From NCBI GenBank assembly GCA_027364875.1, contig DAHXON010000025.1, positions 1-38,939 of the forward strand: DNA of 38,939 bases, in the 5' to 3' direction. The notes below the pieces were generated by a model. It saw only the letters and a program-made list of their open reading frames with translations, had not been told where the DNA came from and ran no database searches. The translations under genes and the position numbers were made by a program. This document shows, in pieces, positions 1 to 38,939 of the stretch (its first letter is position 1; each line of letters starts with the position of its first letter). Source of the DNA: Chloroflexota bacterium (GTDB lineage Bacteria; Chloroflexota; Limnocylindria; Limnocylindrales; CSP1-4).

Positions 1-9
1 GCCCACGCC

Positions 10-1353
10 CTACCCCGCGCAGGGGGCGAAGAGCGGCAGCAGCTCCTGGCTCGAGGCCAGAGCCACCAGTTCCTGATTGCCCGACGCACACGTCCGAGAC
101 GGGCTGCCCAGCTGCGGCAGCAGCGTGCCGACCGCCGAGTCGAACGCCCCGGCCCCGGAGGCGGAACGCCAAACCGTCCTGAGGACGACCGCCCACTGGC
201 CGTTCGGGCCTTCGTACAGTCCAACCCGGTCGCCGCCCCACTCGGCGACCGCGTCCGCGCCGCCCGAGTTCGTGCTCTTGAGTCCGTCCAGCCAGATCCC
301 CAGCTGGAACTCGCCCAGCGTGTCCTGCATCGTGAGCTTCCAGCCCGAGCCCGACAGCGAAGTCGGCACGACCGGCACCGAGACGGCGACCGGCTCGACG
401 CCCTGGGCATACAGCTCCGGGTGGATGATCTGAGAAGTGGACGTCGGCGGATTCGCGTAGAGACGATTGACCGCGGCCCAACCCCCCGACTGGTAGACCG
501 ACTGGACGAATGTCAACCCAGCCGTGTACGGGAAGGTGAGCCCCTGGCGAAGGATCGGCGGGGCCGCGTCGAGCTGCTTCTGCTGGGCCGCGCTCCCGGA
601 TTGGTTGGCGATTGCCACCAGGTCGGCCAGGGACAGGTATTTCGAGGCCCAGAGCGTCATGAGCAGGGTCGCGTCGCCCTCCAGTAGGGCGGTTCGGGCG
701 ACGTCGCGATCGCCCTGGTCCGGCGTGTCGGTCGCAAGCTTGGCCAGCCCGAAATTCTGGTCCTGGAGCGCGTGCGTGAACTCGTGCGAGAAAATGAACT
801 TCGCGCTTGGCCCCACGCCTCCGGAATCCGATAGGACATAAAGACCCTTGGAGACGGGGTCGTACAAGCCGACGACCTGGCTCGAGTCGAGGGCAGTCTG
901 CATCTGCTCGAGCGAAGAGCCGGCCGGCAGCATTCCCATGTCGATGAAGAGCCGGCTCTCGTCGGCGAGCGCCTGATGGTTTGTCTGCTCCGCGTTGGCT
1001 TTCGCCAGCCAGGAGGCGATCTGGGCGGAGTCGAGCAGCACCGGAGTGACCGGCCTGGTCGAGCGAAGCCCCCGGATCGCCTCGACCTGAGCTTCGATTT
1101 GGGCATAGATGGCCTGATCCGCGGGATTCGGCGATCCGGCGGGCGAAGAAGCGGCCGAACCCGACGGAACGGCGGAAGGCGAAGCTGAACCGGGCACCGG
1201 CGACGATCCCGGCACGGACGATCCGGGCGCGGGCGATCCGAGGTTCGCGGAGCCTGCCGGGCCGAACCGTCCGACCGGCGGGCTGCAGGCGGCGGCGAGC
1301 GCCAGTACCAGCAGCAGCGCTCCGACACTTCGACTTCGCGACATCTGGGTCAC
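10..1353 (-). CDS. Lipoprotein zinc metallopeptidase (HEFTH type)
   Basis: About 447 residues. The N-terminus is a lipoprotein signal: basic start, Leu/Ala-rich core, then AAAC, so Cys23 would be lipidated and the protein anchored outside the membrane. A low-complexity Pro/Gly/Ser stalk covers about residues 25-80. The catalytic part carries FSHEFTHALQDQ (His190, Glu191, His194), an HExxH zinc site, and LLEGDATL about 30 residues later supplies a plausible third ligand (Glu225), as in gluzincin-like peptidases. The substrate is unknown; self-processing or cell-surface protein turnover is possible. GTG at 1353 is chosen because CACAAT (1360-1365) sits exactly 6 nt upstream, as at other leaderless genes here; ATG at 1344 is the alternative. 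The stop codon TAG lies just inside the window, so the gene is complete. The metalloprotease assignment is fairly safe and the exact family is not. Confidence 0.8.
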   Translation of the reverse strand: MTQMSRSRSVGALLLVLALAAACSPPVGRFGPAGSANLGSPAPGSSVPGSSPVPGSASPSAVPSGSAASSPAGSPNPADQAIYAQIEAQVEAIRGLRSTRPVTPVLLDSAQIASWLAKANAEQTNHQALADESRLFIDMGMLPAGSSLEQMQTALDSSQVVGLYDPVSKGLYVLSDSGGVGPSAKFIFSHEFTHALQDQNFGLAKLATDTPDQGDRDVARTALLEGDATLLMTLWASKYLSLADLVAIANQSGSAAQQKQLDAAPPILRQGLTFPYTAGLTFVQSVYQSGGWAAVNRLYANPPTSTSQIIHPELYAQGVEPVAVSVPVVPTSLSGSGWKLTMQDTLGEFQLGIWLDGLKSTNSGGADAVAEWGGDRVGLYEGPNGQWAVVLRTVWRSASGAGAFDSAVGTLLPQLGSPSRTCASGNQELVALASSQELLPLFAPCAG

Positions 1354-1359
1354 CCTCGA

Positions 1360-1365
1360 ATTGTG
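1360..1365 (-). promoter_or_regulatory. Possible leaderless -10 box of the metallopeptidase gene
   Basis: CACAAT on the minus strand ends 6 nt before the GTG at 1353. This matches the TANNNT-N6-start layout of six other genes in the window, except for its first base. No TTGACA-like -35 is visible. Confidence 0.35.
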
Positions 1366-1477
1366 CCAGCCCTTCGTGGGGCGAACCCGGACGGCCGGTT
1401 CAGCGACCGAAAGACGCCAACTCCGACGAGGCGCCGGTTCGTTGCGGCAACCCGGGTCGCACGCATCTGTTGGCGGC

Positions 1478-1507
1478 TTGGATCACTTTATTGCGGTTTC
1501 TTAATAT
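1478..1507 (+). promoter_or_regulatory. Sigma-70-like promoter of a possible small RNA
   Basis: TTGGAT (1478-1483) and TAATAT (1502-1507) are separated by 18 bp in an unusually AT-rich patch. No gene follows on this strand for about 560 bp. A strong hairpin with a T tract follows about 90-130 bp downstream, which suggests a short non-coding transcript. Confidence 0.4.
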
Positions 1508-1513
1508 GCAACG

Positions 1514-1639
1514 GTTCCCCGTTTTCACGGGAGTGGTTTAGCGTAGTCCCTGGAACACTGGATGAGTCTCCTGAACGTTCCATCCTCCCTCCCTCCGACC
1601 GGAGGTGCCGATTGGGCAGGCGCCTCCGGTCCTCCTTTT
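1514..1639 (+). ncRNA. Candidate small RNA of about 125 nt
   Basis: This is inferred from a promoter-like pair upstream and an intrinsic-terminator-like hairpin at its 3' end. The segment can form several short stems: GTTCC (1514-1518) with GGAAC (1552-1556), or alternatively CCCG with CGGG around a TTTTCA loop, and GGATG (1560-1564) with CATCC (1581-1585). I see no hallmark of 4.5S RNA, tmRNA, RNase P RNA or a known riboswitch. It lies between the divergent metallopeptidase and MBL-fold genes. Confidence 0.35.
1597..1639 (+). terminator. Intrinsic terminator-like hairpin
   Basis: GACCGGAGGTGCC (1597-1609) pairs over 13 bp, with one G-U pair, with GGCGCCTCCGGTC (1619-1631) around a 9-nt loop. 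CTCCTTTT follows. The orientation fits plus-strand transcription only. As no protein gene lies upstream on that strand, it supports the candidate small RNA. Confidence 0.6.
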
Positions 1640-2073
1640 AAGGTCGGTGTCGGACGGCCATCCGCGTTGTTGGAGCGTGTGCTCCTCGCTCACGGGCGTT
1701 CAAGCCCGCTCGCTCCGGTACTCGCGCCCGCCTGGCGGCTGACTCGCCGGACGCCGGGCGGGGCGGGCGGAAGTTGCCGAACTCACGGGAGGACGACTTT
1801 AGGCCAACGTCCGGCCAGGCCTGGTCCACCTTTGGCTGCCTGCTCCTCCGCCTGAAGGGCACCTCCCGCACGGAATCGCCTCCGTCGGCTATGGTCGCGC
1901 CCGGGAAGACGCCGCGTCCGACGAACTCGCCCGGAATCTCGCGCCTTATGTCGCCCACGCGTGAATTCGGAAAACGGTCCCAGGTCCCGGGCCGCCATCC
2001 GTCCCGGCATGGCGTTGGCGGAGACGTGGCCGCGGGTAAGCGGTCGGCGAGTCACCTGTGCAAGAATCCCCCT
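1640..2073. other. Long intergenic region without a convincing gene
   Basis: The open frames here lack homology-like features and a start signal. A stretch at about 1660-1760 with GCTCCTCGCTCACG and GCTCGC resembles the 129-bp tandem repeat unit at the right end of the window and may be a diverged intergenic relative. A small hairpin, CGGGC-N6-GCCCG, lies near 1705. I see no clear promoter for the gene at 2074 apart from AAGAAT ending 6 nt before its ATG. Confidence 0.4.
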
Positions 2074-2748
2074 ATGGAACTGACCTGGTACGGGCGAACC
2101 TGCGTCCGCATGCGCGGCAAAGATGCCGTCGTCGTGGCCGACGCCTATCAATCCGTCGTGGGGCCGACAGGGCGCGGGATCACCGCGGACATCGTCACCT
2201 ACAGCCACGCCGACGACTCGCCGCTCCCCAGGGCGAAGGGCAAGGCGTCCCGAGACGCCTCGACCCTGCTGCCGGCCAGCCTCGAGGAAGCGTTCTGCCT
2301 GGACGGCCCGGGCGAGTACGAGGTCAAGGACGTCCTGCTGACCGGGGTCCGAACATATCGAGACGAGCACCGGGGCAAGGACCGCGGCCGCAACGTCGCC
2401 TTCATCGTCGAGCTCGACGGGGTCCACGTCATTCATCTCGGCGACATCGGGCACCTGCTGACGGAGGACAAGCTGACGGACATCGGACCCGTGGACGTGG
2501 CCTGCATCCCCATAGGCGGCACCCTCGCCGCCAACAAGGCGGCCGAGCTCGTGGCTCAACTCGACGCCAAGGTGGTCGTCCCGATGATCGTTTGCGAGGA
2601 TGAAGACTCCACCGAGGCGCTCGCCCGCTTCTTCCACGAGATGGGAGTCACCACCCCGCCCGCGCCCGTCGCCAGGCTGTCGCTGATGCCGTCATCGCTG
2701 CCGGCGGAAGTCTCGACCGTCGTCCTGGAGTCGCGCGGCAAGGTCTGA
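2074..2748 (+). CDS. MBL-fold (UlaG-like, COG2220) protein with a degenerate metal site
   Basis: 224 residues. The order of conserved elements is that of small UlaG-like metallo-beta-lactamase-fold hydrolases: MELTWYGRTCVRMRG at the start, the family hallmark GPGEYEVKDV (about 79-88), IHLGDIGHL (about 120-128) and IPIGGT (about 145-150), then a VVPM strand. The metal ligands are largely gone. Where relatives have SHDHxDH this protein has YSHADDS (residues 43-49), and the usual PMH near the end is PMI (170-172). It may therefore be non-catalytic or bind metal differently. The frame is open farther upstream, but ATG 2074 aligns with the family start and has AAGAAT 6 nt before it. The GNAT gene follows 3 bp downstream, so the two are probably one transcript. 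The fold is confident and the function unknown. Confidence 0.75.
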   Translation: MELTWYGRTCVRMRGKDAVVVADAYQSVVGPTGRGITADIVTYSHADDSPLPRAKGKASRDASTLLPASLEEAFCLDGPGEYEVKDVLLTGVRTYRDEHRGKDRGRNVAFIVELDGVHVIHLGDIGHLLTEDKLTDIGPVDVACIPIGGTLAANKAAELVAQLDAKVVVPMIVCEDEDSTEALARFFHEMGVTTPPAPVARLSLMPSSLPAEVSTVVLESRGKV

Positions 2749-2751
2749 GCA

Positions 2752-3384
2752 ATGCCGGATCTCGAGCGAGAGCCCGATACGGATACCGATGCGGGCACCG
2801 ACCCGGTGCTTCCGCCCGGCTACGTGATGGTCCAGGCCCGGACGACGTACCTGGAAATGCTCGAGAACTCCGTGGTCGAACCGCCGGAGGCGCCGGCGGG
2901 CTGCGAGATGCGCCTCTGGCGCCGACCTCCGCCGGGCCAGTACCGGGAGCTGTTCTCCGCGGTCGGGGGACCCTGGGGTTGGTCCGGTCGCCTGCTCATG
3001 ACGGACGACCAGCTGCGAGCCGTACTCGACGACGATCGGATCGAGGTCTGGCGGCTGTACCGGGACGAGACCCTGGCCGGCTTCATCGAACTGGACCGGC
3101 GCGTCCCCGGCGAGGTGGAGATCGTGTACTTCGGCCTGCTGCCCGAGTTCGTCGGGCGGGGGCTGGGCAGCTTCGCGCTCCGGACGGCGATCCACCACGT
3201 CTGGACGGCAGGCGAGGCGGGCCCGATCCGGCGCCTGTGGCTGCACACCTGCGACTACGACAGCCCCACCGCTCTCGCGTTCTACCAGAAGGCGGGCTTC
3301 CGGATCTACGACGAGCACTCCGGCCCGGAGGCCTATCCGGCGGAGCACATTGCTCGTCTGGGCGAGCGGCAGGCCGGCGGCTAG
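2752..3384 (+). CDS. GNAT family N-acetyltransferase
   Basis: 210 residues. Transfers an acetyl group from acetyl-CoA to an unknown amine. After about 45 residues of N-terminal extension, the GNAT core includes LAGFIELDRR, then VEIVYFGLLPEFVGRGLGSF, where GRGLG is the pyrophosphate-binding loop of motif A (about residues 137-141). The motif B-like C-terminus reads DYDSPTALAFYQKAGF, typical of the family. It begins 3 bp after the MBL-fold gene and is probably co-transcribed with it. At its 3' end it runs into hutI: the two TAG stops share the palindrome CTAG, leaving no room for a terminator between these convergent genes. The substrate cannot be read from the sequence. Confidence 0.88.
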   Translation: MPDLEREPDTDTDAGTDPVLPPGYVMVQARTTYLEMLENSVVEPPEAPAGCEMRLWRRPPPGQYRELFSAVGGPWGWSGRLLMTDDQLRAVLDDDRIEVWRLYRDETLAGFIELDRRVPGEVEIVYFGLLPEFVGRGLGSFALRTAIHHVWTAGEAGPIRRLWLHTCDYDSPTALAFYQKAGFRIYDEHSGPEAYPAEHIARLGERQAGG

Positions 3385-4718
3385 CTTCGAACCCCGGTCG
3401 CGCGATCGAAGACGATCCGGCCGCGCTTGACGACCGTCCGGGCAGGGCGCGAACCCAGCCAGTAGGCGAGCTGATCGACCGAGGGGACGTCCCACACGAC
3501 CAGGTCGGCCTGCTTGCCCGGTTCGATCGAACCGATGCGGTCTCCCAGCCCCAGCGAATGCGCCGCGTTGACGGTCACCGCGGTCAGGGCCTCGGCCGGG
3601 GAGAGGCCCATCTCCACGCAGGCGATCGACATCACGAGGGGCAGGCTGACCGTGGGGCTGGTGCCCGGGTTGAGGTCCGTCGCCAGGGCCACCGGAACGC
3701 CGGCGTCGATGAACCGGCGAGCGGGGGCGAAATGGTGCTTGCCCATGAACCAGCTGGTGGCGGGAAGCAGCGTCGCGACTACCGGATGGTTCGTCGCCGC
3801 CGCCGCGAGCGCGGCCACTCCTTCGTCCGAGGGCTCGGCGAGGTGATCGGCGGAGAAGCAGCCCATTCGGGCCGCCAGCTCGGCCCCGCCCGACGGCGCC
3901 AGCTCGTCGGCATGGACCCGGAGCCGCAGCCCCATGGCCAGGGCCGCTTCGAAGACCGCGGCGGTCTGCGCGGCGCTGAACACCCCGGCCTCGCAGAAGA
4001 CGTCGCAGAAGCGGGCGATCCCCTGCTCGGCCACACGGGGCAGCTGCTCCGCGATGACCGCGGCCACGTAGGCGTCCGTGGCGTCGGGACGGCCCCGGAA
4101 CTCCGCCGGGACGGCGTGGGCGCCCAGGAACGTGGGCACCAGCTCGACCGGCCCCTCGCTCCCGAGGCGGCCGATGATCTCGAGCAGCCGCAGCTCCGTC
4201 TCGACGTCCAGGCCGTAGCCAGATTTGACTTCGGCCGTGGTCGTGCCGCAGGAGAGCATCTCGTGGAGGCGAGCGCGCGCGCCAACCGTCAACGCGCCGG
4301 AGCTCGCCGCGCGCGTTGCCGCAACCGTGGAGAGGATCCCGCCGCCCGCCCCCAGGACCTCCAGGTACGAGGCGCCGCGCAGACGCATCTGCCACTCCGC
4401 CTCGCGGGTTCCGGCGAACACGAGATGAGTGTGCGCGTCGATGAGCCCCGGCGTGACAAGGCCGCCGCGGGCGTCGAGCCGTTCGAAGTCACGCGCATCG
4501 AGTCCGGCGGCCGCGACGATCGCCGCCACGGCCGGGCCGTCGCCGACGGCCAGGACATCGCCCTTCCAGGCCGCGACCGAGCGCGGCCCCCCGGCCATCA
4601 CGGCGGCATCGGCCTGGTAGCGCCCCCGTCGAAGACCGCCCGCGAGCGTCGCCACGGCGGCCGCGCCCTCGACCAGAAGACCCCGCCCCGCGCTCGGCTG
4701 ACCGCGCCCCTCGATCAC
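3381..4718 (-). CDS. hutI: Imidazolonepropionase
   Basis: Third step of histidine degradation: hydrolyses 4-imidazolone-5-propionate to N-formimino-L-glutamate in the cytoplasm. 445 residues, slightly longer than the usual 400-420. Amidohydrolase hallmarks are clear: TPGLIDAHTHLVFAGTRE with metal-binding His96 and His98, the hutI-specific TTTAEVKSGYGLD (about 159-171), VHADE (His269, Glu272) and ATDLNPGTS (Asp348). The GTG at 4718 is separated by one base from the ftcD stop codon, so the genes are almost certainly translated together; no good later start precedes the conserved N-terminal strand. The product is the substrate of the FtcD encoded just upstream, so hutI-ftcD is a two-step unit. 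It converges with the GNAT gene through a shared CTAG. Confidence 0.95.
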   Translation of the reverse strand: MIEGRGQPSAGRGLLVEGAAAVATLAGGLRRGRYQADAAVMAGGPRSVAAWKGDVLAVGDGPAVAAIVAAAGLDARDFERLDARGGLVTPGLIDAHTHLVFAGTREAEWQMRLRGASYLEVLGAGGGILSTVAATRAASSGALTVGARARLHEMLSCGTTTAEVKSGYGLDVETELRLLEIIGRLGSEGPVELVPTFLGAHAVPAEFRGRPDATDAYVAAVIAEQLPRVAEQGIARFCDVFCEAGVFSAAQTAAVFEAALAMGLRLRVHADELAPSGGAELAARMGCFSADHLAEPSDEGVAALAAAATNHPVVATLLPATSWFMGKHHFAPARRFIDAGVPVALATDLNPGTSPTVSLPLVMSIACVEMGLSPAEALTAVTVNAAHSLGLGDRIGSIEPGKQADLVVWDVPSVDQLAYWLGSRPARTVVKRGRIVFDRATGVRS

Positions 4719-4719
4719 C

Positions 4720-5682
4720 TCATCGGCCCCGTGCCGCTTCCAGGCGCAGCTCCAGGGCCTGCATCGGGGAGAAGTCGCGCAGCTTGAGGAAGCCCGCGGC
4801 GCCGGCAAGGCGCTCGAGCTGGGGCAGGCGCTCGGAGACGCCGGCGTGGTTGGCCACGTCGAGCATCGCGTCGATCGGGGCCAGGCCGATCAGCTCAGAC
4901 TCGGCGAGATGGACGCCGTCCTCGGCCGCCTCCGCCCGAACGGCCTCCCAGACCATCCACAGCGGCGTGACCCGAAAGTCGAGCAGATTCATAGAGACCT
5001 GGGCCCGGTCGCGTTCTTCGATCCAGAAGCCGTTGGCCTGGACACGCGGCAGCCCTCCGCTCGACTCGCGGATCCTCCGGGCAATGCGCTTGGCCAGCTC
5101 GACGTCCCGACTCTCCAGGTTGATGTTGTAGGCGATCAGGAAGGGTCGGGCGCCCACGGCCACGGCTCCCGCGGTCGGGTGGATCTTCGCCGGGCCGAAA
5201 TCCGGTGCGCGGGCGGGCTCGGCGATCGAGCTCTTGAGCCCCTCGTACTGGCCGCGGCGCACGTCGGCGAGCCGCTGGCGGAAGGGCGAAGTGGCCGCTT
5301 CGCCGTACAGGTACACGGGCAGCTGGAAGCGATCCGCGATCATCGAGCCGAAAGTGCGGGCCAGCTCGACGCAGTCCGACATAGTGGCGCCGGCCAGGGG
5401 AACGAACGGGACCACGTCCACCGCGCCGATTCGCGGATGCTCGCCGATGTGCCGCTCCATGTCGATCTCGGCGACCGCGACCGCGACCGTCTTCTCGAGG
5501 GCCTGGAGGATCGGGGCCGCCTCGCCGGCGATCGTGAGCACCGAGCGGTTGTGGCTCGGATCGCTCGTTCGATCGAGCAGGAACGCACCGGGAACGCTCT
5601 CCACGGCGGCCGCAAGCTTGTCCACCACTTCGAGCCGTCGGCCTTCGCTGAAGTTAGGTACCGACTCGACGAGCTTCGCCAC
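4720..5682 (-). CDS. ftcD: Glutamate formimidoyltransferase
   Basis: Transfers the formimino group of N-formiminoglutamate to tetrahydrofolate, giving glutamate and 5-formimino-THF. 320 residues, matching the transferase half of mammalian FTCD. It has the signature VESVPNFSEGR (5-15), DPSHNRSV (41-48) and GEHPRIGAVDVVPF with His82 in the position of the known catalytic histidine. The cyclodeaminase half is absent here; the separate fchA at 24.2 kb probably supplies that activity. The start is GTG 5682, preceded by GGAGGAAGC, a strong ribosome binding site; the frame runs on to 5781 without a better start. A TATCTT at 5769-5774 could be a -10 box giving a leader of about 80 nt. Use of this enzyme means no HutG or HutF type hydrolase is needed. 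Confidence 0.95.
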   Translation of the reverse strand: MAKLVESVPNFSEGRRLEVVDKLAAAVESVPGAFLLDRTSDPSHNRSVLTIAGEAAPILQALEKTVAVAVAEIDMERHIGEHPRIGAVDVVPFVPLAGATMSDCVELARTFGSMIADRFQLPVYLYGEAATSPFRQRLADVRRGQYEGLKSSIAEPARAPDFGPAKIHPTAGAVAVGARPFLIAYNINLESRDVELAKRIARRIRESSGGLPRVQANGFWIEERDRAQVSMNLLDFRVTPLWMVWEAVRAEAAEDGVHLAESELIGLAPIDAMLDVANHAGVSERLPQLERLAGAAGFLKLRDFSPMQALELRLEAARGR

Positions 5683-5902
5683 GCTTCCTCCATGCCGGCC
5701 GGGCGGGGGCGCCGCCGCTTCCGGATCGATCGCTGCCCCGCATGCCCGATCGACGCGGCCGAGGCTCAAAGATACCCACAAGTAAGGGTTGTTTCGCCAT
5801 CGGTAACTACCTGACCGGGCAATCCATACCTATCGTGGCACGAAACAATGCGACGAGTCGCTTAGTGCCTGAATCGTCCGGTACGGGATAGCATGCCGCG
5901 CG

Positions 5903-7297
5903 ATGAACGACCAATCGGCCCGACGGCGCTCGTCTCTCATGCGGCATCACGACTTTCTCATGATCTGGTCCGCCGCCACGGTCTCGATCGTGGGCAGTCA
6001 GGTGACGCTGATCGCGATCCCGTTCATGGCCCTGACCATGCTCCACGCCAGCGTCTTCCAGGTCTCGCTGCTGGCGGCCGTCGAGATGGTGCCGTTCCTG
6101 CTCTTCACCCTGCCTGCCGGGGCATGGCTGGATCGCGTCCGGCGCCGGCCGGTCCTCATCGGCGCGGACATCGTGCGTGGTTTCGTGCTGCTGTCCATAC
6201 CCGCTGCCTATCTGTCGAACACGCTCTCGCTACCGCAACTCTTCGTCGTCGCATTCGCGACCGGGACGGCGACCGCATTCTTCGACGTCGCCGATCAGTC
6301 GTACCTCCCGGCAATCGTCGAGCGCGAGGACCTGGTGGAGGGAAACGCGCGGTTGCAGGTCAGCAACTCGATCGCCCAGATCGGCGGCCCGACCCTCGGC
6401 GGCAACCTGATCGCCGCCTTCGCCGCACCGGTCGCCATCCTGGTCGATGCGTTGAGCTTCTTCGTCTCGGGCGCGTTCATGAGCGCGGTTCGCCGCCGCG
6501 AAGCCAAACCGAGCCGCCGCACCGACGCCGCCGGCCGGCCGGTGCCGATGCACAGCGAGATCGGCGAGGGGCTGCGCTACGTGCTGGGCAACCCGCTGCT
6601 GCGGCCGATCGCCGCCTGCACGGGCACGTCCAATTTGTTCGCCGCCGCACTGTTCGGGGTCTTCCCGGTCCTGATCTGGAACGAGCTCCGGCTACCGCCG
6701 GCGTTCTACGGAACGGTGATGGGAATCGCCAGCGTGGGGTTCCTCGTGGGAGCGGCGCTCTCCGACCGGGCAACCAGGATCATCGGCCTGGGCCCCACGA
6801 TCGTCGCCTCCGCCGCGGTGGGCGCGCCCGCATTCCTGCTGATGGTCCTGACTCCCTCGGACCTGGCCATCGCCGCGATCACGCTCGGAGTGGGCTGGTT
6901 CCTCGCGGGTCTGAGCCAGGTGGTCTACAACGTGGCCCAGCTGAGCCTCCGCCAGGCCATCACGCCGCCGGAGCTCCAGAGCCGGATGAACGCGACGATG
7001 CGCTTCGTCGTCTGGGGAACGATCCCCATCGGCTTCGTGATGGGCGGGATTCTCGCGACGATCATGCCCGTCCGGGTCGCCTTGATCCTTGCCGCGCTGG
7101 CCTGTGCCACGTCATTCCTGCCGGTGCTGTTCTCACCGCTCCGGCATCTGGTGGATCTACCCGCCTGCACGGCGCCGGGCAGTCCAGGGACGGCCGGGTC
7201 GGCTGACGCGGCCGCGATGGCGGGGGCGGATACCGGCGTCGAGCCGGCGTCCGAACCCACGCGGGCCGCTGCGAACGAGGGGCAAGCGGCGGCCTGA
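5903..7297 (+). CDS. MFS transporter, DHA3/EntS-like exporter
   Basis: 464 residues with about 12 membrane segments. The first helix starts near residue 17, and the MFS signature loop AGAWLDRVRRRP sits between helices 2 and 3 (about 72-83). SYLPAIVEREDLVEGNARL is characteristic of the DHA3 branch, which includes macrolide and enterobactin exporters. A soluble tail rich in Ala and Pro closes the protein. The substrate is unknown. It diverges from ftcD across about 220 bp that must hold both promoters; TAGCAT at 5889-5894 lies 8 nt before the ATG and may be its -10 box with almost no leader. It ends 34 bp from the convergent membrane gene. Being beside ftcD does not by itself make it a histidine transporter, and this branch is mostly efflux. 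Confidence 0.85.
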   Translation: MNDQSARRRSSLMRHHDFLMIWSAATVSIVGSQVTLIAIPFMALTMLHASVFQVSLLAAVEMVPFLLFTLPAGAWLDRVRRRPVLIGADIVRGFVLLSIPAAYLSNTLSLPQLFVVAFATGTATAFFDVADQSYLPAIVEREDLVEGNARLQVSNSIAQIGGPTLGGNLIAAFAAPVAILVDALSFFVSGAFMSAVRRREAKPSRRTDAAGRPVPMHSEIGEGLRYVLGNPLLRPIAACTGTSNLFAAALFGVFPVLIWNELRLPPAFYGTVMGIASVGFLVGAALSDRATRIIGLGPTIVASAAVGAPAFLLMVLTPSDLAIAAITLGVGWFLAGLSQVVYNVAQLSLRQAITPPELQSRMNATMRFVVWGTIPIGFVMGGILATIMPVRVALILAALACATSFLPVLFSPLRHLVDLPACTAPGSPGTAGSADAAAMAGADTGVEPASEPTRAAANEGQAAA

Positions 7298-7331
7298 CGC
7301 GATCCCGGTGAACGGCTGTGCGGGTGAACGG

Positions 7332-8045
7332 CTACTGCGCGTCCGGGGACTCTGGGTTCTCCGAAGTCGACTTCCACTCCGCCGGGCCCGGCTCCACTCC
7401 CCGATCGCCGGAGGGCGCGGGCGGTGCGGGTGGCGCGGGCGGTGGCACGTAAGGGGGCGCCGGAGCCACAGTGCCGGGAGCCATGGGCCCCGGGACCGGG
7501 CCCGGGCCGGGCATCTTAAACGGCGGGCCCGCCGGAGCCGCGGGTGCTGGCGGCGGGGGCGCCATCGGGACTGCCATCGGGCCCATCGAGGAGGGCGGAT
7601 ACGGCGCCGAGGCGCCCGGCTGGCCGTAGAGCGGGGGCCACGGCCGAGGACCCATGCCCCGGGCGGCCCTCTGCGGCTCGGACCGCTCCCAAAGATCGGC
7701 GACAACGAGCACCACCGACCCGACGAAGACCAGGAAGTAGATCACCATCCGATAGGTGGCGATCTGGTCGACGCCGTCGGGCTGGCGGAGGGCGAAGTTG
7801 ACCACGAACGCGACCAGCGCCCAGACCGCCGCCGCGCCGAAGACATAGACGTGCGGCCGCATCAGCAGCACGGTCGCGAAGGCGGCGCTGATGGCCGCGG
7901 CGGCCAGGTCGATGACCCAGCCGGCGTTTCCGCCGTTCCGCGTCGTCTGCATCGCCATGAGAGCGTTCGCGGCATCGGCGATGGCAACGATGCCGAACAG
8001 GAGAGCCAGCGCATACGCGGGTCTGTTGATGTTGCGCGTGACCAT
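7332..8045 (-). CDS. Four-helix membrane protein with a proline-rich tail
   Basis: 237 residues of unknown function. Four hydrophobic segments are visible (about 10-27, 41-60, 65-84 and 101-119), followed by a cytoplasm-like linker (DLWERSEP) and a C-terminal tail from about residue 140 made mainly of Pro, Ala, Gly and Met. The start is ATG 8045, preceded by GGGAGAGGGAT; the frame extends ten codons upstream without a better start. It lies 72 bp after the preceding minus-strand gene and could be in the same transcript as DUF1992 and its neighbour. The tail would be disordered and could bind partners, but no family is recognised. Confidence 0.7.
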   Translation of the reverse strand: MVTRNINRPAYALALLFGIVAIADAANALMAMQTTRNGGNAGWVIDLAAAAISAAFATVLLMRPHVYVFGAAAVWALVAFVVNFALRQPDGVDQIATYRMVIYFLVFVGSVVLVVADLWERSEPQRAARGMGPRPWPPLYGQPGASAPYPPSSMGPMAVPMAPPPPAPAAPAGPPFKMPGPGPVPGPMAPGTVAPAPPYVPPPAPPAPPAPSGDRGVEPGPAEWKSTSENPESPDAQ

Positions 8046-8117
8046 ATCCCTCTCCCTGTCGGATGAAGGACGCAAACAGATCGTACCCGCGGGAGCAATA
8101 GGCCCCGGTGACCGGGC

Positions 8118-8819
8118 CTACTCGGGGTCCCAGCAGCTCCTGTCGAGACCGCGCAACGTCAAGAGCCTTGGCGCATTTCCGGTCCCGGCAGCGCCACCCG
8201 CGCCACCCGCGCCACCCGCGTCGCCGATCAGTGCGATGGCCGGCGGCGCGAACTCCTGCAGCTCGGCCGCGACGTTCCCGTGAAGCGGGTACTGGCCATC
8301 CGGCAGGGGCTCGGCAGTCATGAGCGACACCGCCGGGATCAACTCCAGCTCCTCGGGCGGCCGAGGCGCGCCGGCGCCGGCGGTCTGCAGGTACGGCTGG
8401 ATGGTGAGCGCGCCGGAGTCCCAGCGGAGCAGATATGGCGCGACATGATCGGCGACCACCTCGATCCGGCCGGGCCTGGCGATGGCGGCGAAGTCGAGTA
8501 TCAAGTCGTCGGATATGAAGCCCAGGACCGGCTCCGACAGAAAGCCCGCGATGGCCGCGGACGCGTGCAGCCAGCCGAGCTGCTCGAGGTCGTGTTCGTC
8601 GCCGTCGAGGACCCGGACGGCGTCCACGTAGCCCGGGGCCATTGCGCGGGCCGCACGCACGGTGGCCCTGTCCGGCCGCCCCGAGATCGCGAGATCCAGG
8701 ATCCAGGCCTTCACGCCGGGCAGCTCGAAGAGGCGGAAGCCGTAGTGCTCGGCGACGGCGTCGAGCGCCGCGGCGGACGGCTCCGTGCGGACCACCACCC
8801 CCTGAATTCGCTGACCCAC
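8118..8819 (-). CDS. Hypothetical protein with a glycine/alanine-rich C-terminal stretch
   Basis: 233 residues, family not recognised. The N-terminal two thirds look like an ordinary alpha/beta protein (VVVRTEPSAAALDAVAEHYG, then FRLFELPGVKAWILDLAI), with no signal peptide or membrane helix and no catalytic motif I can name. Near the C-terminus a GGAGGAGGAAG run (about 203-213) is encoded by three tandem copies of a 9-bp unit. The start is GTG 8819, because AGGAGAGGG lies 3 nt upstream; the frame is open to 9080 but there it overlaps the DUF1992 gene. It stands 91 bp downstream of DUF1992 on the same strand. Confidence 0.65.
   Translation of the reverse strand: MGQRIQGVVVRTEPSAAALDAVAEHYGFRLFELPGVKAWILDLAISGRPDRATVRAARAMAPGYVDAVRVLDGDEHDLEQLGWLHASAAIAGFLSEPVLGFISDDLILDFAAIARPGRIEVVADHVAPYLLRWDSGALTIQPYLQTAGAGAPRPPEELELIPAVSLMTAEPLPDGQYPLHGNVAAELQEFAPPAIALIGDAGGAGGAGGAAGTGNAPRLLTLRGLDRSCWDPE
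8192..8218. repeat. Three tandem copies of a 9-bp unit inside a gene
   Basis: CGCCACCCG is repeated three times head to tail. It encodes the Gly-Gly-Ala run of the hypothetical protein, so copy number changes would stay in frame. Confidence 0.8.
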
Positions 8820-8910
8820 GAACCCTCTCCTGCCCAATCGGTATTGCCCTTGCAATCGTATTCGGTCGGCGGCAACCGGTCCGGTCGCGCATGCGCGAAT
8901 CGGCGAGTAA

Positions 8911-9360
8911 TCAGAAGAGCCGCTCCAGGCGAGCCAGCTCTTTCTCCGGGTCGAGCCGCCGCCGGTGCTGGGCGGGGCCCGGCGCCTCGGCGTTGAGGCG
9001 GTCGATCGCCGAGTTGGCACCGGCGACGACGCGGCGCAGTTCGGTCCGCAGTCGCTCGCGCGCCATCTCCGTCGCGGCACTCGAGGCTCGCTCGAGCAGT
9101 CGGTCGCGAGCCTCCAGCAGACGCCGGGCTTCCTTGTCCGCCTCGATCCACGGCGGCGCGACGCCGGCGTTCTTCAGAACGTGGAACGCGAGCGCGTTCT
9201 GCCCCGCGTAGGTTTCGTCCTCGAGGGGAATGCGCCGGCCCTTGTAAGGGAGGTCGTCGAACTCGCCGCGCTCCATGGCCTCGCGGATCAGCCTCTCGCT
9301 GAGGCTCTCCCAGGTGGGACCGAACGTCGGCCGGCCCTCACCGTCCTTGCGGATCGGCAT
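8911..9360 (-). CDS. DUF1992 (DnaJC28-like) domain protein
   Basis: 149 residues. The N-terminal half carries the DUF1992 signature also found in DnaJ homologue subfamily C member 28: SERLIREAMERGEFDDLPYKG, with the conserved GEFDDLP-x-x-G-x-x-IPL core (about 32-46), then NALAFHVLKNAGVAPPWIE. The C-terminal half is highly charged and probably coiled. There is no J domain, as in other bacterial members. The role is unknown; a chaperone link is by name only. It begins 21 bp after the hutU stop codon on the same strand, so it is probably transcribed with hutU, though a metabolic link is not evident. Confidence 0.88.
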   Translation of the reverse strand: MPIRKDGEGRPTFGPTWESLSERLIREAMERGEFDDLPYKGRRIPLEDETYAGQNALAFHVLKNAGVAPPWIEADKEARRLLEARDRLLERASSAATEMARERLRTELRRVVAGANSAIDRLNAEAPGPAQHRRRLDPEKELARLERLF

Positions 9361-9381
9361 CGCGGTGCCCGCCCGGCGGTC

Positions 9382-11082
9382 TCAGTCTTCCGGCTCGAGC
9401 ATGGGGATCCGGACGCCGCGCTCGCGGGCCACCTCGATGGCGCGCTCATAGCCCGCGTCCGCGTGCCGCATCACCCCCGTGCCCGGGTCCGTGGTGAGTA
9501 CCCGCTCGAGCTTGCGCGCCGCCAGCTCGGTTCCGTCGGCGACCACCACCATGCCGGCATGCTGGGAGTAGCCGATTCCGGTGCCGCCGCCGTGGTGGAT
9601 GCTCACCCAGCTCGCGCCGGAAGCCGTATTCACCAGGGCGTTGAGGAGCGGCCAATCGGCGATCGCGTCCGAGCCGTCGCGCATCGATTCGGTCTCGCGG
9701 TTGGGCGAGGCCACGGACCCCGCGTCGAGGTGGTCGCGGCCGATGACGATCGGCGCGGACACGGCCCCGGTGCGGACGAGCTCGTTGAAGGCGAGCCCGG
9801 CGCGGGCGCGCTCCCCGTAGCCGAGCCAGCAGATCCGGGCCGGCAGGCCCTGGAACGGCACCCGGGCCTCGGCCATCTCGATCCATCGCCGAAGCGATTC
9901 GTTCTCCGGGAACAGCTCCAGGATGGCCCGATCCGTGGCGAGGATGTCGTTCGGGTCGCCCGACAGCGCGGCCCAGCGGAACGGCCCCTTGCCCTCGCAG
10001 AAGAGCGGCCGGATGAACGCTGGCACGAAGCCCGGGAAGTCGAAGGCGTTGGCGACGCCGGCGGTCTGAGCCTGGGCCCGGATGTTGTTGCCGTAGTCGA
10101 ACGTGATCGCGCCGGCTTTCTGGAGGGAAAGCATGGCCTGCACCTGCAGGGCCATCGAAGCCATCGCCTGGCGGACGTACTCGTCGGGCGCGGTCTTGCG
10201 AAGCTCCGCGGCAGCGGCGACGGGGAGCCCTGCGGGAACGTAGCCGTTGAGCGCGTCGTGAGCGGACGTCTGGTCGGTCACGGCGTCGAAGCGCTCGCCC
10301 CGGCGGACCAGCTCGGGCTCCACCTCTGCGGCGTTGGCGACGAGGGCGATCGACTCCGCCCGGCCGGCCGCCGCAGCGGCTCGAGCCCACGCGAGCGCCT
10401 CGTCGAGCGAGCCCGTCAGACGATCCACGTAGCCGATGTCGAGGCGCCGCTTTGCCCGTGCCTCGTCCACCTCGATGACAAGAGCCACGCCCTCGTTCAT
10501 GGTCACGGCCAGCGGCTGGGCCCCGCCCATGCCGCCCAGGCCCGCGGTCAGGGTCACTCGTCCGCGCAACGTCCCGCCGAAGTGCTGGCGGGCCAGCTCC
10601 GCGAACGTTTCGTAGGTGCCCTGGAGAATCCCCTGCGTGCCGATGTAGATCCACGAGCCCGCGGTCATCTGGCCGTACATGGTCAGGCCGGCGCGCTCGA
10701 GGCGCCGGAAGTCGTCCCAGTTGGCCCACTTGCCGACCAGGTTCGAGTTGGCGATGAGAACCCGAGGCGCCCATTCGTTCGTCCGGAAGACGCCGACCGG
10801 CTTGCCCGACTGGACCAGGAGCGTCTCGTCGTTCTCGAGCCGCCGGAGCTCGCGGACGATCGCGTCGAAGGCGTCCCAGCTGCGGGCCGCGCGACCGGTT
10901 CCGCCGTAGACGACCAGGTCGTCGGGCCGTTCCGCAACCTCCGGATCCAGGTTGTTCATGAGCATCCGGAGGGCCGCTTCCTGGACCCAGCCCTTGCAGG
11001 TCAGTTCCGGGCCGCGGGGCGCTCGCACGGTTCGCGGGCCGGACGTGGGGGATCGTCGAGAGGAGCCAGTCTGGATCGCCAT
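9382..11082 (-). CDS. hutU: Urocanate hydratase
   Basis: Second step of histidine degradation: adds water to urocanate to form 4-imidazolone-5-propionate, using tightly bound NAD+ as an electrophile. 566 residues, against about 555 in the family. Conserved blocks in order: [20 protein letters not shown] (about 30-49), [13 protein letters not shown] (about 57-69), [16 protein letters not shown], and [20 protein letters not shown] with the active-site-region Cys. The start is ATG 11082, with GGAGG about 6 nt upstream; the frame runs on beyond 11.9 kb, but that part is antisense noise over other genes. The lipoprotein gene ends 107 bp upstream on the same strand and DUF1992 follows 21 bp downstream. 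hutH and hutI lie several kb away on either side, so the hut genes are not one operon. Confidence 0.96.
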
Positions 11083-11189
11083 CGGAGGCCTCCGAAGGGG
11101 GCGGTGCTGCGCCTGTCGCGCTGGATTCCAGTGTGCGCCCGATGCGCCGGGCGCGCACGCGGCGCGTCGGAGGCCGGGGGGGCCGCCCG

Positions 11190-11810
11190 TCAGTACAGGT
11201 TGGTGATGAGAATTCGGCCGAGATCCCTGGGCCCGTTGTCGAACATGGAGAGGTACTGGCCGTCGCCGAGCGCGAGCGAGTAGACGACGACCCCACCGTT
11301 GCAGTCGGAGATGTCGACCAGCCACACGCCGATCTGGGCCTGACTGGAATCGCCGATGCCGTTGGCCTGCGAGCAGGCCTCCGCGGCGTAGTTGTCGATC
11401 CACTGCGAATAGGCGTCGCCGTTCTGGAATTCGGGCTTGAAATGCACGATCTCGAGCCGCAGGAAGTCGGTGTCGAGCAGATCGCCGGCCATCGCGGCCG
11501 CTAATCGGTCGATCCTCGTCGGAAGACCAGAATCTTCCATGCGCTGCTCTTCCTCGCCCGCATCCTCGGTCAGGGCGACCCCGCCGACGGCGATGGGCAG
11601 CCGCTTGAGCAGAGTCGGGTCGATCCGCAGGCCGTACTGGCCTACGGTTCCGTTCGGCCAGGGCGTCGCCCCGATGTAGTACGACGTGGGTCCGGGCGAG
11701 GGAGTGGCCGAAGAGGTTCCGCAGCCGGCCAGGCCGGCCGCCGCCAGAGTGCACGCGACGCCGATCAGCCAGAATCGGCGGAACGCCGCGACGCCGAAGG
11801 CGCGCCTCAC
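11190..11810 (-). CDS. Putative lipoprotein of unknown function
   Basis: 206 residues. An arginine-rich start ([12 protein letters not shown]) leads into a hydrophobic core and the lipobox LAGC (Cys at about residue 28), then a short Ser/Pro/Thr stalk. The mature part has no recognised family; it contains four cysteines at most, and a central acidic segment ([14 protein letters not shown]). It should be anchored on the outer face of the membrane. The start is GTG 11810, whose GTGA overlaps the TGA stop of the GNAT gene upstream, so translation is probably coupled to it. hutU starts 107 bp downstream on the same strand. Confidence 0.7.
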
Positions 11811-12640
11811 AACTCGCGCCGCATGACTGGATAGCGCTCGTCGTCCACCGCGAGCCTGAACCCCGCCGCCAGCCAGAAGTCCGGGCGCGCAGCCGGAGTC
11901 GCGTCCTCCGGCGCATGAACCTCGGGATAGGCCTCCACCGCGCTGAAGCCCCGGGTGGCGAGGTCCTCGCAGACCACCTCGACCAGACGGGCGGCGAGGC
12001 CGCGATGGCGGACCGCGGACGTGGTGGCGATGCAGGTGATCACCGCCGGAAGCGGCGCCTGCGGCAGTCGCGGGTACAGGTCCCGGAGTCGCAGCGCTCT
12101 CGGATACGCGGAGAGGGGCCCGAACTGGCAGTACGCAATGGCCCGGCCGTCCACCAGGAGGACCCGAGCGTAGCTCCCGAACACGCCGGCACCGCGCGCA
12201 AGGAGCTGCAGCTTCCGGGGCGCCTCCGGCCCGACGACCGGCCGAGCCGGCTTTCGCGGCGCGAACGGGTTGTCCACGGGCGGATCGTCGCGCCCCTCGA
12301 GGAATGGATTCGGGGCCGATTGGGCCGGCGGCGGGGCAAAGGGATTGGACCCGGCTCTGACTGACGGCGCGAACGGGTTCGGGTCCGGCCGCTTGACCGG
12401 CGCGAACGGGTTCGAGTCGGCGGCCGAGACCGCCGCGAGGGAACTCGAGGAAGACGAGGTTGCCGAAGCGCCACGGGTGGGAGCCGGGATGCCCAGCCAG
12501 CTCGGGCGGGCCGCTTTCGAGCCGTGGTCGGCGTCTTCCCAGTAGTCGCAGGTGCGATGGTCGAAACCCGGATTCGCGCACGGGGGAATGAGCCCGAACC
12601 GGGCTTCGTCGGTGACGTCGACGATCTCGATGGCGGCCAT
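11807..12640 (-). CDS. GNAT acetyltransferase with repeated NPF(AP) motifs in a linker
   Basis: 277 residues in three parts. Residues 1-40 contain a Cys/His-bearing segment ([18 protein letters not shown], Cys21 and Cys31). Residues 55-135 form a Ser/Pro-rich linker with five NPF motifs (near 77, 88, 99, 111 and 124), four of them NPFAP. The last 140 residues are a GNAT fold with the acetyl-CoA loop [10 protein letters not shown] (211-220) and a C-terminal FWLAAGF. The substrate is unknown. Repeated NPF motifs are unusual for a bacterial acetyltransferase and could recruit partners or simply be a spacer. Start at ATG 12640; TAAAGT ends 9 nt upstream and may be the -10 box of a near-leaderless message. 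It overlaps the following lipoprotein gene by GTGA. Confidence 0.8.
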
Positions 12641-12932
12641 TGCCCGCCAACTTTACGCCAACACGCACGGGCAAGGCGTGGGCGAGGGGCGGGCGAGGCG
12701 ATGCGGGCCCCCGGGCTTGTTCCGCTCAACCTGCCCGAACAGGTGGGGACGACCCACCGGAGCGGTGCACAGCGGAACCATCGTTCCCCTCTGCGCACCG
12801 AATGAAATGCGGGTGAAACGTTGCGGTAAGTTGCGAGCGGGGACTCCGATCCGCGGGGACCGGAGACGATCCCGGCTATTGCACGCGACCGCCTGGGGCT
12901 AAGGCAATCGCGGTCCCGTACGAGGTGTGGAA
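12641..12932. other. Divergent intergenic region
   Basis: About 290 bp that must carry the promoters of the GNAT gene (minus) and the HEAT-repeat gene (plus). I see the TAAAGT near the GNAT start and the weak LexA-like site, but no other convincing signal or small gene. Confidence 0.35.
12774..12787. promoter_or_regulatory. Possible weak LexA-like site
   Basis: GGAACCATCGTTCC matches the GAAC-N4-GTTC core but not the preferred centre or flanks, and no promoter hexamers surround it. It lies about 135 bp before the GNAT gene and 146 bp before the HEAT-repeat gene. One such core is expected by chance in a window this long. Confidence 0.2.
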
Positions 12933-13736
12933 ATGAGCCAGATAGGCTCGCGCATCGAAGCCGCCCTCGGCACATATGACAACGAATGCCGCTGGGAGCT
13001 CATCGACGCCATCGTTTCCGAATGCCCCGATGACGTCTTCGAGGTTTCCAAACAGCTGCTGCGCGAAGGCGACCAGCGCGCCAGGACCCTGGCGGCCGAC
13101 ATACTCGGCCGTCTCGTAACGGTTGATCAGGGTCAGCGGATGAGGGTCAGCCAGACCCTCCGGTACGCGCTGGCGGCGGAGCGCGAACCGGGGCCCGTGG
13201 CCTCGATGGTGGCCGCGCTGGGCCACGTGGGCGATCCCGCCACGCTCGATCTCGTGTATCCGCTGGTGGGCCATGGGAACGCGGAGGTTCGCCTGGCGGT
13301 CGCTTTTGCCGTGGCCACTTTGAGCCTCCAGCCCCTCGGACCGCAATCGCGCCTTGCCCTGATCCGTCTCTCCCGCGACGACAACTCCGAGGTCCGGGAC
13401 TGGGCCACTCATGCGCTGGGGACCCTGTCGGACGTGGACGGCCCCGACGTGCGGGCCGCGCTCCTCGCCCGGGCCGACGACGATTGCCACGAGGCCCGCG
13501 CCGAGGCGCTCTTCGGGCTCGCCGTCCGGCGCGACCCGCGGGCAGTACCGCACCTCATCCGCGCCCTGCAGTCGCCCCACGTTCGGGGCCTCGAGGTCGA
13601 TGCCGCCGCGGCCGCCGCCGATCCGCGCCTGCTGCCCGCCCTCTGGGCACTGAAGCTCTCCGGATTGGCCGACAGCCTGCGCCTCCGCCGGGCCATCGAC
13701 CGCTGCTCCGCCTCCGAACGACCGCCGATGGCCTGA
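12933..13736 (+). CDS. HEAT-repeat protein
   Basis: 267 residues of tandem helical repeats. Typical HEAT cores are visible: ARTLAADILGRL, VASMVAALGHVGDPATLDLV, GNAEVRLAVAFAVATL, NSEVRDWATHALGTL and HEARAEALFGLAVRRDPRAV, with Asp/Pro turns between helices, giving about six or seven repeats. Such solenoids are protein-binding scaffolds; no enzyme domain is attached, so a binding or adaptor role is inferred. ATG 12933 is taken as the start because GAGGTG lies just upstream; GTG 12927 two codons earlier is possible. No signal peptide. It converges with hutH, with 39 bp between the stops. Confidence 0.82.
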   Translation: MSQIGSRIEAALGTYDNECRWELIDAIVSECPDDVFEVSKQLLREGDQRARTLAADILGRLVTVDQGQRMRVSQTLRYALAAEREPGPVASMVAALGHVGDPATLDLVYPLVGHGNAEVRLAVAFAVATLSLQPLGPQSRLALIRLSRDDNSEVRDWATHALGTLSDVDGPDVRAALLARADDDCHEARAEALFGLAVRRDPRAVPHLIRALQSPHVRGLEVDAAAAAADPRLLPALWALKLSGLADSLRLRRAIDRCSASERPPMA

Positions 13737-13775
13737 GGGCCGCCGGGCCGTGCCGCCGGAACTCTGAGCGATCCG

Positions 13776-15440
13776 CTAGCCGACGAGAGCCAGGTCCACA
13801 AGAGCGCCTTCGCGCACCAGCCGCAGGGCCGAGTCGATGTCCGAGGTCTGCTGGCGATCGTGGTCCAGGTGCGGCACCACCGATCGAAGTCGGGCGTGAG
13901 CTTCCATGACGCCGCTGCCCGCCCTCACCCGCGGGTCGGCCTTGCGCGCCTCCTCGAGGCGGAAGTCCAGCGCCTGGGCGCCCACGAGCAGCTCCAGCGC
14001 GACGATCCGCTGGACGTTCGCCAGGACGGTCCGGCAATGGCGAGCCGCGATCGAGCCCATCGAGACATGGTCTTCCTGATTGGCCGAGGTGGGGATCGAG
14101 TAGGCGCTGGCCGGATGAACGAGCACCTTGTTCTCCGAAGCCAGGGCGGCCGCCGTGTACTGGAGCAGCATCATCCCCGATTCGAGACCGCTGCCCGACG
14201 ACAGGAACGGCGGCAGGCCACCGTTGAGCCTCGGATCGAGCATCAAGGCGATCCGCCGCTCTGATATGGATCCGAGCTCGGAGATGGCGAGCTTGGCAAA
14301 GTCGAGGGCAAGCGCGACGGGCTCGCCGTGGAAGTTGCCGCCGCTTATGACCAGTCCACCGCCGGTCGCGGCCACGTCGGCGTCCGTCACTCCGCCCTGC
14401 GGAAAGACGAGCGGGTTGTCCGTGGCCGAGTTCAGCTCTATGTCCAGGACGCCGCGCAGGTAATCCAGCGCGTCGCGTGACGCGCCGTGGACCTGGGGCA
14501 CGCATCGGAGCGAGTAGGGATCCTGGACCTTGTGCGAGGAAGCGTGGTGGCCGGCCATCAGCGACGACTCGCGGAGGAGCCAGCGCAGCTCCTCGGCCAC
14601 CGCGATCTGGCCGGGGTGAGGCCGGGCCAGCTGGTAGGCCGCGGCGTAGGCCACGTCCGTGCCGAGCATCGCTTCGCAGCTCATCGCCGCGGCCACGCTC
14701 GCGGTCCGCGCCAGTCGAGCCGCGTCCGCGGCCACGAGCGCCCCGATCGCCGACATCATCTGGGTGCCGTTGAGGAGAGCCAGGCCCTCCTTGGCCTCGA
14801 GGACCAGGGGCGCCAGCCCGGAGGACGAGAGCGCTTCCGCGGCGGCGACGATCCGCCCGTTGAGCTCGACGTGGCCGCGCCCGGTGAGAGGCAGCGCGAG
14901 ATGTGCCAGCGGCGCCAGGTCGCCGGACGCTCCCACGGATCCCTGCGACGGCACCACCGGATGCATGCCCAGACGCAGCATCTCGCAGAGCCGGTCCACG
15001 AGATCCGGCCGGCAGCCGGAGTGGCCCAGGGCGAGGGTGTTGGCCCGAAGCAGGAGCATCGCCCGGACCACATCGCGCGGCAGCGGCTCGCCCACGCCGA
15101 CGGCGTGGGACAGGAGCAGGTTCTCCTGGAGCCGGGCCGATTGGGATGGCTCGATGAACGTGTTGGCGAGGTCCCCGAAGCCGGTCGTGACGCCGTAGAC
15201 CGTTTCGCCCGCGGCCACGAGCCGTTCCACGACCTCGCGGGCCTCCAGCATCCGGGCCCGAGCTTCGTCGCCGAGCCGGACCCGCCGCCCGCCCCGCGCC
15301 ACGGATTCGACGTCGGCGATCGACAGGTCGGCGCCGGTAAGGACGATCTCGGACTGCTCGGAGCCGGGCTGGCGAAGCCAGGCCGACTCGGGCAGATGGC
15401 GGTGCGAACCAGGGTCGGGATATCGGGGGGCGTCGCTCAC
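13776..15440 (-). CDS. hutH: Histidine ammonia-lyase
   Basis: First step of histidine degradation: removes ammonia from L-histidine to give trans-urocanate. The electrophile is the self-made MIO prosthetic group, formed from the Ala-Ser-Gly at 171-173 in GSVGASGDLAPLAHLAL. Tyr82 in YGVTTGFG, and QEDHVSMGS near residue 440, are further family hallmarks. 554 residues against about 510, because some 30 residues precede the conserved EIVLTG strand. GTG 15440 is chosen because TATGCT ends exactly 6 nt upstream, giving a leaderless message; the frame is open farther upstream but antisense to the DedA gene there. It stands alone, not in an operon with hutU or hutI, and converges with the HEAT-repeat gene. 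Confidence 0.95.
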   Translation of the reverse strand: MSDAPRYPDPGSHRHLPESAWLRQPGSEQSEIVLTGADLSIADVESVARGGRRVRLGDEARARMLEAREVVERLVAAGETVYGVTTGFGDLANTFIEPSQSARLQENLLLSHAVGVGEPLPRDVVRAMLLLRANTLALGHSGCRPDLVDRLCEMLRLGMHPVVPSQGSVGASGDLAPLAHLALPLTGRGHVELNGRIVAAAEALSSSGLAPLVLEAKEGLALLNGTQMMSAIGALVAADAARLARTASVAAAMSCEAMLGTDVAYAAAYQLARPHPGQIAVAEELRWLLRESSLMAGHHASSHKVQDPYSLRCVPQVHGASRDALDYLRGVLDIELNSATDNPLVFPQGGVTDADVAATGGGLVISGGNFHGEPVALALDFAKLAISELGSISERRIALMLDPRLNGGLPPFLSSGSGLESGMMLLQYTAAALASENKVLVHPASAYSIPTSANQEDHVSMGSIAARHCRTVLANVQRIVALELLVGAQALDFRLEEARKADPRVRAGSGVMEAHARLRSVVPHLDHDRQQTSDIDSALRLVREGALVDLALVG

Positions 15441-15446
15441 CCCCTG

Positions 15447-15452
15447 AGCATA
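15447..15452 (-). promoter_or_regulatory. Leaderless -10 box of hutH
   Basis: TATGCT on the minus strand, exactly 6 nt before the GTG start at 15440, so transcription would begin at or next to the start codon. No Shine-Dalgarno at usable spacing. No clear -35. Confidence 0.6.
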
Positions 15453-15599
15453 GCGGTGCCCCGACGATCGGGTCGAGCCGCTCGCCGCGCCGGCGGGGCG
15501 CGAAGCGGAACGAATGCCGACGCCCGCCTGCTCGCTCGGGTATCCTGCGGACGGCTGCCGTCCTGTCGGCGCCGCCAACCCCCCATCGTCGAGGCCGGC

Positions 15600-16274
15600 G
15601 TGCTTTCTTTCATCGATACCTGGATCATCCCGATGCTCCAATCCGCGTACGACTCCGTCGGCTACGTCGGCGTCTTCGTCGCGATGGTCATCGAGTCGAC
15701 GTTGCTGCCGCTCCCCTCCGAGATCATCCTGCCGATGGCCGGCTGGATGGTCTGGGACACCACCAGGCTGGAGCCCCTCACGCACGCGCACTGGAACTTC
15801 TGGATCGTCGTTGTCGTGGGCGTCGCCGCCAACACGACCGGGTCGATCTTCGGCTACGTGCTCGGCGCCAGGCTCGGCCGGCCGTTCCTGGATCGATGGG
15901 GCCGCTACCTCCTGATCCGCAAGCACGAGGTCGAGCAGGCCGAGCAATTCTTCGCCCGGTGGGGCTCGCCGACCGCCTTCATCAGCCGCCTCCTGCCGGG
16001 CGTTCGATCGGTCATCAGCTTCATCGCCGGCGTCTCGCACATGCCGATCGGCAAGTTCATCGTCTACTCCACCCTGGGAGCCATTCCCTGGACGATCGCC
16101 CTCGTCTATGCCGGCACGGTTCTGGGCGCCAACTGGATCGACATCCGCGACGCACTGCGGCCGTTCGACACGCTGATGGTGGTCATCGTGGCGGCCGCCG
16201 TCATCGCCTTCGTCTGGTGGCGCCTGGGCCATCCCGGCTGGCGCCGCGGAGAGATCGAACCGAGCGAGAGCTAG
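15600..16274 (+). CDS. DedA family membrane protein
   Basis: 224 residues. DedA (SNARE-associated/VTT) proteins are inner-membrane transporters; several members recycle undecaprenyl phosphate or flip phospholipids across the membrane. Family marks: the membrane-embedded acidic loop FVAMVIESTLLPLPSEIIL (about 27-45) with the conserved E-x8-P-x-E pattern, and the second conserved block SRLLPGVRSVISFIAGVSHM (about 130-149), with both key arginines present. A W-containing GAIPWT and a C-terminal helix close the fold. The start is GTG 15600, with GAGG about 5 nt upstream; a long in-frame extension upstream is antisense to hutH and rejected. It diverges from hutH over about 160 bp. Confidence 0.9.
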   Translation: MLSFIDTWIIPMLQSAYDSVGYVGVFVAMVIESTLLPLPSEIILPMAGWMVWDTTRLEPLTHAHWNFWIVVVVGVAANTTGSIFGYVLGARLGRPFLDRWGRYLLIRKHEVEQAEQFFARWGSPTAFISRLLPGVRSVISFIAGVSHMPIGKFIVYSTLGAIPWTIALVYAGTVLGANWIDIRDALRPFDTLMVVIVAAAVIAFVWWRLGHPGWRRGEIEPSES

Positions 16275-16638
16275 GAGTCGCGGGCCGGCTCTGCCCCGCC
16301 ACGGTCGGCTCTGCCCCGCCGCGGGCCTGGCTCGGCCCGGTCTCTGACCCGGCCACGGGACGCTCCCCGCCGGCCGCCTACCCGAACAGGTATTGATCCT
16401 TCTTATGGGTCTCGAAATGCAGAGTCCGCCCCGAAGGTGGCAGACTTAGGCCGGATCCGCCGGTGCCAACCGGCGAGTCGGAGCTCATGGCACGGCACCG
16501 GACACACCGTCACAGCCGCGGAGCAAAAGGAACGCTGATGCGCAGTAGACCAACCGGCGTCCCCTCGGTGACGCTGAGCATCCACGAAAGCATCGACGAG
16601 AGCACATTCCGGGGAAGCACCTCGGCACAAGCTCGCTC
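16275..16638. other. Intergenic region before the SGNH hydrolase gene
   Basis: About 360 bp. Besides the 20-bp direct repeat it holds several short GC-rich stems, for example around CCGGTGCCAACCGG near 16461. I looked for a c-di-AMP, c-di-GMP or SAM riboswitch, since a secreted hydrolase follows, and found no convincing consensus. No small gene stands out. Confidence 0.35.
16286..16324. repeat. Two-copy 20-bp direct repeat
   Basis: CGGCTCTGCCCCGCC(A/G)CGG occurs twice with a 20-bp period just after the DedA stop codon. It is GC-rich and may help form structure at the 3' end of the message, but no T tract follows. Confidence 0.6.
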
Positions 16639-17727
16639 GTGAGCAGCCTGAGAGATCGCACCGGGCCCCTGAGGGAGTCCGTTCCGGCGAGAGCCGCCGC
16701 CCGGTCCGCGGAAGGGCAGATGGCCCATCCGGATCCCAGCCTGGCCCAGCTCGGCCGCAACATGGCCCACCGTGTCCCCCGCGGCCCGCTCAGCTGGCCC
16801 TGGCGTTTCCTGCGCGCCTTCGGATCCGGGATCGCGAGGGCCATCACCGCGCCGTCGGCAATTCCCGGCGCGGTGCGCGGAGCGCTGCCAAAGGAGCCCA
16901 AGCGCCGCGAGCTGACGGCGGTCCTGGCCCTGGTCCTGGCCGCCTGCGCGATCTCGGCGGGCATCCCCGTCATGGCCGCGACCAGCCACTCGGGCGACCC
17001 ATCCCCGAGCCCGAGCAGCCTGAGCTCCGTGATCGCGGCCGTGGAAGAATCCGCCACGCCCGCCGACACTCCCACGCCGACGCCCACAGCCACACCGAGT
17101 CCCACCCCGACGGTCACTCCCACACCCACTCCAACCCCGTCGCCGACCGCCAAGCCGACTCCCGCTCCCACGAAGAAGCACCGCGTCTACCCGTACGTGG
17201 CGCTGGGCGACTCGCTGACGGCCTGGCCCACGGACGGCCCGTGGCCCAAGCTGCTCGACGCCAAGGACCCGTACCTGACCCTCTACCACAACGCCGGCGT
17301 GCCCGGCGACACCACCGCGGACATGCGGGCCAGGCTCAGCGGTGACGTCTTCACCTATCAGCCCAACTACGTCTTCATCCTGGGCGGGACCAACGACCTC
17401 GGCCACAACATAAGCCAGGCCACGACGATCGCGAACCTGCGCTACATCATCACCCAGACGATCGCCCACCACGCCGTGCCGATCGTTATCAACGTGCCGC
17501 CGGATTCGTTCACGGGCATGGCGCCCAAGATCGACTCGCTGAACGCCGCGATCGTCCACCTGGCCAACGCGTACAAGGTCGTGGTGATCGACATCCACAC
17601 GCCGCTCTCCACCTCGAGCGGCACGATCCAGTCGCGCTACACGGTGGACGGACTCCACTTCAGCACGGCGGGCGTCTCGGTGGTGGTAAACGCCATCTAC
17701 AACCGGGTGCGGCGCCTGGGCATCTAG
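16639..17727 (+). CDS. Membrane-anchored SGNH/GDSL hydrolase
   Basis: 362 residues. A basic cytoplasmic segment of about 90 residues, one membrane helix (about 93-114), a Pro/Thr-rich extracellular linker (about 140-178, TPTPTPTATPSPTPT style) and an SGNH hydrolase domain. Catalytic blocks: VALGDSLTAWP with Ser192, Gly220 in the NAG stretch, GGTNDLGHN with Asn252, and VDGLHFS with Asp337 and His340. It should act outside the cell on an ester, such as an acetylated glycan or lipid; the substrate is not evident. The start is uncertain: GTG 16639 lacks a ribosome binding site, and ATG 16720, preceded by GGAAGGG, would shorten the protein by 27 residues. Its stop shares CTAG with the convergent MFS gene. 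Confidence 0.85.
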   Translation: MSSLRDRTGPLRESVPARAAARSAEGQMAHPDPSLAQLGRNMAHRVPRGPLSWPWRFLRAFGSGIARAITAPSAIPGAVRGALPKEPKRRELTAVLALVLAACAISAGIPVMAATSHSGDPSPSPSSLSSVIAAVEESATPADTPTPTPTATPSPTPTVTPTPTPTPSPTAKPTPAPTKKHRVYPYVALGDSLTAWPTDGPWPKLLDAKDPYLTLYHNAGVPGDTTADMRARLSGDVFTYQPNYVFILGGTNDLGHNISQATTIANLRYIITQTIAHHAVPIVINVPPDSFTGMAPKIDSLNAAIVHLANAYKVVVIDIHTPLSTSSGTIQSRYTVDGLHFSTAGVSVVVNAIYNRVRRLGI

Positions 17728-18986
17728 TCCACCTCCGGCACGGGCAGAGACTCCGGGATCGGCAGTGGCTCGGGGATCTGCCGGGCCTCCGGAACCGCAA
17801 CCGGCGAGGCGGCACGGGCCTGGTCGGCGGCGGGAGCAATCTTCGATGCCTTCAGGCGTTCGGCCGACCCCGGCAGGACGACGATCGCGATCAGCACGAC
17901 CGCAATGGCGCCAAGGCCCGCCGACATGGCGAAGAGCGTCCGAATGCCCAGGAAACCGCCGAGCTGACCGCCGACGCCCGCGCCGAGGATCGACGCCACG
18001 CTGAAGGTGACGGCGTTGAGGATGCCCTGGGCCGTGGCCGCCGTGCCTTTGGGAGCTCGCTGCGAGACGTAGGCGATGCCGCCGATCAGCAGCAGCCCGT
18101 AGCCGAGACCCTGGAGCAGCGAGAAGCCGATCAGGATGTCCGGCGACGTGAAGACCGCGTTGGCCGTCTGGCGACCGACGAGAATCGCCATCCCCACGAC
18201 GATGAGCCGCTCGATGCCGTACCTGCGGGCCAGGAGGGGGAAGAAGACCATGACCGGGATTTCCAGCAGGGCCTGGCAGCTCCAGACGTAGCCCACCTGG
18301 TCGCCGGAAGCGCCGATTCCGCGCAGGTATATCGAAAGGAAAGGCGTCTGCATGGAGATCGAGACCCAGCCGACGACCGCGGCGAGGAGGAACATCGCGA
18401 TCGGGCGGTGACGAAGGACGACGCCCGGGGCTCGCATCATGCCCGCGCTTCGGACCGTGCTCGAACGGCCCGGGAGGAGCAGCGAGCTCAGCCCGGCGAG
18501 GATGATGACCGGGATGAAGATGACGAACAGCTCGCCATACGACTGGTGGATCGCGAAGCCGATGATCGGGGTGGCGACGATGAATCCCACCGACCCGAAC
18601 ACTCGAACGCTGGCGTAGCGCGACCGGTCGGAGCGAGTCAGCTCCAGGACTCGGGCGTCCATCATCGGGCTGATGCCCGTGAGGCCGATCGAGAAGGCGG
18701 CGACCGATGGAATGAGCCACAACGTGCCGCCGAGCAGACCGATGCCCAGGCCACCCGAGGCGGCGATGAGGCCGGCGAGCGGGATCAGGGCTCGAGCCGT
18801 CGGATGGCTATCGTGAATGGCGCCCCACAGCGTCGCCGAGATGATGGCGATGAACGAGGAGAAGGCGGCCAGGGCGCCGATGCCGGCCAGGGTGATGCCG
18901 AGGCTGCCGTAGTAGAGCTGCAGGTATGGCGCGTAGGCGGCAACCGCCACGTAGTAGGCGACATAGCCAACCCGAGCGCGGTTCAA
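17724..18986 (-). CDS. MFS transporter (MFS_1-like)
   Basis: 420 residues with about 12 membrane helices, starting with GYVAYYVAVAAYAPYLQLYY, the opening typical of the MFS_1-like/LacY-like branch. RYASVRVFGSVGFIVATPIIG in the first half and LLQGLGYGLLLIGGIAYVSQ in the second are characteristic loop-helix segments. A Pro/Glu-rich tail (IPEPLPIPESLPVPEVD) has short repeats. The substrate is unknown. The start is taken as TTG 18986 because GGGAGG lies 8 nt upstream and the first helix follows at once; the frame continues to 19112 with a poorly supported extension. It converges with the SGNH gene, sharing the CTAG stop. It lies about 230 bp downstream of the histidine phosphatase gene on the same strand. 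Confidence 0.85.
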   Translation of the reverse strand: MNRARVGYVAYYVAVAAYAPYLQLYYGSLGITLAGIGALAAFSSFIAIISATLWGAIHDSHPTARALIPLAGLIAASGGLGIGLLGGTLWLIPSVAAFSIGLTGISPMMDARVLELTRSDRSRYASVRVFGSVGFIVATPIIGFAIHQSYGELFVIFIPVIILAGLSSLLLPGRSSTVRSAGMMRAPGVVLRHRPIAMFLLAAVVGWVSISMQTPFLSIYLRGIGASGDQVGYVWSCQALLEIPVMVFFPLLARRYGIERLIVVGMAILVGRQTANAVFTSPDILIGFSLLQGLGYGLLLIGGIAYVSQRAPKGTAATAQGILNAVTFSVASILGAGVGGQLGGFLGIRTLFAMSAGLGAIAVVLIAIVVLPGSAERLKASKIAPAADQARAASPVAVPEARQIPEPLPIPESLPVPEVD

Positions 18987-19214
18987 AGAAACGAGCCTCC
19001 CAAACCTGGATGCCGGCGCCCCGGGAGTGGCTGCGCAGCTCCAGAATGGCCCGAGGCGTCCCCCGATTGGTGACAGGATGAATCCGCCGGGCTCCTGCAC
19101 CCAGTCTGCCACAAACTGCCCGGTGCCCCTTCCCCGGCTCGGACGATCCGACGCGGGACGATGGTCCGGCCGGTCCGGTGACCCTGCGTCAGCCTCGGGC
19201 CGCAGTCCGAGCGG

Positions 19215-19946
19215 CTAGCCCCAGGGAGCCTGGCCCGGGCTTCGCAGGTGGGCCACGTCGTTCGCGAGAATGAGCTGGGCGCCCTCCGGGCTGTCGCCGG
19301 GCTCGTAGCGGAGCAGCGAGAGGCTCGCCCGATCCATGACGAACCGGCGCCGGTAGTCGCGCACGGGAACGTCGAGGGCCACGCACATCAGCACCCGATT
19401 CAGGGTCCCGTGCGCCACCACGAGCACGCGACGCTCGGCCGCCGATTCCTCGGTTCCTTCATCGGGAACGCGTCGCGAGCCCCCGGCGTCGGGAGACCGA
19501 AGCGGGGCCGCCGTGGGGGGCTGGGGCAGATGCTCCTCGGCGAGCAGCGACAGCAGGAACGAACGGGCGCGCCCGGCGACCTCATGTCCGGATTCACCAC
19601 CGGGGGAGTGGGTCGTGGCCGGATCGGCCTCCCAGGTTGCCCGCAGCGCCGGGTCTCGGGCGCCGATCTCGGCGTAGGTCAGGCCTTCCCATCTCCCGTA
19701 GTCGAGCTCACGCAGACGCTCGTCCACCTCTACGGGGCGCCCATTGGCGACCGCGCGTGCCGTCTCGAGCGCCCTGACCATCGGGCTCGAAATGATCCGG
19801 TCGATCCGGACGCCGGCCAGCCTGCGCGCCAGGGCATCGGCCTCGCGCCTGCCTTCGGGCGAGAGCGGCACGTCGATCTGCCCGCCGAGCATCACGCCGT
19901 CCCCGGCGACGGTCGTGCCGTGTCGTGTCAGCAGCAAGTCGAGCAC
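19215..19946 (-). CDS. Histidine phosphatase family protein
   Basis: 243 residues of the phosphoglycerate-mutase-like branch. LLTRHGTT carries the phosphorylated His9 in the RHG motif, SSPMVRALETA (54-63) is the second signature, ELDYGRWEG (80-88) holds the acid/base region and VLVVAHGTLNRV the second catalytic His179. An insert at about 138-172 (Pro/Ala/Glu-rich) is longer than in small members. The substrate could be a sugar phosphate or a cofactor intermediate such as alpha-ribazole phosphate; the sequence does not decide. GTG 19946 is preferred over TTG 19952 because TAGCGT ends exactly 6 nt before it. It diverges from the GT87-like gene across about 57 bp. Confidence 0.9.
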   Translation of the reverse strand: MLDLLLTRHGTTVAGDGVMLGGQIDVPLSPEGRREADALARRLAGVRIDRIISSPMVRALETARAVANGRPVEVDERLRELDYGRWEGLTYAEIGARDPALRATWEADPATTHSPGGESGHEVAGRARSFLLSLLAEEHLPQPPTAAPLRSPDAGGSRRVPDEGTEESAAERRVLVVAHGTLNRVLMCVALDVPVRDYRRRFVMDRASLSLLRYEPGDSPEGAQLILANDVAHLRSPGQAPWG

Positions 19947-19952
19947 GGCCAA

Positions 19953-19958
19953 ACGCTA
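19953..19958 (-). promoter_or_regulatory. Leaderless -10 box of the histidine phosphatase gene
   Basis: TAGCGT on the minus strand, exactly 6 nt before GTG 19946. This decides the start, since the in-frame TTG 19952 would lie within the spacer and upstream of the expected transcription start. Confidence 0.55.
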
Positions 19959-20003
19959 CCATGGCGGCCGTACGTCTCGGTCGAGGGGACTGTCGGAGGC
20001 TCA

Positions 20004-20864
20004 ATGTCAGCAGGGGCACGCGTCGCGACAATCGTGCGCGGTCGCAGCCACGCCGCCGAGGTGGTTCTGGCGGCGTCGCTGGTAGGTCTGATCATCGTCG
20101 AGTACGCGGTGATCGTCCTTCTGCCGTCGACCTGGAACCGCGTCCTCGCTTTCGACTACTGGCCGTACGTGGACGCTGCCTCACGCTGGCTGCACGGTGG
20201 TTCTTTCTATCTGCCGTACCAGCTCTCCGGGCCGTATCCGGTCGTCGAGCACGAGATCATGTACCCGCCCTCGGCGCTCTTCCTTCTCGTTCCGTTCACT
20301 GTGTTGCCCGCTCCCTTGTGGTGGGCAATCCCGACGGCCGTCGCGGGCTGGTTCGTGGCTTCGTACCGGCCCTCGCTCCTGGGCTGGACGGGGATACTGG
20401 CGTGCCTGGCGTTCCCCTGGACGCCGATGCTCTGGCTGGCCGGCAATCCCGTCATCTGGATCGTCGCGGGCCTTGCGGCCGCTCCGCGACTCGGCTGGCC
20501 CGGGGCGATCCTCGCCCTCAAGCCTCAGTTCGCGCCGCTGGCCCTGATCGGGTGGCGGCATCGCTCCTTCTGGATCGCTTCCGTGATCGTCGGGGCGGCT
20601 TCGCTGCTCCTGCTGCCACTCTGGTTCGACTGGCTCAACGCTCTGCGCAACGTTTCGAGCTGGCCCGGCGGGAACCTGGCCTACTGGGTGAACAATCTGC
20701 CGCTCCTCGCGATTCCGCTGATCGCCTGGCTGGCGCGGACGAGTGGCCGGACGCGGACGCCGGGCGCGACGCGGCCGAGCGGCGAGGCGCGGACGCGCGG
20801 CGAGACCTCGGCGCCCGGCGAAACCCAGCCGGATTCCTCCGCCGGCTCAGAGGTCGCTCCCTAG
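20004..20864 (+). CDS. GT87-like (DUF2029) membrane protein
   Basis: 286 residues and about seven hydrophobic segments. An early extracytoplasmic loop, FDYWPYVDAASRWLHGG, is followed by YPPSALFLLVPF, as in GT87 polyprenyl-phosphate-mannose mannosyltransferases, where an acidic residue and the YPP segment mark the family; LALKPQFAPLALIGWR is also typical. It is shorter than classic GT87 enzymes (about 400 residues), so it may be a reduced member. A probable role is adding a sugar to a lipid carrier or cell-surface polymer; this is inference. The tail after residue 250 has Arg/Thr/Gly/Glu-rich repeats. ATG 20004 is supported by GGAGGC 3 nt upstream. It converges with fhs through a shared CTAG. 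Confidence 0.72.
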   Translation: MSAGARVATIVRGRSHAAEVVLAASLVGLIIVEYAVIVLLPSTWNRVLAFDYWPYVDAASRWLHGGSFYLPYQLSGPYPVVEHEIMYPPSALFLLVPFTVLPAPLWWAIPTAVAGWFVASYRPSLLGWTGILACLAFPWTPMLWLAGNPVIWIVAGLAAAPRLGWPGAILALKPQFAPLALIGWRHRSFWIASVIVGAASLLLLPLWFDWLNALRNVSSWPGGNLAYWVNNLPLLAIPLIAWLARTSGRTRTPGATRPSGEARTRGETSAPGETQPDSSAGSEVAP

Positions 20865-22588
20865 AACAGCCCGACGATATTGCCGTCCGAGTCGATGTCG
20901 ATCGACTCGCCGGCCGGGTGGGACGGCAGTCCCGGCATCGTCCGCATCTCACCGAGCAGCGGCGTGACGAAGCCCGCCCCGGCGGAGAGACGGACCTCCC
21001 GGATCGGGACGCGGAAACCGCTCGGCCGGCCCTTGAGAGACGGGTCGTGGCTCAGCGAGAGGTGCGTCTTGGCCATGCAGACCGGCAGGTTGCCGTAGCC
21101 CAGCTCTTCGTAGAGCTTGAGGGCCTTCGTGGCCGCGGGCAGCTCGTCGACTCCGCGGGCGCCGTAGATACGGACGGCGACCGTCTCGATCTTCTCGCGG
21201 AGCGGGAGATCGTCCGGGTAGAGGAGCCGGAACTCCGGGGCGCCCTCCTCCGCGGCATCCCAGACGGCGTGGGCCAGGTCTTCGGCGCCCGCACCGCCGT
21301 CGGCGAAGTGGCGGCTCACCACCACGTCCCGCGCGCCGGCGGCCATGGCCACTTCCCGGATCGCGGCGACCTCCGCGTCCGTGTCGCCGGGGTAGTGGTT
21401 GACGGCCACGACCACGGGGACGTTGAAATGGCGGACGTTCTCGATCTGGGCCGCCAGGTTGGCGGATCCCTTTCGGACCGCCTCGACGTTCTCCTGCCCC
21501 AGGGCCGGGTCCAGCGGGCGGCCCGCGACGATGCGCCCGACCCCGCCGTGCATCTTGAGCGCCCTAACGGTGGCGACCATGACCGCGGCGTCCGGCCGGA
21601 GCCCGCTCTGGCGGCACTTGATGTCGAAGAACTTCTCCGCGCCCATGTCGGCGCCGAAGCCGGCCTCGGTGCAGGCGATCTCGCAGGTGGCCAGGGCGAG
21701 CCGGTCGGCCAGGACGCTGTTGTTGCCGTGGGCGATGTTGGCAAATGGTCCGCAGTGGACGAACGCCGGGCCGCCCTCGAGGGTCTGGAGCAGGTTCGGT
21801 TTGATGGCGTCGCGGAGCAGGACCGTCATGGAGCCCGCGCACTTGAGGTCTTCGGCGGTGATGCGCCGGCCGTCGAAGCTGGTGGCGACGACCATTCGAC
21901 CCAGACGGCGCCGCAGGTCCTGCAGGTCGGAGGCCAGCGCCAGGACCGCCATGACTTCCGAGGCGACGGTGATCTGCCACTCGGTCTCGCGCGGGTAGCC
22001 GTTCTCGCGGCCGCCCAGCCCGACGATCGCCCGCCGCACCGCCCGGTCGCTGATGTCGACGACTCGCGGCCAGAGGACTCCGAGCGGATCGATGCCCAGC
22101 GGGTTGTTGTGGGTCAGCGAGTTGTCCACGAACGCGGCCAGCAGGTTGTGCGCCGCGCCGACCGCGTGGTTGTCGCCGGTGAGGTGGAGGTTGAAGTCCT
22201 CCATCGGGATCACCTGGCTGTAGCCGCCGCCCGCGGCGCCGCCCTTGATCCCGAAGACGGGCCCGAGGCTGGGCTGGCGGATGCACACCGCCGCCCGGTG
22301 CCCGATCCGGTTGAGACCCTGTACCAGGCCTATGTTCGTGGTCGTCTTGCCTTCGCCGAGCGGCGTCGGCGTGATCGCCGTGACCACGACGTACTTGCCT
22401 CGCCGGCCCTCCTCGGCTGCCTTCGCCTCGAGTCGCTCGATTCCCTCCAGGCAAACCTTGGCCTTGTACGGCCCGTACTGCTCGATCTCGTCCTCGTGAA
22501 GCCCGAGCTCGAGGGCAAGCTCCATGATCGGCCGGGGCCTGACCGACCGGGCAATGTCCAGGCTGCTGGGCATGGGCGATTCGCTCAT
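20861..22588 (-). CDS. fhs: Formate--tetrahydrofolate ligase
   Basis: Joins formate to tetrahydrofolate using ATP, giving 10-formyl-THF; in the reverse direction it can yield ATP from formyl-THF. 575 residues, against about 555. The ATP-binding loop TPTPLGEGKTTT (73-84) is intact, followed by VCIRQPSLGPVFGIKGGAAGGGYSQV in two conserved blocks and HLTGD, all diagnostic of the family. ATG 22588 overlaps the folD stop in ATGA, and GGAGG lies about 7 nt upstream, so it is translationally coupled as the last gene of fchA-folD-fhs. With FtcD and FchA it links histidine carbon to the formyl-THF pool. Confidence 0.97.
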   Translation of the reverse strand: MSESPMPSSLDIARSVRPRPIMELALELGLHEDEIEQYGPYKAKVCLEGIERLEAKAAEEGRRGKYVVVTAITPTPLGEGKTTTNIGLVQGLNRIGHRAAVCIRQPSLGPVFGIKGGAAGGGYSQVIPMEDFNLHLTGDNHAVGAAHNLLAAFVDNSLTHNNPLGIDPLGVLWPRVVDISDRAVRRAIVGLGGRENGYPRETEWQITVASEVMAVLALASDLQDLRRRLGRMVVATSFDGRRITAEDLKCAGSMTVLLRDAIKPNLLQTLEGGPAFVHCGPFANIAHGNNSVLADRLALATCEIACTEAGFGADMGAEKFFDIKCRQSGLRPDAAVMVATVRALKMHGGVGRIVAGRPLDPALGQENVEAVRKGSANLAAQIENVRHFNVPVVVAVNHYPGDTDAEVAAIREVAMAAGARDVVVSRHFADGGAGAEDLAHAVWDAAEEGAPEFRLLYPDDLPLREKIETVAVRIYGARGVDELPAATKALKLYEELGYGNLPVCMAKTHLSLSHDPSLKGRPSGFRVPIREVRLSAGAGFVTPLLGEMRTMPGLPSHPAGESIDIDSDGNIVGLF

Positions 22589-23583
22589 CGCGATCCTCCG
22601 CCGGTCTCGATGCCTTCGGCCTGATCCGTGGCCGCCCGAAGCAGATGCGTGAGCAGGAGCGCATTCGTGAGCGGTCCCACGCCGCCCGGTACCGGCGTGA
22701 TGGCCGCCGCCACTCGCGAGGCCGATTCGAAGTCGACGTCCCCGACGAGCTTCACCGCGCCCGCGCCTTCGCCGTGCGGATCCGGGACCACGTTGATGCC
22801 GACGTCCACGATGGTCACTCCCGGCGAGAGCATCTCGCCCGTGATCAGGCCCGGCCGGCCCACGGCCACTACCAGAATCTCGGCCTCGCGCGTGTATCTG
22901 GCAAGGTCCCGCGTCCTCGAATGCAGGATACTGACGGTGCCGTGCTCGCGCAGGAGAAGCAGTGCCGCCGGCTTGCCCACGACGTTCGATCGCCCGACCA
23001 CGACGACGCGCCGGCCGGAGATCTCGATACCCGAGCGCTTTAGGATCTCGACCGAGGCTTGAGCCGTTGCCGGCAGGAAGCCGTCGTACCCGAGGGACAG
23101 CAGACCGGCGTTTCGGGGGTGGATGCCGTCGATGTCCTTGGCCGGGTCTATGGCGTCGATCACCGTCCGCAGCGGGATATGCGGCGGAAGCGGCATCTGG
23201 ACGATGATGCCGGCGACCTCGGGCTCGCCGTTGAGCCGCTCGATCGCATCGCAGACGACGTCTGCGGTGGCCTCGCTGCCGATCTCCACCAGCCGTCCGC
23301 TGGCGCCGACCCTCTCGCACGTCCGCAGGATCTGCTGGAGATAGACCGCCGAAGGCGCGTCGGCGCCGACTAGGACGATCGCCAGCGTCGGCGAGTAGCC
23401 GTTCCGGTCTTTGAACGCCGCGAATTCGCGGGTCAGCTCGGCGCGGATGTCGGCCGCGATTGGGGCGCCGGCGAGCAGGCGCGCCGTCGGCGGCGCGGCC
23501 GCCGGGGTTGCCCTCGAATCGGGCCCGTTCCGGTCGGCGCTCTCGCGAGCGCCGCTCAGTCGGCCATCCGCCGGCTCACTCAC
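22585..23583 (-). CDS. folD: FolD-family methylene-THF dehydrogenase lacking the cyclohydrolase lysine
   Basis: 332 residues including about 35 extra at the N-terminus. FolD oxidises 5,10-methylene-THF with NAD(P)+ to methenyl-THF and normally also hydrolyses that to 10-formyl-THF. The NADP site is intact (VVVGRSNVVGKPAALLLL, then LHSRT), as are VQMPLP with Gln129 and KDIDGIHP with Asp152. The catalytic motif Y-x-x-x-K, however, reads YLQQI: Tyr81 is kept, but the position of E. coli Lys54 is Ile85 (codon ATC at 23331-23329). The family's PCTP-x-G loop has become PATAQA (171-176). In studied FolD proteins this lysine is needed for cyclohydrolase but not dehydrogenase activity, so this is probably a dehydrogenase only. 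GTG 23583 overlaps the fchA stop in GTGA. Confidence 0.93.
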   Translation of the reverse strand: MSEPADGRLSGARESADRNGPDSRATPAAAPPTARLLAGAPIAADIRAELTREFAAFKDRNGYSPTLAIVLVGADAPSAVYLQQILRTCERVGASGRLVEIGSEATADVVCDAIERLNGEPEVAGIIVQMPLPPHIPLRTVIDAIDPAKDIDGIHPRNAGLLSLGYDGFLPATAQASVEILKRSGIEISGRRVVVVGRSNVVGKPAALLLLREHGTVSILHSRTRDLARYTREAEILVVAVGRPGLITGEMLSPGVTIVDVGINVVPDPHGEGAGAVKLVGDVDFESASRVAAAITPVPGGVGPLTNALLLTHLLRAATDQAEGIETGGGSR

Positions 23584-24248
23584 TCGGCTTCGGGGTCGCG
23601 GGCCTGGCCCGACAGCACGGCTTCCCGGGTTCGGGCGGCGAGCGCCACGATCTCGTGGAGTGTCCGGTCGACGTCGCTCTGCATCTCGCCGGCGAACACG
23701 TCGTCGCCAGTCGCGATCAGGTTGATGAGCACGTTCTCGGCCGCGCCTCTAGCTGCCGCCTCTCCGAGCAGGGCCGCGACCAGTACGTCGCTCGACGCGT
23801 TCACGTTGCTCCGACCGGCCAGCGATTCGGCCGCGTTCACCAGTTCCTCGCAGGCCCGAACGCAGTCCCAGGGGGCCTCCGAAGCGGCCCTTGCCGCTGC
23901 CCGGATGGCGAGCTGGCGCGTTTCCTTCTGCTCCACGGTCTCTCGCGGCATCTTGAGCGCGGCCGCGTATCCGGCATAGGCCTCGGCGTCGCGATCCACC
24001 AGGGCAAGGAACCTTGCCTGGAGGTCGCGGCCGGCCGCGGCGCAGCGTTCGAGCGTGCCTTCGTAGGCCGCGTACTTGGGCCGCCCGGTGGAAAGCCCGG
24101 CGACCATGGAAATCAGTGATGCACCAAGTGCCGCCGCCAGGGCCGAGGCCGATCCACCTCCGGGTACTGGCTCGGACGACGACAGGCGCTCCATGAACTC
24201 GCAGACGGTCAGCTGTGAGAGCGAGGTGTCTACGGGCGCTTGCTCCAT
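23580..24248 (-). CDS. fchA: Formimino-THF cyclodeaminase / methenyl-THF cyclohydrolase
   Basis: 222 residues of the FTCD_C family. The hallmark PVPGGGSASALAAALGASLISMV (about 28-50) is complete, and DAEAYAGYAAALKMP and SNVNASSDVLVAALL follow as in the family. Members either deaminate and cyclise 5-formimino-THF to methenyl-THF, as in histidine breakdown, or act as methenyl-THF cyclohydrolase (FchA of serine-cycle methylotrophs and some clostridia). Both roles fit here: FtcD supplies formimino-THF, and the FolD encoded next has lost its own cyclohydrolase lysine. It is first in fchA-folD-fhs, whose genes overlap by 4 nt each. ATG 24248 has TACAAT exactly 6 nt upstream, so the operon mRNA is probably leaderless. 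Confidence 0.92.
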   Translation of the reverse strand: MEQAPVDTSLSQLTVCEFMERLSSSEPVPGGGSASALAAALGASLISMVAGLSTGRPKYAAYEGTLERCAAAGRDLQARFLALVDRDAEAYAGYAAALKMPRETVEQKETRQLAIRAAARAASEAPWDCVRACEELVNAAESLAGRSNVNASSDVLVAALLGEAAARGAAENVLINLIATGDDVFAGEMQSDVDRTLHEIVALAARTREAVLSGQARDPEAE

Positions 24249-24254
24249 GCAACG

Positions 24255-24260
24255 ATTGTA
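24255..24260 (-). promoter_or_regulatory. Leaderless -10 box of the fchA-folD-fhs operon
   Basis: TACAAT on the minus strand, exactly 6 nt before ATG 24248. This near-consensus -10 box would place the transcription start at the start codon. No TTGACA lies 16-18 bp upstream. Confidence 0.6.
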
Positions 24261-24389
24261 GGGAACGGACGAGTGTTGGAGTGCATCACTCTGGCCGGCG
24301 ATACGATCGGGTGGTCCGCCGGTGGTGCGGCCGCCAGCCACCGGGGCCCCCGGCAGGCGCAGCCGGACGGAGAGGCGGTGGAGGATGCC

Positions 24390-24980
24390 GTGCAGGCGAT
24401 TTCCCGCCAGACCTCTGAAGTGATGAGGGACCTGGAGGCCCGGGACGCGGCCGACCGGCTCGACGGGACTTTTCACTCGGCTCGCTTGAGGGCGATCGGG
24501 CCGCAGACCGGCGAGTTCCTGCGAACGCTGGTTCTGGCGACCGCGGCGAAGGTCATCGTCGAAGTGGGCACCGGCTCGGGCTACTCGGCGTTGTGGCTTG
24601 CCCAGGGCGCGACGCAAACAGGCGGCCGGATCACCACGTTCGAGACCGATCCCGCGAAGGCGGCCATCGCCCGAGAGACCTTCCGCACCGCCGGCATCGA
24701 GGACGTGGTGGATCTCCGCGAATCCGACGGAGGCGCGGGCCTCGCCGGCTTCGATGGCCAGGCGGACATCGTCTTCCTCGACGCCGAGAAGGCCGACTAC
24801 ACTCGATTCCTCGACCCGGCCGTCCGGGCACTCCGCCGCGGCGGCTTGCTGGTCGCCGACAACCTCATCTCGCACGCCGCCGACCTCGTCGAGTTCAGGG
24901 AGCGGGCGCTGTCCGACCCACGGCTGACCGGACTCGTCGTGCCCGTGGGTCAGGGCGAGCTGCTCGCCGTTCGACTCTAG
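24390..24980 (+). CDS. Class I SAM-dependent O-methyltransferase
   Basis: 196 residues of the catechol/caffeoyl-CoA O-methyltransferase-like family (Methyltransf_3). The SAM-binding motif I is VIVEVGTGSGYSALWLA (about 55-71), the acidic end of strand 2 is TTFETDP, and FLDAEKADY (129-137) with VADNLI (155-160) supplies the divalent-metal-binding Asp residues typical of this family. The methyl acceptor is unknown. The start is uncertain: GTG 24390 has GGAGG five bases upstream and is chosen, GTG 24378 and an upstream ATG at 24240 are in frame. It diverges from fchA and converges with the DUF6504 gene, 27 bp apart, over a short GC stem. Confidence 0.82.
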   Translation: MQAISRQTSEVMRDLEARDAADRLDGTFHSARLRAIGPQTGEFLRTLVLATAAKVIVEVGTGSGYSALWLAQGATQTGGRITTFETDPAKAAIARETFRTAGIEDVVDLRESDGGAGLAGFDGQADIVFLDAEKADYTRFLDPAVRALRRGGLLVADNLISHAADLVEFRERALSDPRLTGLVVPVGQGELLAVRL

Positions 24981-24991
24981 CCGCGGCGTGC

Positions 24992-25009
24992 AGCCGGCCG
25001 AAACCGGCT
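24992..25009. terminator. Short inverted repeat between convergent genes
   Basis: AGCCGG and CCGGCT (6 bp, 6-nt loop) lie between the methyltransferase and DUF6504 stops. There is no T tract on either strand, so a terminator role is only suggested by position. Confidence 0.25.
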
Positions 25010-25277
25010 ACGGCAGCCGCACCTCGTCGTCCACGCCTTCGACCGCCCACGACCTGGTCCAGTGGCGGTAGCTGAGTGAAAGCCGGGCGGCCGGAGTATC
25101 CACTTCGAAGATTGTTCGCGGACCCACGCCCACCCGGAATGCGGCCGTCTCGCGACGAACCGCGGCCAGGCGGGTCACGGGAAGACGCATCTCGCCCCAG
25201 GTGATCTGGCGGGGACTGCCGTCGAACCAGTCCGTTCGAACACGGACGTCAACTGGCTGCATGCGCACGATGGCCAT
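25008..25277 (-). CDS. DUF6504 family protein under LexA control
   Basis: 89 residues, no signal or membrane segment. It matches what I recall of DUF6504: VRVRTDWFDGSPRQITWGEM near the N-terminus, then RLPVTRLAAVRRETAAFRV, and a C-terminal LSYRHWTRSWAVEGV. Members, as I recall, occur beside or fused to Y-family polymerase/ImuB genes in Actinobacteria, which fits a role in damage tolerance; the biochemical function is unknown. The case is strengthened by its promoter, which has a LexA box filling the spacer and a second box just downstream of the start site, so strong SOS induction is expected. ATG 25277 has GAGGAG 8 nt upstream. It is monocistronic, and dinB lies 3 kb away with no LexA box. 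Confidence 0.8.
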   Translation of the reverse strand: MAIVRMQPVDVRVRTDWFDGSPRQITWGEMRLPVTRLAAVRRETAAFRVGVGPRTIFEVDTPAARLSLSYRHWTRSWAVEGVDDEVRLP

Positions 25278-25332
25278 CGCGTTTGCTCCTCATCGCTTTG
25301 GCGGGCCGTCGCTTCGCTCGGGCACTGAGCTG

Positions 25333-25346
25333 AGAACGGACGTTCT
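25333..25346. promoter_or_regulatory. LexA box 2
   Basis: AGAACGGACGTTCT, with the GAAC-N4-GTTC core. It sits just downstream of the predicted transcription start, 33 bp from box 1 centre to centre. Its core read on the other strand, GAACGTCCGTTC, is identical to the core of the lexA operator. Confidence 0.8.
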
Positions 25347-25357
25347 ATTACCCGACC

Positions 25358-25386
25358 AAGTTAGTCGAACATGTGTTCGATGTCAA
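25358..25386 (-). promoter_or_regulatory. SOS promoter of the DUF6504 gene
   Basis: On the minus strand, TTGACA (25386-25381) and TAACTT (25363-25358) are 17 bp apart, and the spacer is almost wholly a LexA box. The layout closely matches the lexA promoter at 37894-37922. The predicted leader is about 70-75 nt. Confidence 0.85.
25366..25379. promoter_or_regulatory. LexA box 1 (consensus)
   Basis: CGAACATGTGTTCG, a full match to the Gram-positive type LexA box CGAACRNRYGTTCG. With its flanks it is a 16-bp inverted repeat. It lies between the -35 and -10 boxes, where bound LexA would block RNA polymerase. Confidence 0.9.
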
Positions 25387-25394
25387 GCATGATT

Positions 25395-25410
25395 TCGATC
25401 ATGTGATCGA
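25395..25410. promoter_or_regulatory. Third palindrome upstream of the SOS promoter
   Basis: TCGATCATGTGATCGA. It has the same 16-bp architecture and the same centre (ATGT) as LexA box 1 but GATC/GATC half-sites instead of GAAC/GTTC, and is centred 30 bp upstream of box 1. It may be a decayed LexA box or an activator site. Confidence 0.45.
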
Positions 25411-25543
25411 TACGCGGAGCATCGCGGTGGTTTGTGACAGCTAGCGTGTCACGCGCCTTGGTGGGCTCGAGAGAAACGACTCGGGCGGCCCGGACCTGGG
25501 CCGGCGCAGCGGGCGCGGAGCCTCGATGACAGCCGTCGCCGGG

Positions 25544-26527
25544 TCACTTGCCGGTCGTTTCGGCATCCACCGGCGAGGGAAGGAGGCCGCGAATGCGGGC
25601 CACCAGCCCGCGCAGGCGGCCCTGTGACACGGCCACGCCCAGGATTACCAGCAAACCGCCCGCCGGCTCGTTCCAGCTGGGCGACTCGCCGAGGAACACA
25701 GACCCGACGATCACCGCGAACAGCGGCGTGAGGTAAGTCACCGTGCTCGCCGTCGACGAGCCCGCCTCGCGGACGACCTGGTAGTTGAGAGCGAAAGCGA
25801 TCCCCGACCCGAGCGCTCCCAGGCCGAGCATCGCGGCGACGGGCGCGGCGGCCACGGGACCGGGCAGCGGACCGGCCGCCACCGCGAACGGCAGCAGCAC
25901 CAGCGCTGCGCAGGCGACTTGCCCGGTGGCAAGTCCCACGCCACTCTCTGGCAACCCCGAGAGGTGCCGGCGGACGTACGGGAAGGCGATCCCGTAGCCG
26001 GTCACGGCACCGAGGCAAGCCAGGATGCCCGTCCACTCGCTCGCTCCGAGACCCTGCCAGATCCCGACCACGACGAGGGCGCCGACGAATCCGACGAACA
26101 GGCCGGCGACCCGCTCGGACGTCGGATTCTCCTCCGGGAAGGCCAGGAGGATGACCGCCAGGGTGGTCAGCGGCGTCATCGCGTTGATGATGCCGGCGAG
26201 GATCGACGAGATGTCTCTCTCTCCGATCGCAAACAAGGTGAACGGGATGCTGTTCATCAGGAGCGCCACGACGAAAAGGTGCCGCCACGTGGACAGGCTT
26301 CGGGGCAGCCGAGTACCCGTGAGGATCGCGACGAGGGCAAGCACGACGGCACCGATCGCCAGCCGGACGAACGCCACCTGCACCGGCGCGAGCATCTCGA
26401 GGCCGAGCTTGATCCACCAGAACGAGCAGCCCCAGATTGCCGAGAGCAGCAGGAATGACACCTGCCACGGGATGGCGGATCCGTGTCGCGTTTGCGGTCG
26501 CGAAGAGACGGCACCATTTGCGCTCAT
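25544..26527 (-). CDS. EamA (DMT superfamily) transporter
   Basis: 327 residues with about ten membrane helices in two EamA repeats. The first begins FLLLSAIWGCSFWWIKLGLE, the usual opening with its conserved W-G-x-x-F/W-x-x-x-K, and the first repeat ends with MTPLTTLAVILLAF. The second ends in TYLTPLFAVIVGSVFLGESP, the diagnostic P-x-x-x-x-x-x-x-x-x-x-E motif. Such proteins usually export amino acids or metabolites; the substrate is unknown. ATG 26527 is chosen because TAGTGT ends exactly 6 nt upstream (leaderless); TTG 26533 would lie before the transcript start. It diverges from ada over about 220 bp. An 18-bp palindrome covers its start codon. Confidence 0.88.
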   Translation of the reverse strand: MSANGAVSSRPQTRHGSAIPWQVSFLLLSAIWGCSFWWIKLGLEMLAPVQVAFVRLAIGAVVLALVAILTGTRLPRSLSTWRHLFVVALLMNSIPFTLFAIGERDISSILAGIINAMTPLTTLAVILLAFPEENPTSERVAGLFVGFVGALVVVGIWQGLGASEWTGILACLGAVTGYGIAFPYVRRHLSGLPESGVGLATGQVACAALVLLPFAVAAGPLPGPVAAAPVAAMLGLGALGSGIAFALNYQVVREAGSSTASTVTYLTPLFAVIVGSVFLGESPSWNEPAGGLLVILGVAVSQGRLRGLVARIRGLLPSPVDAETTGK

Positions 26528-26534
26528 GCGCAAA
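26517..26534. promoter_or_regulatory. Palindrome covering the EamA start codon
   Basis: TTTGCGCTCATGCGCAAA has 7-bp perfect arms around a 4-bp centre. It spans the expected transcription start and the first codons of the EamA gene, a good position for a repressor. Part of it is coding, so chance is not excluded. Confidence 0.4.
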
Positions 26535-26539
26535 CACTA
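26534..26539 (-). promoter_or_regulatory. Leaderless -10 box of the EamA transporter gene
   Basis: TAGTGT on the minus strand, exactly 6 nt before ATG 26527. No ribosome binding site is present. Confidence 0.55.
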
Positions 26540-26732
26540 AACACTCGTGCCGAACCGGGCTTCCGGAAGTCGGCTTTGGGCCGGGAAGTTGCGGCCTGCC
26601 GGTCGACATCGACCTCCGGCGTCGATAGCGAGCTCAGCGGTCGGAAATCGACCTCCCACGTCGCTGGCGGTCGCGGCGCCTCGCGAATCGACCCAAAACC
26701 GAATGGCGGAAGCCACGCCACGCGGCCCGGAC

Positions 26733-26738
26733 TATCCT
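26733..26738 (+). promoter_or_regulatory. Leaderless -10 box of ada
   Basis: TATCCT, exactly 6 nt before ATG 26745. It decides the start against the in-frame ATG at 26703, which lies upstream of it. Confidence 0.6.
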
Positions 26739-26744
26739 CGGCCA

Positions 26745-27956
26745 ATGAACTTCTCGCAGCGTCTCGCCGCCGTCGGTCGGCTGCCTACCGACGCCGAATG
26801 GGCCGCGATCACTGGTCGCAGATCGAGCCCTCCGTTCCTTTTCATCGTCACCAGCACCGGCATCCTGTGCACGCCCGGATGCCCCGCCCGGACGCCCGGA
26901 CGGGATCGAATCCGGGTCGTGTCGAGCCCGACCGAAGGGCTCGACGTCGGTGCTCGAGCCTGCCTGCGCTGCCGGCCCGACCGCCTGTTCGGCTTCGAGG
27001 CGCCCGAGCGAACCGCCGACGTCCGCGAGCCGAAGGAGATCGTCAAACGGGCGATCGAACGTCTTGGCGCGGCCCTGACCGCCGGCGACGACGCTCCGAC
27101 CGATCGACATCTGGCGGCCGAGCTGTCGATTCCCGAACGTCGCCTGCGCGAGGTCTTCCGCGAAACCCTCGGCGTGACGCCCAGAGCCTGGGTCTCCGCG
27201 CGACTGGCCGAGCATCTTCGAACGAAGCTTTCGGACGGCCAGGATGTAACCGCCGCCCTGTACGACGTCGGCTACGGCTCGTCGAGCGCGGCCTACGAGG
27301 CCGCCAACGGAGGTCTGGGCATGACACCGGGACGCTACAGGGCCGGGGCCCCCGGCGAATCGATCCGCTGGACCATCGCGCCCATCCCGGAGGGGATTGC
27401 CCTCGTCGGGGCGACGGAGCGCGGCCTCTGCTCGGTGTTGATGGGCCACGACGAGAAGGCCCTCGCCGACGAGCTCCACTCCGAGTTCCCGCTCGCGTCC
27501 ATCGCCCGCGACGACACGGCACTGGCGGACCTGGCGGGCATCGTCTCCGACCTGGCCGTGGGCCGCCGGCGCCCCGAAGCGGATACGTTGCCGCTCGACG
27601 TCCACGCGACCGCGTTCCGGAGGCGCGTCTGGGAGGCCTTGCGACGCATCCCGATGGGCCAGGTTCGGAGCTACGGCGAGATCGCCCAGGAAGTTGGCGC
27701 TCCACGAGCGGCTCGCGCTGTCGGAACTGCCTGCGCCACGAACCCCATCCCGATCGTCGTCCCCTGCCACCGAGTCGTCGCGGCCAACGGCAAGCTCGGG
27801 GGCTACTCGGGCGGCCTGGCCCGCAAGCGGCAGCTGCTCGCGGCCGAGGGCGCGAAGGTTCAGGGCGTGCCCGGGCCGGCGACCACGGACGGCGAGAGTC
27901 GAACGGGTCGAACGGGTCGAACGCGGGTGCCCCGGGAGCTCGAGCGCGTCGGCTGA
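26745..27956 (+). CDS. ada: Ada: methyl-responsive regulator and O6-methylguanine-DNA methyltransferase
   Basis: 403 residues with the full E. coli Ada layout. The N-terminal Ada domain has the four zinc cysteines Cys42, Cys46, Cys73 and Cys76 (TSTGILCTPGCPAR, RACLRCRPD), each four positions beyond the E. coli numbers; Cys42 corresponds to the residue that takes a methyl group from phosphotriesters. An AraC-type helix-turn-helix follows (about 95-200, REVFRETLGVTPRAWV). The C-terminal methyltransferase domain has IVVPCHRV with acceptor Cys341, preceded by a HATAFRRRVWEALRRIP block. It should repair alkylated DNA and switch on an adaptive response. No E. coli-like Ada box is evident. The C-terminal tail holds a 9-bp tandem repeat. 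It converges with dinB over about 300 bp. Confidence 0.94.
   Translation: MNFSQRLAAVGRLPTDAEWAAITGRRSSPPFLFIVTSTGILCTPGCPARTPGRDRIRVVSSPTEGLDVGARACLRCRPDRLFGFEAPERTADVREPKEIVKRAIERLGAALTAGDDAPTDRHLAAELSIPERRLREVFRETLGVTPRAWVSARLAEHLRTKLSDGQDVTAALYDVGYGSSSAAYEAANGGLGMTPGRYRAGAPGESIRWTIAPIPEGIALVGATERGLCSVLMGHDEKALADELHSEFPLASIARDDTALADLAGIVSDLAVGRRRPEADTLPLDVHATAFRRRVWEALRRIPMGQVRSYGEIAQEVGAPRAARAVGTACATNPIPIVVPCHRVVAANGKLGGYSGGLARKRQLLAAEGAKVQGVPGPATTDGESRTGRTGRTRVPRELERVG
27898..27924. repeat. Three tandem copies of a 9-bp unit in the ada 3' end
   Basis: GTCGAACGG, GTCGAACGG and GTCGAACGC head to tail. They encode the non-conserved tail of Ada and keep the frame. Confidence 0.75.
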
Positions 27957-28003
27957 CGCTGTCCGGCGCCACCGAGTGAGCGCTCCTCTCCTCTGGTTGG
28001 ATT

Positions 28004-28038
28004 CTTGAACAACTTCCATGCAGCGGAAGTTGTTCAAG
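28004..28038. repeat. 35-nt palindrome, perfect copy
   Basis: CTTGAACAACTTCC and GGAAGTTGTTCAAG form a perfect 14-bp stem around a 7-nt loop. No T tract follows on either strand. Its place between convergent genes would suit a bidirectional transcription end or a dispersed repeat. Confidence 0.75.
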
Positions 28039-28149
28039 GAATGCGGGCCCGAGAGAGCGGCCGAAGGCCGAATCGCGTGCTGAGCCCGCACAAAACCGCC
28101 TCGATTCGTGGCCCGGTGCCCCCGTCAGGGCCGTGTGAGCGGCCCGTTC

Positions 28150-28184
28150 CTCGCACAACTTTCGCCTGATGGAGATTGTTCAAG
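28150..28184. repeat. 35-nt palindrome, decayed copy
   Basis: Same length as the copy at 28004 and sharing ACAACTT and ATTGTTCAAG or near forms at matching positions, but its two arms no longer pair perfectly. It looks like a diverged second copy in the same orientation. Confidence 0.55.
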
Positions 28185-28263
28185 ATTCGGGGCCGGCGCG
28201 GCCCTCAGACGAGCTGGCGGCGGCCACCTGCGCGCCGCCGCCCAGGAGCGAGCGGCGACCCGC

Positions 28264-29517
28264 TTACCTCTCCTCCTCGTCCGCCCTGGGCACGCCGATG
28301 CGCCCTTCCACCGCCGAGTTGGGGTCGCGTTCGAAAGGCGAGGGGACGTGGCGATGCAGCAGGCTCGCCCGCGTGACCGCGCGGTCGCCGTAGCGGCGCC
28401 GGACCGCGTCGGTGGCGTTCACCACCCGCCGGGCGCGCTCGTCCACCACGTCGAACATCGAGATCTGCTCCGGCGCGCCGAGCTGAGTGGCCGCCACTCC
28501 GAGCAGCCGGATCTTCTTCCCCCGGACCTCGGGCCGGGCAAGCTCCACCGCGGCGCGCCAGATGGGCTCCGTGAGGTCGGCCGGCTCGGCCAGGTGCTTC
28601 TGCCGCGTCACCGTCCGGAAAGACGAATCACGAACCTTGACCGCAACCGTTCCGGCGCGGATCCCGCCCGCGCGAAGCCGAGCCGACACGCCTTCGGAGA
28701 GCGCCAGCAGCGTCCGTTCGATCTCGGCCGGGTCGGTCACGTCCACCGCGAACGTCGTCTCGTGGCTCACGGATTTGGCCGCCTCGCCGCCCCCGTGGAC
28801 CGGCTCCTCGTCGATCCCGAGCGCTCGATCGTGGAGCGTGGCGCCGTGGTCGCCGAGAGCCCGCGCCAGAGTCTCGGCCGGGAGTGCCGCCAGCTCGCCG
28901 ATCGTGGCGATGCCGAGCCCGTGCAGCCGTTCGGCCGTCTTCGGGCCGATGCCCCACAGCCGCCGGATCTCGAGCGGAGCGAGAAACGCGGCCTCGTCGC
29001 CCGGCTGGACCACGACCAGCCCATCGGGCTTGCGCAGGTCGCTCGCCACCTTGGCCACGAGCCGGGTCGTGGCGACCCCCACGGACACGGTCAGCCCGGT
29101 CGCCTCGACCACCGCTTCCTTGATCCGTCGAGCGATCTCCGGCGCCGGCCCGAACAGCGCTTCGGAGCCGGCGACGTCAAGGAAAGCCTCGTCGATCGAA
29201 ACCTGCTCCACCTCTGAGGTGAAGCGGCGCAGGACCGCCATGACCTCGTGGCTCACACGCTGGTACTTGGCCCCGTCCACGGGCAGGTAGACGCCCTGCG
29301 GGCACAGCTGGTAGGCCGTCCGGAGAGGCATCGCCGAGTGCACGCCGAACTTGCGCGCCTCGTAGCTGGCCGTCGATACCACGCCGCGCGTGTAGCGCTT
29401 GTCGGTCGGATCGCCACCGACTATCACCGGCTTGCCGCGCAGCTCGGGCCGATCGCGCTGCTCGACCGCGGCGAAGAAGGCGTCGAGGTCCACGTGGATG
29501 ATCGACAGGCGTGCCAT
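28264..29517 (-). CDS. dinB: DNA polymerase IV (Y family)
   Basis: 417 residues. A translesion polymerase that copies past damaged bases at low fidelity. The N-terminal IIHVDLDAFFAAVEQRD holds catalytic Asp10 and the steric-gate phenylalanine pair 14-15; VSIDEAFLDV supplies Asp109 and Glu110. The thumb helix-hairpin-helix appears as LWGIGPKTAERLHGLGI, and the little-finger domain follows (FRTVTRQKHLAEPAD). ATG 29517 is preferred over GTG 29544 because MARLSIIHVD matches the family start; no strong ribosome binding site is present, and GATGAT lies 6 nt upstream. No LexA box precedes it, unlike lexA and the DUF6504 gene. A canonical C-terminal clamp-binding motif is not obvious. It diverges from the GT-C-like gene. 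Confidence 0.95.
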   Translation of the reverse strand: MARLSIIHVDLDAFFAAVEQRDRPELRGKPVIVGGDPTDKRYTRGVVSTASYEARKFGVHSAMPLRTAYQLCPQGVYLPVDGAKYQRVSHEVMAVLRRFTSEVEQVSIDEAFLDVAGSEALFGPAPEIARRIKEAVVEATGLTVSVGVATTRLVAKVASDLRKPDGLVVVQPGDEAAFLAPLEIRRLWGIGPKTAERLHGLGIATIGELAALPAETLARALGDHGATLHDRALGIDEEPVHGGGEAAKSVSHETTFAVDVTDPAEIERTLLALSEGVSARLRAGGIRAGTVAVKVRDSSFRTVTRQKHLAEPADLTEPIWRAAVELARPEVRGKKIRLLGVAATQLGAPEQISMFDVVDERARRVVNATDAVRRRYGDRAVTRASLLHRHVPSPFERDPNSAVEGRIGVPRADEEER

Positions 29518-29645
29518 ACATCTATCATCGCGCCAGCCGTTCACCGTGGATATCCCAGGCGCGGGGAAACGAAGGCAGGGGGCTCGCGACCTCTCGCCAC
29601 GTGTAGCCCGCGCAATCCGTCAGCAGCCCATTCCGAGGCGGCCAC

Positions 29646-31661
29646 ATGCAGTCGAGGCTGATCGCAACCCGGGACCAGATAGCCAGGGCGCCGCTCGCCC
29701 TTCTTATGTTTGGGGCAAGCCTCCTGACCCTGGCGTGGATCGTCCCGCCGCTCGCGTTGCTGGTCGCGTGGCCATTCCTGCTAGTTGCCCCCGGATGGCT
29801 TCTCGTCGCCCGCGTGGCTCCGTCGCTCGGCCTGCCGGGCCGGCTCGGCATCGGCATCGTGGCGTCGGTCTTCGTTTCGGCGCATCTCGTCGACCTCATC
29901 TCGCTCGCCATCGGCTTCCGGTCGGGGTCGGTGGTGCTGGCCGCGTGGATCCTTCTTGCCGCCACCCTGGCGCTCGCGAAGCTGAACCTGCGCTGGCTCG
30001 CGCCCGCACCCGCGCTGGACGGCCTCGCGGGCTGCGCCCGCCGGGGCCTGCGGGAGTACGCCGGCGTCTGGCTCCTCGCCGCGGCCTCGGGCATCGTCAT
30101 CAGCGGCATCCTCTTCGTGGGCGGCGGGCACGACACGAACCACGGCTGGGTCGCGGGCGGCTGGAACTGGAGCGACCTCCTGGTCCACGTCTCGATCGGC
30201 CAGAGCCTGATGGATGGCAACTTCCCGCCGCAGGTTCCGTACTTCGCCGGCGTGCCCCTCACCTATCACTGGTTCGGCGACTTCCACGCCGCGATCCTCG
30301 CCAGCGTCGCCGGCGTAGACCTCATCCAGGTCTTCTTCCTGTCGAACGGTGTCCTTGCCGCGGCGCTGGTGCTGCTCGTCTGGGAGCTGGCGTTCCGGCT
30401 GACCGGCGAACGGCGGGTGGCCTACATCGCCGCGATACTCGCCCTCTTCGGCGGCGGCATGGGCTGGATCCGCCTGCCGGGCGATTTCATGGCGGGCAAA
30501 GGCGACATCCTGAAGCTGGTGACGAACAACCCCTACGACAACACCTGGGCCGACGGCTGGCCGTTCTTCAAGATCGCCTCGGTCCTGGGCACCGGATTCG
30601 GACCGCATCGGGCGACGGCCTATGGGCTGCCGGGGCTCGTTGCCATCGTGCTGCTGGCGCAGGCCTCGTTCGGGCGGAGCCGCGCGGGCGTTCTCACCGC
30701 GGGCATCCTCGCAGCCCTTCTGGCCCCGTTCCACTTCTTCTTCTTCCCGGCGAGCTACCTCGTCGTCGGCCTGCTCTGGCTGACTTCGCGCGGCTGGCGG
30801 GCGGAGAAGTGGCCGGCGGACATCGCCCTGTTCCTCGCCCCCGTCGTCATGGCCATCCCGTTCATCGTCCCTGCCATCTCGCAACAGGGAGCGCAGGGCT
30901 CGTTCAAGTTCGTCATCGGCTGGTCGGAGGCGCCGTTGCAGTCGGGCCCGCCGGCCGTGGCCTTCTTCTACCTGACGAACCTGGGTCTTCCTCTCGTGCT
31001 GGCGACGATCGCCGCGGTCTGGCCGAAGCTTCCCCACCGGGGCTGGCTGTTCACCTGGGCCCTGGCGCTGTTCCTGGTGCCCAACTTCGTCGTTGCCAGC
31101 TCGGTCGTGTTCGACATGAACAAATACTTCCAGGTCATGTGGATCGCGCTGGCCATCATGAGCGCCTGGCTGATCCGGCACTGGCCTCGCCCGATCATCG
31201 CCGCGGTGCTGGTCTTCTGCAGCTTCTCGCCGGCACTGGTCAGCTTCTGGTCGATGACGAGCGACACGGTGGCTCTCTCGAACGACCAGCAGCAAGCGGC
31301 TCAGTGGATCTCCGCCCAAACGCCCGAGAAGTCCGTCTTCGTCACGGATGCCTACATCGACAGCCCCGTCGACCTCGCGGGCCGGCTCCGGATCACCACA
31401 TTCGGGCCCTACGCGGCGAACCTGGGCTACAACCCAGACCAGCGCGCAGCCGACGTGCAATCGATCTATTGCGACGGGCCGAACATGGCGGCGACTCTGA
31501 TGAACAAGTACGGGGCCACGTACGTCCTCTCGAGCGGCGGGGTGCTCCAGTGCAGCAATCACAAGGCCACGGACTTCACCGCCAGCCCGCTGTTCGAGCG
31601 CGTCTACAGCCAGGGCTGGGTGGAGATCTGGCGCCTCCTCCCGACGGCGCCCGGCGGGTAG
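29646..31661 (+). CDS. Large multi-pass membrane protein, GT-C-like
   Basis: 671 residues with roughly 12-14 membrane helices and a soluble C-terminal domain from about residue 545 (ISAQTPEKSVFVTDAYIDSP onward). The first large extracytoplasmic loop carries GGWNWSDLLVHVSIGQSLMDG and YFAGVPLTYHWFGDFHAAIL, with acidic and His residues. This is reminiscent of DUF2298/Chlor_Arch_YYY and other GT-C fold glycosyltransferases, which use lipid-linked sugar donors, but I cannot assign a family firmly. A role in building a cell-surface glycan or glycolipid is inference. ATG 29646 has GAGG 8 nt upstream. It lies just after dinB (divergent) and 123 bp before the LLM oxidoreductase gene, with no sign of an operon with either. 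Confidence 0.75.
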   Translation: MQSRLIATRDQIARAPLALLMFGASLLTLAWIVPPLALLVAWPFLLVAPGWLLVARVAPSLGLPGRLGIGIVASVFVSAHLVDLISLAIGFRSGSVVLAAWILLAATLALAKLNLRWLAPAPALDGLAGCARRGLREYAGVWLLAAASGIVISGILFVGGGHDTNHGWVAGGWNWSDLLVHVSIGQSLMDGNFPPQVPYFAGVPLTYHWFGDFHAAILASVAGVDLIQVFFLSNGVLAAALVLLVWELAFRLTGERRVAYIAAILALFGGGMGWIRLPGDFMAGKGDILKLVTNNPYDNTWADGWPFFKIASVLGTGFGPHRATAYGLPGLVAIVLLAQASFGRSRAGVLTAGILAALLAPFHFFFFPASYLVVGLLWLTSRGWRAEKWPADIALFLAPVVMAIPFIVPAISQQGAQGSFKFVIGWSEAPLQSGPPAVAFFYLTNLGLPLVLATIAAVWPKLPHRGWLFTWALALFLVPNFVVASSVVFDMNKYFQVMWIALAIMSAWLIRHWPRPIIAAVLVFCSFSPALVSFWSMTSDTVALSNDQQQAAQWISAQTPEKSVFVTDAYIDSPVDLAGRLRITTFGPYAANLGYNPDQRAADVQSIYCDGPNMAATLMNKYGATYVLSSGGVLQCSNHKATDFTASPLFERVYSQGWVEIWRLLPTAPGG

Positions 31662-31772
31662 ATCCGCGGCAATTTCGATCGGCGGCGGCCGGCAAGCCTC
31701 GATGAGCGGTCGAGCATCCGCGACGGGCGGGCGCCGGCAATTGGGCAAACGACCCCTCGCGCCTTCCGCCGC

Positions 31773-31778
31773 TAACCT
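31773..31778 (+). promoter_or_regulatory. Leaderless -10 box of the LLM oxidoreductase gene
   Basis: TAACCT, exactly 6 nt before ATG 31785, with no ribosome binding site. It would also drive the coupled AlkZ-like gene. Confidence 0.55.
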
Positions 31779-31784
31779 TCGCCC

Positions 31785-32639
31785 ATGCGCTTTGCCATCG
31801 ACATCCCGAACTTCGGCGACTACGCGGACCCCCATCTCGTGGCCGACGTCGCCCGCGACGCAGAGGAAGCCGGCTGGGACGGCATCTGGGTCTGGGACCA
31901 CATCATGCGGTCGCCCGCGGATCCGCACGCCGATCCCTGGATCCTCCTCGCGGCCATCGCCCTGGCCACGGAGCGGCTCCGGCTCGGGCCGATGGTGGTG
32001 CCGCTGGCCCGCCGCCGGCCGTCCGACGTCGCTCGCCAGACGGTCACGCTGGACCATCTCTCCGGCGGGCGGCTGGTCCTCGGGGTTGGCAGCGGCAGCC
32101 GCGACCACGAGTTCAGCTCGTTCGGCGATCCGGCCGATCTTCGTACCCGGGCCGAGATGCTCGACGAGGGGCTGGCGGTGATCGAAGGGTTGTGGTCGGG
32201 CCGGCGGTTCGACTATGAAGGCCGCCACTTCCGGATCCACGACGCCACGTTCCTGCCGGTTCCGGCGCAGAAGCCACGGATCCCCGTCTGGGTCGCGGCC
32301 ACCTGGCCGATCCGGGCGCCGTTGCGCCGCGCCGCGCGCTGGGACGGGGTGTGGCCGCTTCGACGCGACGAGGCCGGCAACAGCGTTCCGCTCACTCCGG
32401 ACGACGTCCGCGGGGTGTGCCGGACCATCGCCGAAGAGCGCGCGGCAAACGGCCGGCAAGGGCCCTTCGACGTACTCGTCGCCGGATACACGCCGGCCGA
32501 CGATACCGCGGCCGCGGCCGACACGGTTCGGGCCTTCGCCGACGCCGGGGCCACGTGGTGGACCGAGCGGATCAATCGAGAACGCGGGTCGCTCGAGGCG
32601 CAGCGCGAGCGCATCCGGCGGGGCCCGCCGCGGCTGTGA
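31785..32639 (+). CDS. LLM class flavin-dependent oxidoreductase
   Basis: 284 residues with the luciferase-like TIM barrel. MRFAIDIPNFGDYADP begins the first strand; DAEEAGWDGIWVWDHI, ATERLRLGPMVVPLARRRP and QTVTLDHLSGGRLVLGVGSG are the family's standard blocks, and YEGRHFRI follows. It probably uses FMN or F420; the sequence resembles F420-dependent members, but the cofactor is not certain. The substrate is unknown. The start is supported by the leaderless -10 box. Its TGA stop overlaps the GTG start of the next gene (GTGA), so this oxidoreductase and the putative DNA glycosylase are translated together. Confidence 0.88.
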   Translation: MRFAIDIPNFGDYADPHLVADVARDAEEAGWDGIWVWDHIMRSPADPHADPWILLAAIALATERLRLGPMVVPLARRRPSDVARQTVTLDHLSGGRLVLGVGSGSRDHEFSSFGDPADLRTRAEMLDEGLAVIEGLWSGRRFDYEGRHFRIHDATFLPVPAQKPRIPVWVAATWPIRAPLRRAARWDGVWPLRRDEAGNSVPLTPDDVRGVCRTIAEERAANGRQGPFDVLVAGYTPADDTAAAADTVRAFADAGATWWTERINRERGSLEAQRERIRRGPPRL

Positions 32640-33700
32640 ACGGGCAGCGCGACCCCGGGCACGTGGATGGCGACCTCGTCCGCGCGCGACTCGGCGCGCA
32701 ACTGCTCGCCGGCGAGCCGGCCCGGACACCGGAGGAGGTCGTGGATCGAATCCTGGCCGTCCAGGCGCAGGACCCGCGCGGCGCGCGCCTGGCCGGTCGG
32801 GCCCGAACGACCGGTCTGTCCGCGTCCGACGTCGACCGAGCCTTCACGCTCGACCGCTCGATCGTCATCACCTGGCTCAACCGCGGCACGCTGCACCTCG
32901 TCCGACGTGACGACTACTTCTGGCTCCATGAGCTGCTCGTCGCCCGCTTCCTGCCATGGACGAACCGGCGGCTGCACGAGCTCGGCGTCTCGGCGGACCA
33001 GGCCGAACGGGCGGTCGATCTCATCGTGCGGTCGATCGAACGCGACGGACCGCTGACCCGGGCGGAAGTCACGCAGCGTCTCGTCGAGGCCGGGCTCCCG
33101 GCGCAGGGGCAGGCCGTTCCCCATCAGGTGGGCCTCGCGAGCTTTCGCGGCTTGATCGTCCGCGGTCCGATGCGCGGCGGCCAGCAGTGCTACGCGCTGG
33201 TCCGCGACTGGCTGGGCGAACCGCCTCCGTTCGATCGCGACCGGGCGCTGGCCGAGCTAGCGCGCCGGTATCTGGCAGGCCACGGTCCCGCGACGGAGCG
33301 TGACCTGGCGTACTGGACCGGACTGCCGATCGGCGTCGCTCGCACCGCCCTCCGGTCGATCTCGCCCGAGCTGGCGGATCTCGGCGACGGACTCGTGGAT
33401 CTGGCCGGGCGCCCGACGTCGCCGAAGCTGCCGCCGCCCCGCCTGCTCGGGCCGTTCGATCCGGTGCTCCACGGTTGGGCTTCGCGGGAGCCGATCGTGG
33501 GCCGGCACGGCTCGCTCGTGACGAGCAACGGACTCTTCCGCCCGACTCTGCTGGTGGGCGGACGCGCGGTCGGGACGTGGGGACTCGCAGCCGGGCGCGT
33601 CACGCTCGAGCCGTTCGAGGAGATGCCCGAAGACGTGCTGGCGGCTCTCCAGACCGATGCCCGGGACGTCGAGCGCTACACGAACCCCGCCGAACGCTGA
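32636..33700 (+). CDS. AlkZ/YcaQ-like winged-helix DNA glycosylase
   Basis: 354 residues of the winged-helix HTH_42 family that includes AlkZ (azinomycin self-resistance) and E. coli YcaQ, which unhook interstrand crosslinks and remove bulky alkylated bases. LAVQAQDPRGARLAG places a Q-x-Q motif at Gln43 and Gln45, as in the AlkZ-type catalytic motif. IVITWLNRGTLHLVRRDDYFWL (in two conserved pieces), GPATERDLAYWTGLP and LLGPFDPVLHGW are the other family blocks. Activity is inferred from family. GTG 32636 overlaps the LLM stop codon. With ada, dinB, lexA and DUF6504 it makes this arm of the window rich in DNA-damage functions. It converges with rplI over about 130 bp. Confidence 0.85.
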   Translation: MNGQRDPGHVDGDLVRARLGAQLLAGEPARTPEEVVDRILAVQAQDPRGARLAGRARTTGLSASDVDRAFTLDRSIVITWLNRGTLHLVRRDDYFWLHELLVARFLPWTNRRLHELGVSADQAERAVDLIVRSIERDGPLTRAEVTQRLVEAGLPAQGQAVPHQVGLASFRGLIVRGPMRGGQQCYALVRDWLGEPPPFDRDRALAELARRYLAGHGPATERDLAYWTGLPIGVARTALRSISPELADLGDGLVDLAGRPTSPKLPPPRLLGPFDPVLHGWASREPIVGRHGSLVTSNGLFRPTLLVGGRAVGTWGLAAGRVTLEPFEEMPEDVLAALQTDARDVERYTNPAER

Positions 33701-33714
33701 CCGGGGGCCGTGGC

Positions 33715-33762
33715 CGCCTCCTAGCCCTTCGGGCCGACGACCACCGTCACTTCGGGAGTCAT
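33715..33762. repeat. Duplicated fragment of the rplI 3' end
   Basis: 48 bp that match 33829-33876 at 45 positions, including the last 13 codons of rplI, its TAG stop and the bases after it. On the minus strand this copy would read MTPEVTVVVGPKG, against MTPEVTVVVEPKG in rplI. Similarity stops abruptly at the ATG, so it is a remnant and not a second gene. Confidence 0.85.
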
Positions 33763-33788
33763 TGAGCCACCGCTCGCGCGATGGCTTT

Positions 33789-33809
33789 GGCAGTTGCTGT
33801 GCAACTGCC
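33789..33809. terminator. Hairpin between convergent genes
   Basis: GGCAGTTG and CAACTGCC form an 8-bp stem with a 5-nt loop, between the duplicated rplI fragment and the rplI stop codon. No T tract follows on either strand. It could end transcription from both sides or stabilise the rplI message. Confidence 0.4.
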
Positions 33810-33828
33810 CGGGCTTGGGGTGCGTGCC

Positions 33829-33876
33829 CGCCTCCTAGCCCTTCGGCTCGACGACCACCGTCACTTCAGGAGTCAT
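33829..33876. repeat. Second arm of the rplI 3'-end duplication
   Basis: The functional copy, at the end of rplI. It lies 114 bp from the remnant copy in the same orientation. Confidence 0.85.
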
Positions 33877-34281
33877 ACCGGGGAATACTTTCACCGCCAC
33901 CTTGTAGGTGCCAAGGGTTTTAAGCGGATCCGGGAGGTCGATCTTGTGGCGGTCGACCGTGATTCCGCGGCGGCCCAGAGCTTCGGCGATCTCCTTGGCC
34001 GTGATGGAGCCGTAGAGCTTGCCGCCCTCGCCGACCTTCACGCCCATGGTGAGAGTGGTGCTGCCGATACGCGTCGCGGCGATCTCGGCTTCCTCACGCT
34101 CGCGCCGGCGCTTCTCTTCGCGACTGGCGATGTCGTGCTGCCAGGCTCGATAAGCGCCACCCGCAGCCGGCACGGCGAGCTTGCGGGGGATCAGGAAGTT
34201 GCGGCCGTAGCCTTCTGAGACTTCCTTCATCTCACCGCTCTTGCCGAGCTTGTCGACGTCGGCGGTCAGGATGACCTTCAC
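33835..34281 (-). CDS. rplI: Ribosomal protein bL9
   Basis: 148 residues, the usual size. L9 binds 23S rRNA near the L1 stalk and helps keep the reading frame. The N-terminal domain MKVILTADVDKLGKSGEM and EGYGRNFLIPRKLAVPA with the conserved GYxRNFLIP is clear; the long charged connecting helix (IASREEKRRREREEAEI) and C-terminal domain (KLYGSITAKEIAEAL) follow. GTG 34281 overlaps the DUF1232 stop in GTGA, so its translation is coupled to that gene. The more usual rpsF-ssb-rpsR neighbours are not in the window. A remnant of its 3' end lies just downstream. Confidence 0.97.
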   Translation of the reverse strand: MKVILTADVDKLGKSGEMKEVSEGYGRNFLIPRKLAVPAAGGAYRAWQHDIASREEKRRREREEAEIAATRIGSTTLTMGVKVGEGGKLYGSITAKEIAEALGRRGITVDRHKIDLPDPLKTLGTYKVAVKVFPGMTPEVTVVVEPKG

Positions 34282-34793
34282 GCGAACGATTCCTCCTTCG
34301 TTGCCCAGGACTTTGATGCCCAGGATCGGATCAACGACCCGAGCCGGGCTTGTTTGGCAAACCGGCCGGCGCTGTCGAGCGCCTCCGGCAATCGTCGAAT
34401 GATCTTGCGGACCGGGGCCGGCGTCACCCGCCGAACCTGGTCCATGTCGTGCCGGAAGACGTCGCCGTCTATTTCGAGCTCCTCGATCTTCTCCTGGAGT
34501 ATCTCGTCGGGTACTCCTTCGAAGAAGAGCTCGACCGCCAGAACGACGACGGCGAGGTCGTCGATCCCGCCCAGCACGGGTATCTCGTCGGGAATCAGGT
34601 CGCGGCCCACGAGAACGTAGCCCACGGCACCGACCAGGATCGCCTTGCGGCTGGCCGGGATCCGGCTATCCCGGGCAAGCGCCCAGATCAGCCGGGAGTA
34701 CATGGGCAGCCGACTTGCCACCGGGACAAAAGCTAGCCATCGCAACGTGCGGAGCAGTCCGCTCCGGCGGTGCTGGCGTCCTCTCGAAAGCAT
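34278..34793 (-). CDS. DUF1232 (YkvA-like) protein
   Basis: 171 residues. The DUF1232 core is clear: RKAILVGAVGYVLVGRDLIPDEIPVLGGIDD, given here as two parts, a hydrophobic helix (about 54-66) and DLIPDEIP-x-LG-x-IDD (about 69-84). Members are small membrane-associated proteins of unknown function. A basic, Arg-rich start and a C-terminal tail rich in Lys/Ser flank it. The start is uncertain: ATG 34793 is chosen; TTG 34847 upstream has TACGGT five bases before it. It overlaps rplI by 4 bp, an unusual partner for a ribosomal protein gene. Confidence 0.8.
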   Translation of the reverse strand: MLSRGRQHRRSGLLRTLRWLAFVPVASRLPMYSRLIWALARDSRIPASRKAILVGAVGYVLVGRDLIPDEIPVLGGIDDLAVVVLAVELFFEGVPDEILQEKIEELEIDGDVFRHDMDQVRRVTPAPVRKIIRRLPEALDSAGRFAKQARLGSLIRSWASKSWATKEESFA

Positions 34794-35045
34794 GCGACTG
34801 GGGCCCACATTCTCTGACTTGGATCGTCTGCCGACACCACCGCCCAAAAAACACCGTAGCGCTCGGGGCGTGGAGCCGGCGAGGTGAACGACTCACCCGG
34901 CTTCCCGGTGTGAGTCTATCAGGAGAGGGTCGCCACGACGCGATGGGCTTCTGGCGCGTCCGCGCCACGCCTTCCGCGCAGGGGGCTGCCCGAGACCTGC
35001 CCGTTAGCGTAGGATCCGCAGCACGTGCTGGCCGGATCGGGGTAG

Positions 35046-37757
35046 ATGAGCGGGCGAAGAGACACAGGATCGAGCGGCGAAGCGCGCGGCAAGACGCCGG
35101 TGGCTCCCGGGGCAGGGGAAGCCGCCGGTGGCGTCGCGCGGATCGAACGCGCCTTCCGGTCGGGCGAGGCAGAGAGACCAGACTCGTGCCAGGCCGATTC
35201 GGTGCAGTCCGGGCAGGCGGCGGCCCGGCTCGAGCGCCCGTTCATCCTCCTGATCGGAGCGATGGCCGCCTTCGAATGCGTCTACAGCGTTCTCTGGCTG
35301 TCCGGGCTGCTGAGCGGCGGCGTGTTCGATCGCCTCACCGGCGCGGTCGCCTTTCCGGCAGCCGTTCTCGTCGCGCTGATCGGGCTTCGGCTGCGCTGGT
35401 CGCAGCACCTGGACGAGCGGACCCGCCGCGCCTGGTCCCTCGTCGCGACGGGAATCGCCTCGTACGGCCTCGGCTACGTCTGTCTCTTCATCGCCGGCAC
35501 CCGCCACGACGGTCCGCTGAGCGCCGCGGGCGTGGTCCTGGAGCTCGCGACATATCCGACGATCGCCTGGGGGTTGGTCCTCATGGCCAGGCCCTTCCAG
35601 GCAACCTCCGACGCCCTCCAGTCCTGGCTGGACGTGTCGATCATCGCCTGGAGCACGGCGATGCTCGTCTGGCACTTCGCCTTCTTCCCGGTCGCCAGGG
35701 AGATGAACGCGGCTCCGTTCGACGCCGTGTTTGCGGCCTTCTTCCCGGTCGCCGACCTGTCCCTGGTCTTCGCCATGGTCGCGGTCCTGCTGCGAGGGCT
35801 TCGCTCCGCGAACCAGCTCGCGCTCGCGATGGGGGCGGCTTCTCTTGTGCTTCTGTTCGCCGGCGACGTCATCTCGGGCGTGGAGGAACTGCGAGGAACG
35901 TATCTCCCGGGTGGGGCCTCGGGTCTGCTGTACGGCTTCGCGTGGCTCGGGCTGGTGATGGGCGCCTACCTGCAATCCCGGCATTCGCCGGCGGCGCGGC
36001 GAGTCCTGGATCTGACCCGCTACCGCCGGCTCGTCCCGTGGCTTCCGTACCTGGCGGTTTTCCTGGCCTTCGTCGGGCCGCCGCTCTACCACTGGGACGA
36101 CGTCCAGATGCTCGAGCAGCACATCCCGGCCACGGGCATCCTGATGGCCCTGCTCGTCGCCCGGCTTCTCGTGACCGCCCGCCAGAACGCCACCCTGGCG
36201 GTCGCCGAGCGGGCCCGCCTCGCGGCGGCGGTGGCTCAGGCGGCCGAAGCCATCGCGACCACGGATCGAGACTGGAAGCTCACCTACGTCAACCCGGCCC
36301 TGACCGCCATAACCGGCTACGGGCCGCAGGAGCTACTCGGGCAGGATCTGGCCGTGCTGAGGGGTACGTCGGATCCGGAGCAGCTCGCGGAGCTCCGGAC
36401 CACCGTGGAGCGCGGCGCTCACTGGCGGGGGCGGTTCGCGCGGCAGCGGCGCGACGGCACCGCGGTGGAGCTCGAGATGGCGGTCGCGCCGCTCCGGGAC
36501 GACGCCGGCAACCCCTCGGGCTCGGTGGTCCTGGCCAGGGACATCACCAGGGAGCGCGCCCTCGAGACGCAGCTCGCCCAGACGCAGCGCATGGAGGCGG
36601 TTGGGCGCCTGGCCGGCGGCATCGCCCACGACTTCAACAACATCCTGACCGCGATCAGCGGCTACTCGGAGCTGGCCATCGGCTCGCTGCCGGCGGATCA
36701 TCCCGCCTCGTCGGACGTTCGTGAGGTGCTCAAGGCCTCCGACCGGGCCGCCGGCCTGACGCGCGATCTGCTCGCCTTCAGCCGGCGCCAGGTGATGCAA
36801 CCGCGGCTGCTCGACCTCAACGACGTCCTCGAAGGCATGCGTTCCATGCTCGCCCGAACGCTGGGCGAGGACATCGCCCTCCGGATAAGGACCGGGGACG
36901 GGCTCGGCGCGATACTGGCCGACCAGAGCCAGATCGAGCAGGTGATACTCAACCTGGCCGTCAATGCCCGCGAAGCCATGCCCGACGGCGGCATGCTGAC
37001 TATCACCACTGCCGACGCCGACCTCGACGAGGCATACGAGCGCAGCCACGTCGGCACCTCGGCCGGAAGATACGTCTCGGTCACCATCGCCGACACGGGG
37101 CTGGGGATGACGCCCGAGGTCCGGGAGCACATCTTCGAGCCGTTCTTCACGACCAAGTCCAGAGGTCGGGGAACGGGCCTCGGGCTGTCCACGGTCAGCG
37201 GGATCGTCGAGCAGAGCGGCGGCTTCGTCATCGCCGACAGCTCTCCGGGCTCGGGCAGCGTCTTCAGCGTGTTCCTGCCACGGGTCAGCGCCCCGGACAC
37301 GGTGACCAGTGCCGCGAGCGAACAGGCAAACCCCGGTGGCAGCGAAACCATCCTCGTGGCCGAGGACGAGGCGCCGGTGCGCAAGGTCGTCGAGAGGGTG
37401 CTGCGATCGGCCGGGTACCGGGTCTTCACGGCCGCCAACGGCCACGAAGCCCTGGCCATGGCACCGACGCTCCCGCACCTCGACCTCCTGCTCACGGACG
37501 TGGTCATGCCGGGCATTAGCGGCGCCGACCTTGCTCGCCAGCTGGTCGCGGCCCGCCCGGACCTCCGCGTGATCTTCGCGTCCGGATATTCGGAGGATTC
37601 GCTGATCCGGGCCGGCACACGCGAAGGCAGGATTCCCTACCTGAACAAGCCTTTCACCTCCGAAGCGCTCCTCGAGCGAGTGCGCAAGTCTCTCGACGAG
37701 CCCGCCGATGGGCTCGGAGACGGCGACGGCGAACCGGCGGGCGACCGCGGGCGCTAG
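35046..37757 (+). CDS. Hybrid sensor histidine kinase/response regulator
   Basis: 903 residues. After a non-conserved N-terminus of about 65 residues come about ten membrane helices (about 67-380) that form an unrecognised sensor region. A PAS domain follows (about 395-500, TDRDWKLTYVNPALTAITGY). The dimerisation domain has GGIAHDFNNILTAI with phosphorylated His528, in the style of NtrB-like kinases. The ATPase domain shows LNLAVNAREAM (N box), ADTGLGM (G1) and GRGTGLGLSTV (G2). A C-terminal receiver (about 768-885) has AEDEAP at the start, phospho-acceptor Asp818 in LLTDVVMPG and a conserved Lys in LNKPF. No DNA-binding output is attached, so the receiver probably regulates the kinase or passes phosphate on. 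It diverges from the DUF1232 gene. The next gene is lexA, 189 bp on, with its own promoter. Confidence 0.93.
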   Translation: MSGRRDTGSSGEARGKTPVAPGAGEAAGGVARIERAFRSGEAERPDSCQADSVQSGQAAARLERPFILLIGAMAAFECVYSVLWLSGLLSGGVFDRLTGAVAFPAAVLVALIGLRLRWSQHLDERTRRAWSLVATGIASYGLGYVCLFIAGTRHDGPLSAAGVVLELATYPTIAWGLVLMARPFQATSDALQSWLDVSIIAWSTAMLVWHFAFFPVAREMNAAPFDAVFAAFFPVADLSLVFAMVAVLLRGLRSANQLALAMGAASLVLLFAGDVISGVEELRGTYLPGGASGLLYGFAWLGLVMGAYLQSRHSPAARRVLDLTRYRRLVPWLPYLAVFLAFVGPPLYHWDDVQMLEQHIPATGILMALLVARLLVTARQNATLAVAERARLAAAVAQAAEAIATTDRDWKLTYVNPALTAITGYGPQELLGQDLAVLRGTSDPEQLAELRTTVERGAHWRGRFARQRRDGTAVELEMAVAPLRDDAGNPSGSVVLARDITRERALETQLAQTQRMEAVGRLAGGIAHDFNNILTAISGYSELAIGSLPADHPASSDVREVLKASDRAAGLTRDLLAFSRRQVMQPRLLDLNDVLEGMRSMLARTLGEDIALRIRTGDGLGAILADQSQIEQVILNLAVNAREAMPDGGMLTITTADADLDEAYERSHVGTSAGRYVSVTIADTGLGMTPEVREHIFEPFFTTKSRGRGTGLGLSTVSGIVEQSGGFVIADSSPGSGSVFSVFLPRVSAPDTVTSAASEQANPGGSETILVAEDEAPVRKVVERVLRSAGYRVFTAANGHEALAMAPTLPHLDLLLTDVVMPGISGADLARQLVAARPDLRVIFASGYSEDSLIRAGTREGRIPYLNKPFTSEALLERVRKSLDEPADGLGDGDGEPAGDRGR

Positions 37758-37893
37758 GCCACCGGCGACCTCATCGGCCCCCTTGCCGGTGGCCGAGATC
37801 GGCCGGTCGACCGCGCAGCGCGGCGCAGCGGCGGAGCGGCCGGCCCGCCGGAGGCCTCGCACCTGCCCCGGCCGCGGATCCTACGCCACTTGC

Positions 37894-37922
37894 TTGACAA
37901 TCGAACGTCCGTTCGGTACGCT
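37894..37922 (+). promoter_or_regulatory. SOS promoter of lexA
   Basis: TTGACA (37894-37899), a 17-bp spacer and TACGCT (37917-37922). The spacer is nearly all LexA box, so LexA should repress its own gene. Predicted start near 37929, with a leader of about 18 nt. Confidence 0.88.
37902..37915. promoter_or_regulatory. LexA operator of lexA
   Basis: CGAACGTCCGTTCG, the GAAC-N4-GTTC core with C/G flanks. It lies between the -35 and -10 boxes. The centre GTCC is the reverse complement of GGAC in LexA box 2 at 25333. Confidence 0.9.
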
Positions 37923-37946
37923 CCGGAACGGGAAAGGGGTAAACCC

Positions 37947-38597
37947 GTGACGAAGCACGACGCGGAACGGAAACGCAAGATCCTGGACTACATCGCGGCC
38001 ACGCTGCGGACGCGAGGTTATCCGCCATCGGTGCGGGAGATCGCGGTGGCGGTGGATCTGGCCTCCACCTCGGCTGTCCATCACCATCTCCAGATGCTCG
38101 AGCGCGAGGGCTATCTGGAGCGAGGCGCCGCCCAGTCCCGGGCACTCCGGCTCACCCCAATGGCCGCGCTGCGGCTTGGATTGTCGGGCGAGCTGATGCC
38201 GCAGGCTGCGGCTACGGAAGCTCACGTCCTGCCGATCGTCGGCGAGATCGCGGCCGGCGGCCCAATCGAGGCCTACCAGGACGCCTCGGAGAGTCTGGCC
38301 GTGCCGGACCTTCTGGCCCCTTCCGGGGATGCGTACGTGCTTCGCGTCCGCGGCGACTCGATGATCAATGCCCACATTCAGGACGGCGACTACGTCCTGA
38401 TCCGGCCGCAGCAGACGGCCCGCGACGGCGACATCGTGGTCGCGCAGGTCGAGGAGAACGCGGTCACCCTCAAGCAGTTCTTCAAGGAAGCGGGCAGGGT
38501 CCGCCTTCAGCCGGCCAACCCGGACTACCCGGCGATGTTCTACAACGACGTGCGAATCCAGGGGAAGCTAATAGGCGTCATTCGCCGCCTGGACTAG
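37947..38597 (+). CDS. lexA: LexA repressor
   Basis: 216 residues, standard length. Represses SOS genes and, when RecA filaments form on single-stranded DNA, cuts itself. The N-terminal winged helix starts KRKILDYIAATLRTRGYPPS with VREIAVAVDLASTSAVHHHL as the recognition region. The cleavage site is in GEIAAGGPIEA, between Ala103 and Gly104. The catalytic dyad is Ser138 in RGDSMI and Lys176 in VTLKQFF. GTG 37947 is preceded by GGAAAGGGG; the frame extends upstream through the promoter, which is not translated. The operator in its own promoter shows autoregulation. A 129-bp tandem repeat begins 8 bp after the stop codon. Confidence 0.97.
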   Translation: MTKHDAERKRKILDYIAATLRTRGYPPSVREIAVAVDLASTSAVHHHLQMLEREGYLERGAAQSRALRLTPMAALRLGLSGELMPQAAATEAHVLPIVGEIAAGGPIEAYQDASESLAVPDLLAPSGDAYVLRVRGDSMINAHIQDGDYVLIRPQQTARDGDIVVAQVEENAVTLKQFFKEAGRVRLQPANPDYPAMFYNDVRIQGKLIGVIRRLD

Positions 38598-38604
38598 GAG
38601 TCGG

Positions 38605-38939
38605 CGCTGATGCGGCCCGATCGCGGCGTTGAGGCCTGCGCTCCTCGGCTCACGCACACCCGGTGCGCTCGCCTGCAGGTGCTCGGTCTCGCCTTGCGCT
38701 CGAACCGCCTGAGCGCCGACTCGGTTACGGGGCCGCTGATGCGGCCCGATCGCGGCGTTGAGGCCTGCGCTCCTCGGCTCACGCACACCCGGTGCGCTCG
38801 CCTGCAGGTGCTCGGTCTCGCCTTGCGCTCGAACCGCCTGAGCGCCGACTCGGTTACGGGGCCGCTGATGCGGCCCGATCGCGGCGTTGAGGCCTGCGCT
38901 CCTCGGCTCACGCACACCCGGTGCGCTCGCCTGCAGGTG
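38605..38939. repeat. 129-bp tandem repeat, at least 2.6 copies
   Basis: Two complete copies (38605-38733, 38734-38862) and 77 bp of a third that runs off the window; by eye the copies are identical. Each contains GCTCCTCGGCTCACGC and AGCGCCGACTC. The latter is the reverse complement of GAGTCGGCGCT at 38598-38608, just before the array, making an 11-bp inverted repeat. The unit is 43 codons long, so frames stay open through it, but the translations look like low-complexity Arg/Ser noise. Confidence 0.95.

Follow-up and report, generated by a model that had tools for sequence, protein, structure and literature searches.

FolD and FchA as a predicted dehydrogenase and cyclohydrolase pair in a Chloroflexota lineage

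FolD of the Chloroflexota bacterium studied here would very probably act as a methylene-THF dehydrogenase only, with the cyclohydrolase step predicted to be taken over by FchA, which is probably a formimino-THF cyclodeaminase as well. The residues, the linkage and the gene content behind this assignment are observed, and from them we infer the enzyme activities. Both genes lie in a window of 38,939 nucleotides, the whole stretch of DNA that was analysed (Table 1). FolD retains its fold together with Tyr81, Gln129 and Asp152, and carries Ile85 instead of the lysine needed for methenyl-THF hydrolysis. Since FchA, from the same cluster, would interconvert methenyl-THF and 10-formyl-THF, and Fhs would connect 10-formyl-THF with formate, fchA-folD-fhs may together be a module that covers the whole path between formate and methylene-THF, with no net direction implied. 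The principle of such a split is already known, since it has been reported for Clostridium perfringens; here it is old and widespread, and appears to have more than one origin. Our study adds the lineage-wide residue coupling, a second route through Gln98 and a FolD-FTCD_C fusion. In excerpts of three papers, no statement on the lysine and FchA was found.

Table 1. Positions in the window of the predicted folate cluster, its overlaps and the histidine-pathway genes.
Feature	Position	Strand	Basis
folD, predicted monofunctional methylene-THF dehydrogenase	22585..23583	-	PF00763 + PF02882; AlphaFold/Foldseek; Ile85 at Lys54-equivalent
Ile85 codon ATC, position of E. coli Lys54	23329..23331	-	read in sequence, alignment
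fchA, FTCD_C protein, predicted methenyl-THF cyclohydrolase and formimino-THF cyclodeaminase	23580..24248	-	PF04961 E 3e-54; 7vg4 closest solved; family residues kept
GTGA, fchA stop/folD start overlap	23580..23583	-	sequence
fhs, presumed formate-THF ligase, third cluster gene	20861..22588	-	frame; similarity to relatives
ATGA, folD stop/fhs start overlap	22585..22588	-	sequence
ftcD, glutamate formiminotransferase	4720..5781 (frame; true start uncertain)	-	TIGR02024 349.9 bits, cut-off 221.25
hutI, imidazolonepropionase	3381..4808 (frame; true start uncertain)	-	TIGR01224 450.5 bits, cut-off 298.15
hutU, urocanate hydratase	9382..11034 (matched part of frame 9382-11916)	-	TIGR01228 974.9 bits, cut-off 375, residues 295-839

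The FolD motif reads YLQQI, with Ile85 at the site of E. coli Lys54, the equivalents of E. coli Tyr50, Gln98 and Asp121 (Tyr81, Gln129 and Asp152) are kept, and a further loop reads PATAQA. The sequence and alignments, in which Ile85 falls without gaps on the lysine position of five solved FolDs, confirm what the first-pass annotation had stated on these residues. A sequencing or assembly error at Ile85 is ruled out, since 20 other genomes of the genus that were read share the isoleucine. FolD exceeds the cut-offs of both Pfam domains (PF02882, 194 bits; PF00763, 105.5 bits), and its AlphaFold model (mean pLDDT 90.3) superimposes in Foldseek on solved FolDs (4b4u_A, TMt 0.96; E. coli 1b0a, TMt 0.90). 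Among the 25 listed of 30 matched NCBIfam models, all described as 'bifunctional', it reaches no cut-off, the best listed being NF010785 (293.4 bits, cut-off 396). In E. coli FolD, the K54N variant has undetectable cyclohydrolase and about 19% dehydrogenase activity, and Q98H retains about 1% of the cyclohydrolase activity (excerpts of PMC5688156).

The cluster is tightly packed. The GTGA overlap of fchA and folD described earlier was found again, and a second overlap, ATGA, joins folD to the third frame, which we take to be fhs from its similarity to relatives. The products of folD and fchA comprise 332 and 222 aa, respectively. As no in-frame ATG, GTG or TTG was seen in the sequence between the GTG of folD and the conserved domain, the overlapping GTG is the likely start; equal translation of folD and fchA may be surmised from the overlap. 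A scan for promoters and terminators found no terminator, and the one promoter-like site, a weak one, lies where fhs ends (3' end). A second intact folD that might supply cyclohydrolase activity, raised in the first-pass annotation as a point against the split, was not found in a search of this roughly 90% complete assembly.

FchA passes PF04961 with 183.9 bits (cut-off 24.5), and its closest solved protein is 7vg4, named methenyltetrahydrofolate cyclohydrolase (E 7e-32). It keeps the residues conserved in FTCD_C, namely P29, G30-32, M48, D87, P101, R111, A122, P126, D154 and N176, as judged from an alignment of 163 rows. Three of these rows are solved proteins, and the one from T. maritima departs at two listed positions. 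With 151.8 bits against a cut-off of 275 for the NCBIfam FchA model NF045657, it is not formally an equivalog. Cyclohydrolase and cyclodeaminase are not distinguishable from FTCD_C sequence alone. In this genus, FchA probably also deaminates the formimino-THF that FtcD makes from histidine, because it is the only FTCD_C protein found in the roughly 90% complete genome. The earlier proposal of two inputs to FchA is thus plausible, with hutU, hutI and ftcD all present in the window above curated cut-offs.

The presence of these three genes in the same window as fchA also fits a different explanation, which we consider improbable, namely that FchA serves the histidine pathway only, as its formimino-THF cyclodeaminase, while the second FolD step is spontaneous or 10-formyl-THF comes from Fhs alone. 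It agrees with the position of fhs, which adjoins folD in most loci read of the families f1 and f2, with the possible spontaneous hydrolysis of methenyl-THF, and with the survival of E. coli mutants lacking cyclohydrolase, although K54N grows very slowly (both from excerpts of PMC5688156). However, urocanase occurs in 0/16 genomes of family f2 and FTCD_C in 8/11 of those searched, so that the presence of fchA in that family is not accounted for by histidine use, and retention of FchA only for histidine is rejected. Moreover, the loci read in families f3-f5 have fchA-folD without adjacent fhs, and this explanation is also at odds with the distribution of FTCD_C beside altered and intact FolDs in other bacteria, described below.

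A split with FchA taking the second step, as first proposed from the window, is supported by the absence of the lysine throughout the class, by fchA adjacency and by the distribution of FTCD_C. In 116 genomes of the class, none of the 117 FolDs that were read has lysine at the site, all carrying Ile, Leu or Val, and fchA lies directly upstream of folD in 107 of 116 units (6 without it, 3 at a contig edge); FolD pieces shorter than 200 aa and rows lacking the site (L142, L260, L261) were left out of the site alignment. The substitution is thus inherited. In the rest of the phylum, a strong FTCD_C match without a long frame was present in 46/52 chosen genomes with Lys-less FolD versus 2/56 with Lys-bearing FolD (p 3e-21, uncorrected for kinship; 2 further genomes of the 110 read were mixed). 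When long-frame and weak matches are counted, the figures are 50/52 and also 29/56; we separated these categories manually, using the E-value and the length of the open frame, among the matches listed (G249 not among them). FTCD_C was not found in the Lys-less genome G377 (96% complete), nor in G021 (91% complete). Since the sites outside the class were read in a chosen, non-random set, comprising 30 top-scoring loci (skewed towards Lys), a further 30 loci of 32 genomes selected largely because they scored low (skewed towards Lys-less) and 60 hand-picked regions, we claim no phylum-wide frequency; the 77/80 among the best 80 of 591 relatives likewise gives none.

Across sampled bacteria, an FTCD_C gene adjoins 81 of 107 FolDs missing Lys54 or Gln98, versus 0/124 with both residues. 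Named genomes from many phyla point the same way, FTCD_C being present in 3/3 with a Lys-less versus 8/47 with a Lys-bearing FolD (50 of 80 named genomes searched, L267-L313 and L338-L340). Bacillota follow a second route, in which the lysine is kept and Gln98 is changed to Glu beside FTCD_C, and in Paenibacillus catalpae such a FolD is fused to FTCD_C; all five Lys-bearing rows with this change, from four genomes, lie beside or are fused with FTCD_C. Two genes are listed twice in the underlying site table (L275 = L355, L293 = L356). In a plasmid tblastn search with FolD, the FolDs among the 40 of 298 records listed were annotated as bifunctional, as dehydrogenase/cyclohydrolase, or not at all; the best match was without annotation.

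The same comparison bears on whether FolD might still be bifunctional, with the role of Lys54 taken by another residue, for instance Arg87 or a lysine at the preceding position (YLHKI). Such a neighbouring lysine does occur in several f1 loci, yet the FolD of the window has none nearby (YLQQILRTC). Furthermore, the Gln98 position is altered in 56/183 Lys-less versus 5/140 Lys-bearing FolDs and the Asp121 position in 30/183 versus 0/140, a drift that would be expected of an enzyme without the second activity. We hence hold a retained bifunctionality to be most improbable and favor the monofunctional dehydrogenase.

On a tree built without columns 54 and 98, in which each genus of the class was represented by about one row, lysine loss changes three times and loss of either residue four times. 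With so few changes, the high counts above mostly represent one ancient event. Independent-pairs tests had 3-4 pairs, with the same linkage within most of them; the coupling of residue and linkage has about four origins behind it, and a tree-corrected test would need more. We give roughly even chances to a broader picture, in which loss of cyclohydrolase residues and FTCD_C linkage would be coupled with repeated origins, through replacement of Lys54 by Ile in one Clostridiales genome and an ancient clade of Chloroflexota, and of Gln98 by Glu in Bacillota, where the outcome would be a fusion of FolD with FTCD_C. FolD and FchA would then be a functional, perhaps physical pair, and in the lineage of the window FchA would double as the histidine-pathway cyclodeaminase, with FtcD replacing the missing 5-formyl-THF cycloligase.

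If the split is true, the default annotation of FolD as bifunctional would be wrong for a large Lys-less clade, and FchA would be an unrecognised but needed step. Inhibitors depending on Lys54, such as carolacton, which leaves the K54N variant of E. coli FolD unaffected (excerpts of PMC5688156), should then fail on Lys-less enzymes. If the coupling holds, the residue state would predict mono- versus bifunctional FolD in genomes annotated 'bifunctional'. For channelling between the two steps, the route through Gln98 and the fusion of FolD with FTCD_C offer a direct handle.

The closest parallel is Clostridium perfringens, for which Aluri et al. in 2016 reportedly described a FolD with dehydrogenase activity only, a separate FchA cyclohydrolase, and Fhs in the same organism. 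The same arrangement is predicted here from sequence, but the Chloroflexota-type FolDs form one large Lys-less clade. The yeast NAD-dependent Mtd1 (1edz), monofunctional according to publication titles, matches FolD by profile (E 8e-25) and reportedly lacks the equivalent lysine and glutamine, but is far more distant from FolD than other solved FolDs, and we know of no FTCD_C partner for it. The closest solved relative of FchA, 7vg4, presumably Methylobacterium extorquens Fch, shares its conserved residues. In contrast to our cluster, M. extorquens fch pairs with mtdA and not folD (excerpts of PMC9618320), and the FchA studied here stays under the NF045657 cut-off. In FT-type histidine degradation, FT replaces 5-FCL (excerpts of PMC3223725); likewise, an ftcD-type domain occurs in 38/41 relatives and 5-FCL in 2/41, although family f2 differs in retaining FT (14/16) without urocanase. 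Finally, the same three genes are grouped in the acetogens Tepidanaerobacter acetatoxydans (PMC3584212) and Clostridium autoethanogenum (PMC9618320, PMC9040625; all in excerpts), but in the order fhs, fchA, folD and in a Wood-Ljungdahl setting.

On the minus strand of the window, fchA, folD and fhs (formate-THF ligase) are joined by two 4-base overlaps, GTGA and ATGA, and the GTGA overlap of fchA and folD claimed in the first-pass annotation is borne out by the sequence. FolD matches both FolD Pfam domains in a Pfam search, and its AlphaFold model (mean pLDDT 90.3) closely resembles experimentally solved FolDs, with a TMt of 0.96 to 4b4u_A and of 0.90 to E. coli 1b0a. In a gapless alignment, the lysine of the five solved FolDs compared (Lys54 in E. 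coli) corresponds to Ile85, and Tyr81, Gln129 and Asp152 are kept, which confirms the lysine loss claimed for this protein. The window's genome, 90% complete, yielded one FolD, no second intact folD being found, and one protein with the FTCD_C domain, namely FchA. We regard the proposed split of the two-step reaction between FolD and FchA as well supported at the level of activities predicted from sequence.

Features with coordinates in the window and in a Paenibacillus genome
Feature	Location	Strand	Description
FolD codon 85	window 23331-23329	-	ATC, Ile
O-methyltransferase-like frame (PF01596)	window 24240-24980	+	start adjoins fchA; divergent from fchA
FolD-FTCD_C fusion, Paenibacillus catalpae (G410)	L361:1426-2952	-	one 509-residue frame; FolD domains 15-129 and 139-287, FTCD_C 307-484

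Searches detected FolD in 39 of the 41 near relatives and in 107 of 117 genomes of the class, and FTCD_C in 106 of the 117. The site was read in 117 distinct FolDs of 116 class genomes, including ten genomes that were not part of the 117-genome FolD search; none carries Lys, and a recount was again without Lys. The residue is Ile in families f1 and f3, Leu in f2, Leu or Ile in f4 and Leu, Val or Ile in f5, and the Gln98 equivalent is also lost in f3-f5 (kept in 0/34). In our scan, fchA lies directly upstream of folD in 107 of 116 class units (one genome plus residue signature each), is absent there in six and meets a contig edge in three. Lysine loss and fchA linkage, which the first-pass annotation had proposed to compare among relatives, mostly go together in this class; one of the exceptions is G021, where FTCD_C was not found. 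In five f2 loci (L141, L030, L139, L140 and L146) fchA and folD share one reading frame with a single TAG between them; they are out of frame in five others checked (L028, L029, L031, L101 and L103), and L032 lacks the full pair.

FolDs of both types, Lys-bearing and Lys-less, were read in the rest of the phylum, where a chosen, non-random set of 110 genomes comprises 52 Lys-less, 56 Lys-bearing and 2 mixed ones. Strong FTCD_C without a long frame occurs in 46/52 Lys-less versus 2/56 Lys-bearing genomes, long-frame FTCD_C, probably fused FTCD, in 1/52 versus 17/56, and weak FTCD_C in 3/52 versus 10/56; none was found in 2/52, 27/56 and both mixed genomes. Among 61 Lys-less units FTCD_C adjoins folD in 38, but in none of the 59 that bear Lys. 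Exceptions to the pairing are G377 (Lys-less, 96% complete, FTCD_C not found), G153 (87% complete), and G174 and G223, where a tandem folD pair (L209, L210) combines one Lys-less with one Lys-bearing copy and FTCD_C was not found in the genome. Here the adjoining Lys-bearing FolD could supply the second step, labour possibly being divided between two FolDs. At L260 and L261 (G241, G255; family f42), the tblastn match to FolD-like frames covers the C-terminal part only.

Among the best 80 named-genome FolDs, from many phyla, Lys is present in 77 and missing in three, from a Chloroflexota, a Roseiflexaceae and a Clostridiales MAG. As a check, 50 of these genomes, unused in forming the idea, were searched for FTCD_C, which was found in 3/3 Lys-less versus 8/47 Lys-bearing genomes (p 0.008). 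Named Ardenticatenia and Anaerolineae FolDs share 79% and 71% identity, respectively, with same-phylum FolD rows, which makes Chloroflexota the probable phylum. The Clostridiales folD lies between nusB-like and xseA-like frames by ORF reading, and the adjacency scan saw no FTCD_C on its contig; that genome's FTCD_C is on contig C107.

Five of the eight Lys-bearing named genomes with FTCD_C have an altered FolD (without Lys54 or Gln98): four have a Lys-bearing FolD with Gln98 replaced by Glu, and an Anaerolinea MAG (G428) has a second, Lys-less FolD adjoining FTCD_C. In G391, G393 and G411 no altered FolD was seen in the stretches read. Gln98 is kept in 135 of 140 Lys-bearing rows and is Glu in five, all of which, from four Bacillota genomes, adjoin FTCD_C; in one of these genomes, that of Paenibacillus catalpae, FolD (Lys54 kept, Gln98 to Glu) and FTCD_C form the fusion. 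At the gene level, FTCD_C adjoins 0/124 FolD rows retaining both residues (11 undecidable) and 81/107 altered ones (1 undecidable). Human Gln100 mutants have reportedly lost cyclohydrolase activity. For E. coli FolD, one study gives undetectable cyclohydrolase and ~19% dehydrogenase for K54N, and ~1% cyclohydrolase and 8% dehydrogenase for Q98H (PMC5688156).

When columns 54 and 98 are left out of a 244-row FastTree tree, Lys loss takes three changes, which account for a 100-row clade, two tandem-copy FolDs and the FolD of the Clostridiales genome; loss of Lys54 or Gln98 takes four. Independent-pairs tests, with three pairs on well-supported branches, gave on average 1.5 pairs the same way, 0.1 opposite and 1.5 without difference for FTCD_C in the genome, and 0.7, 0.0 and 2.3 for adjacency; with three pairs they are unable to reach significance.

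Since hutU, hutI and ftcD of the window exceed curated cut-offs, formimino-THF is a likely second substrate of FchA, the sole FTCD_C protein found, in line with the two inputs claimed for it. Urocanase occurs in 22 of 41 relatives, namely the 21 members of the window's genus plus G024, yet in none of 16 f2 genomes, while 8 of 11 f2 genomes searched have FTCD_C; therefore, histidine alone cannot account for fchA. Of the 41 relatives, 38 have the FtcD domain and only 2 have 5-formyl-THF cycloligase (5-FCL), which agrees with a report that bacteria with FtcD-type formiminotransferase generally lack 5-FCL and that the formiminotransferase can replace it (PMC3223725). FtcD would thus also clear 5-formyl-THF here. 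The f2 genomes (G025-G040, ~1 Mb) have the ftcD domain in 14/16, urocanase in 0/16 and 5-FCL in 1/16, and ftcD retention without urocanase, mostly without 5-FCL, suggests that their FtcD serves 5-formyl-THF disposal.

The FolD/FchA split predicted for the window has reportedly already been described in a Clostridium perfringens study. Clusters of fchA, folD and fhs are known from acetogens (PMC3584212, PMC9618320, PMC9040625). In the portions searched of the open-access literature, with subscription papers mostly outside, we found neither a statement tying FolD lysine or Gln98 loss to FchA nor a FolD-FTCD_C fusion. Altogether, the split and the gene cluster are therefore of a known kind, to which the residue coupling, the second route through Gln98 and the fusion are an added pattern.
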